From positions 1 to 64,000 of the forward strand of contig JAUJNB010000003.1 in assembly GCA_030446545.1 (NCBI GenBank): DNA of 64,000 nucleotides. Direction: 5' to 3'. Positions 1 to 64,000 of this stretch are shown in pieces. The notes beneath the pieces were generated by a model. That model was not told the DNA's origin. It saw only the letters and a list, made by a program, of their open reading frames with translations, and did not search any database. Each line of letters opens with the position of its first letter. The first letter of the stretch is position 1. The position numbers were made by a program, and so were the translations under genes. The stretch is from Acidimicrobiales bacterium. GTDB lineage: Bacteria > Actinomycetota > Acidimicrobiia > Acidimicrobiales > CADCSY01.

Positions 1-2
1 CT

Positions 3-77
3 GCCACCGTCGACGAGATTCGCCTGCCTGTGGGCGAGCGCGGCGGGTCGACCGTCCGGACCGCAGAATTCGGGTGA
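3..77 (+). CDS. Possible C-terminal tail of an upstream gene (partial)
   Basis: Reading from base 3, an open frame runs from the window edge to a TGA at 75-77 and gives a plausible C-terminal tail of about 24 residues. The same frame reopens to a second TGA at 144-146 with a protein-like ending (VWNDFRARVSGLPATLLDL), so an error at the first stop or a nearby indel is possible. No family can be recognised from so little sequence. The rest of bases 1-190 shows nothing else I can support. Confidence 0.2.
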   Translation, partial: ATVDEIRLPVGERGGSTVRTAEFG

Positions 78-190
78 GGACGCAGCGTGTGGAACGACTT
101 CAGGGCTCGGGTCTCCGGCCTGCCGGCCACGCTGCTCGACCTCTGAGCCCACCGCCATGAAGGGTTCCGGGAGGGCCCGGCCCCGTCCGG

Positions 191-196
191 TAGGGT
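191..196 (+). promoter_or_regulatory. -10 hexamer TAGGGT (leaderless-type)
   Basis: TAGGGT lies 8 nt before an ATG at 205, the spacing expected for a leaderless transcript. That ATG opens a 22-codon ORF overlapping the start of the helicase-associated gene. Confidence 0.4.
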
Positions 197-204
197 CGAG
201 GGCC

Positions 205-273
205 ATGTCGGCCGAGCTCGGCGACCGTTGCGCCGCAAGCCCAGCACCTCTTTCTGCGGTCGGGACCCGATGA
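205..273 (+). CDS. Possible 22-residue leader ORF coupled to the helicase-associated gene
   Basis: ATG at 205 to TGA at 271-273 encodes 22 residues (MSAELGDRCAASPAPLSAVG then TR). The stop overlaps the ATG of the next gene at 270 (ATGA), the usual geometry for translational coupling. The start is 8 nt after a TAGGGT -10 box, so a leaderless message would begin here. Alternatively this is the true N-terminus of the large downstream protein, separated by an indel like those elsewhere in the window. No homologue is recognised. Confidence 0.3.
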   Translation: MSAELGDRCAASPAPLSAVGTR

Positions 274-3068
274 CCACCCGGCACCACCGAAGGCTGGTCG
301 ACCACCTCCGGGGCTGGACCTGTGAGCAGGTGGCCGGCCTCCTCCGACGCCGACCCGACCTGGCCCGGCCCCGGCCCCCCGCCGACCTGGCCGAGCTGGC
401 CCAGCGGGCCCAGCACAAGCCGTCGATCGACGCCGCCATCGCCGCCGTCACCCTGCCCGAGAACCGGCTCCTCCAGGTGGTGGCCTGTTGCCGGGCCGAC
501 CTGGAGGTCGACGAGCTGGCCGCCGCCCTCCCCGACGGCGTCGCTCTCCCCGACGTCGACGGGCCCCTGTCGGCGCTGGAGGCCGCCGCCCTGTTGTGGC
601 GCCACGAGGGGCGCATCCACTGCTCGCCGACGTTGCGCCAGGCCATGCCCACCACCTTGGGCCCACCGATCGAGCTCCTCCTCCGGGACCAGACCGTCGA
701 GTACCTGAGGGCCGCCCTCGCCCTGCTCCGGTCCGAGATCGGCGATGCCGGCGACACCGGCGCGGTCGTGCCGCGGGCGAGCGGGCCCGGCGCAAGACCG
801 TCTCGGAAGGCGGAACTGGTCGAAGAGCTGTCGACCCTGCTGGCCACCCCTGGCCTGGTCGGCGCCGTGCTGGCCGCCGGTCCCGAGGACGGTGCGGCGA
901 TCGCCCTGGCCATGGCCGACGGCCGGCCGATCGTCCCCCTCGACCACTCCCTCTCTTTCTCCGGTTCCGGCACGAGCGGCTACCACCGCAGGTTTGCGAC
1001 CTACCGGCTGTTCGAGCGGGCCCTGCTGTTGCCGGTCGGCGACGGGCGCGCCGCCGTGCAACCCCGGGAGGTCGGTCTGGCCCTGCGGGGCGGGCGTCCG
1101 GTGGACGACCTGGCCCTCGACGAGCCCGTGTTGGCGGCGGCGCCGGTGTCCCCGGTGGAGGTGGACGCCCGTGCTGCCGCCCGGGCCGTGCAGGCCCTCG
1201 ACCACCTGTCCGACCTGATCGAGCACTGGGAGCAGGCCCCGGCCAGGACCCTCAAGAGTGGTGGCCTCGGGGCCACGGTGATGAAGCAGACCGCCGCCGC
1301 CCTGGAGACCGACGCCGACGAGACGATCCGCCTGGTGGAGTTGGCCCACCTCGCCGGGTTGATCGAGGTGGCCAACGTGGCCAGGAAGGAACGGCGTAGC
1401 TACGTCCACGAGGCCTTTGTCGGCCCCAGCCCGACGGCCGCGGCCTGGGCCGGCCGCCCGGTCACCGAGCGGTGGCCACAGCTGGCCACGGCCTGGCTCC
1501 GGGCCGAGCACTGGCCGAGTGCCTCGGGCCGCAAGGGGTCCGAGGCCAAAGGGCCACCGGTGCTGAGTTCCCAGTACGCCGCCACCGCCCCCGATCTGCG
1601 TCGGCGGGTGCTCCAGACCCTGGCGACCCTGGAGACCGGCACCGCCACCACCCCCGCCAGGCTGGCCTCCGTCGTCTACTGGCAGTGCCCCCAGCCCTGG
1701 CTGGGGCACGACCTCGGCCTCGGACGCGGGGCCGACCGCCCGACCACCGCCATCGACTGGGTCTACGCCGAGGCCGAACTGCTCGGCGTGGTGGCCGACG
1801 GGGCCCTGTCGAGCTTCGGTCGGGCCGTACTGGCCGGCGAGCGACGGCAGACCGAGGAGGCCTTGGCGGGCGCGCTGCCAGAGCCGGGCACCACCTTCAC
1901 CCTCCAGGCCGACCTGACCGCCACCGTGGTAGGGGCCCTCGATCGCTCCGTGCTGGCCGAGCTGCGCCTGCTCGCCGACGTCGAGTCGACCGGCGCGGCC
2001 ACCACCCTGCGCTTCTCCGACGCCACCGTGCGGCGCGCCCTCGACGCCGGGCGCGACGGCGACGCCGTGCTGGCCTTCCTCGAGGACCACGCCACCAAGG
2101 GCGTACCCAAGCCGCTGGCCTACCTGGTGGCCGACGTGGCCCGGCGCTACGGGAACCTGCAGGTCGGCTCGGTCGGGTCGGTCCTGACCAGCGTCGACCC
2201 GGCAGTGCTGGCCGATGCCTGCTCCCATCGTCGCACCCGCAAGTTGGCGCTGCGCCTGTTGGCTCCGACCGTCGCCGTGAGCCCCTATCCCGGCGCCAAG
2301 GTGCTGCGCGGCCTGCGCGACGCCGGCTTCCTGCCCACGGTCGAGGGCGGTGGCGCCGACGCGGGCGGGAACGACGAGCTCGACCGGGCCCGGGCGCTCG
2401 ACTCGGCCATGCTCGCCGTGCACGAGGCCTTCCATCGAACGCACCCTCGAGGGGACGCCGGGGGCGGGGTCGGCGGGGCCGGCACCGACGGCCCGGGTGG
2501 TGATGGCGACCTGCCCGAGCCCTACCGGTGCCGCGCCGGTTCCCACCGACGCCCCACCCCGTCCGTCGACGCCGATACGGCGGCCGCGCTGGCGGAGGCC
2601 ATCCTGGTCGGCCGGCCCGGGGAGGCCCCGTCCGCCCGTGACGCCGGGGCGGCCGGGGCCTCGCCCACTCCGGCCCCCCACCCTGGTGGGGGACCGGCCG
2701 GGGAACCGGCTCGGGGATCGGCGGGGCGGCCTCTGGCCTTTCCCCACGACCCCGCCGTCGAAGACGACGACGAGGCGCCCGAGGGCCTGGACGAGCTCCT
2801 GGAGTGGGCTTGTGAGCACCGTCGGGTGCTGGGGATCCGGGTGAGGGACGCCGGTGACCTCGGCGAGCAGATCCTCTTCGCCGTCACCGGGTGGAAACCC
2901 GACCTGCTGCTCGGGACCGACCTGGCCGACGGGGCGGCGGTGGCGATCAGGCCCCGGGACATCGGGGCCGTGATCGACCTCGGTCCCGTCGAAGACCTCG
3001 GCAACGTGGCCTTCCTGGGAGACACCCGGAGCCGACCCCACCGTCGCTCCACCCGGGGCCACCGATGA
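270..3068 (+). CDS. Helicase-associated domain protein (XPB partner)
   Basis: This 932-residue protein matches the large actinobacterial family with a helicase-associated (Helicase_C_3-like) C-terminal region that is encoded next to the XPB-type helicase. It is Ala/Leu/Arg-rich, with many helical, winged-helix-like segments (for example around residues 300-400) and a low-complexity Gly/Pro/Ala linker near residues 750-850. A conserved tail near residues 860-915 contains LDELLEWACEHRRVLGIRVR. I see no Walker motif, so it is probably not an ATPase itself. The ATG at 270 was chosen because it overlaps the leader ORF stop; an alternative TTG lies at 228. The XPB gene starts 10 nt after the stop, so the two are probably co-transcribed. 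The exact role is unknown; a regulatory or DNA-binding partner of XPB is inference from gene order. Confidence 0.75.
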   Translation: MTTRHHRRLVDHLRGWTCEQVAGLLRRRPDLARPRPPADLAELAQRAQHKPSIDAAIAAVTLPENRLLQVVACCRADLEVDELAAALPDGVALPDVDGPLSALEAAALLWRHEGRIHCSPTLRQAMPTTLGPPIELLLRDQTVEYLRAALALLRSEIGDAGDTGAVVPRASGPGARPSRKAELVEELSTLLATPGLVGAVLAAGPEDGAAIALAMADGRPIVPLDHSLSFSGSGTSGYHRRFATYRLFERALLLPVGDGRAAVQPREVGLALRGGRPVDDLALDEPVLAAAPVSPVEVDARAAARAVQALDHLSDLIEHWEQAPARTLKSGGLGATVMKQTAAALETDADETIRLVELAHLAGLIEVANVARKERRSYVHEAFVGPSPTAAAWAGRPVTERWPQLATAWLRAEHWPSASGRKGSEAKGPPVLSSQYAATAPDLRRRVLQTLATLETGTATTPARLASVVYWQCPQPWLGHDLGLGRGADRPTTAIDWVYAEAELLGVVADGALSSFGRAVLAGERRQTEEALAGALPEPGTTFTLQADLTATVVGALDRSVLAELRLLADVESTGAATTLRFSDATVRRALDAGRDGDAVLAFLEDHATKGVPKPLAYLVADVARRYGNLQVGSVGSVLTSVDPAVLADACSHRRTRKLALRLLAPTVAVSPYPGAKVLRGLRDAGFLPTVEGGGADAGGNDELDRARALDSAMLAVHEAFHRTHPRGDAGGGVGGAGTDGPGGDGDLPEPYRCRAGSHRRPTPSVDADTAAALAEAILVGRPGEAPSARDAGAAGASPTPAPHPGGGPAGEPARGSAGRPLAFPHDPAVEDDDEAPEGLDELLEWACEHRRVLGIRVRDAGDLGEQILFAVTGWKPDLLLGTDLADGAAVAIRPRDIGAVIDLGPVEDLGNVAFLGDTRSRPHRRSTRGHR

Positions 3069-3078
3069 ACCGGCGAGG

Positions 3079-4735
3079 ATGGGTGTGACACCGGGCGACG
3101 GTCCCCTCATCGTCCAGTCCGACAAGACCCTGCTGCTCGAGACCGACCACGAGCTGGCCGGGGAGTGCCGGCGGGCCATCGCCTCCTTCGCCGAGCTGGA
3201 GCGCTCGCCCGAGCACATCCACACCTTCCGGGTCACCTCCCTCGGCCTGTGGAACGCCCGGGCGGCCGGGGTCGACGCCGAGCAGGTGGTCGATGCCCTG
3301 GTCCGCTACAGCCGCTTCCCGCCCCCCCAGGCCCTGCTTCTCGACATCGCCGAGACCATGGACCGCCACGGCCGCCTCGTCATCGAGGCCGACGAACGTC
3401 ACGGCCTGGTGCTGCGGGCTCTCGACCGGGCGGTGCTCGAGGAGGTCGTGCGCTCCAAGCACGTGGCGCCCCTCGTCGGTCCCCGCCTCGACGACGACAC
3501 GGTGGCGGTGCCGGCCAGCGAGCGGGGGCGGCTCAAGCAGGCCCTGCTCAAGGTGGGTTGGCCGGCCGAGGACCGGGCCGGCTACGTCGACGGCGCCCGC
3601 TACCCGGTGACACTCGACGACCGCGACGGCTTCGCCCTGCGGCCCTACCAGGCCGAGGCGGTGGAGACGTTCCTCGCCGCCGGCACCGGCGTGGTGGTGC
3701 TGCCCTGTGGGGCGGGCAAGACCCTCGTGGGCGCCGGGGCCCTGGCCCGGGCCTCGGCCCGCACCCTGATCCTGGTGACCAACACCGTGTCGGCCCGCCA
3801 GTGGCGAACCGAGCTGTTGGCCCGGACCTCCTCACCGACGGCGAGATCGGCGAGTACTCGGGTGAGCGCAAGGACATCCGTCCCGTCACCATCGCCACCT
3901 ACCAGATCCTGGTCTCCCGCACGGGGGTGCCTACCGCCACTTCGGGGTGTTCGACGCCGAGGACTGGGGCCTGGTCATCTACGACGAGGTCCACCTCCGC
4001 CCGCGCCGGTGTTCCGCATGACGGCCGACATCCAGAGCCGGCGGCGCCTCGGCCTCACTGCCACCTTGGTACGCGAGGACGGCCGGGAAGGCGACGTGTT
4101 CAGTCTCATCGGCCCCAAGCGCTACGACAGCCCGTGGCGGGAGATGGAGGCCCAGGGATGGATCGCCCCGGCTCGCTGCACCGAGGTGCGGGTCACCCTC
4201 ACCGACGCCGAGCGCATGGCCTATGCCCTGGCCGAGCCGGAGGAGCGTCACCGGGTCTGTGCCACCGCGGCGTCCAAGCGGGCGGTGATCGAGGCCCTGG
4301 TCCAGCGCCACCGGGGAGCCCACGCTGGTCATCGGCATGTACGTGGAGCACCTGGCCGAGCTGGCCGAGCGACTGGGCGCACCGATCCTCACCGGCAAGA
4401 CACCGGTGCGCGAGCGAGAGCGCCTCTACGCCGCTTTCCGGGCCGGCGACGAAGCGGTGCTGGTCGTGTCCAAGGTGGCCAACTTCTCCGTCGACCTGCC
4501 CGATGCCTCGGTGGCCGTGCAGGTGTCGGGCACCTTCGGGAGCCGCCAGGAGGAGGCCCAGCGCCTGGGCCGCATCCTGCGCCCCAAGGCCGACGGTCGC
4601 CAGGCCCACTTCTACACCGTGGTCAGTCGCGACACCAACGAGGCCGAGTTCGCCGCCCGCCGGCAGCGCTTCCTGGCCGAGCAGGGCTACAGCTACGACA
4701 TCACCGACGCCGTCGACGTCCTGGGCTGGGCCTGA
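3079..4735 (+). CDS. DNA repair helicase XPB (several frameshifts)
   Basis: Superfamily 2 DNA helicase of the bacterial XPB type. The ATG frame gives the N-terminal domain and the Walker A region (LPCGAGKT, about 3700-3725). The protein then continues in other frames: EIGEYSGER near 3845, the Walker B DEVH near 3985, FRMTADIQSRRRLGLTATL from about 4010, and the C-terminal RecA-like domain from about 4330 with EAQRLGRILRPK. Frame changes lie near 3830, 3925, 4000 and 4315. Each segment matches the family in the correct order, so I read one intact gene (about 550 residues) damaged by consensus indels, not a pseudogene. It follows its helicase-associated partner by 10 nt. A role in nucleotide-excision-type repair is known for XPB homologues; the bacterial role is less defined. 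Confidence 0.85.
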
Positions 4736-4831
4736 GCGGAAGGGTCCGGCCCAGCATTGGCGTGCCTTTCGTCTCGCTCCTCGGGCCAGAACGGGGGCCT
4801 GAGGTGCGAGGGCATCGGCACGCTGGGCACC

Positions 4832-5083
4832 ATGAGCTCCCCCTCCCCGTTGTCCCTGGGTCTGTTCGCCGTGGGGTACCCCACCGCGGTGGTGGTGATC
4901 AGCCGCTTCGTGCCGGTGGTGCGCCAGCGCCGGGTGCGCTGGTTTGCGGCCCATCAACTGGGCGTGGCGGCCGTGGTGGCGGGCTGGGCCTTGGAGCGGC
5001 AGTGGCCGGCGGTGGCCGGCAACGGCGCCTGGCTGGTGGCGGCCACCGTGTGGTGGGTGGGGGCCGGCCGCCAGGGGCGCTGA
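4832..5083 (+). CDS. Small integral membrane protein (hypothetical)
   Basis: An 83-residue protein with two or three hydrophobic stretches (about residues 6-25, 42-56 and 61-76) separated by Arg-rich loops (VVRQRRVRW), so a small inner-membrane protein is likely. ATG 4832 was chosen over the upstream ATG at 4757 because the upstream extension is not hydrophobic and has no family-like character. It lies between the XPB gene and the MoxR gene. No family is recognised. Confidence 0.5.
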   Translation: MSSPSPLSLGLFAVGYPTAVVVISRFVPVVRQRRVRWFAAHQLGVAAVVAGWALERQWPAVAGNGAWLVAATVWWVGAGRQGR

Positions 5084-5188
5084 GCCCGGCCGGTTCTCGT
5101 GCTCGCGGCGCTCCGTTCCTCTGGTGTCGCTCACCGACGGTCACGGCCCGAAGAAGCGAATACCCGGGCTGTCGCCACCGACCGTCGA

Positions 5189-5194
5189 TACCCT
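5189..5194 (+). promoter_or_regulatory. -10 hexamer TACCCT for the MoxR gene (leaderless-type)
   Basis: TACCCT lies 7 nt before the GTG at 5202, so transcription would start at or next to the start codon. This supports the GTG start over longer upstream frames. Confidence 0.45.
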
Positions 5195-5201
5195 CGGGCC
5201 G

Positions 5202-6125
5202 GTGAGCGACGGCTTCGGTGACATCGGCGCGGTGAGCGCCGGCCTGGCGGCGGCGGGCTATCTGGCCGACCAGGCCATCGCCACATCGGTGTACCTGGCC
5301 CGGGCGCTGGACAAGCCGGTGCTGGTGGAGGGGCCGGCCGGAACGGGCAAGACCGAGCTGGCCAAGTCGGTGGCGGCCATGACCGGCGCCCGGCTCATCC
5401 GGCTCCAGTGCTACGAGGGCCTCGATGAGTCCCGGGCGCTCTACGAGTGGGACTACCGCAAGCAGCTCCTGCGCATCCAGGCCGGGCAGGTGGGCCAGGC
5501 CGGTGCCGGTGGTGGCGCCGGTGGTGGCCAGGACGCCGCCGACCAGGGCTGGGACGCGGTCGAGGACGACCTGTTCTCCGAGCGCTTCTTGCTCCCCCGC
5601 CCGCTGCTGGAGGCGATCCGCGCCCCGGACCCGGTGGTCCTGCTCGTGGACGAGGTCGACCGTCTCGAGGTGGAAACCGAGGCCCTGTTGCTGGAGGTCC
5701 TGTCCGACTACCAGATCTCGATCCCCGAGCTGGGCACCATCACCGCCACCCGGATCCCGCTGGTGTTCCTCACCTCCAACAACACCCGGGAGCTCTCCGA
5801 GGCCCTCAAACGCCGCTGCCTGTACCTGCCCCTCGACTATCCCGACATCGAGCGGGAGCGGGCCATCGTGGTGGCCAAGGTCCCCGGCATCACCGAGCGC
5901 CTGGCCGATCAGGTGGCCCGGGTGGTGCGGTCACTCCGGGCGCTCGACCTGCGCAAGCCGCCCTCGGTCTCCGAGACGCTCGACTGGGCCCGCACCCTGG
6001 TCCTGCTCAGCATCGACCAGGTCGACGTGGAGCGGGCCTGCACCACACTGCCCCTCTTGCTCAAGCACCGGGGGGACCTGGCCAAGGCGACCAAGTCACT
6101 CAGCGCCAGCGGGGTGGACCGATGA
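5202..6125 (+). CDS. MoxR-type AAA+ ATPase
   Basis: A 307-residue AAA+ ATPase of the MoxR/CoxD-like type. Walker A is GPAGTGKTELAKS (about residue 46), Walker B is VVLLVDEVDR (about residue 145), and sensor 1 is VFLTSNNTRELSEALKRRC with its arginine-finger region. A Gly/Ala insert (about residues 95-108) sits between Walker A and Walker B. MoxR ATPases remodel or insert cofactors into partner proteins together with a VWA-domain protein, and exactly such a partner follows 10 nt downstream. The start is GTG, supported by a leaderless -10 box. The substrate is unknown; CoxDE pairs mature CO-dehydrogenase-type enzymes, but no such enzyme is in this window. Confidence 0.85.
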   Translation: MSDGFGDIGAVSAGLAAAGYLADQAIATSVYLARALDKPVLVEGPAGTGKTELAKSVAAMTGARLIRLQCYEGLDESRALYEWDYRKQLLRIQAGQVGQAGAGGGAGGGQDAADQGWDAVEDDLFSERFLLPRPLLEAIRAPDPVVLLVDEVDRLEVETEALLLEVLSDYQISIPELGTITATRIPLVFLTSNNTRELSEALKRRCLYLPLDYPDIERERAIVVAKVPGITERLADQVARVVRSLRALDLRKPPSVSETLDWARTLVLLSIDQVDVERACTTLPLLLKHRGDLAKATKSLSASGVDR

Positions 6126-6135
6126 CCCGGCGCCG

Positions 6136-7524
6136 GTGCTAGGCGCCCTGGCCGGCTTCGTCGGCGAGCTGCGGACCATCGGCCTCCCCGTCTCGCTCAC
6201 CGAGCACCTCGACGCCGCCCAGGCGCTCACTTCCGTCCCCCTCGAAGACCGGGAGGCCCTGCGGGCCGCCCTGGCCGCCACCCTGGTGAAATCGGCGGCC
6301 CACCGGCCGGCCTTCGAGACCACCTTCGAGGTGTGGTTCTCGCTGGGCCTCGGGGATGCCCTCGATGGAGACTCCGCGGTCGCCGGCGGGAGCGACGTGG
6401 CCGACGATCACGGCACCGACGTCGACGACCTGGCCGCCCTCCTCGACGCGGCCCTGGCGTCAGGCGATCCGGCGAGGTTGGCCGACCTGGCCCGCCTGGC
6501 CGTGGCCCGCCACGCCGACCTGCGCGCCGAGCGCCGGATCGGCGCCGGCAGCTACGAGCGTTACCGCACCCTCCGCCAGCTGGATGTCGAGGGGGCCTTG
6601 GCCCGCCTGGGTGGCCGGCCCGAGTTCGGAGGAGGCGAGGACGCTGACCTGCTGGGGGCCCGCCTGGCCCGAGAAGAGCTGCACCGCCGGGCGGCACGTC
6701 TGCGCGACGAGATCGACGCCGAGATCCGGCGGCGGCTGGTGGCCGAGCGGGGGGCACCGTCGATGTCCCAGGCCCTGCGCCGGCCCCTGCCGGCCGACGT
6801 CGAGCTCATGCACGCCAGCCGCGACGACCTGGCCGAGCTCCGGCGCTGCCTGGCCCCGCTGGCCAGCGCCCTGGCCGCCCGCCTGGCCCGACGTCGCCGC
6901 CACCGGCGCCGGGGCCGCCTCGACATGCGGGCCACGGTCCGTCACTCGCTCAGCTCGGGCGGCGTGCCCGTCGAGCCCCGCTTCCATCGTCCCCAGGTGG
7001 CCAAGCCAGAGATCTGGGTGGTGGCCGACGTCTCGGGCTCGGTGGCCGCCTTCGCCCGCTTCACCCTGGCCCTGGTGCACGCCGTCAGCAGCCAGTTCTC
7101 GGCCGTGCGCTCCTTCGTGTTCGTCGACGGGGTGGACGAGGTGACCCGGTGCTTCGAGGGCATGGTCGACTTCGACACCGCGGTGCGCCGGGTCAACGCC
7201 GAGGCCGATGTAGTGGCCGCCGCCGGCCATTCCGACTACGGGGCCGCCCTGGAGGCGTTCTGGTCGCGCTACGGCGCCGACATCGGTCCCCGCACCACCG
7301 TGGTGATCCTGGGCGACGCCCGGGGCAACTACCACCCGTCCCGTTCCTGGGTGGTGGCCGAGCTGGCCCGGGTGGCCCGCCACGTCCACTGGCTCAACCC
7401 CGAGCCCCGGGCCTACTGGGGCAGTGGTGACTCGGTGATGGGCGATTACGCCCCGCACTGCGACGGGGTCCACGAATGTCGCAACCTGCGCCAGCTCGGC
7501 CGCTTCGTGGAGGCGTTGGCCTGA
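6136..7524 (+). CDS. VWA domain protein, CoxE-like partner of MoxR
   Basis: A 462-residue protein of the CoxE/VWA-containing family. The N-terminal half is helical and charged. The C-terminal von Willebrand factor A domain carries the MIDAS start DVSGS (about residues 298-302), a second conserved patch HSDYGAAL (about residue 366), and TTVVILGDARGN (about residue 386), which binds the third metal-coordinating loop in this family. No signal peptide or TM segment is visible. The start is placed at GTG 6136, just after the MoxR stop; an ATG at 6122 is in a frame that stops after six codons. It forms an operon with the MoxR ATPase, and its stop overlaps the next ATG. Confidence 0.8.
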   Translation: MLGALAGFVGELRTIGLPVSLTEHLDAAQALTSVPLEDREALRAALAATLVKSAAHRPAFETTFEVWFSLGLGDALDGDSAVAGGSDVADDHGTDVDDLAALLDAALASGDPARLADLARLAVARHADLRAERRIGAGSYERYRTLRQLDVEGALARLGGRPEFGGGEDADLLGARLAREELHRRAARLRDEIDAEIRRRLVAERGAPSMSQALRRPLPADVELMHASRDDLAELRRCLAPLASALAARLARRRRHRRRGRLDMRATVRHSLSSGGVPVEPRFHRPQVAKPEIWVVADVSGSVAAFARFTLALVHAVSSQFSAVRSFVFVDGVDEVTRCFEGMVDFDTAVRRVNAEADVVAAAGHSDYGAALEAFWSRYGADIGPRTTVVILGDARGNYHPSRSWVVAELARVARHVHWLNPEPRAYWGSGDSVMGDYAPHCDGVHECRNLRQLGRFVEALA

Positions 7525-8204
7525 TGGAGCGGACCAGGCTCCTGCTGGTACGCCACGGTGAGTCCCAGGCCCAGGTGGACCGGGTGGTGGGCGGGCCGAC
7601 GGGCTGCACCGGCCTGTCCGAACTGGGCCGCCGACAGGTGGCGGCCCTGGCCGGGCGGTGGCAGGGCTCGGGCCTGGCCGCCGACCGGCTCCTCTCCTCC
7701 ACCCTGCCCCGGGCGGTGGAGACGGCCGAAGTGCTGGCCCCCGCCCTCGGAGGGCTGACCGTGGAGCGCCACCCGGAGCTGGTCGAGCTCGAGCCCGGTG
7801 AGTGCGACGGCCTCAGCTGGGACGACTACCAGGACCGCTACGGCGTCGACATGCGCGCCGACCCCTACGCCGTGCTGTCGCCCGGGGGCGAGAGCGTGGC
7901 CGGGTTCCTGCTACGGGTGGGCCGCTCGCTGCACTGCATCGCCGTCGACCACGCCGGGGCCACGGTGGTCGTCGCGTGCCACGGCGGGATCGTCGACGGC
8001 TCCCTGACCTGTTTCCTCGGCGTGGCTGTCCAGCGGGCCGCTGACCTCGACCTGCGCTCCACCAACTCGGGCGTCACCGAGTGGGTGGTGGAGGCCGAGA
8101 AGGGCAAGCCGTTGCACTGGGCCCTGCGCCGCTACAACGACACAGCTCACCTGGAGGGCATGGGGGACCAAGGTCGGACCCCTGACCCCCCGTCCATCGG
8201 CTGA
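7524..8204 (+). CDS. Histidine phosphatase family protein
   Basis: A 226-residue histidine phosphatase (phosphoglycerate-mutase-like fold). The catalytic RHGE motif lies at about residues 10-13 (LLLVRHGESQ). A conserved arginine follows in SSTLPRAVETAE (about residue 62), an acidic pair in ELEPGECDG, and the second catalytic histidine in VVVACHGGIVDG (about residue 150). The ATG overlaps the stop of the VWA gene (TGATG), so translation is probably coupled. The substrate cannot be told from sequence; members include mutases, phosphatases and SixA-like regulators. The 102 bp to the next, convergent gene holds nothing evident. Confidence 0.85.
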   Translation: MERTRLLLVRHGESQAQVDRVVGGPTGCTGLSELGRRQVAALAGRWQGSGLAADRLLSSTLPRAVETAEVLAPALGGLTVERHPELVELEPGECDGLSWDDYQDRYGVDMRADPYAVLSPGGESVAGFLLRVGRSLHCIAVDHAGATVVVACHGGIVDGSLTCFLGVAVQRAADLDLRSTNSGVTEWVVEAEKGKPLHWALRRYNDTAHLEGMGDQGRTPDPPSIG

Positions 8205-8306
8205 GGCTTGCTGCTGCTCGTCACCGCCGACGCTGCCCGGGCCGAGGCCGCCGCCGCCCTGGGCATACCGTCCGGCCTGCGGGCGGGGCTGGTGACGACC
8301 GACCGC

Positions 8307-10094
8307 TCAGCCCCGGCGCTCCCGGGCCGGGTGCTCGATGTCCGACAGGATCCCGGCGCTGTTGACCAGGGCCACGTGACTGAAGGCCTGGGGGAAGTTG
8401 CCGATCATGCGGCCGGCGCCCGCGTCGTACTCCTCGGCCAGCAGGCCCACGTCGTTGCGCACGGCGAGCAGCCGGTCGAACAGTTCCCGGGCGTCCCGCC
8501 GCCGCCCGAGGAGGTGCAGGCAGTCGGCCAGCCAGAAGCTGCACATGAGGAACGAGGCCTCGCTCCCGGCCAGCCCGTCGTCGCTGCGGTCGTGGTCATA
8601 GCGGTGGACGAAGCCGTCGACCACCAACTCGGCCTCGACCGCCTCCACCGTGCCCACGATGCGGGGGTCGTCGGGGGGCAGGAAGCCCACCAGGGGGAGC
8701 ATCAACAGGGCCGCGTCGAGGCCGGTGCCGCCGTAGTGCTGGACGAACGTGTTGCGGCCGGCGTCGTAGCCCTTGGTGCACACCTCGGCGTGGATCCGGT
8801 CGCGCAGGGCCCGCCAACGCTGGACCGGGCCGGCGAAGTCGTGCTGCTCGATGGCGGCGACGGCGCGGTCGAGGGCGACCCAGGCCATCACCTTGGAGTG
8901 GGTGAAGTGCTGGCGGCCCGAGCGCACCTCCCACAGACCCTCGTCGGGCTGGTCCCACACCTGCTCCAGGTTGGCGAGCAGGGCCCGTTGCAGTGACCAG
9001 GCGGCGTCATCGGACTCGAGGCCCGCCCTGCGGGCCTGGGACAGCGAATCGAGCACCTCCCCGTAGACATCGATCTGGAACTGGCTCCAGGCACCGTTGC
9101 CCACCCGCACCGGTGTCGAAGACTCGTAGCCGGGAAGCCATCCCAGCTCCAGCTCGGGGAGACGGCGCTCGCCGCCGACGCCGTACATGATCTGCAGGTC
9201 GTCGGGATCACCGGCCACCGAGCGCAGCAACCAGTCGCGCCAGGCCCCCGCCTCCTCGGTGTAGCCCGAAGCCAGCAGGGCGTCGAGGGTGAAGGTGGCG
9301 TCGCGCAGCCACGAGTAGCGGTAGTCCCAGTTGCGCTGGCCGCCGAGGTTCTCGGGTAGTGACGTGGTGGGGGCGGCCACCACCGCGCCAGTGGGGCCGA
9401 AGGTCAGGGCCTTGAGCACCGCGAGCGAGCGCTGCACCGCATCGCGCCACTCACCCTGGTAGGTGAGCTGGCCGGCCCACTCCCGCCACCACCGGTCGGT
9501 CCGGTCCACCGCGCCCAGCGGGTCGATCCGGGCGGGGAGGGGGGCGTGGGAGGGGAACCAGGTGAGCCCGAAGGGCACCTGCTCGCCCTCGCAGACCACG
9601 AAGGTGGCCACCGTGCGCAGGTCCTCGCCGCGCACGGCGACGGGCGTGGTGAGGACCAACCCGTCGGGGCCGCCCACAGCCACCGTTCGGCCCTCGATGC
9701 GCCGCACCCACGGCACGATGTGGCCGTAGTCGAAGCGGATGACCAGTTCCATGCGCATCTCCACCCGGCCGGCCTCTCCCCGCACCACCCGCACCACGTC
9801 AGGGTTGCCGTCGCGGGGCGGCATGCAGTCGACCACGGTGACGGCGCCGCTCGGTGTCTCGTAGCGGGTCTCGAGCACCAGGCCGCCGTCACGGTAGGCC
9901 CGACGGCGACAGCGGTGCCCGTCGGAAGGGGCGAGCAGCCAGCGCCCGTGCTCGGAGGTGCCCACCAGGGCGGCGAAGCACGCAGGGGAGTCGAAGCGCG
10001 GGAAGCACAACCAGTCGATCGAGCCGTGGGCCGACACGAGGGCGGCCGACTCGGTGTCGCCCAACAGGGCGTAGTCCTCCAGGGGCGAGCTCAT
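8307..10094 (-). CDS. Glycoside hydrolase family 15 protein (glucoamylase/trehalase-like)
   Basis: An uninterrupted 595-residue GH15-type enzyme. The N-terminal beta-sandwich begins with the family signature LEDYALLGDTESAALVSAHG, followed by SIDWLCFPRFDSP. The (alpha/alpha)6 barrel contains NWDYRYSWLRDATFTL (about residue 257), the catalytic-site neighbourhood GLWEVRSG (about residue 385) and the C-terminal NFPQAFSHVALVNSA. There is no signal peptide, so it is cytoplasmic. Family members hydrolyse alpha-1,4-glucans, or trehalose in mycobacteria; sequence alone does not decide. The following gene on this strand, DAHP synthase, is upstream by 37 bp and probably not functionally linked. Confidence 0.85.
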   Translation of the reverse strand: MSSPLEDYALLGDTESAALVSAHGSIDWLCFPRFDSPACFAALVGTSEHGRWLLAPSDGHRCRRRAYRDGGLVLETRYETPSGAVTVVDCMPPRDGNPDVVRVVRGEAGRVEMRMELVIRFDYGHIVPWVRRIEGRTVAVGGPDGLVLTTPVAVRGEDLRTVATFVVCEGEQVPFGLTWFPSHAPLPARIDPLGAVDRTDRWWREWAGQLTYQGEWRDAVQRSLAVLKALTFGPTGAVVAAPTTSLPENLGGQRNWDYRYSWLRDATFTLDALLASGYTEEAGAWRDWLLRSVAGDPDDLQIMYGVGGERRLPELELGWLPGYESSTPVRVGNGAWSQFQIDVYGEVLDSLSQARRAGLESDDAAWSLQRALLANLEQVWDQPDEGLWEVRSGRQHFTHSKVMAWVALDRAVAAIEQHDFAGPVQRWRALRDRIHAEVCTKGYDAGRNTFVQHYGGTGLDAALLMLPLVGFLPPDDPRIVGTVEAVEAELVVDGFVHRYDHDRSDDGLAGSEASFLMCSFWLADCLHLLGRRRDARELFDRLLAVRNDVGLLAEEYDAGAGRMIGNFPQAFSHVALVNSAGILSDIEHPARERRG

Positions 10095-10131
10095 CCCGCC
10101 AGTACCGCGGGGGCGGGGACGGGTTCCGGCG

Positions 10132-11476
10132 TCACTCCCGGCGTAGCAGCTCGGCCAGGCGGAAGGCCAGGTCCAGGCTCTGGCGGGCGTTGAGGCGGGG
10201 GTCGCACATGGTTTCGTAGCGCTGGCCGAGGTCGGCGTCGAGGACCTCCTCCGAGCCGCCCAGGCACTCCGTCACATTGTCGCCGGTGAGCTCGACGTGC
10301 ACGCCCCCCGGCCAGGTGCCCTCGGCCTGGTGGGCGGCGAAGAACCCGGTGATCTCGGCCAGGACGTCGTCGAGGTGACGGGTCTTGCGGCCGCCGGCCG
10401 AGGTGAAGGTGTTGCCGTGCATGGGGTCACACGCCCACACCACGGGGTGGCCGGCGGCCTTGACTGCGGCCAGCAGCGGGCGCAGGCGGTCCTCGACCAG
10501 GGTGGCGCCCATGCGCGTCACCAGCGTGAGTCGGCCGGGCACCCGATTTGGGTTGAGGGCCTGGCACAGCGCGAGGACCTCCTCGGCGGTGGCGCTGGGC
10601 CCCAACTTGCAGCCGAGGGGGTTGGCCACGCCGGCGAGGAACCCGACGTGGGCGCCGTCGAGCGCCCGGGTGCCTCGCCGATCCACAGCAGGTGAGCCGA
10701 GCAGTCGTACCAGTCGCCGGTGAGGCTGTCCTGGCGGGTCAGGGCCTCCTCGTAGCCGAGGAGCAGGGCTTCGTGGCTGGTGTAGAAGTCGACCTGGTGG
10801 AGCTGGTGCTCGGACCCGAGGTCGATCCCACAGGCCGCCATGAACCGCAGGGCCCGCTCGATCCCGTCGGCGATGACCTCGTAGCGCCGGCCCTCCCGAC
10901 TGGAGGCGACGAACTCCTGGTTCCAGGCGTGCACCCGGCTGAGGTCGGCGAAGCCCCCTTGGTGAAGGCCCGCAACAGGTTGAGCGTGGACGATGCCTGG
11001 TGGTAGGCGGTGAGCAGTCGGGTGGGATCGGCCATGCGGGCCTCGGTGGTGAAGGCCATGTCGTTGACCATGTGCCCCCGGAACGACGGCAGGTCGACCT
11101 CGCCCACCCGCTCGGTGGCGGCCGAGCGGGTTTGGCGAACTGCCCGGCGATGCGACCCACCTTGACCACGGGAACCCCGGAGCTGTAGGTGAGCACCACC
11201 GCCATCTGGAGGATGAGGCGCAGCTTGTCCCGGATGGCGTCGGCCGAGAAGGTGTCGAAGGACTCGGCGCAGTCGCCGGCCTGGAGCAGGAAGGCCTTCC
11301 CATCGGCCACCGCGGCCAGACTGCCCGTCAGGGCCGTGCCTCGCCGGCAAAGACCAGCGGGGGTAGGTGGCGAGCTGCTTGAGCACCAACTCGAGGGCCG
11401 ACTCGTCGGGCCAGTCGGGCTGTTGGGCCGCGACCAGCTCCCGCCAGGCAGCGACGGTCCAGGTAGGGGAGGCCAT
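10132..11476 (-). CDS. aroG: Class II DAHP synthase, frameshifted
   Basis: 3-deoxy-7-phosphoheptulonate synthase, class II: condenses phosphoenolpyruvate and erythrose 4-phosphate, the first step of the shikimate pathway. Diagnostic pieces are [11 protein letters not shown] (about 11270), the [18 protein letters not shown] region (about 11090), [17 protein letters not shown] (about 10780), DPMHGNT (about 10410) and [11 protein letters not shown] (about 10275). They lie in three frames, with changes near 11357, 11338, 11130, 10965 and 10675, and together give one complete protein of about 450 residues. I treat these as sequencing indels. ATG 11476 is chosen because a TAGGAT -10 box lies exactly 6 nt upstream (11483-11488), giving a leaderless message. 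Confidence 0.85.
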
Positions 11477-11482
11477 GGTCAC

Positions 11483-11488
11483 ATCCTA
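11483..11488 (-). promoter_or_regulatory. -10 hexamer TAGGAT for DAHP synthase (leaderless-type)
   Basis: On the minus strand TAGGAT is followed by 6 nt and then ATG 11476. This fixes the start over the GTG six bases further upstream. Confidence 0.5.
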
Positions 11489-11558
11489 GGGATGCCCGTC
11501 GACGCTCGTCCCGGCCCTGCTGGCGGGGGCGGCGACGTCCCGGGGATCGTCCGTCGGG

Positions 11559-12398
11559 TCAGGCGGCGGCGATGCTCTCGGCGTCGATCTTGAGCTCGTC
11601 GACCGCCCGCTTGACGATGCGACGGGCCGCCTCGGCCGTGACACCGAGGACCTCACCGACCTCCCGGAAGCTGTGCTTCTGGCCGTCGGCCAGGCCGAAG
11701 CGGTGCTCCACCGCGGTCCGGGCCCGGGGCTCGAGCCGGTCGAGGAGGCCGGTGACCATCTCCTCTTGCATCTGCTCGACCACCAGCTGCTCGGGGCCGG
11801 GCAGGGAATCGGGAAGGAGGTCGACCAGCTCCTGCTCACCGTCGTCACCGACGGTGCGGTCGAGGCTGGTGGGCGTGGCCAGGCGGTGCAGGTTGGCCAG
11901 TTCGTCGTCGAGCTCGTCGCCCTCGCCGGAGACCGCCCGCAGGGCAGCCCGGAGCTGGGCCGAACGCTCGCTCGGCAGGCGCACCAGGTTGGCCTTCTGG
12001 TCCAGGGCCCGGCCGATGGCCTGGCGGATCCAAAAGGTGGCGTAGGTGGAGAACTTGAAGCCCTTGCGCCAGTCGAACTTCTCGACGGCGTGCTCGAGTC
12101 CCAGGTTGCCCTCCTGGATGAGGTCGAGCAGGTCCATCCCCGGGGGCAGCGGGTAGCGGCGGGCGATGCTCACCACCAGGCGCAGGTTGGCCCGGATGAA
12201 GTAGTCGCGGGCTCGGGCCGCCTCTCGGATGGTCCGCTTGCACTCGGCTGTCTCCGCCCGGGTGACGGGCCCGGTCTCGAGGCGGGCCTCGGCTGCGTGT
12301 CCCGCCTCGACCTTCTGGGAGAGCTCACGCTCCTGGGCCGCGTTGAGGAGGGGGACGAGCCCGATCTCATGGAGGTACTGTCCGACTGAATCTCTCAT
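11559..12398 (-). CDS. RNA polymerase sigma factor, sigma-70 family (group 2-like)
   Basis: A 279-residue primary-like sigma factor. Region 1.2 is SVGQYLHEIGLVPLLNAAQE at the N-terminus. Region 2 contains ANLRLVVSIARRY, MDLLDLIQEGNLGL and the -10-reading helix FSTYATFWIRQAIGRA. Region 3 is degenerate and region 4 ends in the HTH FREVGEVLGVTAEAARRIV. It lacks the long N-terminal 1.1 region, so it resembles group 2 SigB/HrdB-like factors more than the housekeeping factor. ATG 12398 starts directly at region 1.2; an in-frame ATG at 12434 would add 12 residues. It is divergent from the NuoF-like gene across about 205 bp. Confidence 0.85.
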   Translation of the reverse strand: MRDSVGQYLHEIGLVPLLNAAQERELSQKVEAGHAAEARLETGPVTRAETAECKRTIREAARARDYFIRANLRLVVSIARRYPLPPGMDLLDLIQEGNLGLEHAVEKFDWRKGFKFSTYATFWIRQAIGRALDQKANLVRLPSERSAQLRAALRAVSGEGDELDDELANLHRLATPTSLDRTVGDDGEQELVDLLPDSLPGPEQLVVEQMQEEMVTGLLDRLEPRARTAVEHRFGLADGQKHSFREVGEVLGVTAEAARRIVKRAVDELKIDAESIAAA

Positions 12399-12603
12399 TG
12401 TACCCTGTTCCAACCGAAGTGACGTCGATGTCATTCCCGATTTGCGACTGAAATCACGAGCTGGGAAGGAAGTCGCCCCCAGGTGGGAGCGCGGCATCGC
12501 TATGTATACGAACGACGGGGAAGCTCTGGACGTTCCCGATTGTCCTGGCCCCCATATACCCATTTCGGTGGTGGACAACTCGCCCCGCCGGGGCGGTGTA
12601 GGC

Positions 12604-14034
12604 ATGGGGGCCATGATCCACGAGCCGGTGCTGTTGCCCGACCGAGCGGTGACCTCCCTCGCAGATTACCTGGCCCGGCGCAGGGGTGGCCAGGCCATTT
12701 CCCGGGCCCGGGAGCTGGGCCCCGGAGGTACGGTCAAAGAGGTCAGCCTGTCGGGCCTGCGGGGCCGCGGCGGTGGCGGTTACCCCACGGGCCGCAAGTG
12801 GGCCGGCCTGCGCAACGACGCCGCCGGGTCCGGGGACCGCTTCGTGGTGGCCAACGGCGCCGAAGGCGAGCCGGGCACGTTCAAGGACCGGGCCATCCTG
12901 CGGGCCGACCCCTACCAGGTGGTGGAGGGGCTGGCCGTGGCCGCCCTCACGGTGGGGGCCCGGGCTGCTTACCTGTGCGTCAAGGAGAAGTTCACCACCG
13001 AGATCCGCCGGGTGACCGTCGCCCTGGAGGAGATGGCCGCCGCCGGGCTCACCGGTGACATCCCCATCACCCTGGTCGCCGGCCCCGACCACTACCTCTA
13101 CGGTGAGGAGAAGGGCCTCTTGTCGGCGATCGAGGGCGACGCCCCCCTGCCTCGCCTGCTGCCGCCCTACGTCCACGGCCTCTTTGCCACCGGCCCCCAG
13201 CTGGGTTGGTCGGCCCGTCCCCAGGCCTACGGCTACGGCCCCGACGATCCCAACGACGACGACGACCTGGGCCACTCCAACCCCACGCTGGTGAACAACG
13301 TCGAGACCCTGGCCGACGTCACCCACATCCTGGCCCGGGGGCCGGAGTGGCACCGGTCGCGGGGGACCTCCGAATCGCCCGGGGCCCTGGTCGTCACGGT
13401 GGTGGGCGACGTGCGGCGCCCGGCGGTGGCCGAGGTGGAGCTGGGGTGCCCGTTGGGCGAGGTGATCGAGGAGTTGAGCGGCGGGCCGGCGCCGGGTCGC
13501 ACGATCAAAGCGGTGTTCTCGGGGGTGGCCAACGGCGTCATCAGGGGTGACCAGCTCGACGCACCGCTGAGCTACGAGGCCCTGGCGGCCATCGGCAGCG
13601 GGCTGGGCTCGGCCGGGTTCATCGTCTACGACGACACCGCCGACATGGTGAGCGTGGCCCGCCTGTTCTCCCGCTTCCTCTACGTCGAGTCGTGTGGGCA
13701 GTGCCCGGCCTGCAAGTTCGGCACCGGGGAGATCACCAGCTACCTGGAGCGCATCGAGGCCGGCCTGGGCAGCGAGGTCGACGTGGAGATCATCGGCCGG
13801 CGCCTCGAGACCGTCACCGACGCCAACCGCTGCTATCTCCCGGTGGAGGAGCAGCTGGTCATCGGCAGCATCCTGCGGGAGTTCCCCGAGGACGTGGCCG
13901 CCCACCTCGAGAGCCGCTGGCCGGCCGAGCGCACCTACGAGTTGCCCAAGATCGACGACCTGGTCGACGGGCGAGTGGTCTACGACCCTCGCCAGGGGGC
14001 CAAACAGCCCGACTGGACCTATGCCGAAGGATGA
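12604..14034 (+). CDS. NuoF-like flavoprotein with SLBB and 4Fe-4S region
   Basis: A 476-residue homologue of the 51-kDa NADH-quinone oxidoreductase subunit (NuoF/HoxF family). The FMN/NADH part has LRGRGGGGYPTGRKW (about residue 46), NGAEGEPGTFKDR (about residue 86) and NPTLVNNVETLADV. An SLBB segment follows, then the iron-sulfur region ESCGQCPACKFGTGEI (about residue 363) with a fourth cysteine in DANRCYLP. It sits alone, without NuoE, NuoG or other complex I genes, so it is more likely a solitary NAD(P)H-dependent flavoprotein than part of complex I. Starts at 12604 and 12613 are both possible. The stop overlaps nadD by 14 bp. Confidence 0.8.
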   Translation: MGAMIHEPVLLPDRAVTSLADYLARRRGGQAISRARELGPGGTVKEVSLSGLRGRGGGGYPTGRKWAGLRNDAAGSGDRFVVANGAEGEPGTFKDRAILRADPYQVVEGLAVAALTVGARAAYLCVKEKFTTEIRRVTVALEEMAAAGLTGDIPITLVAGPDHYLYGEEKGLLSAIEGDAPLPRLLPPYVHGLFATGPQLGWSARPQAYGYGPDDPNDDDDLGHSNPTLVNNVETLADVTHILARGPEWHRSRGTSESPGALVVTVVGDVRRPAVAEVELGCPLGEVIEELSGGPAPGRTIKAVFSGVANGVIRGDQLDAPLSYEALAAIGSGLGSAGFIVYDDTADMVSVARLFSRFLYVESCGQCPACKFGTGEITSYLERIEAGLGSEVDVEIIGRRLETVTDANRCYLPVEEQLVIGSILREFPEDVAAHLESRWPAERTYELPKIDDLVDGRVVYDPRQGAKQPDWTYAEG

Positions 14035-14674
14035 ACCCGCCACCGCCGCCTCCCGTGGCCCGCGGATCGGCGTCTTCGGGGGGACCTTCGACCCCATCCA
14101 CGTGGGCCACCTGGTCACCGCCGTCAACGTCCGCCACGTCCTCGGCCTCGACCGGGTCCTGCTGGTGGTGGCCAACGACCCCTGGCAGAAGCAGAAGGCC
14201 GACCTGCCGCTGACCCCCGCCCTCGACCGCCTGGCCATGGTGGAGGCCGCAGTGGGCGACGTGGTCGGGTTGCAGGCCAGCGACGTGGAGATCGTCTCCG
14301 GCGGCGTCTCCTACACCGCCGACACCTTGGTCACCCTGCGCCACCACCACCCTGCGGCCGAGCTGTTCCTGATCCTGGGCAGCGACGCCGCCGCCGGGTT
14401 GCCCACCTGGGAGCGAGTGGACGAGGTCAGGGGTCTGGCCACGCTCGTGGTGGCGACCCGGCCGGGCGCCGACGATGCCACCCCGCCGGCCGGCTGGGAG
14501 CACCAGGCGGTGGAGGTGCCCCGACTGGAGGTGTCGAGCACCGACCTGCGGGCCCGCTTCGCCGACGGGCGCCCGCTCGACTGGCTGGTCAGCGACGCCG
14601 TGGTTCACGTCATCCGCCAGCGGAATCTGTACGCTGTCCACCAGATGGCGTCGCCTCGGAGCGCAACCTCCTGA
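14021..14674 (+). CDS. nadD: Nicotinate-nucleotide adenylyltransferase
   Basis: NadD makes nicotinate adenine dinucleotide from nicotinate mononucleotide and ATP in NAD biosynthesis. The protein has 217 residues. The nucleotidyltransferase signature GVFGGTFDPIHVGHL lies at residues 17-31, the substrate-facing segment DPWQKQKADLPLTPALDRLAM follows at about 59-79, and the C-terminal SSTDLRARFADGR matches the family ISSTxIR motif. ATG 14021 lies inside the 3' end of the NuoF-like gene. The order nadD-rsfS is widespread in bacteria and supports the call. Confidence 0.92.
   Translation: MPKDEPATAASRGPRIGVFGGTFDPIHVGHLVTAVNVRHVLGLDRVLLVVANDPWQKQKADLPLTPALDRLAMVEAAVGDVVGLQASDVEIVSGGVSYTADTLVTLRHHHPAAELFLILGSDAAAGLPTWERVDEVRGLATLVVATRPGADDATPPAGWEHQAVEVPRLEVSSTDLRARFADGRPLDWLVSDAVVHVIRQRNLYAVHQMASPRSATS
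14630..14635 (+). promoter_or_regulatory. -10 hexamer TACGCT for rsfS (leaderless-type)
   Basis: TACGCT lies 9 nt before ATG 14645, inside the 3' end of nadD. It supports that ATG as the rsfS start even though the ATG is not in frame with the body of the gene. Confidence 0.35.
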
Positions 14675-15102
14675 ACCACCACAGCCCCAGCGCCGAGCGG
14701 GCCCGGCTTGCGGCCCAGGCGGCGGCGTCCAAGCAGGGCTTCGACATCGTCGCCCTCGAGGTGGGCGGGGTGCTGGCCATCGTCGACTGGTTCGTGGTCA
14801 TCACCGCCTCCAACCCCCGCCAGGCTCGCACCATCGCCGAGGAGGTCGAGGAGCAGCTGCGCCGACGCGACGGCGACGGGCCCCTGCGGATCGAGGGCGC
14901 CGACGACGCCCGCTGGATCCTGCTCGACTTCGGGGACGTGGCCGTGCACGTGCTCTCCGAGGAGGCCCGGGACTTCTACGACCTCGAGCGGCTGTGGGGC
15001 GACGTTCCCCGCCTCGACTGGGACGGCAGCGGACCGGGCGCCGCCGCCCAGGTGCTCAGCCCCGGACCCGACGCCGAGGCCGTCGCCGGCCGGGAGTCCT
15101 GA
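14645..15102 (+). CDS. rsfS: Ribosomal silencing factor RsfS, start region frameshifted
   Basis: RsfS (Iojap/YbeB family) binds ribosomal protein uL14 and blocks subunit joining. The body lies in the frame ending at 15102 and contains the family core DIVALEVGGVLAIVDWFVV, TASNPRQARTIAEEVEE and ARWILLDFGDVAVHVLSEEARDFYDLERLWGD. That frame has no ATG or GTG before about 14761, which would cut into the conserved N-terminus. ATG 14645 lies in the nadD frame; adding one base shortly after it gives MAS-x-SERNLLNHHSPSAER, a natural RsfS N-terminus. I therefore place the start at 14645 with a one-base indel near 14653. Confidence 0.8.
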
Positions 15103-15106
15103 CTCC

Positions 15107-15940
15107 GTGCGTGTCGGCATGGAAACGGCCCAGCACCGGGTCGAGTGGCCCGAGCTGGTGGCCCGGGTGCGCTTCGCCGAGGAGGCCGGCTTTGACGGGG
15201 CCTGGATCTTCGACCACTTCAAGCCGCTCTACGGCCGAGGCCCGGGCCCGTGCCTCGAGGGTTGGACCCTGCTCGCCGGTCTGGCTGCGGCCACCCGGCG
15301 CATCCGCCTGGGCGCTTTAGTGACGGGGGTCACCTATCGGCATCCGTCACTGCTGGCGGCCGAAGCGGTCACCGTCGACCACATCTCCGGCGGGCGCCTG
15401 GAGCTGGGGATGGGAGCGGGGTGGTTCGAGGAGGAGCACGCCGAGCTCGGGTTCGACTTCCCGTCGGTGGGGGAGCGGGTCGATCGCCTCGAAGAGGCGA
15501 TCGAGGTGATGCGTCGGCTGATGACAACCGACGACGCCTCCTACGAGGGGCGTTCGGTCCATCTCGACCATGCCACCTACCGGCCCCGGCCGGTGCAACG
15601 GCCGTACCCGCCGTTGTGGGTGGGTGCTTCGGGCGAGCGGCGCATGCTCCCCCTCGTGGGCCGGGTGGCCGACGCCTGGCACAGCTTCGGGTCGCCGACG
15701 GAATTGGAAGGCAAGTGGGCCGTCGTGGCCAGGGCGGCCGAGGCGGCGGGGCGCGACCCGGCCTCGATCCTGCGGGCGACCAACTTGTCCCTCTCGGAGC
15801 CGTGGGACGAGGTCCGTCGAGTGGCCGACGCCCAGCGCCGCTCGGGCGCGGGCTACCTGGTCTGCTCCTGGCCCACCGAGGGCCAGGCCCGCATGGAGGA
15901 GTTCGTCGAGCAGGTCCTGCCCGAGGTGATGGCGGCCTGA
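15107..15940 (+). CDS. LLM-class F420-type oxidoreductase
   Basis: A 277-residue luciferase-like monooxygenase-fold protein of the kind that uses F420 in actinobacteria. Family landmarks are RFAEEAGFDGAWIFDHFKP (about residues 20-38), TRRIRLGALVTGVTYRHPSLLA, VDHISGGRLELGMGAGWFEEEH (about residues 90-111) and the C-terminal PPLWVGASGERRMLPLVGR. The GTG start lies 5 nt after the rsfS stop; ATG 15119 is an alternative. The substrate is unknown. Proximity to nadD and rsfS is probably only transcriptional. Confidence 0.82.
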   Translation: MRVGMETAQHRVEWPELVARVRFAEEAGFDGAWIFDHFKPLYGRGPGPCLEGWTLLAGLAAATRRIRLGALVTGVTYRHPSLLAAEAVTVDHISGGRLELGMGAGWFEEEHAELGFDFPSVGERVDRLEEAIEVMRRLMTTDDASYEGRSVHLDHATYRPRPVQRPYPPLWVGASGERRMLPLVGRVADAWHSFGSPTELEGKWAVVARAAEAAGRDPASILRATNLSLSEPWDEVRRVADAQRRSGAGYLVCSWPTEGQARMEEFVEQVLPEVMAA

Positions 15941-15985
15941 GCCCCACTCCGTCGCGTGGCCAGGGTGCCCGGACAGCCGGCGGGG

Positions 15986-18344
15986 CTACTCCGTGCGCAG
16001 GGCCTCGGCCGGGTTGAGGCGGCTGGCCCACCAGCCGGGCAGGGCGGCGACCACGTTGGCCACGACCAGGCCGGCCGGGATCAGCACCGCCACCAGGGCG
16101 AGGGTGACGGGCGACACGTACTGCAGGGGCACCTCCTCGGCGATCCCGATCCACCCCAGGCGGCCGAGCGACAGCCCGAGGGGGATTCCCACGGCCAGTC
16201 CCACCAGACCGACGGCGGTGCTGTGCGAGCCCACGACGGCCCTGGTCATGGCCCGGGTGAAGCCGAGGGCGGCCAGGACGGCGAACTGCTGGCGCCGGCG
16301 CCGGACCAGGGTGGCGAGGCCGTGCGCCAGGGTGGACACGGCCAGGAGGATGAGGAAGCCGGCCAGCACGACAGGCAGCGTCCGTACGTTGCCGAGGTTG
16401 GTCAGCTCCGGGGGGAGGAAGGCGGGGCTGACGTCGAACGCGTCGTCGCCCAGCGCGGCGCCGAGGTCGGCCACGGCCGCCTCCACGTCGGTGTCGTCGT
16501 CCCAGCGCAACGCCACCGACCACGTGCTGCCCTCGTCGCCCGCTGGTGGCGCTACCCGGGCCATGGTGGCCGGGGTGACCCACAGACCCTCGGTGAAGCC
16601 GGCATGCACGTCAGGCGGGAACAGGGCCTCGCCCACGACCCGCAGCGGTTGGCTGTCGGCGCCGACGGACACGACGTCGCCCAGGCCCACCCCGAGTTGG
16701 TCGGCGCTGGCGGGGCCGATGGCGGCCTCGTCGGGTGCTGCCGGTGCCCGCCCGGCGACGGGAACCAAGTCGATCCCCCCCACGACGGGGGTGACGGCGA
16801 AGGTGGGCACGCCGGCGCCGTCCACGTCGAGCACGGAGCGGCGCATGACCGAGGCCTCTTCGGCACCCGCTTGGTCGAGGAGGCGAGCGAGGAAGGGGTC
16901 GCCGACGCCGGTGGGCGTGAGCTGATCCGGCGCCGGGGAGGCGGTTGCCTGCCAGGTCACCCCCACACGCTCTGGGTTGGCCAGGGCGTCATCGAGCCCG
17001 TGGGCGACGGTGAAGGTGGCCGCCAGGCCGAGGACGGCGGCGGTGGCGCCCACCAGTGCCGGACGTGCCGGTACCCCGCCCCGGCCCCGACCGGCGTCGA
17101 AGGCTCCGACGGCGCCGATGGCCAGGGGAAGGGGAAGGAGCCGGCGCAGGGCCCGGAGGCCGGTTCCCGCGGCGGAGCGACCGGCGCCGGGACTGATCCC
17201 GGCGCCGGCCCAGGCTGCCGTGGCGGTGCCCCCCACGACAAGGACGAGCGTGGCCACCGCCCCGACAAAGAGAACGGTCCAGTCGGCGTGGATGCCGGGA
17301 TCGGGGTCGACCCGCCCGGCGAAGCCGATGGGGAAGCGAGGCGAGAGGGCCACGGCACCGAGCACGGCCGCCGTCGCGGCCGTGGCCGCCACGACGAGGT
17401 GGGGCAGGACCGCCGCCCCGGTGAGGGCGGCCCGGGTCAGGCCGATGGCCCGCAACGCGTCCCGGCTGTCGTCGATGACCGCCACCGACCGCCCCAGTGC
17501 CTGGCCCACGAACACCACCCCGGCCAGCGTCACCAGCCCGGCCAGCACCAGCAGCGCCGATTGCTCCACCGTGGTGGTGGTGGCCACCCGGCGCGCCACC
17601 GACCCGAAGTCGAGGACCGGCGTGCCAGGAGCCACCAGGTCGTTGACGTCACGCTGCAGGGTGGCGATGTCAGCGGCCGGGTCGGACAGGCGGACGTGGG
17701 CGTTCTCGAGGGGCATCATGCGGTCGCGGTGCTGCGCCAACACCCCGGGGGAGGGGATGACGAAGCCGTCACTCTGGAACAGGAACTGGCTGGTGAAGCG
17801 GATGACACCCACCACGGTCATGGGCAGTCGGGGGCCGTTGGGAGTTCCGCCCTCGAGGTCGTTCTGGTCGGGCCCGTAGGGGGTGAAGGTGAAGGTGTCG
17901 CCCACCGCCAAAGGGGCGTTCTCGTCGACCACCACCTCGTCGTCGGCCCCAGGGTCAAAGAGCCGGCCGTCGATGATGACGGGGCGGTCGACGTCGCCGA
18001 GCCAGTGCTCGTCGGAGGGGATGAACAGCAGTGGGGTGAGATCGGGCTCGGTCGCACCAAAGACGAGGTTCCAGCGGGCCGACGCCGGTCACGTAGGGCC
18101 GGGCCTCCAGGCGACTCCAGTCGGCGTCGTACACGCCGACCTGGCTGGGGAACACCACCGCGTCGGCCGAGTCGGTCACCTCGCCGAGACGGGGCAGGGC
18201 CGTCACCGTGCGCCGGGCCCCGGCCACGGCGGCCATGGCCAGCCCGGCGCTGAGCCCGGCGATGATCCCGAGGACCACCAGCCAGCGCCAACGGCGGGCG
18301 AGGTCGGCCCTGGCCCAGGCCCCAGGGGCGCCCAGCCGCTTCAC
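15986..18344 (-). CDS. FtsX-like ABC transporter permease, one frameshift
   Basis: A large (about 785-residue) ABC-type permease with two MacB/FtsX-like halves. The N-terminal TM segment is WRWLVVLGIIAGLSAGLAM. A long extracellular domain is followed by TM clusters (for example LLVLAGLVTLAGVVFVGQAL), a second extracellular domain, and a C-terminal FtsX domain with RRRRQQFAVLAALGFTRAMT and a final LNPAEALRTE. The frame changes near 18075; both sides match the family. GTG 18344 is chosen because a TAGGGT -10 box lies 7 nt upstream; GTG 18353 is in the same frame. No ATPase gene is adjacent, so the energising subunit must be encoded elsewhere. Confidence 0.75.
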
Positions 18345-18351
18345 GCTCGTC

Positions 18352-18357
18352 ACCCTA
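18352..18357 (-). promoter_or_regulatory. -10 hexamer TAGGGT for the FtsX-like permease
   Basis: On the minus strand TAGGGT precedes GTG 18344 by 7 nt (leaderless-type). Confidence 0.45.
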
Positions 18358-18400
18358 CGACAGGCCGCCGGCGCCACTCGAGGGTGCTGGCCGGTGTCGT

Positions 18401-18655
18401 TTGGGGGTGCTACCTCTCGTGGCCGAGGTGGTGGGCTCCGAGCGGGCCGACGTCGTGGTGCTCAACGACGCCCCGGGGGCGCTGGCCTACCGGGCCCTTC
18501 GCGACGGACGGCGACTGGTCGTCAGCGACGAGGTGGCCCGGGTGCGGCACTGGATCCGAACCGTGGACCGCTACCTGGACATGGCGCCCATGCGACGGAC
18601 CCGCGAGAACGGGCTGCGTCACCGCCTGCAGGAGAGGCGCTTTGGTCGACCGTGA
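18401..18655 (+). pseudogene. Remnant of an MNT-type nucleotidyltransferase antitoxin
   Basis: The 84-residue frame matches the C-terminal half of MntA-like minimal nucleotidyltransferase antitoxins: ERADVVVLNDAPGALAYRAL, then DGRRLVVSDEVARVRHW and an Arg-rich tail. The N-terminal catalytic half with the GSxxxGxxxxxSDxD motif is absent; the frame begins with TTG directly in the middle of the domain. It is followed by a HEPN remnant in the usual antitoxin-then-toxin order with a short overlap. It lies between the permease promoter and the beta-propeller gene. Either real decay or an assembly deletion would explain the missing half. Confidence 0.55.
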
Positions 18656-18840
18656 GTCGGTGCGACGCCGGCTGCGGCAGATCGACCGACGGGTCGGCCT
18701 CCTCGACGGCATCTGCAGCGGTGAGCGGGGAGCCTGCCTATCTCGAGGTGGACCCGTCCCTGGTCTGGGAGCACCTCGGGCGCTTGGACGACCTGCGGGC
18801 TTTTGCCGCCTCGGTCGAGGCCTCGCTGGAGGGTGACTGA
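18642..18840 (+). pseudogene. Remnant of a HEPN (DUF86) toxin
   Basis: The first part, VDRESVRRRLRQIDRRVGLLDG, is the N-terminal helix of DUF86/HEPN toxins. After a frame change near 18720 the sequence resumes with YLEVDPSLVWEHLGRLDDLR and AFAASVEASLEGD, which is the family C-terminus. About 70-80 residues of the middle, including the Rx4-6H ribonuclease motif, are missing. The product cannot be an active toxin. Together with the upstream MNT remnant this is a decayed MNT-HEPN module. Confidence 0.55.
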
Positions 18841-18889
18841 CGGTCGGGTGGCCTGTCAGGTCGCGGGGGAGGGCTCACGTCCTCGTTGG

Positions 18890-19825
18890 TCAGACCACCA
18901 GGGCCAGACACCTGGTCGGGCCCAGCTCGGCGCTCACGCGGGCCCAGGTCAGGGCACGATCGTCGGAAAGGAAGACGGCCCCCTCGGGGTCGGCGGCGGC
19001 CACGGTGTCGCCGGCGGCGACGAGGCAACCAGTGTCGACGTTGCCGGCGAGCCACTCGGATAGGCCGTCTCGGCAGCGTTCGAAGGGGGCCGTTCTCGCT
19101 GAAGCCCTGCGGTAGAGGGCCGACTGGTGGCCGTCCGGCCCGGTCGAGACGCTCAGCACCGTCGTGTCGCCGGCCACGGCCACGGCCCGGGCGTAGGTGG
19201 CGTGGAGGCCCTCGTCGTCGATGCGCCAGGTGGCGCCGTGGTCGTCGCTGACGGCTAGGCCTTGGGCGCAGGCGGCCAGGACCCGGCTGGGATCGTCGGG
19301 GACGACGAGGACCTGGTGGACGTCGGCGTGGATGTCGAGGCTCGTCTGGCGCCACGATCGTCCGCCGTCGGACGAGGCGACGATGCCACCGACGTGGACG
19401 TTGGCCAAACGGGTGCCATCGGCTCCGGCCGACAGCCAACGGGTGTCGGGCGGTCCGCCCCAGGGGGTGTACCAGTCGCTGCGGCCCTCCAACTGGCGGA
19501 AGCCCTCGACCGGCGCCAGCTCTCCATGGTCGTTCAGTCGCAGGAGGTGGGCGCCGGCGGTGCCTACCAGCAGGCCGTCGAGGTCGGCCAGGAGGCAGGT
19601 CAGGCGCGTGCTGTCGGGTGCGGCTGCGACTCGCCGCCATTGGTCACGGTCCTGGTCGGCGTGCCACACCTCGGCCCCTTCGACCAGAGCCCACCAACCC
19701 GTCGGGTCGCCGGCGATGGCGTGGACGTCCCGGCCCTTCAGGTGGACTCCGGTGACGGCCCCCTCGGCTCCGAGCTCGACCAGACCATCACCGGTACCGA
19801 CCAGGAGCATGGCCACGTCATCCAT
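18890..19825 (-). CDS. BNR/sialidase-like beta-propeller protein
   Basis: A 311-residue protein with repeated beta-propeller blades of the BNR (Asp-box) type, as in VASSDGGRSWRQT (about residue 160), AVSDDHGATWRI (about residue 205) and FLSDDRALTWARV near the C-terminus, each with the S-x-D-x-G-x-T/S-W pattern. It has no signal peptide or lipobox, so it looks cytoplasmic, unlike secreted sialidases. ATG 19825 lies 1 nt after the stop of the alpha/beta hydrolase gene, so the two form one operon. The catalytic residues of true sialidases are not evident; a binding or sensory propeller is as likely as an enzyme. Confidence 0.65.
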   Translation of the reverse strand: MDDVAMLLVGTGDGLVELGAEGAVTGVHLKGRDVHAIAGDPTGWWALVEGAEVWHADQDRDQWRRVAAAPDSTRLTCLLADLDGLLVGTAGAHLLRLNDHGELAPVEGFRQLEGRSDWYTPWGGPPDTRWLSAGADGTRLANVHVGGIVASSDGGRSWRQTSLDIHADVHQVLVVPDDPSRVLAACAQGLAVSDDHGATWRIDDEGLHATYARAVAVAGDTTVLSVSTGPDGHQSALYRRASARTAPFERCRDGLSEWLAGNVDTGCLVAAGDTVAAADPEGAVFLSDDRALTWARVSAELGPTRCLALVV

Positions 19826-19826
19826 G

Positions 19827-20876
19827 CTACGACCCCGAACCGTCTCGGTCTTCCGCCGGTCGGCGTTCGTGGCCCGGCGCAGCGACCAGGCGCCGGATGA
19901 CCGCGGTGACCTGGGTGTGGGCCTCGATGGGCACCATGTGGCCGACGCCGGGGAGCTCCACCAGGGTGGCGTCGGGCAGGACCTTGACGATGGCCCGGGC
20001 GTGCACCGGCGGGGTGAGGCGGTCGTGTTCGCCGGCCAACACCACCACCGGCACGGTGAGGGCGGCGAGGCCGTGAGCCAGGTCGAAGGTGGACAGGGTG
20101 GCGCCGAAGGCGGCCCGGACGTCGGTGGGGGTGGCAAGCAGCATCTCGGTGCAGAAGGCGACGTGGGCCGGGGAGGCAGCCGGGCCCAGGGTGACGGCTT
20201 TCACCAGGCGGGTCAGCACCGGGTTGGTACGGGTGGGCAACGGGATCGGGGCGGCCAGCACACGCTCGCCGATGGTGGTGCGCAGGGCGGCCAGGACCGC
20301 CGGGAAGGGGATGATGCTGGAGCGGGCGATGAGGTCCTCGACGCCCACGTTGACCAGGGCCACGGCGGCCAGCCGGTCGCCGACCCGCTGACCGTGGGCG
20401 TGAGCCCAGGCCACCACGGCCATGGCCCCCATGGAGTGGCCGGCCACGACGACCTGCTCTCCGAGACCGACGGCCTGGCCCAGCACCGCGTCGAGATCGG
20501 CGGCCAGGGCGTCAGCGGAGTAGTCCCCTCCTGCTCCAGGTTGGCTCCGTCCGTGGCCCCGCTGGTCGTAGGTGACCAGCCGGACGCAGCCGGCCAGGGC
20601 CCGGACCTGGTGGCACCACACCGCAGAGGTGCACATCCAGCCGTGGACGAGCACAAGCGTCGGTCCGGTGTCGGGGCCGTGGACCTCTGCGTGCAGGACG
20701 GTGCCGTCACCCGAGACCACGCCGAGAGGTCGCCCGGCCGAGGGAGCGCTCAGGTCGCCCTGCTCAGGATCGGCGGCCACCGCCCGGCGGGCCCGGCGCT
20801 CCTCGACCAGGCCAGCCAGGACGGCGGCGAAAGCGGCGGTGGCAGCGCCCGCCATGGCGAGATGCGTGCGTCTCAC
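19827..20876 (-). CDS. Alpha/beta hydrolase
   Basis: A 349-residue alpha/beta-hydrolase-fold protein. The oxyanion region is LVLVHGWMCTSAVW (about residue 72), followed by TYDQRGHGRS. The nucleophile elbow is VVAGHSMGAMAVVAWA (about residue 145, nucleophile Ser). The acid is in VPVVVLAGEHDRLTPP and the catalytic histidine in ELPGVGHMVPIEAH near the C-terminus. An N-terminal Ala-rich hydrophobic stretch may be a signal anchor. GTG 20876 or ATG 20855 could start the gene. The substrate is unknown; the fold covers esterases, lipases and haloperoxidases. It is the first gene of an operon with the beta-propeller protein. Confidence 0.8.
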   Translation of the reverse strand: MRRTHLAMAGAATAAFAAVLAGLVEERRARRAVAADPEQGDLSAPSAGRPLGVVSGDGTVLHAEVHGPDTGPTLVLVHGWMCTSAVWCHQVRALAGCVRLVTYDQRGHGRSQPGAGGDYSADALAADLDAVLGQAVGLGEQVVVAGHSMGAMAVVAWAHAHGQRVGDRLAAVALVNVGVEDLIARSSIIPFPAVLAALRTTIGERVLAAPIPLPTRTNPVLTRLVKAVTLGPAASPAHVAFCTEMLLATPTDVRAAFGATLSTFDLAHGLAALTVPVVVLAGEHDRLTPPVHARAIVKVLPDATLVELPGVGHMVPIEAHTQVTAVIRRLVAAPGHERRPAEDRDGSGS

Positions 20877-20956
20877 CGTCCGTAGGCGGCGCGATGGTGC
20901 GACCGGCACCGTCCCTTGGCCCGCCGAGGCCGCTGGCTGCGAAAGGCCGCTTACCG

Positions 20957-21029
20957 TGGAGCCGACGCGGATCGAACGCGCTACCTCATCCATGCCATGG
21001 ATGCGCTCTACCAATTGAGCTACGGCCCC
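20957..21029 (-). tRNA. tRNA-Ala (anticodon GGC)
   Basis: On the minus strand a 73-nt cloverleaf can be folded by eye. The acceptor stem pairs GGGGCCG with CGGCTCC (one G-U). The D-arm is GCTC-AATTGGTA-GAGC. The anticodon stem CATCC/GGATG holds the loop ATGGCAT with anticodon GGC. The T-arm is GCGCG-TTCGATC-CGCGT, and the discriminator base is A. CCA is not encoded. GGC decodes the GCC codon, by far the commonest Ala codon here. It lies between leuS and the hydrolase gene. Confidence 0.93.
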
Positions 21030-21133
21030 CCGTGGATCGCCCACGCTACCAGCCGCCGCCCGCCGCTCGAAGTCCGTCCACACCGAACGCACGCTGTGCA
21101 CCCTACGACGGGCAGAGACCGCGGGCCCGGGCC

Positions 21134-25143
<4,010 letters not shown>

Positions 25144-25579
25144 TCATGTCGCCCAGGTCGGCCACGTCGACCAGGGCCGGCCCCCGCCACAGCCCGAGTG
25201 CCTCCCGCAGCGTGGCCGCGGCCTCTTCCACCTCCCCCCGACCAAGGGCGGCCCGACCGCTGGCCCCCAGGACCTCGAATCGGACGGCGTCGACCGCGCC
25301 GGGGGTGATGTCGAGTAGGTAGCCGGGCCAGTGGCCGACCAGGCGCCGGGGCCCGACCAGGCGTCGCAGCTGGGAGACCCTGGCCTGCAGGGCGTTGACG
25401 GCGTTGGCCGGAGGGTGCTTGCCCCACAGCTCCTCGACCAGGCGGTCACGGGAGACCACCCGGCCGGGGTTGAGGGCGAGGACGCCGAGCAGGGTCCGGG
25501 TGCGGGTGCCGTTCACCGGGACCCGTCGCCCGTCCTCGATCACCTCCAGCGGGCCGAGTACGCCAACCTGCACGCGATC

Positions 25580-25585
25580 ATGGTA
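25580..25585 (-). promoter_or_regulatory. -10 hexamer TACCAT for the AfsR-type regulator
   Basis: On the minus strand TACCAT precedes GTG 25573 by 6 nt. Confidence 0.45.
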
Positions 25586-25669
25586 CCGAGGCGCCGGTGG
25601 GCGACCGGCCGGGGCACGGCCGGGCCTCTCCGCCTGGCCAGGTGGTCCGAATCGAGTGAGGGCAGTGGT

Positions 25670-26581
25670 TCAGGCGCCGTCGCCGCCGGCTTCGAGGTCG
25701 CGCAGGAAGCGCTCGACCTCGGCCGCCAGTTCCTCGCCGGCCGCCGGGGTGAAGGCGCTGCCGGCCTGGCCCTGGCGTTCGGCGTCGTAGGCGACCTCGA
25801 GGTTGGCCACCATGCGGGTGTGCTCGATGTTGGTGGCCACCAGATCGTCCAGGCGGTCCCGGTGGAGGCGGGCGGCCTCGTGCAACTCGTCGGCGTCCAG
25901 GCGCAGGCCGGCCACCCGGGCCAGTCCCTCCACCAGGGCGGCGCTGGCTTCGGGATAGGGCATGGCGGCGGCGTAGTGCGGCACCTGGGCCCACAACCCG
26001 ATGGCGGGCAGGCCCACCTCGGCGCAGCGTTCCTCGATGGCCGCGCCCACGCCGCTCGGGACGTCGAGCGTGGCGTGGATCTCTCCGCCCCGAGCCGCCA
26101 GCTCGCCGTCGGTGGCGGTGGTGGCCAGGCGGATGGCCCGGCTGTGGGGCACCGGCGCCGGGTAGGCACCCAGGCCGACCACCAGCCGCACCCCCAGGTC
26201 CACGGCCACATCGACCAGGGCCCGGGTGAAGGCCCGCCAGCGTACGTCGGGCTCGGCGCCCGTCAGCACCAGGAGGTCGTGACCGTCGCGGTCGGCCCCG
26301 TGGCGCAGTTCGATGCTGGGCCAGGTGAGCCCGGTGTTGACCCCGTCGACCAGATGCATCACCGGGCGCCGGGACCGGTGGTCCACGAGGAGGTCGGCGT
26401 CGAAGGAGGCCACCAGCGTGGTCTCGGCCTCCAGCAGGTGGGCCACCGCCGCGCCGGCCGCGTAGCCGGCGTCCACCCAGCCGTCCAGCCCCACCACCAG
26501 CACCGGCTCGGTCAGGGTCGGCTTGTCGGCCAGGCGGTAGAGGGGCCCAGGGTCACCACGTTCATCGCTTCCCTCGGCCAT
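25670..26581 (-). CDS. PAC2 family protein
   Basis: A 303-residue protein of the PAC2 (proteasome assembly chaperone 2-like) family. The N-terminal core is PVLVVGLDGWVDAGYAAGAA (about residue 26). It continues with HLVDGVNTGLTWPSIELRHG, VRLVVGLGAYPAPVPHSRAI (about residue 130) and VGLPAIGLWAQVPHYAAAMPY (about residue 190). A helical C-terminal tail ends in acidic residues. In actinobacteria this family is widespread, but its function is not firmly assigned; an ATP-grasp-linked or proteasome-associated role has been suggested. ATG 26581 is supported by a TACTGT box 8 nt upstream. Confidence 0.78.
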   Translation of the reverse strand: MAEGSDERGDPGPLYRLADKPTLTEPVLVVGLDGWVDAGYAAGAAVAHLLEAETTLVASFDADLLVDHRSRRPVMHLVDGVNTGLTWPSIELRHGADRDGHDLLVLTGAEPDVRWRAFTRALVDVAVDLGVRLVVGLGAYPAPVPHSRAIRLATTATDGELAARGGEIHATLDVPSGVGAAIEERCAEVGLPAIGLWAQVPHYAAAMPYPEASAALVEGLARVAGLRLDADELHEAARLHRDRLDDLVATNIEHTRMVANLEVAYDAERQGQAGSAFTPAAGEELAAEVERFLRDLEAGGDGA

Positions 26582-26589
26582 GGGCAGCG

Positions 26590-26595
26590 ACAGTA
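26590..26595 (-). promoter_or_regulatory. -10 hexamer TACTGT for the PAC2 gene
   Basis: On the minus strand TACTGT precedes ATG 26581 by 8 nt (leaderless-type). Confidence 0.4.
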
Positions 26596-26750
26596 CCGGC
26601 CGGCACGAGGCGCCGAGGTGAGCACGGCCTCTCGACCTCGACGGCGTGGTAGCCGAGAGCGCCGATCGGGTCTCCCGCCCTGTCCGCTCCACCGCCAGGC
26701 CTGCTCGGGCCCTCGGGGGGGAAGGCTGCGGCGCGCCCTCCGGTCACCGG

Positions 26751-26756
26751 TACGAT
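26751..26756 (+). promoter_or_regulatory. -10 hexamer TACGAT for the thioredoxin-TPR gene
   Basis: TACGAT precedes ATG 26764 by 7 nt (leaderless-type). Confidence 0.5.
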
Positions 26757-26763
26757 CGGGCCC

Positions 26764-27483
26764 ATGGCCGACGTGACTGATGCCACTTTCCAGACCGACG
26801 TCGTTGAGCGGTCCGGGACCGTCCCCGTGGTGGTCGACCTGTGGGCGGCGTGGTGCGGCCCGTGCCGCCAGCTCGGTCCTGTCCTCGAGCGGGTGATCGA
26901 CGCCACCGAGGGCCGGGTGGAGCTGGCCAAGGTCGACGTCGACACCAACCCCTCGGTGGCCCAGGCCTTCGGGGTGCAGACCATCCCGGCGGTGTTCGCC
27001 CTGGTCGGCGGCAAGGTGGTCGACCAGTTCATCGGAGCCAAGCCCGAGGCGGCGGTACGTCAATTCGTGGACGGACTGCTCCCCGCGGCTGAGGAGACCG
27101 AAGTGCAGCGGCTGGTGGCCAAGGGCGACGAGACGTCGCTCCGGGAAGCGTTGGAGCTGGAGCCCGACAACGCCCAGGCGGTGGTGGCCCTGTCCGAGCT
27201 CCACGCCGGGGCCGGCCGCAGCGAGGAGGCCCTGGCGCTGCTCGAGCGGGTTCCGCCCTCGGCCGAGACGCGGCGGGTGGCAGCCCTGGCCCGCCTCGGT
27301 CCCGAGGCCGCCGACGGCGCCGGCCGGGCCGACGACGTCGGGCCCCGCCTCGACGCCCTGCTGGAGCGGGTGCGCGACGACCCTGCCGCCCGCCAGGAGT
27401 TCCTCGACGTCCTGGAGCTGCTCGGGCCCGGTGACCCCCGGACCCTGACCTACCGCCGGGCGCTGACCACCCGCCTGTTCTGA
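26764..27483 (+). CDS. Thioredoxin-TPR protein, CnoX/YbbN-like
   Basis: A 239-residue protein with an N-terminal thioredoxin domain and a C-terminal TPR-like helical domain. The thioredoxin core is VVVDLWAAWCGPCRQLGPVL, with both active-site cysteines kept (WCGPC, about residue 33), and the cis-proline segment is VQTIPAVFALVGGK. The TPR part runs from about residue 112 (EETEVQRLVAKGDETSLREA). This architecture is that of CnoX/YbbN, a co-chaperone that protects proteins from oxidative aggregation. The intact CxxC suggests it may also act as an oxidoreductase. Confidence 0.87.
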   Translation: MADVTDATFQTDVVERSGTVPVVVDLWAAWCGPCRQLGPVLERVIDATEGRVELAKVDVDTNPSVAQAFGVQTIPAVFALVGGKVVDQFIGAKPEAAVRQFVDGLLPAAEETEVQRLVAKGDETSLREALELEPDNAQAVVALSELHAGAGRSEEALALLERVPPSAETRRVAALARLGPEAADGAGRADDVGPRLDALLERVRDDPAARQEFLDVLELLGPGDPRTLTYRRALTTRLF

Positions 27484-27508
27484 ACCCGCCCGCTCGTCCG
27501 GTTCACTC

Positions 27509-27835
27509 GTGGGGATCGAGCGCCACGGCGACCACTGGCGCTGGATCGGGGGACCGGTGCCCCCGGGAGCGGCGGCCATCACCATCGGGCCGGTCATCTC
27601 GCTCCGCCGGCGGGCGGCCGGGGACGAGCGGCTGGTGCGCCACGAGTTGATCCACGTGGCCCAGTGGCGGAACCTGGGCCTGGTCCGCTTCTCGGGGTCG
27701 TACCTGGCGGCTTACCTGCGCTGGCGGCTCCACGGACACGGGCACTGGGACGCCTACCGCCGCATCCCCCTCGAGATCGAGGCGGGTTGGCGGGCGGCCC
27801 AGGGGCCTGGTGACATCGGGCCCGGCACGACGTAG
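27509..27835 (+). CDS. Small HExxH (DUF4157-like) protein
   Basis: A 108-residue protein containing the zinc-metalloprotease-type motif RHELIHVAQWRN (about residues 43-54; HExxH at 45-49). The segment before it (ITIGPVISLRR) and the Tyr/Trp-rich tail (SYLAAYLRWRLHGHGHWDAY) fit small DUF4157-like proteins, but a third zinc ligand cannot be assigned and the protein is short for a peptidase. The start is GTG 27509, 26 nt after the thioredoxin gene, probably the same operon. Function unknown. Confidence 0.6.
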   Translation: MGIERHGDHWRWIGGPVPPGAAAITIGPVISLRRRAAGDERLVRHELIHVAQWRNLGLVRFSGSYLAAYLRWRLHGHGHWDAYRRIPLEIEAGWRAAQGPGDIGPGTT

Positions 27836-27838
27836 GCT
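27833..27838 (+). promoter_or_regulatory. -10-like TAGGCT upstream of comEA
   Basis: TAGGCT sits 6 nt before a GTG at 27845 that opens a 35-codon frame ending at 27952, out of frame with comEA. It could serve a short leader ORF, or mark the real comEA start if an indel lies between 27845 and 27900. Confidence 0.3.
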
Positions 27839-27899
27839 CGTCCCGTGCCTGCGGGCACCCGCTTCCCCGGCGCCGCTCGTCTCGCTCCCGGGAGCTTCC

Positions 27900-28619
27900 G
27901 TGCCCGATCAGCCCGAAGTCCCTCTCTCCTCCGACCCCGCTCCGGGCCGTGACCCGGTGGCGGCCCCCACCTGGCAGCAGCGCATCGAGCTGCTCGGAGG
28001 CGGGGCCCCGCTGACGCCGGCCCGGGTGGTGGCCGGCGTCGTGGCCGCAGTGGTGGCCTTGGTCGTGGCGGTGGCGGTGATGCGGGGACCACCTCCCCCC
28101 ACCGAGGCCACCCTCCCCCTGGCCGGCGGCTCCGGTGACCCGGCGATCTCGTCGACCACGGCCACCACCTTGGCCACCCCCGCCCTGGTGCACGCCGCCG
28201 GCGCGGTGGCCGATCCGGGGGTCTACCGCCTGTCCCCCGATGCCCGGGTGGCCGATGTGGTGGAGGCGGCCGGGGGGCCGCTGGCCGACGGTGACCTCGA
28301 CCGGCTGAACCTGGCCGCCCCGGTGGTCGACGGCCAGCAGGTGTACGTGCCCCGCGTGGGTGAGGCCGTACCCGAGATGGCCGGAGGGGCGACGGGTGGT
28401 GGCGGCGGAGGCGCCGGCGCCACGGGCGGTCCAATCGATGTCAACACCGCCAGTGCCGACGCTTTGGACGCGCTGCCCGGCGTGGGGCCGGCCACGGCCC
28501 AGGCCATCCTCGACGAGCGCGAGCGTCGAGGCGGGTTCGCCTCGGTGGAGGAACTGCTCGACGTCCGGGGGATCGGCGAGGCCAAGTTGGAGGCTCTGCG
28601 CGACCTGGTCACGGTCTGA
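27900..28619 (+). CDS. comEA: ComEA-like DNA-binding competence protein
   Basis: ComEA binds incoming DNA at the cell surface and hands it to ComEC. The 239-residue protein has a cytoplasmic N-terminus and one TM segment (VVAGVVAAVVALVVAVAVM, about residues 43-61). An SLBB domain follows (VHAAGAVADPGVYRLSPDAR, about residue 95), then a Gly-rich linker and a C-terminal helix-hairpin-helix pair (VNTASADALDALPGVGPATA, then QAILDERERRGGFASVEELLDVRGIG). GTG 27900 has an SD-like GGGAG 5 nt upstream. It is followed by comEC, as in most bacteria. Confidence 0.9.
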   Translation: MPDQPEVPLSSDPAPGRDPVAAPTWQQRIELLGGGAPLTPARVVAGVVAAVVALVVAVAVMRGPPPPTEATLPLAGGSGDPAISSTTATTLATPALVHAAGAVADPGVYRLSPDARVADVVEAAGGPLADGDLDRLNLAAPVVDGQQVYVPRVGEAVPEMAGGATGGGGGGAGATGGPIDVNTASADALDALPGVGPATAQAILDERERRGGFASVEELLDVRGIGEAKLEALRDLVTV

Positions 28620-28747
28620 GCCGTGGGCCGGCCCCGACCGTTCTTTCGGCGGTGGGTCCCTGCTGTTGGGCGTGAGCGCCGAAGGAACGCCGGCGGGGGC
28701 CGCCCCAGCGCCAGTGCAGGGCCGGAGCAGCGGGCCGAGGGCCGGCG

Positions 28748-30640
28748 GTGAGCGACCGGGCGGCCCTCTTGCTGGCCTTGGCCGTGTGTGGCGGGGCGTG
28801 GTGGTCGGCGGCGGTGCCGTTGACGGCGGCCGTCATGGTGGTGGTCGGGGCCCTGGTGCTGCGCCGGCCCGTCGCGCTGATCATCGGTGCCGCGCTGTTG
28901 GCTTCGGCCCTGGGCGCCCGGGCGTGGGCCGGGCTGGCGCCACCGGCGGCGACCGGGGCCGTGTCGGCCGAGGTGGTGCTGCTGTCGGACCCGGTGGAGG
29001 TCCGGGGAGCGACCAAGGTCGATGTCGGCCTCGGTGACCGACGGGTGGAGGCCTGGGCCCGGGGCCGGCCGGCGGCCGTGTTGGGACCTCTGCTGGCCGG
29101 TGAGCGCGTTCTGGTCGAGGGGCGGCTCCGGGCGCCGTCACCCGAGGCCAGGCCGTGGTTGGCCCGTCGCCACGTCAGCGCCCGCCTCAACGTGGAGGAG
29201 GCCGGACCGGTGCGGGCCGGCAGCCCGGCCGGCCGTTTGGCCAACGCCGTGCGCCGGACGCTGGCTGCAGGCGCCCGGCCCCTGGACCCGGAGCAGCGCG
29301 CCCTGTTGACCGGCATGGTCTTCGGCGACGACCGCGACCAGTCGGTGGCGGTGGCCGACGACTTCCGGGCCGCAGGCCTGACCCACCTGTTGGCCGTCTC
29401 GGGGCAGAACGTGGCGTTCGTCCTGGTGGTGGCCGGGCCGGTCCTGCGCCGCCTCGGTGTGCGGGGGCGATGGGCCGCCAGTCTGGCCGTCATCGCCTTT
29501 TTCGGCCTGGTGACCCGCTGGGAGCCCTCGGTGCTTCGGGCCTCTGCTATGGCCGCGTTGGCGGTGTCGGCCACCGGGCTCGGCCGGCCGACGTCGCGGT
29601 CGCGGTTGCTGGCCCTGGCCGTCGCCGCGGTGGTGTTGATCGATCCCCTGCTGGTGCACTCGGTGGGCTTCCAGCTCTCGGTCGGGGCCTCGGCCGGCAT
29701 TCTCGTCCTCGCCCCACCGCTGGCTCGCCGGATCCCCGGGCCTGGCTGGCTGTCCGAGGCACTCGGCGTCACCCTGGCCGCCCAGGTGGGGGTGGCTCCG
29801 GTGCTCGTCCCGGTCTTCGGCGGCCTGCCGGTGGCTTCCATCCCCGCCAACCTGCTGGCCGTGCCGGCGGCCGGGCCCCTCATGATGTGGGGGTGTACGG
29901 CCGGCCTGGCCGCGGGGGTCCTCGGGCCACCGTTCGACGCGGTGCTCCACCAGCCCAGTGCGTGGCTCCTCGCCTGGGTGGCGGGCGTGGCTCGTTGGGC
30001 GGCGGCCCTGCCACTCGGTCGCATGGAGGCGCCCCACCTGGTCACGCTGGGGGTGATGGCCTGCGTGGTGCTCACGGTCCGGGGTCGACCCCGGACCGGA
30101 ACGGGGACGATGACGGGAGCCGAGCGTCGTTACCCGGCCGGCACCAGAACGACCGGCGAAGGCACGGCCGACGAAGGCACGGCCGCCGGCCCGGTCGGCG
30201 CCGTGGCCGTGTCCCTGGCCCTGGCCGGGGCCGCCCTGGTCGTGTCGGCGCCGGCCCTGGCACCGGTGCTGATGCCTCCGGGCGAGCTGGCTGCCGCCGT
30301 CCCGGCGCGAGGTGCCGAGCTGTGGCGGTCGGGCGCCGTGGTGCTGGTGCTCGACGACCCCGACGGCGCCACCCTGCTCGAGGGCCTCCGGGCCGAGGGG
30401 GTGAGACGGGTCGACGTGGTGGTGGCCCGCCGGGGGAGCGCCCCGGCCGCCACGACGGTGTCGCTGCTGCGCTCCCGCCTGCCCGTCGGGGCCGTGCTCG
30501 GGCCGGAGGGCCACCGGATCCGCGATGCGGTCGTACCGGTGCCCGGCGCCGTGGTCGAGGTGGGAGGGTTGCGGGTGGCCGTCGGGGCCACCGCGCCCGT
30601 CCTCGTGGCCGAGGTCGAGGTGGCGCCGGCCGCCCCGTAG
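28748..30640 (+). CDS. comEC: ComEC/Rec2-like DNA uptake channel
   Basis: A 630-residue multi-spanning membrane protein. Two N-terminal TM segments precede an OB-fold-like soluble part (about residues 75-145). The competence domain contains LTGMVFGDDRDQ (about residue 187), GLTHLLAVSGQNVAFVLVV (about residue 208), LRASAMAALAVSATGLGRP, SVGFQLSVGASAGILVLAPP (about residue 305) and ASIPANLLAVPAAGPLMMWG. The C-terminal region of about 110 residues takes the place of the usual metallo-beta-lactamase-like domain but has no HxHxDH motif, so a nuclease role is unlikely. The gene starts with GTG 28748, 129 bp after comEA. Confidence 0.85.
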   Translation: MSDRAALLLALAVCGGAWWSAAVPLTAAVMVVVGALVLRRPVALIIGAALLASALGARAWAGLAPPAATGAVSAEVVLLSDPVEVRGATKVDVGLGDRRVEAWARGRPAAVLGPLLAGERVLVEGRLRAPSPEARPWLARRHVSARLNVEEAGPVRAGSPAGRLANAVRRTLAAGARPLDPEQRALLTGMVFGDDRDQSVAVADDFRAAGLTHLLAVSGQNVAFVLVVAGPVLRRLGVRGRWAASLAVIAFFGLVTRWEPSVLRASAMAALAVSATGLGRPTSRSRLLALAVAAVVLIDPLLVHSVGFQLSVGASAGILVLAPPLARRIPGPGWLSEALGVTLAAQVGVAPVLVPVFGGLPVASIPANLLAVPAAGPLMMWGCTAGLAAGVLGPPFDAVLHQPSAWLLAWVAGVARWAAALPLGRMEAPHLVTLGVMACVVLTVRGRPRTGTGTMTGAERRYPAGTRTTGEGTADEGTAAGPVGAVAVSLALAGAALVVSAPALAPVLMPPGELAAAVPARGAELWRSGAVVLVLDDPDGATLLEGLRAEGVRRVDVVVARRGSAPAATTVSLLRSRLPVGAVLGPEGHRIRDAVVPVPGAVVEVGGLRVAVGATAPVLVAEVEVAPAAP

Positions 30641-30643
30641 GGT
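30638..30643 (+). promoter_or_regulatory. -10 hexamer TAGGGT for the folP-like gene
   Basis: TAGGGT precedes ATG 30652 by 8 nt. Its first three bases are also the comEC stop codon. Confidence 0.45.
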
Positions 30644-30651
30644 GCGGGCCG

Positions 30652-31484
30652 ATGCGCCTCGCCCTCGGTGCCCGCTCCTACGATCTCGACCATCGGGCCC
30701 TGGTCATGGGGATCCTCAACCGCACCACCGACTCCTTCTACGACCGGGGCCGCCACTTCGACCTCGACCGCTGCTGCCGGAGGGCCGACGAGCTGGTGGC
30801 CGAGGGGGCCGACCTGCTCGACATCGGCGGGGTCAAGGCCGGACCGGGACCCGAGGTGGGCGAGGCCGAGGAGCTCGACCGGGTGGTGCCCGCCGTCGAG
30901 GCCCTCCGTGCCCGCTTCGACGTTCCGCTGTCCTGTGACACGTGGCGGGCTTCGGTGGCCCGGGCCGCCTTCGCCGCCGGGGCGGTGATGGGCAACGACA
31001 TCAGCGGTTCGCCGACCCCGATTATCTGGGCGTTGCCGCCGAGGCCGGGGCGTCGGTGGTGGCCACCCACATCCGCCTCGGCCCGCGCCTCCCCGATCCC
31101 GAGCCTCACTACGACGACGTGGTGGCCGAGGTGTGCGACTTCCTGGTGGAGCGGGCCGGTCGGGCCGAGGCCGCCGGTATCGCCCCCGAGCGCATCGTCG
31201 TCGACGCCGGTCTCGACCTGGGCAAGACCGCCGAGCAGTCCCTCCGTCTGCTGCGGGAGTCCCCCTCGCTCGCCGCGCTGGGCTACCCGCTGTTGTTGTC
31301 GGCGTCCCACAAGCCCTTCCTCGGCGCTCTGCTCGATCTGGATGTGGGTGATCGCCAGACGGCCACGGTGGCCGCCCACGCCGTCGGCGTCGTCGGCGGT
31401 TGTCGGATCCTGCGCACCCACGATGCCCGGGCGACCCGGCGCGTGGCCGATGTCCTGGCCGCCATCCTCGCCGCCCGCCCATGA
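30652..31484 (+). CDS. Dihydropteroate synthase-like protein, one frameshift
   Basis: DHPS condenses p-aminobenzoate with the pterin pyrophosphate in folate synthesis. The first frame has VMGILNRTTDSFYDRGRHFD (motif MGILNxTPDSFxDxG, with T for P), EGADLLDIGGVKAGPG, VPLSCDTW and NDISG. After a one-base loss near 31012 (restoring it gives NDISGFADPDYL) the second frame continues with ERIVVDAGLDLGKT, PLLLSASHKPFLG and GCRILRTHDARATRRV. Some landmarks deviate from canonical FolP (GVKA for GxxSTRPG), so this may be the actinobacterial FolP2-like paralogue rather than the main enzyme. The product is about 277 residues. Confidence 0.8.
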
Positions 31485-31550
31485 CCGACCAGCCTTGGTG
31501 GGCACCACCGACCACCAGGGGACCTCAGGGCCCCGAAGGGGCGGTGGGTG

Positions 31551-32547
31551 ATGGAGCGGCATCCCGCCTATCTGGTCAAGGGGGTGACGCCGTGCTGCGG
31601 GGCGACGTGGTGCGCGCCCTCGTCGCCGAGCTGGTAGGCGAGGACGATGCCGGCCTCATGGTCGAGGAGCACGAGCCCGGGGGTGACGACGACGACACCT
31701 CGGCGTTGGTCGACGCGGCCCAGACCCCGCCACTGTTCACCGACCGGCGCATCGTGGTGGGCCGGGAGGTGGGCGCCTACCCGGACGCCGGCCTTCGGCG
31801 CCTGCTGGCCTACCTGGCCGACCCCCTGCCCACCACCACACTGGTCCTGGTGAGCGGGGAGCGGGGTCGTCTCTCGCCCAAGCTGAGCACGGCGGTCAAA
31901 GCCGTCGGACGGGTGGTCGACGCCGGCGTGCCCACCCGCCGGGAGCAACGCAATGCCTGGCTGGCCGACCACGTCCGCAAGGGGCCGGTGCGCCTCGACC
32001 CGCCCGCCCTGGCGCTGGTGGGGGAGCACCTGGGCGAGGACCTGGGCCGGCTCTCGAGCCTGCTCGAGACGCTCGGAGGGGCCTACGGCACGGTGCCCGG
32101 GTGGGCGAGGACGAGGTGCGGCCCTTCCTGGGTCAGGCCGGTGCCGTGCCCCCGTGGGACCTGACCGACGCCATCGACCGGGGTGACGCGGCCGCGGCCC
32201 TGGGCGCCCTGCGGCGGATGACCCAGGCCGGAGAGCGCCACCCGCTGCAGGTCATGGCCATCCTGCACGGCCACATCGCCGCCATGTTGCGCCTCGACGG
32301 GGCCGGGATCGCCGATGGCGAGGCGGCCGCGGCGGCGCTCGGTCGTGATCCCAAGCGCTCGGCCTTCCCGGCCAAGAAGGCACTCGAGCAGGGCCGTCGG
32401 CTGGGCTCGGACGGGGTGGCCCGGGCGGTGGGGCTGCTGGCCGAGGCCGACCTGGACCTGCGGGGGGCCAAAGGGTGGCCCGAAGAGCTGGTGCTGGAGG
32501 TGCTGGTGGCCCGGCTCAGCCGGTTGGCGCCTCGGCGGCGGCGTTGA
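31551..32547 (+). CDS. holA: DNA polymerase III delta subunit, two frameshifts
   Basis: HolA opens the sliding clamp within the clamp loader. ATG 31551 gives MERHPAYLVKG, the usual HolA beginning. A base is lost in the G-run at 31580-31584, after which DAVLRGDVVRALVAELVGED continues in the next frame. A second base is lost near 32095; restoring it gives TGARVGEDEVRPFLG. The C-terminal part has the conserved LTDAIDRGDAAAALGALRRM and the helical collar HPLQVMAILHGHIAAMLRLD. The alternative ATG at 31481 would give an N-terminus unlike the family. The 3' end overlaps the convergent rpsT by 32 bp. Confidence 0.85.
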
Positions 32548-32786
32548 CCCGGCGAACCAGACGGCTCTTGCGACGGGCGGCGGTGTTCTTGTGGATGACG
32601 CCCTTGGCCGCGGCCTGGTCGGTGCGCTTGACGGCCATGCGCAACGCCTCGGCGCCGTCGGCGGTGCCCACGTCGGCGGTGGCGGCGTTGCGGGTGCGCG
32701 CGCAGCTCGGAGCGCACCGCCTTGTTGCGCACGCGCCGCTTCTCGTTCTGCAGGTTTCGCTTGATCTGGCTCTTGATGTTGGCCAT
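32516..32786 (-). CDS. rpsT: 30S ribosomal protein S20, one frameshift
   Basis: S20 binds 16S rRNA early in 30S assembly. The N-terminus MANIKSQIKRNLQNEKRRVR and then NKAVRSELR is typical. After an extra base near 32694 it continues in the neighbouring frame with EALRMAVKRTDQAAAKGVIH then KNTAARRKSRLVRRVNAA. The restored product is about 90 residues. A TAGCCT -10 box lies 9 nt before the ATG. It is divergent from lepA (84 bp apart) and convergent with holA, whose last 32 bp it overlaps; rpsT next to holA and lepA is a common bacterial arrangement. Confidence 0.9.
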
Positions 32787-32795
32787 GAACGCCCG

Positions 32796-32801
32796 AGGCT
32801 A
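32796..32801 (-). promoter_or_regulatory. -10 hexamer TAGCCT for rpsT
   Basis: On the minus strand TAGCCT precedes ATG 32786 by 9 nt, within the 84-bp divergent region shared with lepA. Confidence 0.45.
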
Positions 32802-32858
32802 GCAGCGCCGAGCACGATCGCCGGCCAGGGCCACAACAGAGGGGAGGCGAGACGTAGG

Positions 32859-32864
32859 TAGCCT
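32859..32864 (+). promoter_or_regulatory. -10 hexamer TAGCCT for lepA
   Basis: TAGCCT precedes GTG 32871 by 6 nt (leaderless-type). The same hexamer drives the divergent rpsT. Confidence 0.5.
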
Positions 32865-32870
32865 CGGCGG

Positions 32871-34655
32871 GTGTCAGACCTCTCCCGCTTCCGGGCCCTC
32901 AGCCTCCTGGCCCACATCGACCACGGGAAGTCCACGCTCGCAGACCGCATCCTGGAGCTGACCGGTGCGGTCGACGCCCGGGACATGAAGGCCCAGTACC
33001 TCGACTCGATGGACATCGAGCGGGAGCGGGGCATCACCATCAAGGCCCAGAACGTGCGGGTGGCCTGGAAGGACCACATCCTCCACTTGGTCGACACCCC
33101 CGGACACGTCGACTTCGGCTACGAGGTCGCGCTCGCTGGCCGCGGCGAGGGCGTGGTCCTGCTGGTGGACGCGGCCCAGGGCATCGAGGCCCAGACGCTG
33201 GCCAACTGCTACCTGGCCATCGAGCACGACCTGGAGATCGTGGCCGCCCTCAACAAGATCGACCTGCCGGCTGCCGACCCCGACCGCTACGCGGCGGAGA
33301 TCGAGCAGGTGCTCGGCATCCCTGCCGGCGACATCCTGCGCATCAGTGCCAAGACCGGCGAAGGCGTCCCCGAACTGCTCGACGCCGCGGTCGAGCGCAT
33401 CCCCGCGCCCACCGGTGACCCGGATGCCCCGCTCCAGGCCCTCATCTTCGACTCCCACTTCGATCAGTACCGGGGGGGTCATCTCCTCGCTCCGGGTCAT
33501 GCAGGGCACGCTGCGCACCGGTGCCCGGCTGCGCTTCATGCAGGCCCAGGCCATCCACGACGCCGACGAGGTGGGCATCCGCACGCCCGACCCGACCCCC
33601 GTCACCAGCCTGGGACCGGGCGAGGTGGGGTACCTGGTGGCCGGCATCAAAGACGTGGGCGAGGCCCGCTCGGGCGAGACGCTCACCGAGGCGGCCCGGC
33701 CGGCACCGGCTGCGCTCGAGGGCTACCGGGACCCCAAGCCCATGGTCTTCTGCGGGCTCTACCCGGTCGACGGTGACGAGTTCGAGGGGCTCCGGGAGGC
33801 GCTGGAGAAGCTGCGGCTGAACGACGCCAGCGTCACCTACGAGCCCGAGTCCTCGGCCGCCCTCGGCTTCGGCTTCCGCTGCGGGTTCCTCGGGCTGTTG
33901 CACATGGAGATCGTGCGCGAGCGCCTCGAGCGGGAGTTCGACCTCAGCCTCATCGCCACCGCCCCCTCGGTGGGCTACCTGGTCCACACCACCGCCGGCG
34001 AGCGCACCGAGGTCGACAATCCCTCGGCCATGCCACCGACCAACCAGATCGACCACATCGAAGAGCCCTTCCTCCGGGTTGGGGTCCTCACCCCGTCGGA
34101 GTTCACCGGCACGGTCATGGAGCTGTGCCAGGAGCGCAGGGGCGAGATGGAGGCCATGAACTACCTCAGCCCCGAGCGCCTGGAGCTGCGCTATCGGCTG
34201 CCCCTGGCCGAGGTGGTGGTCGACTTCTTCGACCAGCTCAAGAGCCGCACCAAAGGCTACGCCAGCCTGGACTACGAGCCGGCCGGCTACGCCCGCTCCG
34301 ATCTGGTGAAGGTCGACGTCTTGATCAACGGCATCGACGTCGACGCCTTCTCGACCATCGTGCACCGGGACAAGGCCTACGACTACGGCCGGCGCATGAC
34401 CGAGAAGCTGCGCGAGCTCATTCCCCGCCAGCTCTTCGACGTGCCCATCCAGGCCGCCCTGGGGGACGCATCGTGGCCCGCCAGACGGTCAAGGCCAAGC
34501 GCAAGGACGTGCTGGCCAAGTGCTACGGCGGCGACATCACCCGCAAGCGCAAGCTGCTGGAGCGCCAGAAGGAGGGCAAGAAGCGGATGAAGAACATCGG
34601 CCGGGTGGAAGTGCCCCAAGAGGCGTTCGTGTCGGCCCTGCGCCTCGACGAGTGA
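32871..34655 (+). CDS. lepA: Elongation factor 4 (LepA), frameshifted
   Basis: LepA is a translational GTPase that acts on stalled or back-translocated ribosomes. G motifs are [12 protein letters not shown] (G1), RGITIKAQ (G2), [11 protein letters not shown] (G3), ALNKIDLP (G4) and RISAKTGEG (G5). Two net frame changes are visible: an extra G in the seven-G run near 33473 (QYRG to [11 protein letters not shown]) and a lost G near 34464 (AALG to [15 protein letters not shown]). Just after G3 the sequence reads ALAGRGEG where the family has SRSLAACEG, a locally compensated indel set. The C-terminal domain [20 protein letters not shown] is intact. The full product is about 595 residues. Confidence 0.92.
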
Positions 34656-34685
34656 CGACGCAGGACCGATCGGCGAGGGGTCGCG

Positions 34686-35153
34686 CTACTGGCCGAAGTC
34701 CCGCTCGAACTGCTCGTTGCAGGCTTCCTGCTCTTCGACGGTCGTGGCGTTGGCCGCGCACTCGAACAAGCTGCCGAAGTTGTCCGCGGCGGTGAAGAAG
34801 AAGATGGTGACGAACAGGGAGGCGATCAGGCCGAGGATGCCGGTGACCAACCCGGCGATGGCCATGCCCTTGTTGGTGGCTTCCCCTTTGCTGGCCTTGC
34901 GGATGCCGAGGATGCCGAGCACGACGGCCACCAAGGCGACCACCAGTCCGAGCAGGGGGATCCACCACAGGAACAGCGACACGATGCCGACCACCAGGGC
35001 GGCGATGCCGATCCCGTTGCTGGCCTGGCGGGCGGGCGGGCCGCCGTAGCCCGGAGGCGCCCCGTAGCCGGAGGGACTCGAGCCGTAACTCGGCGGGGGC
35101 TGGTTCTGCGACGGGTTCGACCAGGGGTCGTTCCCAGAGGGGGCGTCGGTCAT
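34686..35153 (-). CDS. DUF4190-type small membrane protein
   Basis: A 155-residue protein with a Pro/Gly/Ser/Tyr-rich cytoplasmic N-terminus (SSPSGYGAPPGYGGPP) and two TM segments: IGIAALVVGIVSLFLWWIPL with LGLVVALVAVVLGILGI, and GMAIAGLVTGILGLIASLFV. These are joined by the conserved loop RKASKGEATNK, the DUF4190 signature. A short acidic C-terminal tail contains two cysteines. The ATG at 35153 follows a strong SD-like AAGGAGA. Function unknown; the family is common in actinobacteria. It is divergent from hrcA. Confidence 0.75.
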   Translation of the reverse strand: MTDAPSGNDPWSNPSQNQPPPSYGSSPSGYGAPPGYGGPPARQASNGIGIAALVVGIVSLFLWWIPLLGLVVALVAVVLGILGIRKASKGEATNKGMAIAGLVTGILGLIASLFVTIFFFTAADNFGSLFECAANATTVEEQEACNEQFERDFGQ

Positions 35154-35294
35154 GGTGTCTCCTTGAGGGGCTGGCAGCAGACTAGCCCGTGGCGCCGTCC
35201 CGGTCGCCCGACCCGGTCGACCGCTCGTCTCCCGGTGGCGTGGTGGCGGGCCGGTGGTGGCGGGCCGGTGGTCGATAGCATCCAATGCCAACCC

Positions 35295-36293
35295 ATGATG
35301 GACGAACGCCGTGCCGCCATCCTCCGCGCCGTGGTGCAGGAGTACGTCGAGACCGCCCAACCGGTCGGCTCGAGCCGCGTGGCGCGGATCCCCGAGATCG
35401 GCGTGTCGCCGGCCACCGTGCGCCACGACATGGGGGTCCTGGAGGACGAGGGGTACCTCCGCCAGCCCCATACCAGCGCCGGGCGCATCCCCACCGACAA
35501 GGGCTACCGCATGTTCGTCGACAGCCTGGTCGCCCCGGGGACGCTCGGGGCCGCCCAGCGCCACCAGGTGAGCTCGTTCTTCGCCACGGCCCACGGGGCC
35601 CTGGAGGAGATGTTGGCCGACACCTCCCAGCTCTTGTCGGGCCTCACCGACTACGCCGCCCTGGTCACCGGCGCTCCTCCCGACGACGCCACCGTCCGCT
35701 CGGTGCAGCTGGTGGGCCTGAACGGGCGGGCCGCGTTGGCGGTGATGGTCCTGTCCAACGGGGCCGTCACCAAGACGCGCCTGGAACTGGCCGACGGTGT
35801 GGGCGACGAGCACCTGGCCGCGGCCACGGTCCACCTGTCGCGCCGGCTGGTGGGTTCCAGCCCCGCCGGGCTGGCGGCGGTTCCTCCGTCCGGCGACCCG
35901 ACGGTCGACCTGGCCTGTCACCAGGCCGTCGAGGCCCTGGCTGCGTTGGGAGCAGAGGTGGAACCGGGCCAGGTCTTCGTCGGCGGCACCAGTCGGATGG
36001 TCGCCGCCTTCGACGCCGTCGACAGCGTGCGCCGGGTGCTGAGCATCCTCGAGCAGCAGTACGTGGTGGTCGGGCTGTTGCGTGACGTGGTGGACCGGGG
36101 CCAGAGCGTGGCCATCGGCGTGGAGCACGGCGTGGAGTCCCTTTCCGAGTGCTCGGTGGTCGTCGCCCCCTACGAAGTCGAGGGCGAGACGGTGGGTGCC
36201 ATCGGGGTGCTCGGCCCCACGCGGATGCACTACTCCCAGGTCCTGGCAGCCGTGGCCATGGTCAGCCAACGCCTGGGGCGTCATCTTCGATGA
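35295..36293 (+). CDS. hrcA: Heat-inducible transcription repressor HrcA
   Basis: HrcA represses chaperone operons by binding CIRCE operators. The 332-residue protein starts MMDERRAAILRAVVQEYVET, with the N-terminal winged helix (VSPATVRHDMGVLEDEGYLR, about residues 38-57) and QPHTSAGRIPTDKGYRMFVD. The GAF-like dimerisation region follows, and the C-terminal GAIGVLGPTRMHYSQVLAAV is diagnostic. ATG 35295 and ATG 35298 are adjacent choices. I found no CIRCE inverted repeat upstream. dnaJ follows after a 336-bp gap. Confidence 0.93.
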   Translation: MMDERRAAILRAVVQEYVETAQPVGSSRVARIPEIGVSPATVRHDMGVLEDEGYLRQPHTSAGRIPTDKGYRMFVDSLVAPGTLGAAQRHQVSSFFATAHGALEEMLADTSQLLSGLTDYAALVTGAPPDDATVRSVQLVGLNGRAALAVMVLSNGAVTKTRLELADGVGDEHLAAATVHLSRRLVGSSPAGLAAVPPSGDPTVDLACHQAVEALAALGAEVEPGQVFVGGTSRMVAAFDAVDSVRRVLSILEQQYVVVGLLRDVVDRGQSVAIGVEHGVESLSECSVVVAPYEVEGETVGAIGVLGPTRMHYSQVLAAVAMVSQRLGRHLR

Positions 36294-36295
36294 CT

Positions 36296-36327
36296 TCGGC
36301 CTCACTCGCTTCGCTCCGTTCGGCCGA
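36296..36327. repeat. Inverted repeat with GCTTCGC core after hrcA
   Basis: TCGGCC (36296-36301) pairs with GGCCGA (36322-36327) around a loop containing GCTTCGC. It begins 3 bp after the hrcA stop. The remaining sequence between hrcA and dnaJ (36294-36629) has no recognisable gene and holds this hairpin and the one at 36389. Confidence 0.5.
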
Positions 36328-36388
36328 GCTCTGGTCGTGCTGCGACCGACTGGCAGAGCCCGCCGGTCTCCGCGCTGAACATTCCCCT

Positions 36389-36405
36389 GGCGAGCTTCGC
36401 TCGCC
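36389..36405. repeat. Perfect 7-bp hairpin with GCTTCGC core
   Basis: GGCGAGC-TTC-GCTCGCC is a perfect inverted repeat with a 3-nt loop. On the opposite strand the core reads GCGAAGC, the known extra-stable GNA-loop mini-hairpin. It lies in the gap between hrcA and dnaJ. Confidence 0.7.
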
Positions 36406-36629
36406 GGGCCGCCAGCCAGGTGGGGGCGCCTTTGGCGCGCTCGTGGCCGGCGGCCGAGCCGTGGACGTCGGCGCCTCCGTGACCGGGGGCGTAGGCGACG
36501 ACGGCCCATCCCACTGGCCGCCTCGTGGGCGTGAGCGCCACGGCCTGGCAATTTCGCGCACGAGACTTCCGAGGTTTCGCCGAAGAGCTGCAGAACGACG
36601 ACGTCGCCCTCACGTGGTCGGAGTTGGCC

Positions 36630-37748
36630 TTGGCTGCTGACTACTACCAGCTGCTCGGGGTGTCCCGGTCGGCTTCGGCTGAGGAGATCAAGCGGGCCTA
36701 CCGGCGTCAGGCCCGGGAGCTGCATCCCGACACCAATGCCGACGCCGGGGCCGAGGACCGGTTCAAGGAGTTGGGCGTGGCCTACGAAACCTTGTCGGAC
36801 CCCCAGCGCCGCCAGCGCTACGACACCTATGGCCCCGAGGGGGCGCGGGGAGCGGCGGCGGGGGGCAACCCCTTCGGTGGTGGCATCGGCGACATCTTCG
36901 ACGCCTTCTTCGGTGGTGGCGCCGGTCCCTTCGGGGCCCAGTCCCGCACCAGTGGTGGGCCCCCCCGGGGCGCCGACATGGAGATCGCCCTGGAGCTGAC
37001 CTTCGAGGAGGCCGTGTTCGGCGCTACCAAGCAGGCGTCCCTACGCCTGCCCGTCACCTGCGCCACCTGCACCGGGTCGGGAGCTCGTCCCGGGACCGCG
37101 CCCGTGACCTGCACCGAGTGCGGGGGGGCCGGCCAGGTGCGTCGGGTGCGACAGTCGATCCTGGGCCAGATGGTCACCGCCGGGCCCTGTCCCCGCTGCG
37201 GGGGCGTGGGTCTTACGGTCACCGACCCCTGCCCCGACTGCCGGGGCGAGGGCCGACGGACCGAGTCGCGCACCCACGAGGTGGTGGTGCCGGCCGGCGT
37301 CGACCACGGGGTGACGCTGCGGCTGGGGGGCAAGGGCGCGGCCGGGGTGCACGGAGGCGTCGACGGGGACCTCTACGTGCACCTGCGGGTGCGGCCCCAC
37401 GAGCGCTTCGAGCGCGACGGCGCCGACCTCGTCGACGAGCTCCACCTGCCCGTCACCCAGGCCGCGCTCGGGGCCCGGCTCTCCTTCGAGACCCTCGACG
37501 GTGCCGAAGACCTGGAGATCCCGGCCGGGACACAGACCGGACAGATGTTCCGTCTCCGGGGGCGGGGGGTGCCCCACTTGGAGGGACGGGGCCGGGGCGA
37601 CCTACTGGTACGGGTGGCGGTGGACACCCCCACCGACCTGACGCCCGAGGAGGACGAGCTGCTGCGCCGGCTGGCCGAGGGACGGGGCCACCAGGTGGCT
37701 CCGCCCGAGAACGGGCTTCTCTCGAGGATCCGTAGCGCGTTCAAGTAG
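36630..37748 (+). CDS. dnaJ: Chaperone protein DnaJ
   Basis: Hsp40 co-chaperone of DnaK. The J-domain starts ADYYQLLGVSRSASAEEIKR and contains the HPD triad (ARELHPDTN). A Gly/Phe-rich linker follows, then four zinc-binding repeats: CATCTGSG, CTECGGAG, CPRCGGVG and CPDCRGEG. The C-terminal domains end in FRLRGRGVPHLEGRGRGD. The frame is open further upstream, but family N-termini begin right at ADYY. TTG 36630 fits, with GGAG 7 nt upstream; TTG 36624 is an alternative. The product is about 372 residues. hrcA-dnaJ-rsmE is a typical bacterial order. Confidence 0.92.
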   Translation: MAADYYQLLGVSRSASAEEIKRAYRRQARELHPDTNADAGAEDRFKELGVAYETLSDPQRRQRYDTYGPEGARGAAAGGNPFGGGIGDIFDAFFGGGAGPFGAQSRTSGGPPRGADMEIALELTFEEAVFGATKQASLRLPVTCATCTGSGARPGTAPVTCTECGGAGQVRRVRQSILGQMVTAGPCPRCGGVGLTVTDPCPDCRGEGRRTESRTHEVVVPAGVDHGVTLRLGGKGAAGVHGGVDGDLYVHLRVRPHERFERDGADLVDELHLPVTQAALGARLSFETLDGAEDLEIPAGTQTGQMFRLRGRGVPHLEGRGRGDLLVRVAVDTPTDLTPEEDELLRRLAEGRGHQVAPPENGLLSRIRSAFK

Positions 37749-37756
37749 GAGAGGCG

Positions 37757-38488
37757 GTGACCGGAGTGGGTGGGCTGGTGTTCGTGGCCGACCTCGAGGC
37801 GCCCGTGCTCGACGACGACGACCGCCACCACTTGGCCCGGGTCCTGCGCGTGCGCCCGGGGGAGCTGGTGTCGGCCGGAGACGGCGCCGGGCGCTCCCGG
37901 CCGTGTCGCTGGTCCGGGGGCGGGGTGCTCGAAGCCTGCGGTGAGGTGGTCGCGGCCGAGGCCCCCACCCCGAGCCTGACCGTCTGTATGGCGCTGACCA
38001 AGGGGGCCCGCCCGGAGCTGGCCGTCCAGAAGCTCACCGAGCTGGGAGTCGACCGGATCGTGCCGCTGCTGGCGGCGCGATCGGTCGCCCGGTGGCAGGG
38101 AGAACGGGCTGAGCACCACCTGTCCCGGCTTCGGCGGGTGGCGCGCCAGGCCGCCATGCAGTCGCGGCGGGCCTATCTTCCCGAGATCAGCCCCGTCTGC
38201 GATTTCGCGCTCGCCGCCGCCCTGCCGGGCGCAACCCTGGCCCAGGCGGGTGGTGGCCCTCCAACGGCTGGCACCACGGTCGTGTTGATCGGCCCGGAAG
38301 GGGGCTGGGCCGACGAAGAGCTGTCCCGGGGGCTGCCTCTCGTCGGCCTGGGCCCGGGAGTGCTGCGGGCCGAGACGGCCGCCATCGCGGTGGGGGTCTT
38401 GCTGAGCGGCCTGCGCCACGGCCTGGTGACCGCCTCGGCGGGGCCCGGGACCGCCGCCGAGGGCCGCCCGGGAGACGCCACAGCGTGA
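37757..38488 (+). CDS. rsmE: 16S rRNA (uracil-1498-N3)-methyltransferase
   Basis: RsmE methylates U1498 of 16S rRNA using S-adenosylmethionine. The 243-residue protein has the N-terminal PUA-like part (HHLARVLRVRPGELVSAGDG) and the SPOUT domain with KGARPELAVQKLTELGVDRI (about residue 85), LIGPEGGWADEELSRG (about residue 177) and the knot segment GVLRAETAAIAVGVLLSGL. The GTG start lies 8 nt after the dnaJ stop, so the two are co-transcribed. Confidence 0.92.
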   Translation: MTGVGGLVFVADLEAPVLDDDDRHHLARVLRVRPGELVSAGDGAGRSRPCRWSGGGVLEACGEVVAAEAPTPSLTVCMALTKGARPELAVQKLTELGVDRIVPLLAARSVARWQGERAEHHLSRLRRVARQAAMQSRRAYLPEISPVCDFALAAALPGATLAQAGGGPPTAGTTVVLIGPEGGWADEELSRGLPLVGLGPGVLRAETAAIAVGVLLSGLRHGLVTASAGPGTAAEGRPGDATA

Positions 38489-38516
38489 GAGACCACGACT
38501 GTTCGTGATGTTTTCG

Positions 38517-38546
38517 TTGCTCCCAGATGGCGGCCGCGCCTATTCT
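38517..38546 (+). promoter_or_regulatory. Putative sigma-70-type promoter of the bldD-like gene
   Basis: TTGCTC at 38517-38522 and TATTCT at 38541-38546 are separated by 18 bp. The 5' leader would be about 110 nt and ends in an SD-like AGGAGAA, so this gene is leadered, unlike many neighbours. Confidence 0.4.
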
Positions 38547-38663
38547 ACGGACAGGGTCCTCACCCACGGGAACGCCGGCTTCGGCCCCTTCTCGGCGTGT
38601 GTTCGGCCTCGAAATCAGCTGCGCCCGCAGGCAGACACCGACACAGGCAGGAGAAGCCGAGAC

Positions 38664-39215
38664 ATGAGCGTCGACGACACCGTCGTTGCTGACGAGAGCA
38701 TCGATCCCAGCTATGCCGTCAAGGTCGGCAATCGCCTGCGGGCCATCCGAAAGCAGAAGCGGTTGTCGCTCCAGGAAGTCGAGGCCACCTCGAGGGCCGA
38801 GTTCAAGGCTTCGGTGCTGGGCGCCTACGAACGAGGTGAACGGGCCATCTCCGTGCCCCGCCTCCAGCGCCTGGCCAGGTTCTACCGGGTCCCGGTCGAC
38901 CAGCTCCTGCCCCGAGCCGGGAACAGCGACGCGCCCACGGTTGACCTGGCCGCAGGAGAGATCCTGCCGCCCGGGACCCTCAACGGCGACGGCCCGGTCA
39001 CCATCGACCTCATGCGCCTGTCCGCCCTGCAGAACCCCGAAGCCGAGCTCCTCGGTCGTTACCTGGCCATGATCCAGGTGCAGCGGGGTGACTTCAACGG
39101 CCGGATGCTCACCATCCGTCGCGACGACCTGCGGGCCGTGGCCTGCCTGCTCGACATCACGCCCGACGCGGCTCGGGGCCGCCTCGACGAGCTCGACCTG
39201 CGCCTGACCCCGTGA
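38664..39215 (+). CDS. BldD-like transcriptional regulator with c-di-GMP-binding motif
   Basis: A 183-residue XRE-family regulator. The N-terminal HTH covers about residues 18-75 (VGNRLRAIRKQKRLSLQEVE, then SVLGAYERGERAISVPRLQR). The C-terminal domain contains RGD-(8 residues)-RRDD (RGDFNGRMLTIRRDD, about residues 139-153). This matches the RGD-X8-RQDD signature by which Streptomyces BldD binds tetrameric c-di-GMP, with R for Q. A c-di-GMP-controlled developmental or global repressor is therefore likely. ATG 38664 has an AGGAGAA-type SD. It overlaps hemW by 4 bp (GTGA). Confidence 0.85.
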   Translation: MSVDDTVVADESIDPSYAVKVGNRLRAIRKQKRLSLQEVEATSRAEFKASVLGAYERGERAISVPRLQRLARFYRVPVDQLLPRAGNSDAPTVDLAAGEILPPGTLNGDGPVTIDLMRLSALQNPEAELLGRYLAMIQVQRGDFNGRMLTIRRDDLRAVACLLDITPDAARGRLDELDLRLTP

Positions 39216-40312
39216 CGCCGCCGGCGCGGCGCGGGGTGGCTGCGTCGGCGCGGCCCGGGACCTTTGGCGTCTACGTGCACATCCCCTTCTGCCGCCGGCG
39301 CTGTGACTACTGCGCCTTCGCCACCTGGGACGACCGTCCCCATCTCCTGGCCGACTACCTGCGTGGCCTGGACCGGGAGATCGACGCCGCCGTGGCCGGG
39401 GGCCTGAGCCCGGCGACCAGCGTGTTCCTCGGCGGCGGGACACCGTCGCTGCTCACCCCCGCCCAGGTGGCCGCCCTCCTGGCGCCGCTGCCCCTGGAGC
39501 CGGGCGCCGAGGTGACCATGGAGTGCAACCCCGAGGGTTTGAGCGCCCGGGCGCTGGCTGGCTACCGACTGGCCGGCGTCACCCGCATCTCCCTCGGTGC
39601 CCAGTCCCTGGTGGACCGGGTGCTCCTCGACCTGGGCCGCAGCCACGACGCCCGGGCCGTGGTGGCCGCCGCCGCTGCGGTGGCCGGCGAGGGCTTCGAG
39701 TCGTGGAACCTCGACCTCATCTACGGGGCGGTGGGGGAGACGCTCGACGACTGGCGCACGACCCTCGAGATCGCGCTCGGCCTGGGCCCGCCGCATGTCA
39801 GCGCCTACGGCCTCACCGTGGAGGCGGGCACGCCGCTGGCCCTGGACCCGGGTCGGTTCCCCGACGACGACGACCAGGCCGACAAGTACCTGGCCGCCGA
39901 GGAGGCGTTGGTGGCGGCGGGCCTGGCCAACTACGAGATCTCCAACTGGGCCCAACCCGGCCATGAGTGCCGGCACAACCGCTGCTACTGGAGCCAGGGG
40001 GACTACCGGGGGTTCGGCTGCGCCGCCCACTCCCACCAGGGCGGCCGCCGGTGGTGGAACGTGCGCACGCCCGAGCGCTACCTCGCCCTTCTCGAGGTCG
40101 GTGCGCCGGTGGAGGCCGCCGACGAGCTCCTCGACGACGAGCTCCGGCGCCTCGAGGGTCTCCAGCTCTCGCTGCGCACGGCGGGGGGCGTCCCCGCCGA
40201 CGCCCTGGACGACGACGGGCTCGACGGCCTGGTCGAGCGTCGATCCGACCGCCGGGTGCTCACCGTCGCCGGGCGCCTCCTGGCCAACGAGGTGGCGCTG
40301 CGCCTGCGGTGA
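39212..40312 (+). CDS. hemW: HemW-like radical SAM heme chaperone
   Basis: A 366-residue HemN/HemW-family radical SAM protein. The cluster motif is IPFCRRRCDYCAFATWD (CxxxCxxC, about residues 27-34). It continues with SVFLGGGTPSLLTP (about residue 70), TMECNPEGL, RISLGAQSLVDRVLLDLGR (about residue 125), WNLDLIYGAVGET and HVSAYGLTVEAGTPLAL. The size and lack of an extended N-terminal HemN region fit HemW, a heme-binding chaperone, rather than the oxygen-independent coproporphyrinogen dehydrogenase. GTG 39212 overlaps the stop of the upstream regulator. Confidence 0.88.
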   Translation: MTPPARRGVAASARPGTFGVYVHIPFCRRRCDYCAFATWDDRPHLLADYLRGLDREIDAAVAGGLSPATSVFLGGGTPSLLTPAQVAALLAPLPLEPGAEVTMECNPEGLSARALAGYRLAGVTRISLGAQSLVDRVLLDLGRSHDARAVVAAAAAVAGEGFESWNLDLIYGAVGETLDDWRTTLEIALGLGPPHVSAYGLTVEAGTPLALDPGRFPDDDDQADKYLAAEEALVAAGLANYEISNWAQPGHECRHNRCYWSQGDYRGFGCAAHSHQGGRRWWNVRTPERYLALLEVGAPVEAADELLDDELRRLEGLQLSLRTAGGVPADALDDDGLDGLVERRSDRRVLTVAGRLLANEVALRLR

Positions 40313-40337
40313 CCCTGCCCCGGGCCGTCCGGTGGGA

Positions 40338-41711
40338 TCACTGTGGATCGGTCGCCTCCCCGGGGACGATGCGGGTGGTGGCGCCGGCGGTATCGAGCAC
40401 GACGAGGTGGTCACAGCCGGGCGGGAGGTCGGTCGCCCGCCCGACCGTGGCCCCCACCGCGCCGGGTACCGTCGTCACCAGGGAGGCGACGATCGCCTCG
40501 CCTGGGCCGCCGGCCCACCTGGGGAAGCGCCAGACCTGCCCCGAGCCCGGGCGCACCACGGCCGGAGTGGCGATGTCGTCACAGTCCCAGTCGCCTACCA
40601 GGACCACGTCGCCGGGGCCGGCGACCTCCCAGCGCCGGCCGCCGGCGCTCAGGACTCCGCCGTCCACGTCGATCTGCTCCTCGCACCCGTCCCCGTCGAT
40701 GTCAGCCGTCGTCTCGGCCAGAGGGACCGCGCAGGGCGACGGCGGCCAGACCCGCACGATGCCACCGGTCGCAGGTGCCGTCGGTGGGGTGTTCGGTGGC
40801 GTGGTCGGTGCCGTCGAGGCAACGGGGGGCGCCGCCGAGGTGGGGGGTGGGCGCACCGGCGGGTGCGCGTCGGTGGGGACGGCGCCCCCGCCGGCGCCCA
40901 GGGCGGAACCATCAGTTGGGCGGGGTGGGCTTCCGAGGGCCACCGCGGCGGTCACCGTCACCGACAACGTGGCCAGGCCTGCCGTCAGGACCAGGCGGGG
41001 ACGCCGCCGGCGCAGCCAGGGGAACGACCGTGGCGGGCCCTTGCGGGGGAGGAGACGTCGCCCCTGGCCCTGCACCGCCGAGCCGGGACCACCACCGGGA
41101 CCGGTGCCGGAGGCCAGTTCGCCCAGAGCGTCGGCGAGGGTGCGCATGGACGGTCGGGCGGCCGGATCGTCGGCCAGGGCCCGGTCCGCCACCGCCAGCA
41201 GGCCAGCCGCCCCCGGGACCCTCCCGTCGCCGGCCAGGGCCCGGATCAGCTGGCCCACGGCGGTCACGTCGGCGGCTGCAGCAGACCGGTGGGCCTCGGA
41301 GCCGTCCCCGACGGCGGCCTCGGCGAAGCCGCACAACACCGCCCCCCCACCGTCGGCTGTCAAGACGTGGTCGGCGCTGACCCGGCCGTGGGTGATGCCC
41401 TGGCCGTGCAAGTCGGCCATGGTGGCGGCGAGGGAGGCGGCCACCTGGATGGTGCGGGTCAGGCCCAACCCGCCCGGCGGCCGTTCGGCCAGGGTGCCGC
41501 CTCCCACAAAGGCGGTCCGCAAGGCAACCGCCCCGTCGGTGACGTCGCCGTCGCCGCCGCTGACGTCGACCAGTTCCACCACCCCCGGATGGGCACTTCG
41601 GCGCAGGCACATCGCTTCGTGGCCCAGCCGAGTCACCGCCGGGCCGGCGGCCGCCCACTTGACCACCACCAGACGGCCCCCGTGCATCTCCAGCCTGGTG
41701 CCGTGGCCCAT
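40338..41711 (-). CDS. Membrane-anchored pseudokinase with GDWD-type ectodomain
   Basis: A 457-residue protein with three parts. The N-terminal region has a protein-kinase fold: the VAIK-like lysine (LVVVKW, about residue 16), then HGQGITHGRVSADHVLTADG (about residue 108), where HRD-K-N is replaced by HGR-S-H. The DFG position reads CGF. Both catalytic Asp residues are therefore lost. Next come a basic juxtamembrane stretch, one TM segment (LVLTAGLATLSVTVTAAVAL, about residue 240) and a Pro/Thr/Ala-rich stalk. The extracellular C-terminus has a DxDGDG loop (ADIDGDGCEE) and a GDWDCDDIATPAVVRPGSGQ blade, as in FG-GAP/GDWD repeats. A signalling or scaffolding role is inferred. ATG 41711 was chosen for the kinase-fold start. 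Confidence 0.75.
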   Translation of the reverse strand: MGHGTRLEMHGGRLVVVKWAAAGPAVTRLGHEAMCLRRSAHPGVVELVDVSGGDGDVTDGAVALRTAFVGGGTLAERPPGGLGLTRTIQVAASLAATMADLHGQGITHGRVSADHVLTADGGGAVLCGFAEAAVGDGSEAHRSAAAADVTAVGQLIRALAGDGRVPGAAGLLAVADRALADDPAARPSMRTLADALGELASGTGPGGGPGSAVQGQGRRLLPRKGPPRSFPWLRRRRPRLVLTAGLATLSVTVTAAVALGSPPRPTDGSALGAGGGAVPTDAHPPVRPPPTSAAPPVASTAPTTPPNTPPTAPATGGIVRVWPPSPCAVPLAETTADIDGDGCEEQIDVDGGVLSAGGRRWEVAGPGDVVLVGDWDCDDIATPAVVRPGSGQVWRFPRWAGGPGEAIVASLVTTVPGAVGATVGRATDLPPGCDHLVVLDTAGATTRIVPGEATDPQ

Positions 41712-41815
41712 CCGACCATGCTGACACATTGGAAAACGAGAAACAACGAAATTTACGGAGACCACAGATAAGTGGCCCGCGGGGAGAAGCCGGCCGCCTG
41801 GCCCGAAGGGCCGCC

Positions 41816-41821
41816 TACGCT
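41816..41821 (+). promoter_or_regulatory. -10 hexamer TACGCT for the gene at 41828
   Basis: TACGCT precedes GTG 41828 by 6 nt (leaderless-type), in the divergent region shared with the pseudokinase. Confidence 0.45.
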
Positions 41822-41827
41822 GGCCCG

Positions 41828-42367
41828 GTGCCCGAGCCCGACCCGCTGGTGGAGCTGGTCGACCAGGGGCGAACGGGGGAACGGACGGCGGCGCGCAGCC
41901 GCGAGCGGGCCTTGCGTCGGGCGGCCGAGGAGGGCGCGACCCTGGCCGGGCTGCTGGTCGATCTGGTCGAGCGGGGGTCGTCGGTGGTGATGCACACGGT
42001 CACCGGTCGGCGTCACTCCGGCACGCTGGTGGCCCTCGGTACCGACTACTGCGTGGTGCACACCGCCAGCGGCGCCGATCCCCACCTCCGTCTCGACGCG
42101 CTGGCCTCGGTTCGCCCCGGTCGTGACCAGCGCCACGCTCCACCCGCCGGCGATCGTCGCCCGGTGCTCGACCGGCTCCTGGTCGAGGTCCTGGGCCGGT
42201 TGGTCGACGAGCGTCCCCGCCTGGTCCTGGTTTCGAGGGGCGGCGCCCAGGTGGCCGGTGAGCTGCGCTCGGTGGGTGCCGACGTGGTGACCCTGGCCCT
42301 CGACGCTGGGCGCGACCTGTGCTTCGTCGCCACCGCCACCATCACCGAGGCAGTGGTGGATCAGTAG
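41828..42367 (+). CDS. Conserved hypothetical protein with duplicated Sm-like segment
   Basis: A 179-residue acidic-basic protein that I do not recognise as a named family. An N-terminal helical part (ARSRERALRRAAEEGATLAG) is followed by two similar beta-rich segments: MHTVTGRRHSGTLVALGTDY with CVVHTASGADPHLRLDALASV (about residues 58-100), and LVSRGGAQVAGELRSVGADV with VTLALDAGRDLCFVATATI (about residues 135-172). Each looks like a small five-stranded Sm/SH3-like barrel. This is inference from pattern only. The GTG start is supported by TACGCT. It overlaps the convergent BldC-like gene by 7 bp. Confidence 0.6.
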   Translation: MPEPDPLVELVDQGRTGERTAARSRERALRRAAEEGATLAGLLVDLVERGSSVVMHTVTGRRHSGTLVALGTDYCVVHTASGADPHLRLDALASVRPGRDQRHAPPAGDRRPVLDRLLVEVLGRLVDERPRLVLVSRGGAQVAGELRSVGADVVTLALDAGRDLCFVATATITEAVVDQ

Positions 42368-42624
42368 GTGAGCTCCGTGCCCTGTTCGGCTTTGCTCCCG
42401 TCGACGGTCTTGCGCTCGGGGTACAAGTGCTCCAGGCTGCCGGGCGCTACTCGGGCGGCGTCGATGAAGGCGTCGACGTCGGCCTGCTTGAGCCGGAAGA
42501 CCCGGCCCATCTTGTAGGCCGCCAGCGTCCCCTCGTCCACGAAGCGGTACAGAGTGCGGGGGGTGACGCCGAGGCGGCGGGCCGCCTCTTGGGTGCTCAT
42601 CCAGACGATCTCTTCGCGGTCCAC
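42361..42624 (-). CDS. BldC-like HTH (excisionase-family) regulator
   Basis: An 87-residue MerR-type single-HTH protein: VWMSTQEAARRLGVTPRTLY (about residues 8-27), then RFVDEGTLAAYKMGRVFRL and KQADVDAFIDAAR. It matches BldC and excisionase-family DNA-binding proteins of actinobacteria. GTG 42624 is chosen over ATG 42600 because TAGGGT lies exactly 6 nt upstream (42631-42636). It is divergent from the cpaB-like gene, so it may control that promoter region. Confidence 0.8.
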   Translation of the reverse strand: MDREEIVWMSTQEAARRLGVTPRTLYRFVDEGTLAAYKMGRVFRLKQADVDAFIDAARVAPGSLEHLYPERKTVDGSKAEQGTELTY

Positions 42625-42630
42625 GGGCGC

Positions 42631-42636
42631 ACCCTA
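42631..42636 (-). promoter_or_regulatory. -10 hexamer TAGGGT for the BldC-like gene
   Basis: On the minus strand TAGGGT precedes GTG 42624 by 6 nt (leaderless-type). Confidence 0.5.
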
Positions 42637-42689
42637 GCGCAGGTGACATCGTGAGTTTCCATGATCTTCTACTCTCGGATATGCGAAGC

Positions 42690-42719
42690 TTGCCCCTCGG
42701 CGGGGCCCCTCGCTAGGGT
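42690..42719 (+). promoter_or_regulatory. Putative promoter of the cpaB-cpaE-like genes
   Basis: TTGCCC (42690-42695) and TAGGGT (42714-42719) are spaced by 18 bp. The leader to ATG 42824 would be about 100 nt. It faces the BldC-like gene promoter about 55-80 bp away. Confidence 0.4.
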
Positions 42720-42823
42720 CCGATTCGATCGGACAGGCCATCCTGTCGGCGCACCTCGTTCGGCAGGTGGTCCTGACCCGGACCATCAGACCACGCGCTC
42801 GACGAACCACAAGGAATCCGGTG

Positions 42824-43546
42824 ATGGCCGACCACACCACGCTCCCCACCAGGTCTCGTCCCTCCGGTCGCCAGATGAACGGGGCGGACCCGCCGCCGGG
42901 TCGTTCGGTCCGCTCCGTCCGGCGCCTGCCCGGTGGTCGGGCGGTGGTCGGCGGCTTCCTGGTCGCCGCCAGCGCCGTGGGGGTCTTCGGCGCCTACACC
43001 AACGCCCTGTCGTCACCTGACCGCTCCTTTGCGGTCGTCACCTCCGACGTCGACGCCGGAGCGCGCCTCTCGGTTGCCGATCTCACCCTGGTGCCTCTCG
43101 ACCTCCCCAGCGATCAGCAACGGGTCGCCTTTGCCGACCTCTCCCTGCTCGAGGGGGCGACGGCACTGGCGCCGATGACCGCCGGGCAGTTGGTGCAGAG
43201 CGGTGACGTAGCCAAGCCGGCGGGCGGCCCGCAGCGGGCCCAGATCTCGGTGGCCCTCGATCCCGGGAACGCCCTGGGCGGTGATCCCGGTCTGCTCGGC
43301 CCCGGCGAGCGGGTCCAGGTGATCGCCACCTTCACCCAGGGCGGAGCACCGGTCACCGAGACGGTCAGCCGAGACGCCACCGTGGTGCGGGTGCTCGGGG
43401 GGAGCGATCAGCTGGGGGGCTCGGCCGGCCTGACCGTGGTCCTGGCCGTTCCTCCGGCAGACCTCGAGCCCGTGGCCGGAGCGGCGGCCGCCGGCGTGGT
43501 GTCCCTGGCCCGCACCACGGGCCTGGGTGGGCCCTCGGAGGGCTGA
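42824..43546 (+). CDS. SAF-domain protein, CpaB-like
   Basis: A 240-residue protein with a Pro/Arg/Ser-rich N-terminus, one TM segment (AVVGGFLVAASAVGVFGAYT, about residues 38-57) and a periplasmic SAF domain. The domain contains VTSDVDAGARLSVADLTLVP (about residue 70), a TAGQLVQSGDV loop and the C-terminal GPGERVQVIATF barrel. It matches CpaB/RcpC-type Flp pilus assembly proteins. It precedes a CpaE/TadZ-like gene by 16 bp, a typical Tad-locus order. Other tad genes (cpaF, tadB, tadC, pilin) are not in the window. Confidence 0.75.
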   Translation: MADHTTLPTRSRPSGRQMNGADPPPGRSVRSVRRLPGGRAVVGGFLVAASAVGVFGAYTNALSSPDRSFAVVTSDVDAGARLSVADLTLVPLDLPSDQQRVAFADLSLLEGATALAPMTAGQLVQSGDVAKPAGGPQRAQISVALDPGNALGGDPGLLGPGERVQVIATFTQGGAPVTETVSRDATVVRVLGGSDQLGGSAGLTVVLAVPPADLEPVAGAAAAGVVSLARTTGLGGPSEG

Positions 43547-43562
43547 TGGCAGCCCGGCCCTG

Positions 43563-44864
43563 ATGGCGTCCGAGCGCTTCGTCGTCCTCGGTCTGGCCCG
43601 ACCTCGCTCGACCTGGTTCGTCGAGGTCGGCCGCTGGGCGGCCAGCGCCGCCATTCCGGTGGAGTTCCTCCGTTGCGTCTCCGTGGAGGAGCTGCGCTCC
43701 CGCCTGGCCGCCGGTCGGGCCTACTCCTGCACCCTGCTCGACGGCGGCCTGCCCGCCGTCGACCGCGATCTGCTGCACCTCGTGCGGGAGGCGGGGGCGG
43801 TGGCGTTGGTGGTCGAGGACGGCCGTCGGCGCCGGGACTGGCCGGAGCTGGGAGCGGCGGCCGTGCTGCCGAGCGTCCTCACCCGTGAGGTGCTCCTCGA
43901 CGCCCTCGCCACCCACGCGCCCCTGGTGGGCGACGCCGCCTCTCGGGATCCGGACGACGAGGCGGAGGCCGGCGACGTCGACCTGCTCGCCTCGACGGTG
44001 GCGGTCGTCTGTGGACCGGGGGGCACGGGTGCGACGACGGTGGCGGCCGCACTGGCCCAGGGCCTGGCCGAGGACGCTCGGGTCCGAAAACCGGTGCTGC
44101 TCGCCGACCTGGCCCGTCACGCCGAGCAGGCCATGGTGCACGACGTACGGGACGTGGCGCCCGGGCTCCAGGAGTTGGCCGAGGCCCACCGGGGCGGGGT
44201 GCCGAGCAGCGCCGAAGTGGCGTCGCTCACCTTTGCGGTGGTCGAGCGCGGTTACCACCTCCTCCTCGGCCTGCGCCGCTCCTACCACTGGGCCACCATT
44301 CGCCCGCGGGCCCTGGTGGCGGCGTTCGCGTCGATGCGGCGGGTCTTTCCGACCCTGGTCTGCGATGTGACCGCCGACTTCGAGGGAGAGGACGACGCCG
44401 GCTCGGCCGACGTGGAGGAGCGCAACCTGGCGGCGCGCACCGCCGCCCTGGCGGCCGACGTCGTCTTCGTGGTGGGGCGACCCGGCGCCAAGGGTGTCCA
44501 TGCCCTGGTCCGGGTGTTGGCCGAGCTGGTCGGCCTGGGCGTGGCCCCGGCCCGCCTCGTCCCCGTGGTCAACCTGGCCCCCCGCGACCCGAGGGCCCGA
44601 GCCGAGCTGGCCGGCACCATCGCCGATCTCGTCGCCCCCGCGCTGGGCGGCCGAGCCACGGCCGGATGCGTCTTCCTGCCGGTTCGTCGGGTGGAGGAGG
44701 CATTGCGCGATGCGGTACGCCTCCCGGCCCCACTGGCCCCGCTGCTGGCCGGCGCCTTTCGGGCCACCCTCGATCGCACCGGTCCCCGAGGGGCCGGCCC
44801 GGCGCCCCAACCGGTTCCGGTTGCGCCCGGAAGTCTCGGCCGGTGGGCCGACCAGGGCCCCTGA
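43563..44864 (+). CDS. CpaE/TadZ-like ATPase-fold protein with degenerate Walker A
   Basis: A 433-residue protein with an N-terminal receiver-like region (about residues 1-130) and a C-terminal ParA/MinD-like domain. The deviant P-loop is VAVVCGPGGTGATTVAAALA (about residue 148), in which both lysines of KGGxGKT are replaced. Further family-like segments are KPVLLADLARHAEQAMVHDV, FPTLVCDVTADFEG, VVFVVGRPGAKGVHALVRVL and the final strand RLVPVVNLAPRDPRARAEL. TadZ proteins localise Tad pilus machinery at the pole and often have atypical ATPase sites. ATG 43563 follows the cpaB-like stop by 16 bp. Confidence 0.75.
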   Translation: MASERFVVLGLARPRSTWFVEVGRWAASAAIPVEFLRCVSVEELRSRLAAGRAYSCTLLDGGLPAVDRDLLHLVREAGAVALVVEDGRRRRDWPELGAAAVLPSVLTREVLLDALATHAPLVGDAASRDPDDEAEAGDVDLLASTVAVVCGPGGTGATTVAAALAQGLAEDARVRKPVLLADLARHAEQAMVHDVRDVAPGLQELAEAHRGGVPSSAEVASLTFAVVERGYHLLLGLRRSYHWATIRPRALVAAFASMRRVFPTLVCDVTADFEGEDDAGSADVEERNLAARTAALAADVVFVVGRPGAKGVHALVRVLAELVGLGVAPARLVPVVNLAPRDPRARAELAGTIADLVAPALGGRATAGCVFLPVRRVEEALRDAVRLPAPLAPLLAGAFRATLDRTGPRGAGPAPQPVPVAPGSLGRWADQGP

Positions 44865-44889
44865 TGGCGAAAGATCGGTTCGAGGGCAA

Positions 44890-44895
44890 TACGCT
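44890..44895 (+). promoter_or_regulatory. -10-like TACGCT for the gene at 44964
   Basis: TACGCT would place the transcription start near 44902, leaving a leader of about 60 nt that ends in an SD-like AGGAAGGG before ATG 44964. Confidence 0.3.
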
Positions 44896-44963
44896 GCGCA
44901 CTGGCCAGCAGGCTTTCCGAGCCTGCAGCTGGCCACGGAGAAAGACCGACAGGAAGGGTTCTC

Positions 44964-45185
44964 ATGCAGCGCCAGATCACCTTGGCCGGACGGGTTCGTC
45001 CCGGCGACGTGGCCAGAATCGGGAAGGACGACGAGTTCCGGCTCGTGGAGCGCATCACCGGCTCACCCGGTCGCAAGTCCGCCAAGGAGGCACCGCTCGT
45101 CCGGTTCTTCTGCGACGGCCTGGATGGCTTCGTCGCCGTACGCAGCAATGCAGCCGTGGAGATCCGGCCCCGGCTCTTGACCTGA
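44964..45185 (+). CDS. Small conserved hypothetical protein
   Basis: A 73-residue protein with a beta-rich look: QITLAGRVRPGDVARIGKDD, then EFRLVERITGSPGRKSAKEA, VRFFCDGLDGFVAVRSNAA and VEIRPRLLT. No TM segment or signal. The ATG has an SD-like AGGAAGGG about 6 nt upstream, so it is a genuine translated gene rather than chance. It ends 47 bp before the 3' end of the convergent phoH-like gene. Family not recognised; a small SH3-like barrel is possible. Confidence 0.6.
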   Translation: MQRQITLAGRVRPGDVARIGKDDEFRLVERITGSPGRKSAKEAPLVRFFCDGLDGFVAVRSNAAVEIRPRLLT

Positions 45186-45232
45186 TACCCGGGCGGGCCG
45201 GCCGGTGAGTTCGTCGCTCGCTCGTCGGGGCC

Positions 45233-46065
45233 TCAGAGCAGGGCGGCGGCCATGGTCGCCAAGGGGCTGCGCTCCCCCTGGGTGAGGCGGATGTGGCCGA
45301 ACAGGCGCCCGGGTGAGCACCGTCTTGGCCAAGCTCGGCTCGAGGTTCTGGGCCTCGTCGAGCAGCACCCAGGTGGCGTGTCGGGACCGACCTCTGAGGT
45401 AGGCGACCGAGTCCATGGTGAGGCGGCCCTCCGAGGTGATCTGGGTGATCGTCTCGTCGGCCACGCCCTTGCGCCGGGCGTCGCTCATGGCCACCACCGC
45501 GTCGTGGACGGCGCCCATCCACGGGTCCAGCTCCCTCTCGTGTGCCGGGGAGGTATCCCAGCTCCTGGCCACCCACCGCCACCACCGGCCGGTAGATGGC
45601 CAGTCGTTCGTAACGACGGTTCCCGGGGTGGTTCCACACCTGCTCCAGCCCCGCGGCGATGGCCAGCAGCGTCTTGCCCGTGCCCGCCGGCCCGTCCAGG
45701 GCCACGACCGAGACCTCGGGGTCGAGCAACAGGTCGAGGGCGAAGCGCTGCTCGATGTTGCGAGGCTCGAGGTCGAAGGCCTCCAACTGCTGGCGCAGCA
45801 GGCACAGGCGGTCGCCGGTGCGCCGGGTGAGGGCCGACCGCTGCCCGGCCCGCAGCATCGCGAACTCGTTCTCGTGCAGGTCGCCGCCCGTGTCGACGTC
45901 GTCGACGGCGATGCTGCGCTCGGCGAAGAGGTGATCGATCAGCCCGCTCCCCAGGCCGTCGTAGGGGTGCCAGCCCGGAGAGTCCAGGTGGCGCCCGTAG
46001 GCGGGGAGGGGGACGTACTCCCGGGCGGTCAACCCGAGGTGGGCGGCTCTGATGCGGTGCGGCCA
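45233..46065 (-). pseudogene. PhoH-family ATPase, truncated and internally deleted
   Basis: The P-loop is VVALDGPAGTGKTLLAIAAG (about 45690) and the family motif YRPVVAVGGQELGYLPG lies near 45580. The frame then changes; ITSEGRLTMDSVAYLRGRSR and the Walker B ATWVLLDEAQNLEPSLAKTV follow (about 45360), and another frame ends in LFGHIRLTQGERSPLATMAA. Relative to PIN-PhoH (PhoH2-like) proteins two parts are missing: most of the N-terminal PIN domain (only IRAAHLGLTAREY and what follows remains), and about 35 residues after the Walker B (the THDVAQRDNLRVG region). mfd begins about 110 bp upstream on the other strand. Real decay or an assembly deletion could explain it. Confidence 0.7.
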
Positions 46066-46158
46066 AGGCGAACCACAGGTGAAGGGCCGCCCAACGCCCG
46101 GTCCTTCTCCGACACCGCAGCCGGGGCGTCGGCTGCGCCGGCGGACAGGGCGGGCCGG

Positions 46159-46164
46159 TAGCCT
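46159..46164 (+). promoter_or_regulatory. -10 hexamer TAGCCT for mfd
   Basis: TAGCCT precedes GTG 46174 by 9 nt (leaderless-type). Confidence 0.4.
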
Positions 46165-46173
46165 GGGCAACCC

Positions 46174-49100
46174 GTGCGTCTGTCCTGGTTGCCCTCACTC
46201 CTGCGCGACGTTCCGGCGCTGGCCCAGGTGGCGGGCGTACCTCGGCCACCCTGGCGGTCCCGGAGGCGGCCCAGGCCATCACCCTCGCCGCCCTGGCTCA
46301 GCGGAGCGGCCGCCGGCCCCTGGTGGTGGCCGTGCCCACCACCGGCGAGGCCGAGCGCCTGGTCCACGATCTCGAGGTGTTCCTCGGTCCCGACGACGTC
46401 GAGCTGTTCCCGGCCTGGGAGACGCTGCCCTTCGAGCGGGTGAGCCTGAGCGTGGAGGCCATGGGACGGCGCCTCCGCACGCTGTGGCGCCTCCGCCACG
46501 GCCGGGCCGGGGTGGTGGTGGCGCCGGTGCGGGCGCTGGTGCAGCGCCTGGGGCCCCACGTGGAGGACGTCGAGCCCGTGGTGGTTCGTCCCGGGGACCA
46601 GCTCGATCCGGTCGCCCTGGTCGAGCGCCTGGTAGGAGAGGGCTACCGGCGCGAGTACCAGGTGGAGCACCGGGGCGAGGTGGCGGTGCGGGGCTCCATC
46701 GTCGACGTCTACCCCTCCACCGCCGACGGGCCGGTGCGCATCGACCTGTGGGGCGACGAGGTCGATCGGCTCAGCGCCTTCTCCGCGAGTGACCAGCGCA
46801 GCCGGGCCGACGTCGAGCGAGCGGAGTTGTTCGGCTGTCGTGAGCTCCTTCCCACCAAGGAGGTCAGGGCCCGGGCGGCGGGGCTGGTGGCCACCCAGCC
46901 CTGGGGCGCCGAGCAATGGGAGCGCCTGGCCGAGGGCCAGGTCTTCGACGGCATGGAGTCGTGGCTGCCGTGGTTGGCCGACAGGAGCACACGCTGTTCG
47001 ACCTGCTGGCCGAGGGCACCGGCCGGAGGACCGCCGGGGCCACGACGGCGCGGCCCAGGGGGCCGGTCACGACGCCGGCCAGATCGTGCTGGTCGAGCCT
47101 CGGCGCCTGCGCGACCGGGCTGGCGACCTGGCCGCCGAAGAGGCCGATCTGGCCGCCTCGCTGGCTCGGACCTGGGGGGTGAGCACCGACGGCCAAGCCG
47201 ACCTCCCGCCTGCATCTGCCCTTCGACGACCTCCTGTCCCGCACCAGCACACCGGCGCTGACCTTCACCACCACCGCAGAAGGGCCGGCCACGCCCCAGG
47301 TGGAGGCCTCCGCCTGGGCGCCGGTGGTGGGCGACGCCGGACACCTGGCCGGCCGGCTGCGCACGTTGCTGGCCGACGGGTACCGGGTGGTGCTGGCCGC
47401 CGACGGGCGAGGGTCGGCCACGCGCATGACCGAGGCCCTGGCCGAGGAGGGCGTCGAGCTGGCGCTCGTCCTCGACGACGGCGACGACGGCGACGGCGAC
47501 GGGGCCCACCTGGCCCGCCCGGGTGGCCATGCCGTGGTCGCCTCCTCGACCGGGGTTTCGTCCTGCCGGCTGCCCGCCTGGCCGTGCTGAGCGAGCGCGA
47601 CGTCACCGGCCGGCGCCGGGCCCATCGACCGGCCCGGCCCCGCCGGCGCCACGCGGCCGGGTTCTTCGACGATCTGAAGGCCGGCGACTACGTGGTCCAC
47701 GTGCAGCACGGCGTGGCCCGCTACGGAGGCATGGTCACCCGGACGATGGGTGGGACCGAGCGGGACTACCTCCTCCGAGTACCGGGGGGCGACAAGCTCT
47801 ACGTGCCGTCCGACCAGATCGACGCCGTGCGCCACCACACCGGCGGCGACACCCCCACCCTGCACCGCATGGGCGGGGTCGAGTGGCAGCGGGCCAAGGC
47901 CCAGGCCCGCTCGGCCACCCGGGAGATCGCCAAGGAGCTGGTGGTGCTCTACCAGCAGCGGGCGTCCACGCCCGGCCACGCCTTCTCGCCGGACACCCCC
48001 TGGCAGACCGAGATGGAGGAGGCCTTCCCCTACGTCGAGACGCCCGACCAGGCCCGGGCCATCGTGGAGGTCAAGGCCGACATGGAGCAGCCCTGCCCCA
48101 TGGATCGCCTGATCTGCGGCGACGTGGGTTTCGGCAAGACCGAGATCGCCCTGCGGGCCGTGCTCAAGGCGGTCCAGGACGGGGTGCAGGTGGCGGTGCT
48201 GGTGCCCACCACCCTGCTGGCCCAACAGCACGGCACCACCTTCTCGGAGCGCTTCGCCCCATACCCGGTACGGGTGGAGGTGCTCAGCCGCTTCCTCACC
48301 CCGGGCCAGGTGAGGACGGTCGTCCAGGGGGTGGCCGACGGAGCGGTCGACGTGGTCATCGGAACCCACCGCCTGCTCAGTGCCGATGTGGCCTTCAAGC
48401 GCCTCGGCCTGCTGGTGGTCGACGAGGAGCAGCGCTTCGGTGTCGGCCACAAGGAGGCCATCAAGGCACTCAAGGCCAATGTCGACGTGCTCACCCTCTC
48501 GGCCACGCCCATCCCCCGCACGCTGGAGATGAGCCTCACCGGCATCCGCGACTCACCCTGTTGCACACGCCGCCCGCCGAACGCCAGCCCATCCTCACCT
48601 ACGTGGGCGAGTACGACGAGCGGGCGGTGGCCGAGGCCCTGCGCCGGGAGCTGTTGCGCGAGGGCCAGGTCTTCTTCGTGCACAACCGGGTGTCCGACAT
48701 CGAGCAGGTGGCGGCCGAGCTTCGCCAGCTGGTGCCCGAGGCCCGCGCCGCCGTGGCGCATGGCCAGATGGACGAAGGCAGCCTGGAGAAGGTTGCTGGA
48801 CTTCTGGCACGGTGACCACGACGTGTTGGTGTGCACCACCATCATCGAGTCGGGCATCGACATGCCGACGGTGAACACCCTGGTCGTCGACCGGGCCGAC
48901 CGCCTCGGGCTGGGCCAGCTCCACCAGCTCCGGGGCCGGGTGGGACGGGCCGGCAGCCGGGCCTACGCCTACCTCTTCCACCCTCGCGACCACGCCTTGT
49001 CGGAGGATGCCTACGAGCGGCTCAAGACCATCGGCGAGGCCACCGAGCTGGGCTCGGGGTTCAAGATCGCCATGCGCGATCTGGAGATCCGAGGCGCCGG

Positions 49101-49680
49101 CCACCTGTTGGGCGAGAGCCAGTCGGGCCACATCGCAGCCGTGGGCTACGACTTGTACGTCCAGATGGTGAGCGAGGCGGTGGCCGAGCTGAAGGGCGAG
49201 CGGACGGTCGAGCCCGGCGAAGTCACCCTCGACCTGCCCGTCGACGCCCACCTCCCGGCTGGGTACGTGGCTCGGGAGGAGCTGCGCCTGGAGGCCTACC
49301 GCCGCCTGGCCGGCGTCGTCACCGCCGAAGAGGTGGCCGATGTGCGGGGCGAGTGGGAGGACCGCTACGGGCCCGTGCCGGCGCCGGCCGAGGCTCTGCT
49401 GGCGGTGGCCCGCCTGCGGGCCGAATGCCATCGCACGGGAGTGCGCCAGGTGGTGGTCTCGGCCAGTCCCGTGGGCAAGGGCCTGGTCGCCCGGCTCTCG
49501 CCCGTGCGCCTGCGCCCGAGCGGGGCCCTGCGGCTGCGCCGACTGCACCGAGAGGCGATCTACCGGGAGGAGCTGGGTCAACTGGTCGTGCCCCTGGCGC
49601 AGGGAGGCGAAGTGGCGACCGTCCTCACCGGGCTCCTGGGGGCGCTGCTTCCGGAGCAGGCCCCGGCGGTGGCATCCTGA
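46174..49680 (+). CDS. mfd: Transcription-repair coupling factor Mfd, frameshifted
   Basis: Mfd removes stalled RNA polymerase and recruits UvrA. The parts in order are: UvrB-like N-terminal module ([40 protein letters not shown]); the RNAP-interacting domain ([20 protein letters not shown], about 47670); Walker [16 protein letters not shown] (about 48120); DEEQ box [15 protein letters not shown] (about 48420); the TRG region; helicase motif VI ([20 protein letters not shown], about 48910); and the C-terminal TRCF domain. Frame changes occur near 46235, 46980, 47100-47250, 47550, 48545 and 48795. All domains are present and ordered, so I read one gene of about 1160 residues with consensus indels. 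Confidence 0.9.
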
Positions 49681-49685
49681 CGGCC

Positions 49686-50909
49686 ATGCGCTCCATCCCC
49701 CTCAGGTTGCTGAAGGATTCGCCGATAGGCGGAGCCGTGGCCCGAGCGGCCCGCCGGCGAAGCCGGCAGGAGCGGGAAGCACAGCCTCGGTCTCGGCGGC
49801 GAAGCCGCCGAGCGTGGGGAAGCGGGACTCGCCCGCCCAGGCTCCTCGGCCTGGCCCTCGCCGCCACCGTGGTGGGCAGTAGCTGCTCCTCGGTCAGCGA
49901 GGACCGGGCGGTCTCGGTCAACGGCGCCACCATCAGCGCCGAGGAGCTCGAGTCCGAGCTGACGGCCATCCGGGGCAACCAGCAGTACCGGGAGGTGGTC
50001 GAGCAGGGCCTGGCCAGCCAGGGCCTCGACATGACCGTCTCCGGTGAGGGTGAGGGAACCTTCGACACCGCGTTCGTGGCCCGCCTGTTGTCGCTCGGCG
50101 TGTACTACGAGCTTCTGGAGCAGGAGACCGCGGCGCGAGGACTGGCGGTGACCGACACCGACCTCGAGGAGAACCGGCCCCAGGCGGTGGCCTCGGTGGG
50201 CGGCGACCTGGTCTTCGCCGCCTTCCCGACGAGCTACCAGGATCAACTGGTGCGCCGCCAGGCCCTGACCCGCCGCATCCAGGACGAGGTGGCCCCCGCC
50301 CCCGGCACCGCGGAGGTCCGGGCCTACTACGAGGCCAACCAAGCCAACTTCGTCGGCGTGTGCGTGAGTCACATCTTCTCCAACCCCGCCCAGCGAGGGC
50401 CCGAGGAGGCTCGCGCCCGCATCGAGGACCTGGCCCGCCAGCTGGCCGAGGGGGCCGACTTCCGGGTCCTGGCTCGTGAGCAGTCGGACGACCCGGCGGC
50501 GGCGGCCCAGGACGGCAGCCTCGACTGCGGAGGGCGGGGCCGCTTCATTCCCGACTTCGAGGAGGCGGCTTTCACCTTGCCGGTGGGCCAGGTCAGCCCG
50601 CCGGTGGAGACCGCAGCCGGCTTCCACCTGATCCTGGTCGAGTCCCGTGGGGCTCAGCCCCTCGAGGAGGTCCAGGCCCAGGTGGTCGAGGCGTTGGGTG
50701 AGCAGCGGTCCGGGGACTTCGGCGCCTTTGTCGACGAGCTCACCTGCGAGGCCGACGTCGACGTGAACCCCCGCTACGGGTCCTGGAGCGGCGCCTGCGA
50801 CGATCCCCAGGCGGCGGGAGCGGTGTCGCCCCCCGAAGGGCCGGTGGCCCCGGCTCCCGCCGGCCCGGGCGGCGACCCCGGCCGCCCGGGCGGGCCCCCC
50901 GGGCGGTAG
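49686..50909 (+). CDS. SurA-like parvulin peptidyl-prolyl isomerase (exported)
   Basis: A 407-residue exported protein (from ATG 49686). The hydrophobic export segment LLGLALAATVVGSSCSS (about residues 56-72) is followed by a SurA-N-like helical domain (VNGATISAEELESELTAI). A parvulin-type PPIase domain follows, with CVSHIFSNPAQRGPEEARAR (about residue 225), DFRVLAREQSDDPAAAAQDG, and LPVGQVSPPVETAAGFHLIL (about residue 298), then a Pro/Gly-rich tail. The roughly 55 residues before the export segment are unusually Arg/Ser-rich because the DNA contains hairpin repeats (49753 and 49792), so the real start may be further downstream. mazG begins immediately after the stop. Confidence 0.72.
   Translation: MRSIPLRLLKDSPIGGAVARAARRRSRQEREAQPRSRRRSRRAWGSGTRPPRLLGLALAATVVGSSCSSVSEDRAVSVNGATISAEELESELTAIRGNQQYREVVEQGLASQGLDMTVSGEGEGTFDTAFVARLLSLGVYYELLEQETAARGLAVTDTDLEENRPQAVASVGGDLVFAAFPTSYQDQLVRRQALTRRIQDEVAPAPGTAEVRAYYEANQANFVGVCVSHIFSNPAQRGPEEARARIEDLARQLAEGADFRVLAREQSDDPAAAAQDGSLDCGGRGRFIPDFEEAAFTLPVGQVSPPVETAAGFHLILVESRGAQPLEEVQAQVVEALGEQRSGDFGAFVDELTCEADVDVNPRYGSWSGACDDPQAAGAVSPPEGPVAPAPAGPGGDPGRPGGPPGR
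49753..49767. repeat. Perfect 6-bp hairpin GCCGGC-GAA-GCCGGC
   Basis: A perfect inverted repeat with a GAA triloop (core GCGAAGC), located between mfd and the export-signal part of the SurA-like gene. Confidence 0.7.
49792..49812. repeat. Perfect 9-bp hairpin with GAA triloop
   Basis: CTCGGCGGC-GAA-GCCGCCGAG is a perfect 9-bp stem with the same GCGAAGC core as the repeats at 49753 and (on the opposite strand) 36389. Confidence 0.75.
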
Positions 50910-52316
50910 ATGGCCCAGCGGGTGGTCGTCGTCGGCCTCGGACCGGCCGGGGTCGACCAGCTCACCGCCGCCGCTCGGGCCGCACTCGAGCGCATCCCGG
51001 TGCGCTATCTGCGCACCGTCCATCACCCCAGCGCCGCCGCTGTGACGGCCGCCGTCTCCTGTGACGACCTCTACGAGCGGGCAGTGTCCCTCGACGAGGT
51101 CTACCCGGCCATCGTGGAGCGCCTGGTGGCGGCGGCCGAGGAGCATGGTGAGGTGCTCTACGCCGTTCCGGGGTCGCCCACGGTGGCCGAGCGCAGCGTG
51201 GAGCTGTTGATGGCCGACCGTCGGGTCGAGGTGGAACTGGTCGCCGGCTTGTCCTTCCTCGACCTGGCCTGGGCCCGGCTCGGGATCGACCCCCTGTCCG
51301 TCGGGGTTCGCCTGGTCGACGGGCAGCGCTTCGCCGTCGAGGCCGCCGGTGAGCGTGGGCCCCTGCTGGTCGCCCAGTGCGACTCCCGGTCGGTGCTCTC
51401 GGCGGTGAAGCTGGCCCCGGCCGAGGCGCCGGCGTCGGTGGTGGTCCTGCAGCGCCTGGGCCTGGCCGACGAGGTGATGGCGGAGGTCGACTGGGCTGAC
51501 CTCGACAAGGTCGTTACGCCCGATCCCCTCACCTCCCTGTGGATCCCCGAGCTGGCCGCGCCGGTGGGCGCCGAGCTGGTCCGCTTCGAGGAGCTGGTGC
51601 GCACGCTGCGGACCCGTTGCCCGTGGGACCGGGAGCAGACCCACGCCAGCCTCACCCGCTACCTACTGGAGGAGACCTACGAGTTGCTCGACGCCATCGA
51701 GGCGCTCGAGGGAGCGCGGGAGGGGGGGGTCGGCGAGGATGCGGTCGACGGGGAGGCGGTCGACGCCGGCTATGAGCACCTGGCCGAGGAGCTGGGCGAC
51801 GTGTTGTTCCAGGTCTTCTTCCACGCCACCCTCGGGGCCGAGGCCGGCCGTTTCGACGTGGCCGACGTGGCCCGGGGCATCCACGACAAGCTGGTGCGGC
51901 GCCATCCCCATGTCTTCGCGGGCGTCGAGGTCGACGGGGCCGACGACATCGTGCGCAACTGGGACCGCATCAAGCGCCAGGAGGAAGGCCGCCGCGGGGT
52001 GATGGACGGCATCCCGGCCCACCTCCCCGCCCTGCTCTACGCCCACAAGGTGCAGCGCCGGGCCAGTTCCGTGGGCGTCGAGGTCACCGTTCCCGAGCCC
52101 TTCCCGCTCGGGGCCCTGGCCACCAGTGACGATCTGGGAACGCTGTTGTTCTCGGCCGTGGCCGCGGCCCGCCGTCTGCACCTCGATCCCGAGGCAGCTC
52201 TGCGCACGGTCGCCACCCGGGTGCGGGACGAGGTCGTGGCCCGACGGAGCAGTGCCCCCTGGGACCGCGTCTCCGATGACCGCTTGTCCGAGGGCCGAGA
52301 TGGCCCGCCGGAGTGA
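50910..52316 (+). CDS. mazG: MazG-type nucleotide pyrophosphohydrolase with N-terminal tetrapyrrole-methylase-like domain
   Basis: A 468-residue two-domain protein like Bacillus YabN. The N-terminal part is SAM-methyltransferase-like (VVVVGLGPAGVDQLTAAARA; EVLYAVPGSPTVAERSVELL, about residue 81). The C-terminal MazG NTP-PPase has CPWDREQTHASLTRYLLEET (about residue 237), the metal-binding EETYELLDAIE, and EHLAEELGDVLFQVFFHATL (about residue 290), plus a second region ending in WDRIKRQEEGRR. It hydrolyses non-canonical or stress NTPs, including a role in (p)ppGpp control in E. coli. ATG 50910 abuts the previous stop. Confidence 0.88.
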   Translation: MAQRVVVVGLGPAGVDQLTAAARAALERIPVRYLRTVHHPSAAAVTAAVSCDDLYERAVSLDEVYPAIVERLVAAAEEHGEVLYAVPGSPTVAERSVELLMADRRVEVELVAGLSFLDLAWARLGIDPLSVGVRLVDGQRFAVEAAGERGPLLVAQCDSRSVLSAVKLAPAEAPASVVVLQRLGLADEVMAEVDWADLDKVVTPDPLTSLWIPELAAPVGAELVRFEELVRTLRTRCPWDREQTHASLTRYLLEETYELLDAIEALEGAREGGVGEDAVDGEAVDAGYEHLAEELGDVLFQVFFHATLGAEAGRFDVADVARGIHDKLVRRHPHVFAGVEVDGADDIVRNWDRIKRQEEGRRGVMDGIPAHLPALLYAHKVQRRASSVGVEVTVPEPFPLGALATSDDLGTLLFSAVAAARRLHLDPEAALRTVATRVRDEVVARRSSAPWDRVSDDRLSEGRDGPPE

Positions 52317-52959
52317 CCTTGGGCGCGCCGACGACGAGCCGCCCAGCCTGGCCATGGTGCTCTCCGGCGGGGTGGGGGTCGTCGCCGTGGTGGCCTTCGT
52401 CGCCGCCCTGGCCTTCGGCACCGAGGTCACCGATGCTCCGCCCGGCGCCCGCCTCGGGGTGGTGGCCGCCGCCGGACCGGCCGGCGCCGCCCTGGTCGTG
52501 CCCCGCTGTCGGGCCGAGCGGGTGGTCGGGGTGGAGGTGCGGGCGGCCGACGGGTCCACCCTGTGGCGGATGGTCTCGGCCAAGGGCTCGATCGACGAGC
52601 GCTACGTCGTGGCCACGCCGCATCCCCCCTTCGGCTTCGTCGTCGACGTGCCGGCGCCGGATCCCCTGCCTCCGGGGCCGGTGACCGCCGTGGTCACCCT
52701 CGCCGGCGAGCCGTTCGACGAAGTCGACGAGGTGAGCTTCGACCCGGCCGAGGTTCCTCCCACCGGTGTGCGGTACCAGAGCCTCGACGTGGAGACCGAC
52801 GTGTTCGAGGCCCAGGCTGCGGCGGCGGCCGACTGCCAGGCTCCCGGGCGGGACCTGGGTCTGGTGACCTGGCTCTTCGTGGCCGCGGCCCTCGGGGTCG
52901 TGGTCACCTACGTGATGATGGTGGCCCGCTTCCTCAAGGGTCGGGCCCGCCAGCCCTAG
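52300..52959 (+). CDS. Membrane protein of unknown function
   Basis: A 219-residue protein with TM segments near both ends: AMVLSGGVGVVAVVAFVAAL (about residues 18-37) and LGLVTWLFVAAALGVVVTYV (about residues 184-203). The extracellular part between them (about 145 residues) is beta-rich. The start ATG lies 17 bp inside mazG, so the two are translationally coupled. The family is not recognised. Confidence 0.6.
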   Translation: MARRSDLGRADDEPPSLAMVLSGGVGVVAVVAFVAALAFGTEVTDAPPGARLGVVAAAGPAGAALVVPRCRAERVVGVEVRAADGSTLWRMVSAKGSIDERYVVATPHPPFGFVVDVPAPDPLPPGPVTAVVTLAGEPFDEVDEVSFDPAEVPPTGVRYQSLDVETDVFEAQAAAAADCQAPGRDLGLVTWLFVAAALGVVVTYVMMVARFLKGRARQP

Positions 52960-52963
52960 GGGC

Positions 52964-53134
52964 CTACGTGGTGGGGCCGGGGGCCGGTGCGGGTGCCGGG
53001 GGGTCCGCCGGCGTGGGATCCGGCATGGGGGTCGGGTCGGGCACCAGCGGCGTGGGCGGCACGCCCGGTCCGGGTCCGGGCAGGGGCTGATCGCCGGGTT
53101 CGGGCTGCGGGCCGAGAGGATCGTGGACGCTCAT
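52964..53134 (-). CDS. Short Pro-rich protein (56 residues)
   Basis: On the minus strand ATG 53132-53134 to TAG 52964-52966 encodes 56 residues, MSVHDPLGPQPEPGDQPLPG, then a run of Pro-Gly, Pro-Thr, Pro-Asp and Pro-Ala units ending in APGPTT. Composition this extreme can arise by chance in GC-rich DNA, but the frame is complete and fills the gap between the membrane protein and enolase. No SD-like sequence is evident. Function unknown; low-complexity linkers of this kind occur in secreted or envelope proteins. Confidence 0.35.
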   Translation of the reverse strand: MSVHDPLGPQPEPGDQPLPGPGPGVPPTPLVPDPTPMPDPTPADPPAPAPAPGPTT

Positions 53135-53181
53135 CCCCCGGCACTACCCCCCGTCGCCCGCCAGGCAACGTCAGCCGCTAA

Positions 53182-54980
<1,799 letters not shown>

Positions 54981-55010
54981 CCGCCGCCGGCCGCCATGGC
55001 CACCTCCGTT

Positions 55011-55035
55011 CCGGGAGGGGTGACCCGACTCCCGG
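55011..55035. repeat. Strong GC hairpin after the FtsB/DivIC-like gene
   Basis: CCGGGAG pairs with CTCCCGG around an inner GGG-TGA-CCC. There is no T-tract, so it is not a clear terminator by itself. Confidence 0.4.
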
Positions 55036-55136
55036 CGGTGCACGTTCCCCGACGGGCCCCGTCTGCCGAGAGCGGTCCCTTCTCTCCCGGCTTCATGACC
55101 GGTCGGTAGCACCACTGGCGGTCCGAGCAACAGTAC

Positions 55137-55160
55137 CCCCGGCCCGTTTCCGGGGATTTT
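55137..55160 (+). terminator. Possible Rho-independent terminator of the eno-ftsB operon
   Basis: CCCCGG (55137-55142) and CCGGGG (55150-55155) form a 6-bp stem with a 7-nt loop, followed by ATTTT. It lies between the convergent FtsB/DivIC-like and DUF2237 genes. The T-tract is short. The rest of 54981-55199 holds no gene I can support. Confidence 0.45.
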
Positions 55161-55199
55161 CGTTGCGCCCGCCCGGGTCTTGTCCGAGGAACGCCGCCG

Positions 55200-55592
55200 T
55201 CAGCTCTCCAGGGTGCCGGGATCGGTGGGGACGTCGACGGCATGTTGCTGGAGGGCGGCGAGGGGGACAACGTCCAGCGCTCGTTCGTGGGTGGAGGCCA
55301 ACACCACGTGGGCGGCGGCGCCGTCGTAGTGGGCCCGGAGCCAGTTCCGGGCGGTGACGCACCAGCGGTCGCCGGGAACGAGCCCCGGGAAGTGGAACTG
55401 CGGCATGGGGGTGCTCAAGTCGTTGCCGATCCGGCGTTGGTGCTCGAGGAACTCGGCGGTCACCACGGCACAGATCGTGTGGCTGCCCAGGTCCTCCCGC
55501 CCGGTGCTGCAGCAGCCGTCCCGGTAGAAGCCGGTCACCGGATCACTGCCACATGGTTCCAGGGCCGTGCCCAGCACGTTGCGGTCGATCAC
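55200..55592 (-). CDS. DUF2237 family protein
   Basis: A 130-residue protein of DUF2237: the N-terminal [20 protein letters not shown] with DGCCSTG, then [40 protein letters not shown] and [20 protein letters not shown]. The conserved Cys residues suggest a metal or cofactor site, but the function is unknown. GTG 55592 is favoured because a -10-like GATACT lies 6 nt upstream; GTG 55595 is next to it. It is divergent from urtA. Confidence 0.85.
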
Positions 55593-55598
55593 CACCCC

Positions 55599-55604
55599 AG
55601 TATC
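55599..55604 (-). promoter_or_regulatory. -10-like GATACT for the DUF2237 gene
   Basis: On the minus strand GATACT precedes GTG 55592 by 6 nt. It deviates from TANNNT at the first base. Confidence 0.3.
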
Positions 55605-55701
55605 GCCGCGTCCGGTCGGGCGGTGTGGGTTGTCAGGTCTTCGACAGGTTCCGCCAACAGAGCGTTCATGCTGAGGACGCGGACCGGACACGGCGCCCTC
55701 C

Positions 55702-55707
55702 TACCTT
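55702..55707 (+). promoter_or_regulatory. -10-like TACCTT for the urt operon
   Basis: TACCTT would start transcription near 55714, about 40 nt before urtA, whose ATG 55754 has an SD-like GAGGAG about 7 nt upstream. Confidence 0.35.
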
Positions 55708-55753
55708 GTGCGTCGCCCCGCCGGACGAGGCGGGCCCGAGCCCGAGGAGCCCT

Positions 55754-57001
55754 ATGTCCGCGCTACGTCCCAGCCGACGAACGTTCCTAGCCGCCGTGGT
55801 CTCGTTGGGTTTGCTGGGCGCGTGCGTCAGCGACTCCACCGAGGGCGGCAGCGCTGGAGGGGGCAACGCCCAGGGCGACACCATCAAGGTGGGCATCCTG
55901 CACTCGCTCAGCGGCACCATGGCGATCAGCGAGGTGTCGGTGCGAGACGCCGAGCTGCTGGCCATCGAGGAGATCAACGCGGCCGGAGGGGTGTTGGGCA
56001 AGCAGATCGAGCCGGTGATCGAGGACGGCGCCTCCGACTGGCCCACCTTCGCTGAGAAGGCCGACAAGCTCATCAACTCCGACAAGGTGGCGGCCACGTT
56101 CGGGGGGTGGACCTCGGCCAGCCGCAAGGCCATGTTGCCGGTGTTCGAGCGCAACGAGTCGCTCCTCTACTACCCCGTCCAGTACGAGGGCCTGGAGGCC
56201 TCGCCCTACATCTTCTACTCGGGGGCCACCACCAACCAGCAGATCATCCCGGCCCTCGACCACCTGAAGGCGCAAGGCGCCCGGACGTTGTTCCTGGTCG
56301 GCAGCGACTACGTCTTCCCCCGGACCGCCAACCAGATCATCAAGGCCTACGCCGGGGCCAACGGCATGGAGATCGTGGGCGAGGAGTACACCCCCCTCGG
56401 CAACACCGAGTACGCCACCGTGGTCAACAAGCTGCAGGCGGCCCAGCCCGACTTCGTGTTCAACACCCTCAACGGCGACAGCAACGTCGCCTTCTTCAAG
56501 GAGCTCAGCAACGTCGGCCTCGACTCCACCTCGATGCCGACGCTGTCGGTGAGCATCGCCGAGGAGGAGATCCGGGGCATCGGGGTCGACAACCTCGAGG
56601 GCCACCTGGTGGCCTGGAACTACTACCAGACAACCGACACCCCCGAGAACGAGAAGTTCGTGGCCGCCTACAAGGCCAAGTACGGCGAGAACCGGGTGAC
56701 CGCCGATCCCATCGAGGCAGGCTATGTCCAGGTGCACCTGTGGGCCATGGCGGTGGAGAAGGCCGGCAGCACGGAGGTGGACGCGGTGAAGGAGGCGTCC
56801 AAGGGGCTGACCTTCGACGCTCCCGAGGGCACCGTGACCATCGACGAGGAGAACCAGCACATCTCCAAGACCGCCCGCATCGGCCAAGTCGGGGCGGACG
56901 GCCTCATCGAGGAGATCGCCGGGTCCGACGCACCCATCGAGCCCGATCCCTTCCTGACCACCTACCCTTGGGCCGCCAACCTGTCCCAGGGCAACGGCTG
57001 A
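55754..57001 (+). CDS. urtA: Urea ABC transporter substrate-binding lipoprotein
   Basis: A 415-residue periplasmic-type binding protein of the UrtA family. The signal peptide has [17 protein letters not shown], with lipobox LGAC, so it is a lipoprotein (Cys at about residue 24). Diagnostic stretches are [20 protein letters not shown] (about residue 114), the UrtA signature [20 protein letters not shown] (about residue 136), VLNTL-type core [20 protein letters not shown] (about residue 235) and [20 protein letters not shown]. It binds urea (possibly short amides) for import. It is the first gene of urtABCDE. Confidence 0.93.
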
Positions 57002-57014
57002 GAGGGACCCCTTC

Positions 57015-57905
57015 ATGGAGGTCTGGCTCCCGCAGCTCTTCGCCGGGCTGGGTGTGGCCGCGGTGCTGTTGCTGATCGCCCTCGGGCTGACCTTCACCTT
57101 CGGCCAGATGAACGTCATCAACATGGCCCACGGCGAGTTCATCATGGCCGGCGCCTACACCCCCTACGTGCTCCAGGGGGTGATGGGCGCCGGCCTGGCC
57201 GGGGTGGCCTTCGGCCTGGCCCTGCCGGTGGCCTTCCTGGTGACCGGGATGCTCGGCCTGGTCCTCGAACGCGTCCTCATCCGGCGCCTCTACGGTCGCC
57301 CGCTGGACACCCTGTTGGTGACCTGGGGCATCAGCCTCATGCTGCAGCAACTGGCCCGTGACCTCTTCGGGGCGCCCAATGTCCAGGTGGTGGCCCCGGC
57401 CTGGTTGCGGGGCTCGCTGGACCTCGGGCCCGTCACCCTGTCCTATGCCCGGGTGTTCACCATCGCCCTGGTGAGCCTCATCGTGATCGCCGTGGGCATC
57501 TACCTCACCCGCCTGGCCCACGGGCGGCGCATGCGGGCCGTGATGCAGAACCGGCAGTTGGCCGGGTGCAGCGGCATCGACACCAACCGAGTGGACCAGC
57601 TCACCTTCTTCGTCGGCTCCGGTCTGGCCGGCGTGGCCGGCGTGGCCCTCACGCTGCTCGGCCCCGTCGGGCCGGGCATCGGCACCGTCTACATCGTCGA
57701 CGCCTTCCTCGTGGTCATCGTCGGTGGCCTGGGCCAACTCCGGGGCGCGGTGATCGCCGCCGTGGCCCTCGGCCTGCTCAACTCCTTCCTCGAGTACGGG
57801 AGCACCGCCAGCCTGGCCAAGGTCGGGGTGTTCGCCGCCATCGTGGTGTTCCTCCAGTTCCGGCCCCAGGGGTTGGTGGCCCTGCGCACCCGAGCCCTGA
57901 CCTGA
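57015..57905 (+). CDS. urtB: Urea ABC transporter permease UrtB
   Basis: A 296-residue LivH/UrtB-type permease with about eight TM segments. It starts MEVWLPQLFAGLGVAAVLLL and contains the conserved TFTFGQMNVINMAHGEFIMA (about residues 29-48), the LLVTWGISLMLQQLARDLFG region and QNRQLAGCSGIDTNRVDQLT (about residue 177), a coupling-loop motif of this family. The C-terminus is VVFLQFRPQGLVALRTRALT. It is 13 bp after urtA and overlaps urtC (TGATG). Confidence 0.93.
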   Translation: MEVWLPQLFAGLGVAAVLLLIALGLTFTFGQMNVINMAHGEFIMAGAYTPYVLQGVMGAGLAGVAFGLALPVAFLVTGMLGLVLERVLIRRLYGRPLDTLLVTWGISLMLQQLARDLFGAPNVQVVAPAWLRGSLDLGPVTLSYARVFTIALVSLIVIAVGIYLTRLAHGRRMRAVMQNRQLAGCSGIDTNRVDQLTFFVGSGLAGVAGVALTLLGPVGPGIGTVYIVDAFLVVIVGGLGQLRGAVIAAVALGLLNSFLEYGSTASLAKVGVFAAIVVFLQFRPQGLVALRTRALT

Positions 57906-59077
57906 TGGGCGCCGAGGTCGTGGCCGGGAACGACACGGCCGGTGCCACGCCGGACCAGTCCACGCCGGACCAGTCCACGCCGGACCAGGCGGGGCCCTCG
58001 GGCCGTCGTCGGCTCCTGCGCCAGGCTGCGGTGGTGGCCGCCACCGCCGCCGTGGTGGTGATCCTGCCGCTGGTGGTCTCGGAGTTCCGCCTGGCCCTGT
58101 TGTCCAAGTACCTGGTCTTTGCGGTGGTGGCCATCGGCCTCAACCTGGCCTGGGGCTACGGTGGGATGTTGAGCCTCGGCCATGGCGTGTTCTTCGGCCT
58201 GGGCGCCTACTGCACCGGCATGTACCTGAAGCTGGCCGACGCCGGCTCGGGCCTGCCCGACTTCATGGGCTACAACGGGGTGACCTCGCTCCCCTCCATG
58301 TGGGCGCCGTTCCGCCACGCCTGGTTCGCCCTGCCGGCCGCGGTGCTCCTCCCCATGGGAATCGCCGCCCTGCTCGGGGCCTTGGTGTTCCGGCGCCGGG
58401 TGCGGGGCGCCTACTTCGCCCTGCTCACCCAGGCCCTGGCCGCCGCCTTCGCCATCTTGTTGGTGGGCCAGCAGGCCCTCACCGGGGGGACCAACGGGCT
58501 GACCAACTTCAGCACCGTCTTCGGCCTGGAGCCCGGGAACCCCCGCACCACCCAGATCCTCTTCTTTGCCGCCGCCACCACCCTGGCCGTGGCCTTCCTG
58601 GCCGTGCGCCAGATCGTCACGAGCCGCTTCGGGCGCCTGTTGGTGGCCGTGCGCGACGGCGAGGACCGGGTGCGCTTCCTCGGCTACGACGCCACCCGGG
58701 TCAAGGTGGTGGCCTTCGCCCTGTCGGCCGGGCTGGCCGGGCTGGCGGGTGCGTTGTTCGTGCCCATCGTCGGCATCGTCTCGCCGGCCGACGTGGGCGT
58801 GGTCCCCTCCATCGAGATGGTGGTGTGGGTGGCCATCGGTGGGCGGGCCACCCTGGTCGGCCCCATCATCGGGGCTCTGGTGGCCAGCTACGCCAACACC
58901 ACGCTGAGCGAGTGGTACCCCGACGGATGGCTGTACCTGCAAGGGGCGCTGTTCGTGGTGGCGGTGGTGTGGGCGCCCCGAGGGCTGGCCGGACTGGCCG
59001 ACAAGTTCCGTCGCCTGCCCCGGCGACAGCCGTCCGGTCGACCGTCGGAGGTCGCCGTGGGTGCGGCGTCGTCCTGA
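57905..59077 (+). CDS. urtC: Urea ABC transporter permease UrtC
   Basis: A 390-residue LivM/UrtC-type permease. The cytoplasmic N-terminus carries TPDQS repeats, then TM segments and the family core LVFAVVAIGLNLAWGYGGML, LSLGHGVFFGLGAYCTGMYL (about residue 85), LTGGTNGLTNF and RFGRLLVAVRDGEDRVRFLG, with GYDATRVKVVAFALSAGLAG and FVPIVGIVSPADVGVVPSIE. The final APRGLAGLADKFRRLP is typical. ATG overlaps the urtB stop; the stop overlaps urtD. Confidence 0.93.
   Translation: MGAEVVAGNDTAGATPDQSTPDQSTPDQAGPSGRRRLLRQAAVVAATAAVVVILPLVVSEFRLALLSKYLVFAVVAIGLNLAWGYGGMLSLGHGVFFGLGAYCTGMYLKLADAGSGLPDFMGYNGVTSLPSMWAPFRHAWFALPAAVLLPMGIAALLGALVFRRRVRGAYFALLTQALAAAFAILLVGQQALTGGTNGLTNFSTVFGLEPGNPRTTQILFFAAATTLAVAFLAVRQIVTSRFGRLLVAVRDGEDRVRFLGYDATRVKVVAFALSAGLAGLAGALFVPIVGIVSPADVGVVPSIEMVVWVAIGGRATLVGPIIGALVASYANTTLSEWYPDGWLYLQGALFVVAVVWAPRGLAGLADKFRRLPRRQPSGRPSEVAVGAASS
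57946..57987 (+). repeat. 15-bp tandem repeat in the urtC N-terminus
   Basis: CACGCCGGACCAGTC occurs at 57946-57960 and 57961-57975, with a partial third copy to 57987. It encodes TPDQS units in the cytoplasmic N-terminal extension. Confidence 0.85.
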
Positions 59078-59910
59078 TGCCCGCCCTGTTGCAGGTCACC
59101 GGCATCGAAGTCGGCTTCGACGGCGCCCTGGCCCTCGACGGCGTCGAGTTGGCCATCGACGAGGGAGAGATCCGCTTCCTGATCGGTCCCAACGGTGCCG
59201 GCAAGACCACCCTGATCGACGTGATCACCGGCCTCACCCGGCCCTCGAACGGATCCGTCCTCTTCGACAGCCACGAGTTGGTGGGTCGACGGGAGCACCA
59301 GATCGTCGGCCTGGGCGTCGGTCGTACCTTCCAGACGCCGAGTGTCTTCGAACAGCTCACCGTGGCCGAGAACCTCGATCTGGCCGCCCATCACCGGTCG
59401 GGCCTGGTCGCTCTGATGCGTCGCCGCCGGGGTGTCACCCCCGAGGTGGCCGAGGCCCTCGAGGCGATCCAGCTCGCGGACCGGGCCGAGGAGCAGGCCG
59501 GGGTCCTGTCGCACGGCCAGAAGCAGTGGCTCGAGATCGGCATGTTGCTCGTGCAGTCGCCCCGCCTGTTGCTGCTCGACGAGCCGGTGGCGGGCATGAG
59601 CGCCGAGGAGCGCACGGCCACGGGCGAGCTCATCCAGCGCATCGCCGAGCGCTGCACCGTGGTCATCGTCGAGCACGACATGGAGTTCCTGCGCCGCTTC
59701 GCCCGGCGGGTGAGCGTGATGCACGAGGGCAGGGTGATCAGCGAGGGCTCGGTCGAACGGGTCAGGGCCGACCCCCTGGTCCAGGAGGTGTACCTCGGGC
59801 GCAGCCGCGACCGGCGGGGCCACGACCCTGCGTTGGACCCGGTCCTGGCGGCCCGGGCCGCGGTGGACGCGTCCCCACCGGAGGAGACCACGGAGGTGGG
59901 GTCCCGGTGA
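59077..59910 (+). CDS. urtD: Urea ABC transporter ATP-binding protein UrtD
   Basis: A 277-residue ABC ATPase (LivG-like). Walker A is LIGPNGAGKTTLIDVITGLT (about residue 34), the Q-loop region is GRTFQTPSVFEQLTVAENLD, the signature motif is the degenerate LSHGQKQWLEIGMLL typical of UrtD (about residue 147) and Walker B is RLLLLDEPVAGMSAEER (about residue 165), with the switch His in VVIVEHDMEFLR. ATG overlaps urtC; it overlaps urtE by 4 bp. Confidence 0.93.
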   Translation: MPALLQVTGIEVGFDGALALDGVELAIDEGEIRFLIGPNGAGKTTLIDVITGLTRPSNGSVLFDSHELVGRREHQIVGLGVGRTFQTPSVFEQLTVAENLDLAAHHRSGLVALMRRRRGVTPEVAEALEAIQLADRAEEQAGVLSHGQKQWLEIGMLLVQSPRLLLLDEPVAGMSAEERTATGELIQRIAERCTVVIVEHDMEFLRRFARRVSVMHEGRVISEGSVERVRADPLVQEVYLGRSRDRRGHDPALDPVLAARAAVDASPPEETTEVGSR

Positions 59911-60605
59911 TCCTCTCGGTCAAGGGACTCGACGTGGCCTACGGGCGGGCGCCCGTGCTCCACGGCATCGATCTCGAGATCCCCGACGACGGCTTCGTGT
60001 GCCTGCTGGGGCGGAACGGGGTGGGCAAGACGACGCTGCTCAACACCGTCATGGGGGTCCTGTCCCCGAGCGCCGGCCAGGTCCACCTCGACGGCCGGGA
60101 CGTCACCGGGGCGTCACCCTGTGCCCGGGTGGCGGGGGGCATGGGCTACGTACCCCAGGGTCGGGACGGCTTCTCCCACCTGACCGTGGCCGAGAACCTC
60201 GAGGTCGTCATGGAGGCCAGTGTCCGCGGGGACCGCACCGCGGTGGACGAGGTGCTCGACCGCTTCCCCCGCTTGGTGCCCCTGCTCGGGCGCCGGGCCG
60301 GAAACCTGTCGGGAGGCCAGAAGCAGCAGCTGGCCATGGCCCGGGCCCTGGTGACCCGCCCGAGGCTCCTGGTCCTCGACGAACCCACCGAGGGGATCCA
60401 GCCGTCGATCATCGACGAGATAGAGGACGCCCTGGTCACCCTGCGCCAGGCCGGCGGGCTGGCCTTCCTTCTGGTCGAGCAGTACGTCGAGTTCGCCCTC
60501 CGGCTGGCCGACACCTACGCGGTGATGGAGAGCGGGCGCATCGTGGACACCGGGCCGGCGTCCTCCCTCCACGCCGACGATGCCAGCCGCCTGCTCGCCG
60601 TCTAG
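59907..60605 (+). CDS. urtE: Urea ABC transporter ATP-binding protein UrtE
   Basis: A 232-residue ABC ATPase (LivF-like). Walker A is CLLGRNGVGKTTLLNTVMGV (about residue 32), the Q-loop segment is GMGYVPQGRDGFSHLTVAEN, the signature is NLSGGQKQQLAMARALV (about residue 132), Walker B is RLLVLDEPTEGIQPSIIDEI and the switch region is AFLLVEQYVEFALRLAD. GTG 59907 overlaps the urtD stop (GTGA). No urease or urea amidolyase gene follows in this window; a convergent permease gene is next. Confidence 0.93.
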   Translation: MILSVKGLDVAYGRAPVLHGIDLEIPDDGFVCLLGRNGVGKTTLLNTVMGVLSPSAGQVHLDGRDVTGASPCARVAGGMGYVPQGRDGFSHLTVAENLEVVMEASVRGDRTAVDEVLDRFPRLVPLLGRRAGNLSGGQKQQLAMARALVTRPRLLVLDEPTEGIQPSIIDEIEDALVTLRQAGGLAFLLVEQYVEFALRLADTYAVMESGRIVDTGPASSLHADDASRLLAV

Positions 60606-60608
60606 GCG

Positions 60609-60626
60609 CGGCCGTCCGCCCGGCCG
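60609..60626. terminator. GC-rich inverted repeat between convergent genes
   Basis: CGGCCG-TCCGCC-CGGCCG is a perfect 6-bp inverted repeat just after the urtE stop and before the end of the convergent permease gene. There is no T-tract, so termination is only a possibility. Confidence 0.3.
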
Positions 60627-60639
60627 GTGCGCGGGAGGG

Positions 60640-63219
60640 TCATTCGTGGCGCAAGGCCACGGCGGGCCGGGCACGGGCTGCTCGGCGTCCCGGCCCCGCG
60701 GCGGCCAGGACGCCGACGGCGATGGTCGACACCACGATCACCACCGTCCAGGGCAGCGAGACGTCCGGCTGGGGGAGCGCGCCGAGGCCGGTGGCGAACG
60801 TGCGGTAGAGGACACGTCCCAGGGCCAGGCCGACCGGGATGCCGATGCCCAGACCCACACCGACCAGAGCGAGTGACTGGGCCCGAACCGAGGCGCGAAG
60901 CTGGCGCCCGGTGGCGCCGACGGCGCGCAGCAGTGCCAGCTCACGGTGCCGGGCTCGGGTGGCCACGGAGATGCCCAGCACCAGCCCGCCGGCCATGGCC
61001 AGCACGAACACGCCGACGAGGGCGATGGGGATCGCTCGCACGGCGGCCACGTCGGCGATCTGGGGTGGCCGGACCGGGTCGGGGTAGCTGAGGACGACGA
61101 AGCGGTTGACGTCCCAGGTGGGAAGCTCGGCGGAGATCGAGGAGAGGAACTGTCGGCCGTCGACTCCGTCGCGCAGGTCGATGCCCACGAACGAACCGTC
61201 GGCCCCGACCTCGAACGGGTTCCCCGAACCGGCATCTCCTCCAGCGTCGGGAACGATGGCGTCGACCTCGGGTCGAGTGGCCGCGAAGAAGCGGGTCGGG
61301 AGCAGGGCCCCGGTGCCGAGCGAAGCCCGGTCGGACTCGAAGGGCCCGACCGGCGGCAGCACCACCAGGCCCCCGACCGTCGCCGCCCGCTCGCCGGTGG
61401 ATGTGGCCACCGTCACCTGGTCGCCCACGCCGACGCCGAGGCGCTCGGCGGTGAGGGCACCGAGGCCGATCTCGTCGTCGCCGGTGGGCATCCGGCCCTC
61501 GACCACCGGTACCGGGAGGTCGTCGAAGCCAACCTGCCCGGCGACCACGGGAAGCGTCTCCCCGTTGACGGTGACGCCGAGCGGGAGGGCGGCCAACCCC
61601 CAGGACCGCACCTCGGGACGATCGAGGGTGGCGGCAACCCCGGCCTGGTCGGCTCCGCCGTAGCCGTAGCCGATCATGACGGCGGCGTCGTAGGGCCACC
61701 CGAAGCGTTCCCCTTCGGACACCAGCGTGCCCAGGCTGGTGGTGAACACCACGGTGGCGAACAGCGCGCTCACCGAGGCCACGGCGCCGCCGAGCAGCGC
61801 AAATGAGCCGGCACTGCCCACTGCGGCCCGAACGCCGAGCACGAGGGACGGGCTGGCGGCGCCGGGCAGCGCCTGCCACTGGCGCGACCGCCCAGCGACG
61901 GGGTTGTTCCTGGACCTGGTGGCCACGACCGCGACCAGAACGCAGCCTGCGGCCAGCACCGTGGTCGAGACGCCGAGCACGATCAGGGCCACGACCGGGG
62001 CCAGCCCGAGGCGGCCGGCGGGTTCGAGGACCCGGGCGCTGGCCACGGGACCGAGACCCGAGCCCAGCCAGGCCACGACCAGCGACCCGGCCAGACCGGC
62101 GGCAGCCGACACCGCCAGAGGGATCGCGATGCCGGCCACCTGTTGGGCCCGGACGGTCCCGAGGTGTCCCCAGGTGCGGGCGTCGTCCTCCTGGCGCCGG
62201 GTGAGGCGCGCTGCGCCGAGCACGGTGACGACGAGCGTGGCCGTGCCCGACGCCAGGCTGTAGAGCTGCAGCGCCCGCACCGCCGGGGAGAGCGAGCTTT
62301 GCACCCGCTGGCCTACGTCGGCGGTGACCGAGGGGATGACCGAGAACCCGAGGTCGACGTCTACCAGCGCCTGCGGGAGATGGCTGTTCTCGTCGACGAA
62401 CCGCGCGTCGAGGGCGCTCATCAACGCTGCCACCCCACCATCGCCATCGTCGACCTGCACCGAGAACTGCCGGTAGGACCGGGCACACCCTGGGGGGATG
62501 AAGGCTGCAGCGAGTTGTTCCAGCGATCTGGTGTCGTCCTTGGTGGGGTGAGGCGGGGTGCAGTCGAAGCGGGAGCCCACGTCCGGGCTCACGACCAGCC
62601 GTTGCCGGGGGTAGAGGTCGTCGGCCAGGACCTCATCGGCGAACACTCCGATGCCCACCACCTCCACCGCGCTGCGCCCGATGGGCTCGACCTTGGCATC
62701 GGCCGTGCGCACCGTCCTCAGGGGCGCGTCGCGCCAGAAGGCCAGCGGGAGGATGTCACCCACCTCGAGATCGAGCGACGTGGCGGTCTCCACGCTCACG
62801 AAGGCCTCCCTTCCACCGTGGACCATGCGGCCCTCGTGGATCGCTGGGCGGTCCCGATCGACGTAGCGGCCGTCGGCCGACACCCGCACGTCGGCCGAGT
62901 CACGAGAGACCTCGTTCAGGGTCCGGGGATCGCCGTCGTCAGGGGTCGCATTCAGCCATGCGTCGCTGACGACACCGGCCACGCCTGGCGTGGTGGCGAT
63001 GATCTCCTGGGCTCGGTCGGTGAGGAGGTTGGGATTGACGGCGAGCTCTCCGACCTCGGCCCGGCGCAGGTAGGCCGGGTAGGCGCTCTCGGTGCGCCGG
63101 GCCGCCTCCAGTGAGGCCATGGACACGCCGAGGCCGAGGGCGAGCACCACCGAGAGGCCGAGGAGGCCCCGGCGATGCCGGCGCAACCCGGCCCGGGCCA
63201 ACACCCACGAAGCGCCCAT
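60640..63219 (-). CDS. FtsX-like ABC transporter permease (complete)
   Basis: An 859-residue permease in one frame, with two MacB/FtsX-type halves. The N-terminal TM segment (LLGLSVVLALGLGVSMASLE) precedes a large extracellular domain. TM bundle 1 follows (AGIAIPLAVSAAAGLAGSLV, VVALIVLGVSTTVLAAGCVL), then a second extracellular domain (GLGALTAERLGVGVGDQVTV). The C-terminal FtsX core is IALVGVFVLAMAGGLVLGIS, with ATRARHRELALLRAVGATGR and a final ARPAVALRHE. It is similar in organisation to the permease at 15986, and likewise has no adjacent ATPase. ATG 63219 is supported by TACGGT 6 nt upstream. Confidence 0.8.
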   Translation of the reverse strand: MGASWVLARAGLRRHRRGLLGLSVVLALGLGVSMASLEAARRTESAYPAYLRRAEVGELAVNPNLLTDRAQEIIATTPGVAGVVSDAWLNATPDDGDPRTLNEVSRDSADVRVSADGRYVDRDRPAIHEGRMVHGGREAFVSVETATSLDLEVGDILPLAFWRDAPLRTVRTADAKVEPIGRSAVEVVGIGVFADEVLADDLYPRQRLVVSPDVGSRFDCTPPHPTKDDTRSLEQLAAAFIPPGCARSYRQFSVQVDDGDGGVAALMSALDARFVDENSHLPQALVDVDLGFSVIPSVTADVGQRVQSSLSPAVRALQLYSLASGTATLVVTVLGAARLTRRQEDDARTWGHLGTVRAQQVAGIAIPLAVSAAAGLAGSLVVAWLGSGLGPVASARVLEPAGRLGLAPVVALIVLGVSTTVLAAGCVLVAVVATRSRNNPVAGRSRQWQALPGAASPSLVLGVRAAVGSAGSFALLGGAVASVSALFATVVFTTSLGTLVSEGERFGWPYDAAVMIGYGYGGADQAGVAATLDRPEVRSWGLAALPLGVTVNGETLPVVAGQVGFDDLPVPVVEGRMPTGDDEIGLGALTAERLGVGVGDQVTVATSTGERAATVGGLVVLPPVGPFESDRASLGTGALLPTRFFAATRPEVDAIVPDAGGDAGSGNPFEVGADGSFVGIDLRDGVDGRQFLSSISAELPTWDVNRFVVLSYPDPVRPPQIADVAAVRAIPIALVGVFVLAMAGGLVLGISVATRARHRELALLRAVGATGRQLRASVRAQSLALVGVGLGIGIPVGLALGRVLYRTFATGLGALPQPDVSLPWTVVIVVSTIAVGVLAAAGPGRRAARARPAVALRHE

Positions 63220-63225
63220 CGGGCG

Positions 63226-63231
63226 ACCGTA
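63226..63231 (-). promoter_or_regulatory. -10 hexamer TACGGT for the FtsX-like permease
   Basis: On the minus strand TACGGT precedes ATG 63219 by 6 nt (leaderless-type). Confidence 0.5.
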
Positions 63232-63333
63232 GCGACCCACGTCCTCCCCGAGGAAGGGTGCTGGCCCGTGTCCCACGGTGGTGCTGGCAACCATGCGGGG
63301 ACTGCGCCGACGTCTCCCCGTCCGACAGCTCGG

Positions 63334-63339
63334 TATGCT
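63334..63339 (+). promoter_or_regulatory. -10 hexamer TATGCT for the toxin-antitoxin pair
   Basis: TATGCT precedes ATG 63346 by 6 nt, so the antitoxin message is probably leaderless. Confidence 0.5.
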
Positions 63340-63345
63340 TCTTGT

Positions 63346-63579
63346 ATGACGACGCAGATCGCCGTACGGCTTCCCGATGAGCTCGTAGCCGGGCTCGACG
63401 CGCTGGTGCCTCTCACCCAACAGACTCGATCGTCACTCGTGCGTGCGGCGATCGAGAGCTACGTCTCCCGCCTGTTGAACGAACGGGACGCCGCCATCTA
63501 CGAGCGGCAGCCACTGACGGACGCCGAGCTGGCGTTGTCCGACGACGCCAGCTCCTGGGAGGTGACGCCGCAATGGTGA
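63346..63579 (+). CDS. Ribbon-helix-helix antitoxin
   Basis: A 77-residue protein with an N-terminal ribbon-helix-helix DNA-binding fold (TTQIAVRLPDELVAGLDALV, then PLTQQTRSSLVRAAIESYVS) and an acidic C-terminal tail (LALSDDASSWEVTPQW) of the kind that wraps around MazF toxins. Its last codons overlap the toxin start. Such antitoxins autoregulate their promoter and neutralise the toxin. Confidence 0.85.
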   Translation: MTTQIAVRLPDELVAGLDALVPLTQQTRSSLVRAAIESYVSRLLNERDAAIYERQPLTDAELALSDDASSWEVTPQW

Positions 63580-63881
63580 GGGGGGAGGTGTGGTGGGCGG
63601 TGACCCCCGGTGGCGATCGTCCCGTCCTGGTCCTGACGCGAGACCCGGTGGCCGATCGCATGGGGGCGGTGGTGGTGGCAGCCTGCACCCGGACCGTGCG
63701 CGGCCTGCGCAGCGAGCTTCCGCTCGGTCCTGAGGACGGCATGCCCGAACCGTGCGTCGCCAGCTTCGACAACCTGCACACGGTGCGGCGGTCGCTGTTC
63801 CGGCGGCGCATCACCCGCCTCGGCCCCGAGCGACTGGCCGAGCTCTGCCCGGTGCTGGACGGGGCGCTGGGCTGTCGCTGA
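63573..63881 (+). CDS. MazF/PemK-family ribonuclease toxin
   Basis: A 102-residue endoribonuclease toxin. The N-terminal RGEVWWAVTPGGDRPVLVLT is the MazF/PemK start (usual RGDVWWVxLdP..GRRPVLV). VVVAACTRTVRGLRSELPLG contains the conserved Thr used in catalysis, and SFDNLHTVRRSLFRRRIT is the family D/N-hydrophobic stretch. It is shorter than typical MazF by a few residues. Its ATG overlaps the antitoxin stop by 7 bp. Confidence 0.87.
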   Translation: MVRGEVWWAVTPGGDRPVLVLTRDPVADRMGAVVVAACTRTVRGLRSELPLGPEDGMPEPCVASFDNLHTVRRSLFRRRITRLGPERLAELCPVLDGALGCR

Positions 63882-63900
63882 GCCGCTCGCTCGCTGAGGG

Positions 63901-64000
63901 TCAGCCGGGCTGGAGCGCCGGCTCCTCGGGGGTGGTGAGCAGCAGATCGTGGAGCTCGTCGCGCAGGTCGAGGAACTGGGGCGTGCGCTTGACGGCAGGA
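63901..64000 (-). CDS. C-terminal fragment of an unidentified gene (partial)
   Basis: On the minus strand a frame enters from the window edge and ends with TGA at 63901-63903: AVKRTPQFLDLRDELHDLLL then TTPEEPALQPG. It has a natural protein-like composition, and it is convergent with the toxin gene 19 bp away. Too little is visible to name a family. Confidence 0.5.
   Translation of the reverse strand, partial: PAVKRTPQFLDLRDELHDLLLTTPEEPALQPG

Follow-up and report, generated by a model that had tools for sequence, protein, structure and literature searches.

A single-pass pseudokinase with an FG-GAP-like ectodomain as a candidate accessory of the Tad/Flp pilus machine in Acidimicrobiales

We analyzed a stretch of 64,000 nucleotides from an Acidimicrobiales bacterium (contig JAUJNB010000003.1; hereafter the window), in which an uninterrupted minus-strand gene encodes a protein of 457 residues (Table 1). 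The gene boundaries given in an initial annotation (40338-41711) are right. The best homologue, from a genome of the same genus, covers the full length at 62% identity, and neither end of the gene therefore looks damaged. Elsewhere in the window, lepA-, phoH-, and mfd-like housekeeping genes recognized by eye (33346-34655, 45055-46170, and 46323-49680, respectively) are each spread over two or more frames, suggesting indel errors in this assembly; the frame of the pseudokinase itself is intact.

Table 1. Features of the pseudokinase gene and its neighbors, in window coordinates
Feature	Position	Strand	Basis
Pseudokinase coding sequence (457 aa and stop codon)	40338..41711	-	Open reading frame without interruption
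Predicted cytoplasmic pseudokinase domain, residues 3-200	41112..41705	-	AlphaFold2 pLDDT 93.1, Foldseek kinase matches, family alignment
K18, VAIK lysine, kept	41658..41660	-	K or R in 46/46 of the pseudokinase clade
E32, helix-C glutamate, kept	41616..41618	-	43/46 of the clade
HGR (108-110) replacing HRD	41382..41390	-	Asp lost in 43/46
H115 at the Mg-binding (catalytic) Asn position	41367..41369	-	His in 41/46 of the clade, 0/17 active-grade kinases
C127-G128-F129-A130: GFA replacing DFG, preceded by Cys	41322..41333	-	Cys in 37/46, 0/17 active-grade
C127 codon	41331..41333	-	
Predicted single transmembrane segment, residues 240-258	40938..40994	-	Hydropathy and positive-inside charge
Pro/Thr/Ser/Ala-rich stalk, residues 261-325	40737..40931	-	Composition
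Predicted FG-GAP-like extracytoplasmic domain (residues 327-457; three blades by our reading)	40341..40733	-	AlphaFold2 pLDDT 91.8, FG-GAP matches in relatives, closest folds FG-GAP-type propellers
C327 and C343, putative disulfide pair around the first loop	40683..40733	-	Cys covariation
C377 (GDWDC) and C433, putative disulfide pair	40413..40583	-	Near-invariant in 63 ectodomains
Divergent conserved gene that opens the Tad cluster of many relatives	41729..42367	+	Position
CpaB/RcpC-like Tad pilus protein with SAF domain	42767..43546	+	RcpC (E 4.5e-6) and SAF; TIGR03177 pilus_cpaB (E 7.5e-12, under its cut-off)
CpaE/TadZ-like ParA-type ATPase	43527..44864	+	Position and weak MinD/ParA match
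hemW-like gene at the end of the convergent hrcA-dnaJ-rsmE-HTH-hemW cluster flanking the pseudokinase in relatives	39212..40312	+	Named from reading the sequence

The inner half of the protein is predicted to adopt a kinase fold. The AlphaFold2 model of residues 1-205, computed on 19 family members, is confident (pTM 0.89), and a Foldseek search with it returned kinases at probability 1.00, with a TMq of ~0.76 to IRAK4 and others. In Pfam, the window protein gives only a sub-threshold kinase match (PK_Tyr_Ser-Thr, E 0.007), and its relatives match Pkinase with E values down to 3.9e-37. Together, the models indicate a bilobal, kinase-like fold of the Pkinase superfamily.

Catalytic function is a different matter. 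The motif at the VAIK site reads VVVK and retains its lysine, as the initial annotation had stated. The HRD Asp is replaced by R110, the catalytic-loop Lys by S112, the catalytic Asn by H115, and the DFG Asp by G128. An HGR in place of HRD had been described correctly; for the reading of DFG as CGF, the loss of the Asp stands, and the register was one off, since alignment to the L-S/A-D-F-G of active kinases places G128-F129-A130 at this motif with C127 preceding it. Residues were counted over the 46 inactive-clade rows with the best placement and compared with 17 active-grade rows; of the 46, 43 have no HRD Asp, 45 no DFG Asp, and none has the catalytic Asn. The glycine-rich loop is absent, as just 17 residues separate K18 from the start Met. 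The activation segment, measured between the DFG position and the helix-F Asp, spans 20 residues, compared with ~40 in most active homologues; it is mostly 10-22 residues long across the inactive clade and ~34-41 in all active homologues but one. Conserved throughout the inactive clade are K18, E32, H102, H108, and D148. The protein thus lacks the features by which we judged a Ser/Thr kinase catalytically competent (HRD Asp, Asn, and DFG Asp, a Gly loop, and a full activation segment), and its inner half should not work as a kinase. The fixation of H115 and C127 in the dead ATP pocket goes beyond what neutral decay is expected to leave. Membership among anti-phage defense kinases (MAD6, PD-T4-6, PglW) was considered and rejected: MAD6 scored 26 bits against a 460-bit cut-off, and the PADLOC matches, confined to the kinase region, did not exceed 24.5 bits.

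The remainder of the protein bears out the layout proposed initially, a transmembrane pseudokinase with one membrane segment, a Pro/Thr stalk, and a GDWD/FG-GAP-type ectodomain. Eight Arg/Lys in the 20 residues before the transmembrane segment and one after it predict an N-in, C-out orientation, and Pro, Thr, Ser, and Ala account for 66% of the stalk. The ectodomain, which makes up the C-terminal part, was modeled with a pTM of 0.83 and is not of low complexity. It carries conserved DxDGDGC and GDWDCDG loops, and its strands can be read as three blades. Among the folds retrieved by Foldseek, the propellers of KICSTOR chain B, BBS, and CRTAC1 were best, with probabilities of up to 1.00 and a TMq of ~0.5. 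The Pfam FG-GAP models do not match the window's own ectodomain; among 19 relatives, FG-GAP_3 matches four and FG-GAP two, at best with E 1.8e-7. We describe the domain as FG-GAP-like on the strength of these relatives and the model, the E values of its own Foldseek matches lying above 0.01. Over 63 ectodomains, C377 is present in 61 and C433 in all 63, and C327 and C343 occur together in 31, are both missing in 22, and are discordant in 10 (p 7e-9). This conservation and covariation suggest two disulfides, which supports a location outside the cell. Tandem arrays of at least four GDWD blades like that of the window, fused to a phosphoesterase, a GDSL lipase, or a β-helix, were also seen at other loci (L129, L131, and L135; genomes G062, G103, and G203), and some genomes of the class hold many copies of such tandem-GDWD proteins.

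We then surveyed the spread of the gene. Because a profile of the kinase family also picked up ordinary kinases in every one of the 148 genomes sampled from the order, we used the ectodomain profile to score presence; it detected the gene, or at least the ectodomain, in 70 genomes (E below 1e-9). Named GTDB records with the gene are mostly metagenome-assembled genomes of Acidimicrobiales or Acidimicrobiia, or unresolved Actinomycetota, together with one Egibacteraceae and one labeled Acidobacteria. Among 55 ectodomain-bearing kinase reading frames, the HRD Asp, the Asn, and the DFG Asp are all lost in 44, and five are complete. Where homologues adjoin the hrcA-dnaJ-rsmE-HTH-hemW cluster, all three residues are missing in 36 of 38 and the HRD Asp alone is kept in two; none of these syntenic orthologues has a restored active site. 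Both folded parts are under purifying selection, with dN/dS values of 0.07-0.49 for the kinase domain and 0.23-0.48 for the ectodomain in six close pairs (simple Nei-Gojobori estimates). The linker and stalk had the highest value of the three parts in four of the six pairs.

The initial annotation had not made the connection to Tad pilus genes. In families other than that of the window, the gene usually comes after a Tad/Flp locus that has the same orientation, the typical order being an uncharacterized gene, CpaB, CpaE, CpaF, TadB, TadC, a pilin resembling Flp, three TadE-like genes, the pseudokinase, and a LysM-like gene. The names rest on T2SSE and T2SSF in Pfam, on a sub-threshold TadE match, and, for the CpaF of the window's genome, on the TadA-family ATPase model TIGR03819 (under its cut-off); TadB, Flp, and two of the TadE-like genes are named from homology between loci and position only. 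At least seven of the ten Tad-cluster genes lie in the fetched stretch at 23 pseudokinase loci, and in locus L051 the pseudokinase frame overlaps the preceding TadE-like gene. In the genus and family of the window, the pseudokinase is instead divergent from the Tad genes and points away from them. Only the first gene of the cluster, CpaB, and CpaE adjoin it in this genome, and CpaF to the third TadE-like gene are found on another contig (C25, ~100.7-105.7 kb; L085:12653-17700). The Tad locus is split in this lineage.

Several neighbors deserve mention in their own right. The conserved first gene (41729-42367) has no match in Pfam or NCBIfam; it and its counterparts have an Sm-like look, by eye only. 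At many loci, the pseudokinase is followed in the same direction by a gene whose product weakly matches LysM (L037:7923-8732 and counterparts); the two genes overlap in L037 and do not adjoin in the window. A complete ordinary membrane Ser/Thr kinase without an ectodomain is encoded 3.5 kb upstream of the genome's own Tad core (L085:7926-9152, on C25). This second kinase match in the genome was for that reason rejected as a member of the family.

The gene and Tad also tend to occur in the same genomes. Across the 148 genomes, TadC and the ectodomain, taken as a proxy for the gene, are both present in 53 and both absent from 70, with 17 genomes holding the ectodomain only and eight TadC only (Fisher p 1.5e-16); by family, the corresponding counts are 24, 26, 7, and 4 (p 5e-7), and both values are inflated by the shared ancestry that the test ignores. 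Six of the 17 genomes with an ectodomain and no TadC have a Tad-type CpaF. In its linkage to the locus and its co-occurrence, the gene has the genomic profile expected of a Tad accessory. Five genomes (G066, G107, G139, G034, and G067) keep the gene, and no Tad-type TadC or CpaF was found in them, so that they look like genuine exceptions; the protein may therefore act outside Tad or outlive it.

Homologues outside the order point to where the protein came from. In a phylum-wide sample, a kinase with the same ectodomain was found in six genomes of two other families, five of them in Tad loci; four of the six are catalytically complete and two lack the HRD Asp only. Within the order, two homologues (L101 and L139) are both complete and Tad-linked. 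These distant complete homologues reveal the ancestry of the pseudokinase and do not refute its assignment. In a tree rooted on kinases without an ectodomain and built with the catalytic columns left out (quick search, SH-aLRT support), every inactive row falls within a single 48-member clade with an SH-aLRT of 99, and the complete ectodomain kinases form a grade below it; support is low at many of the inner branches, and the branch carrying L137/L138 is very long. A clade of the fully dead rows alone was rejected (p-AU 0.0005). The supported clade is the one of 48 rows because those keeping one or two motif residues (L038, L039, L043, L144, and L137/L138) fall inside it. It seems that catalysis disappeared a single time from a Tad-linked transmembrane Ser/Thr kinase whose shape, address, and ectodomain were retained.

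The complete homologues L191 and L193 resemble PknD, an active membrane Ser/Thr kinase with a propeller sensor domain of NHL repeats. The window protein shares with PknD the order of kinase, transmembrane segment, and an ectodomain that is here only predicted to be of propeller type, and it differs in that its ectodomain has only ~130 residues and catalysis is absent. PQQ_2 is likewise a propeller type, and it has no Pfam match in the window protein. Bacterial pseudokinases are largely uncharacterized, and most of the families described in one review are without a known role; none with a kinase-transmembrane-FG-GAP-like architecture was found among its family descriptions (PMC12599244). In those descriptions, the ActPs1 proteins are also actinobacterial with substituted catalytic residues, many of them without helix G and many with a C-terminal PQQ_2 domain (PMC12599244). 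By description they are set apart from the present family, since all three canonical residues are substituted there whereas K18 is kept here, PQQ_2 takes the place of the FG-GAP-like domain, and no Tad link is described in that account (PMC12599244). ActPs3 is part of MviN, which is required for peptidoglycan synthesis, and recruits FhaA once phosphorylated by PknB; it too is described as actinobacterial and membrane-linked, with degraded catalytic motifs and an activation-loop deletion, but it has VALT where the window protein has VVVK (PMC12599244).

Closer parallels come from export machines. Like EssB/YukC, the window protein would have an N-terminal cytoplasmic pseudokinase of ~200 residues with lost catalytic motifs, a degraded glycine loop, and a short activation loop, as far as these are set out in the available descriptions (PMC9600267, PMC12599244). 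The two also share one membrane pass, an extracellular C-terminal domain, and a link to an export machine, which is Tad here and not T7SS. They differ in that the extracellular part is helical in YukC and FG-GAP-like here, the VAIK Lys is kept here, and the FHA domain of the T7SSb partner ATPase is not seen, the Tad-type CpaF examined having no FHA match; the YukC/EssB family model has no match to the window protein at E up to 1 in Pfam or NCBIfam. Contacts with every T7SSb component are described for YukC (PMC9600267), and TraF of pIP501 is a transmembrane protein with a pseudokinase fold on which a Gram-positive T4SS depends (PMC13037476). Single-pass pseudokinases thus do serve export machines. 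By its description, TraF is similar in being transmembrane, with an N-terminal pseudokinase fold, in a Gram-positive export machine (PMC13037476), and unlike the window protein in its machine and its C-terminal domain. Our literature searches turned up no paper that connects pseudokinases to both Tad pili and Actinobacteria, or to FG-GAP. As the initial annotation had supposed, no named family with the combination of pseudokinase, transmembrane segment, and FG-GAP-like domain was found.

Our preferred explanation, to which we give a probability of about 0.6, is that this single-pass protein, with a kinase fold inside and a disulfide-bonded FG-GAP-like domain outside, is a non-catalytic accessory of the Acidimicrobiales Tad/Flp pilus machine, probably a structural part or a sensor of it. 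On the cytoplasmic side, the pseudokinase domain would dock onto CpaF, CpaE, or the platform formed by TadB and TadC; the stalk would span the envelope, and the ectodomain could contact the pilus, the TadE-like minor subunits, or the cell wall. In this way the protein may assemble or gate the machine, its state crossing the membrane by conformation and not by phosphorylation. We favor a scaffold because catalysis was apparently lost once while shape, address, and ectodomain were kept. Speaking against a Tad role are the five genomes that keep the gene and in which neither TadC nor CpaF of the Tad type was found, the orientation of the gene away from the Tad genes in the genus of the window, and the position of this genome's Tad core on a separate contig.

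The same architecture could instead belong to a literal signal receptor: a soluble or surface ligand would bind the ectodomain, and the pseudokinase would recruit an active kinase or the transcription machinery, or control it allosterically, with Tad as what is regulated. FG-GAP-type propellers commonly bind ligands, the layout is that of a receptor kinase, and the ancestor-like homologues, which carry this ectodomain too, are complete Ser/Thr kinases of the membrane. There is also the active membrane kinase 3.5 kb from the genome's own Tad core, but such a neighbor was seen in one genome only; the linkage, moreover, is to Tad structural genes, and the ligand, the partner kinase, and the regulator are all putative. 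We consider a receptor of this kind rather unlikely. Membership in the hrcA-dnaJ-rsmE-hemW stress cluster and not in Tad would account for the cluster flanking the gene at most loci, even those with Tad out of reach. In most Tad-bearing loci, however, the gene is oriented with the Tad genes, the homologues of other families are linked to Tad in the absence of the heat-shock cluster, and the gene is not co-transcribed with the hrcA/dnaJ genes because it is convergent to them, so that we find this assignment hardly credible.

Two further proposals concern the kinase domain itself. It could be a functionless, decaying relic, with only the anchor and the ectodomain of importance, as the missing catalytic motifs, glycine loop, and activation segment might suggest. 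Against this stand the dN/dS range of the domain, the five residues conserved across the clade, and the confident structural model, and a relic is already disfavored as very unlikely; what has been retained looks more like a scaffold or conformational coupler than like a gene in decay. Alternatively, the ATP pocket may have been rebuilt, with H115 and C127 binding a metal, heme, or a small molecule, or supporting other chemistry, in a sensor or pseudoenzyme. Both residues prevail in the clade and are missing from the active-grade kinases (Table 1), and no row has the Cys without the His. Their covariation gives 9e-5 as a plain table, yet it rests on joint loss in only two to three independent lineages, too few to test, and T, V, or A replaces the Cys where the His remains. 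A rebuilt pocket strikes us as quite improbable.

If the proposed role as a Tad accessory is confirmed, the protein would add an unrecognized component to Tad pili and a further, apparently independent single-pass pseudokinase in an export machine, beside EssB/YukC and TraF. A bolder version, improbable as it stands, would make the Acidimicrobiales Tad/Flp pilus a third class of export machine with a bitopic pseudokinase at its hub; this protein would have arisen independently from an active receptor kinase linked to the pilus, and its ATP pocket would have been rebuilt around a conserved His-Cys pair that binds a metal or other ligand and gates the pilus. The family combines a probable machine with extant active relatives in similar neighborhoods and a defined point of catalytic loss, and it is therefore a usable test of how a signaling kinase becomes a structural part.
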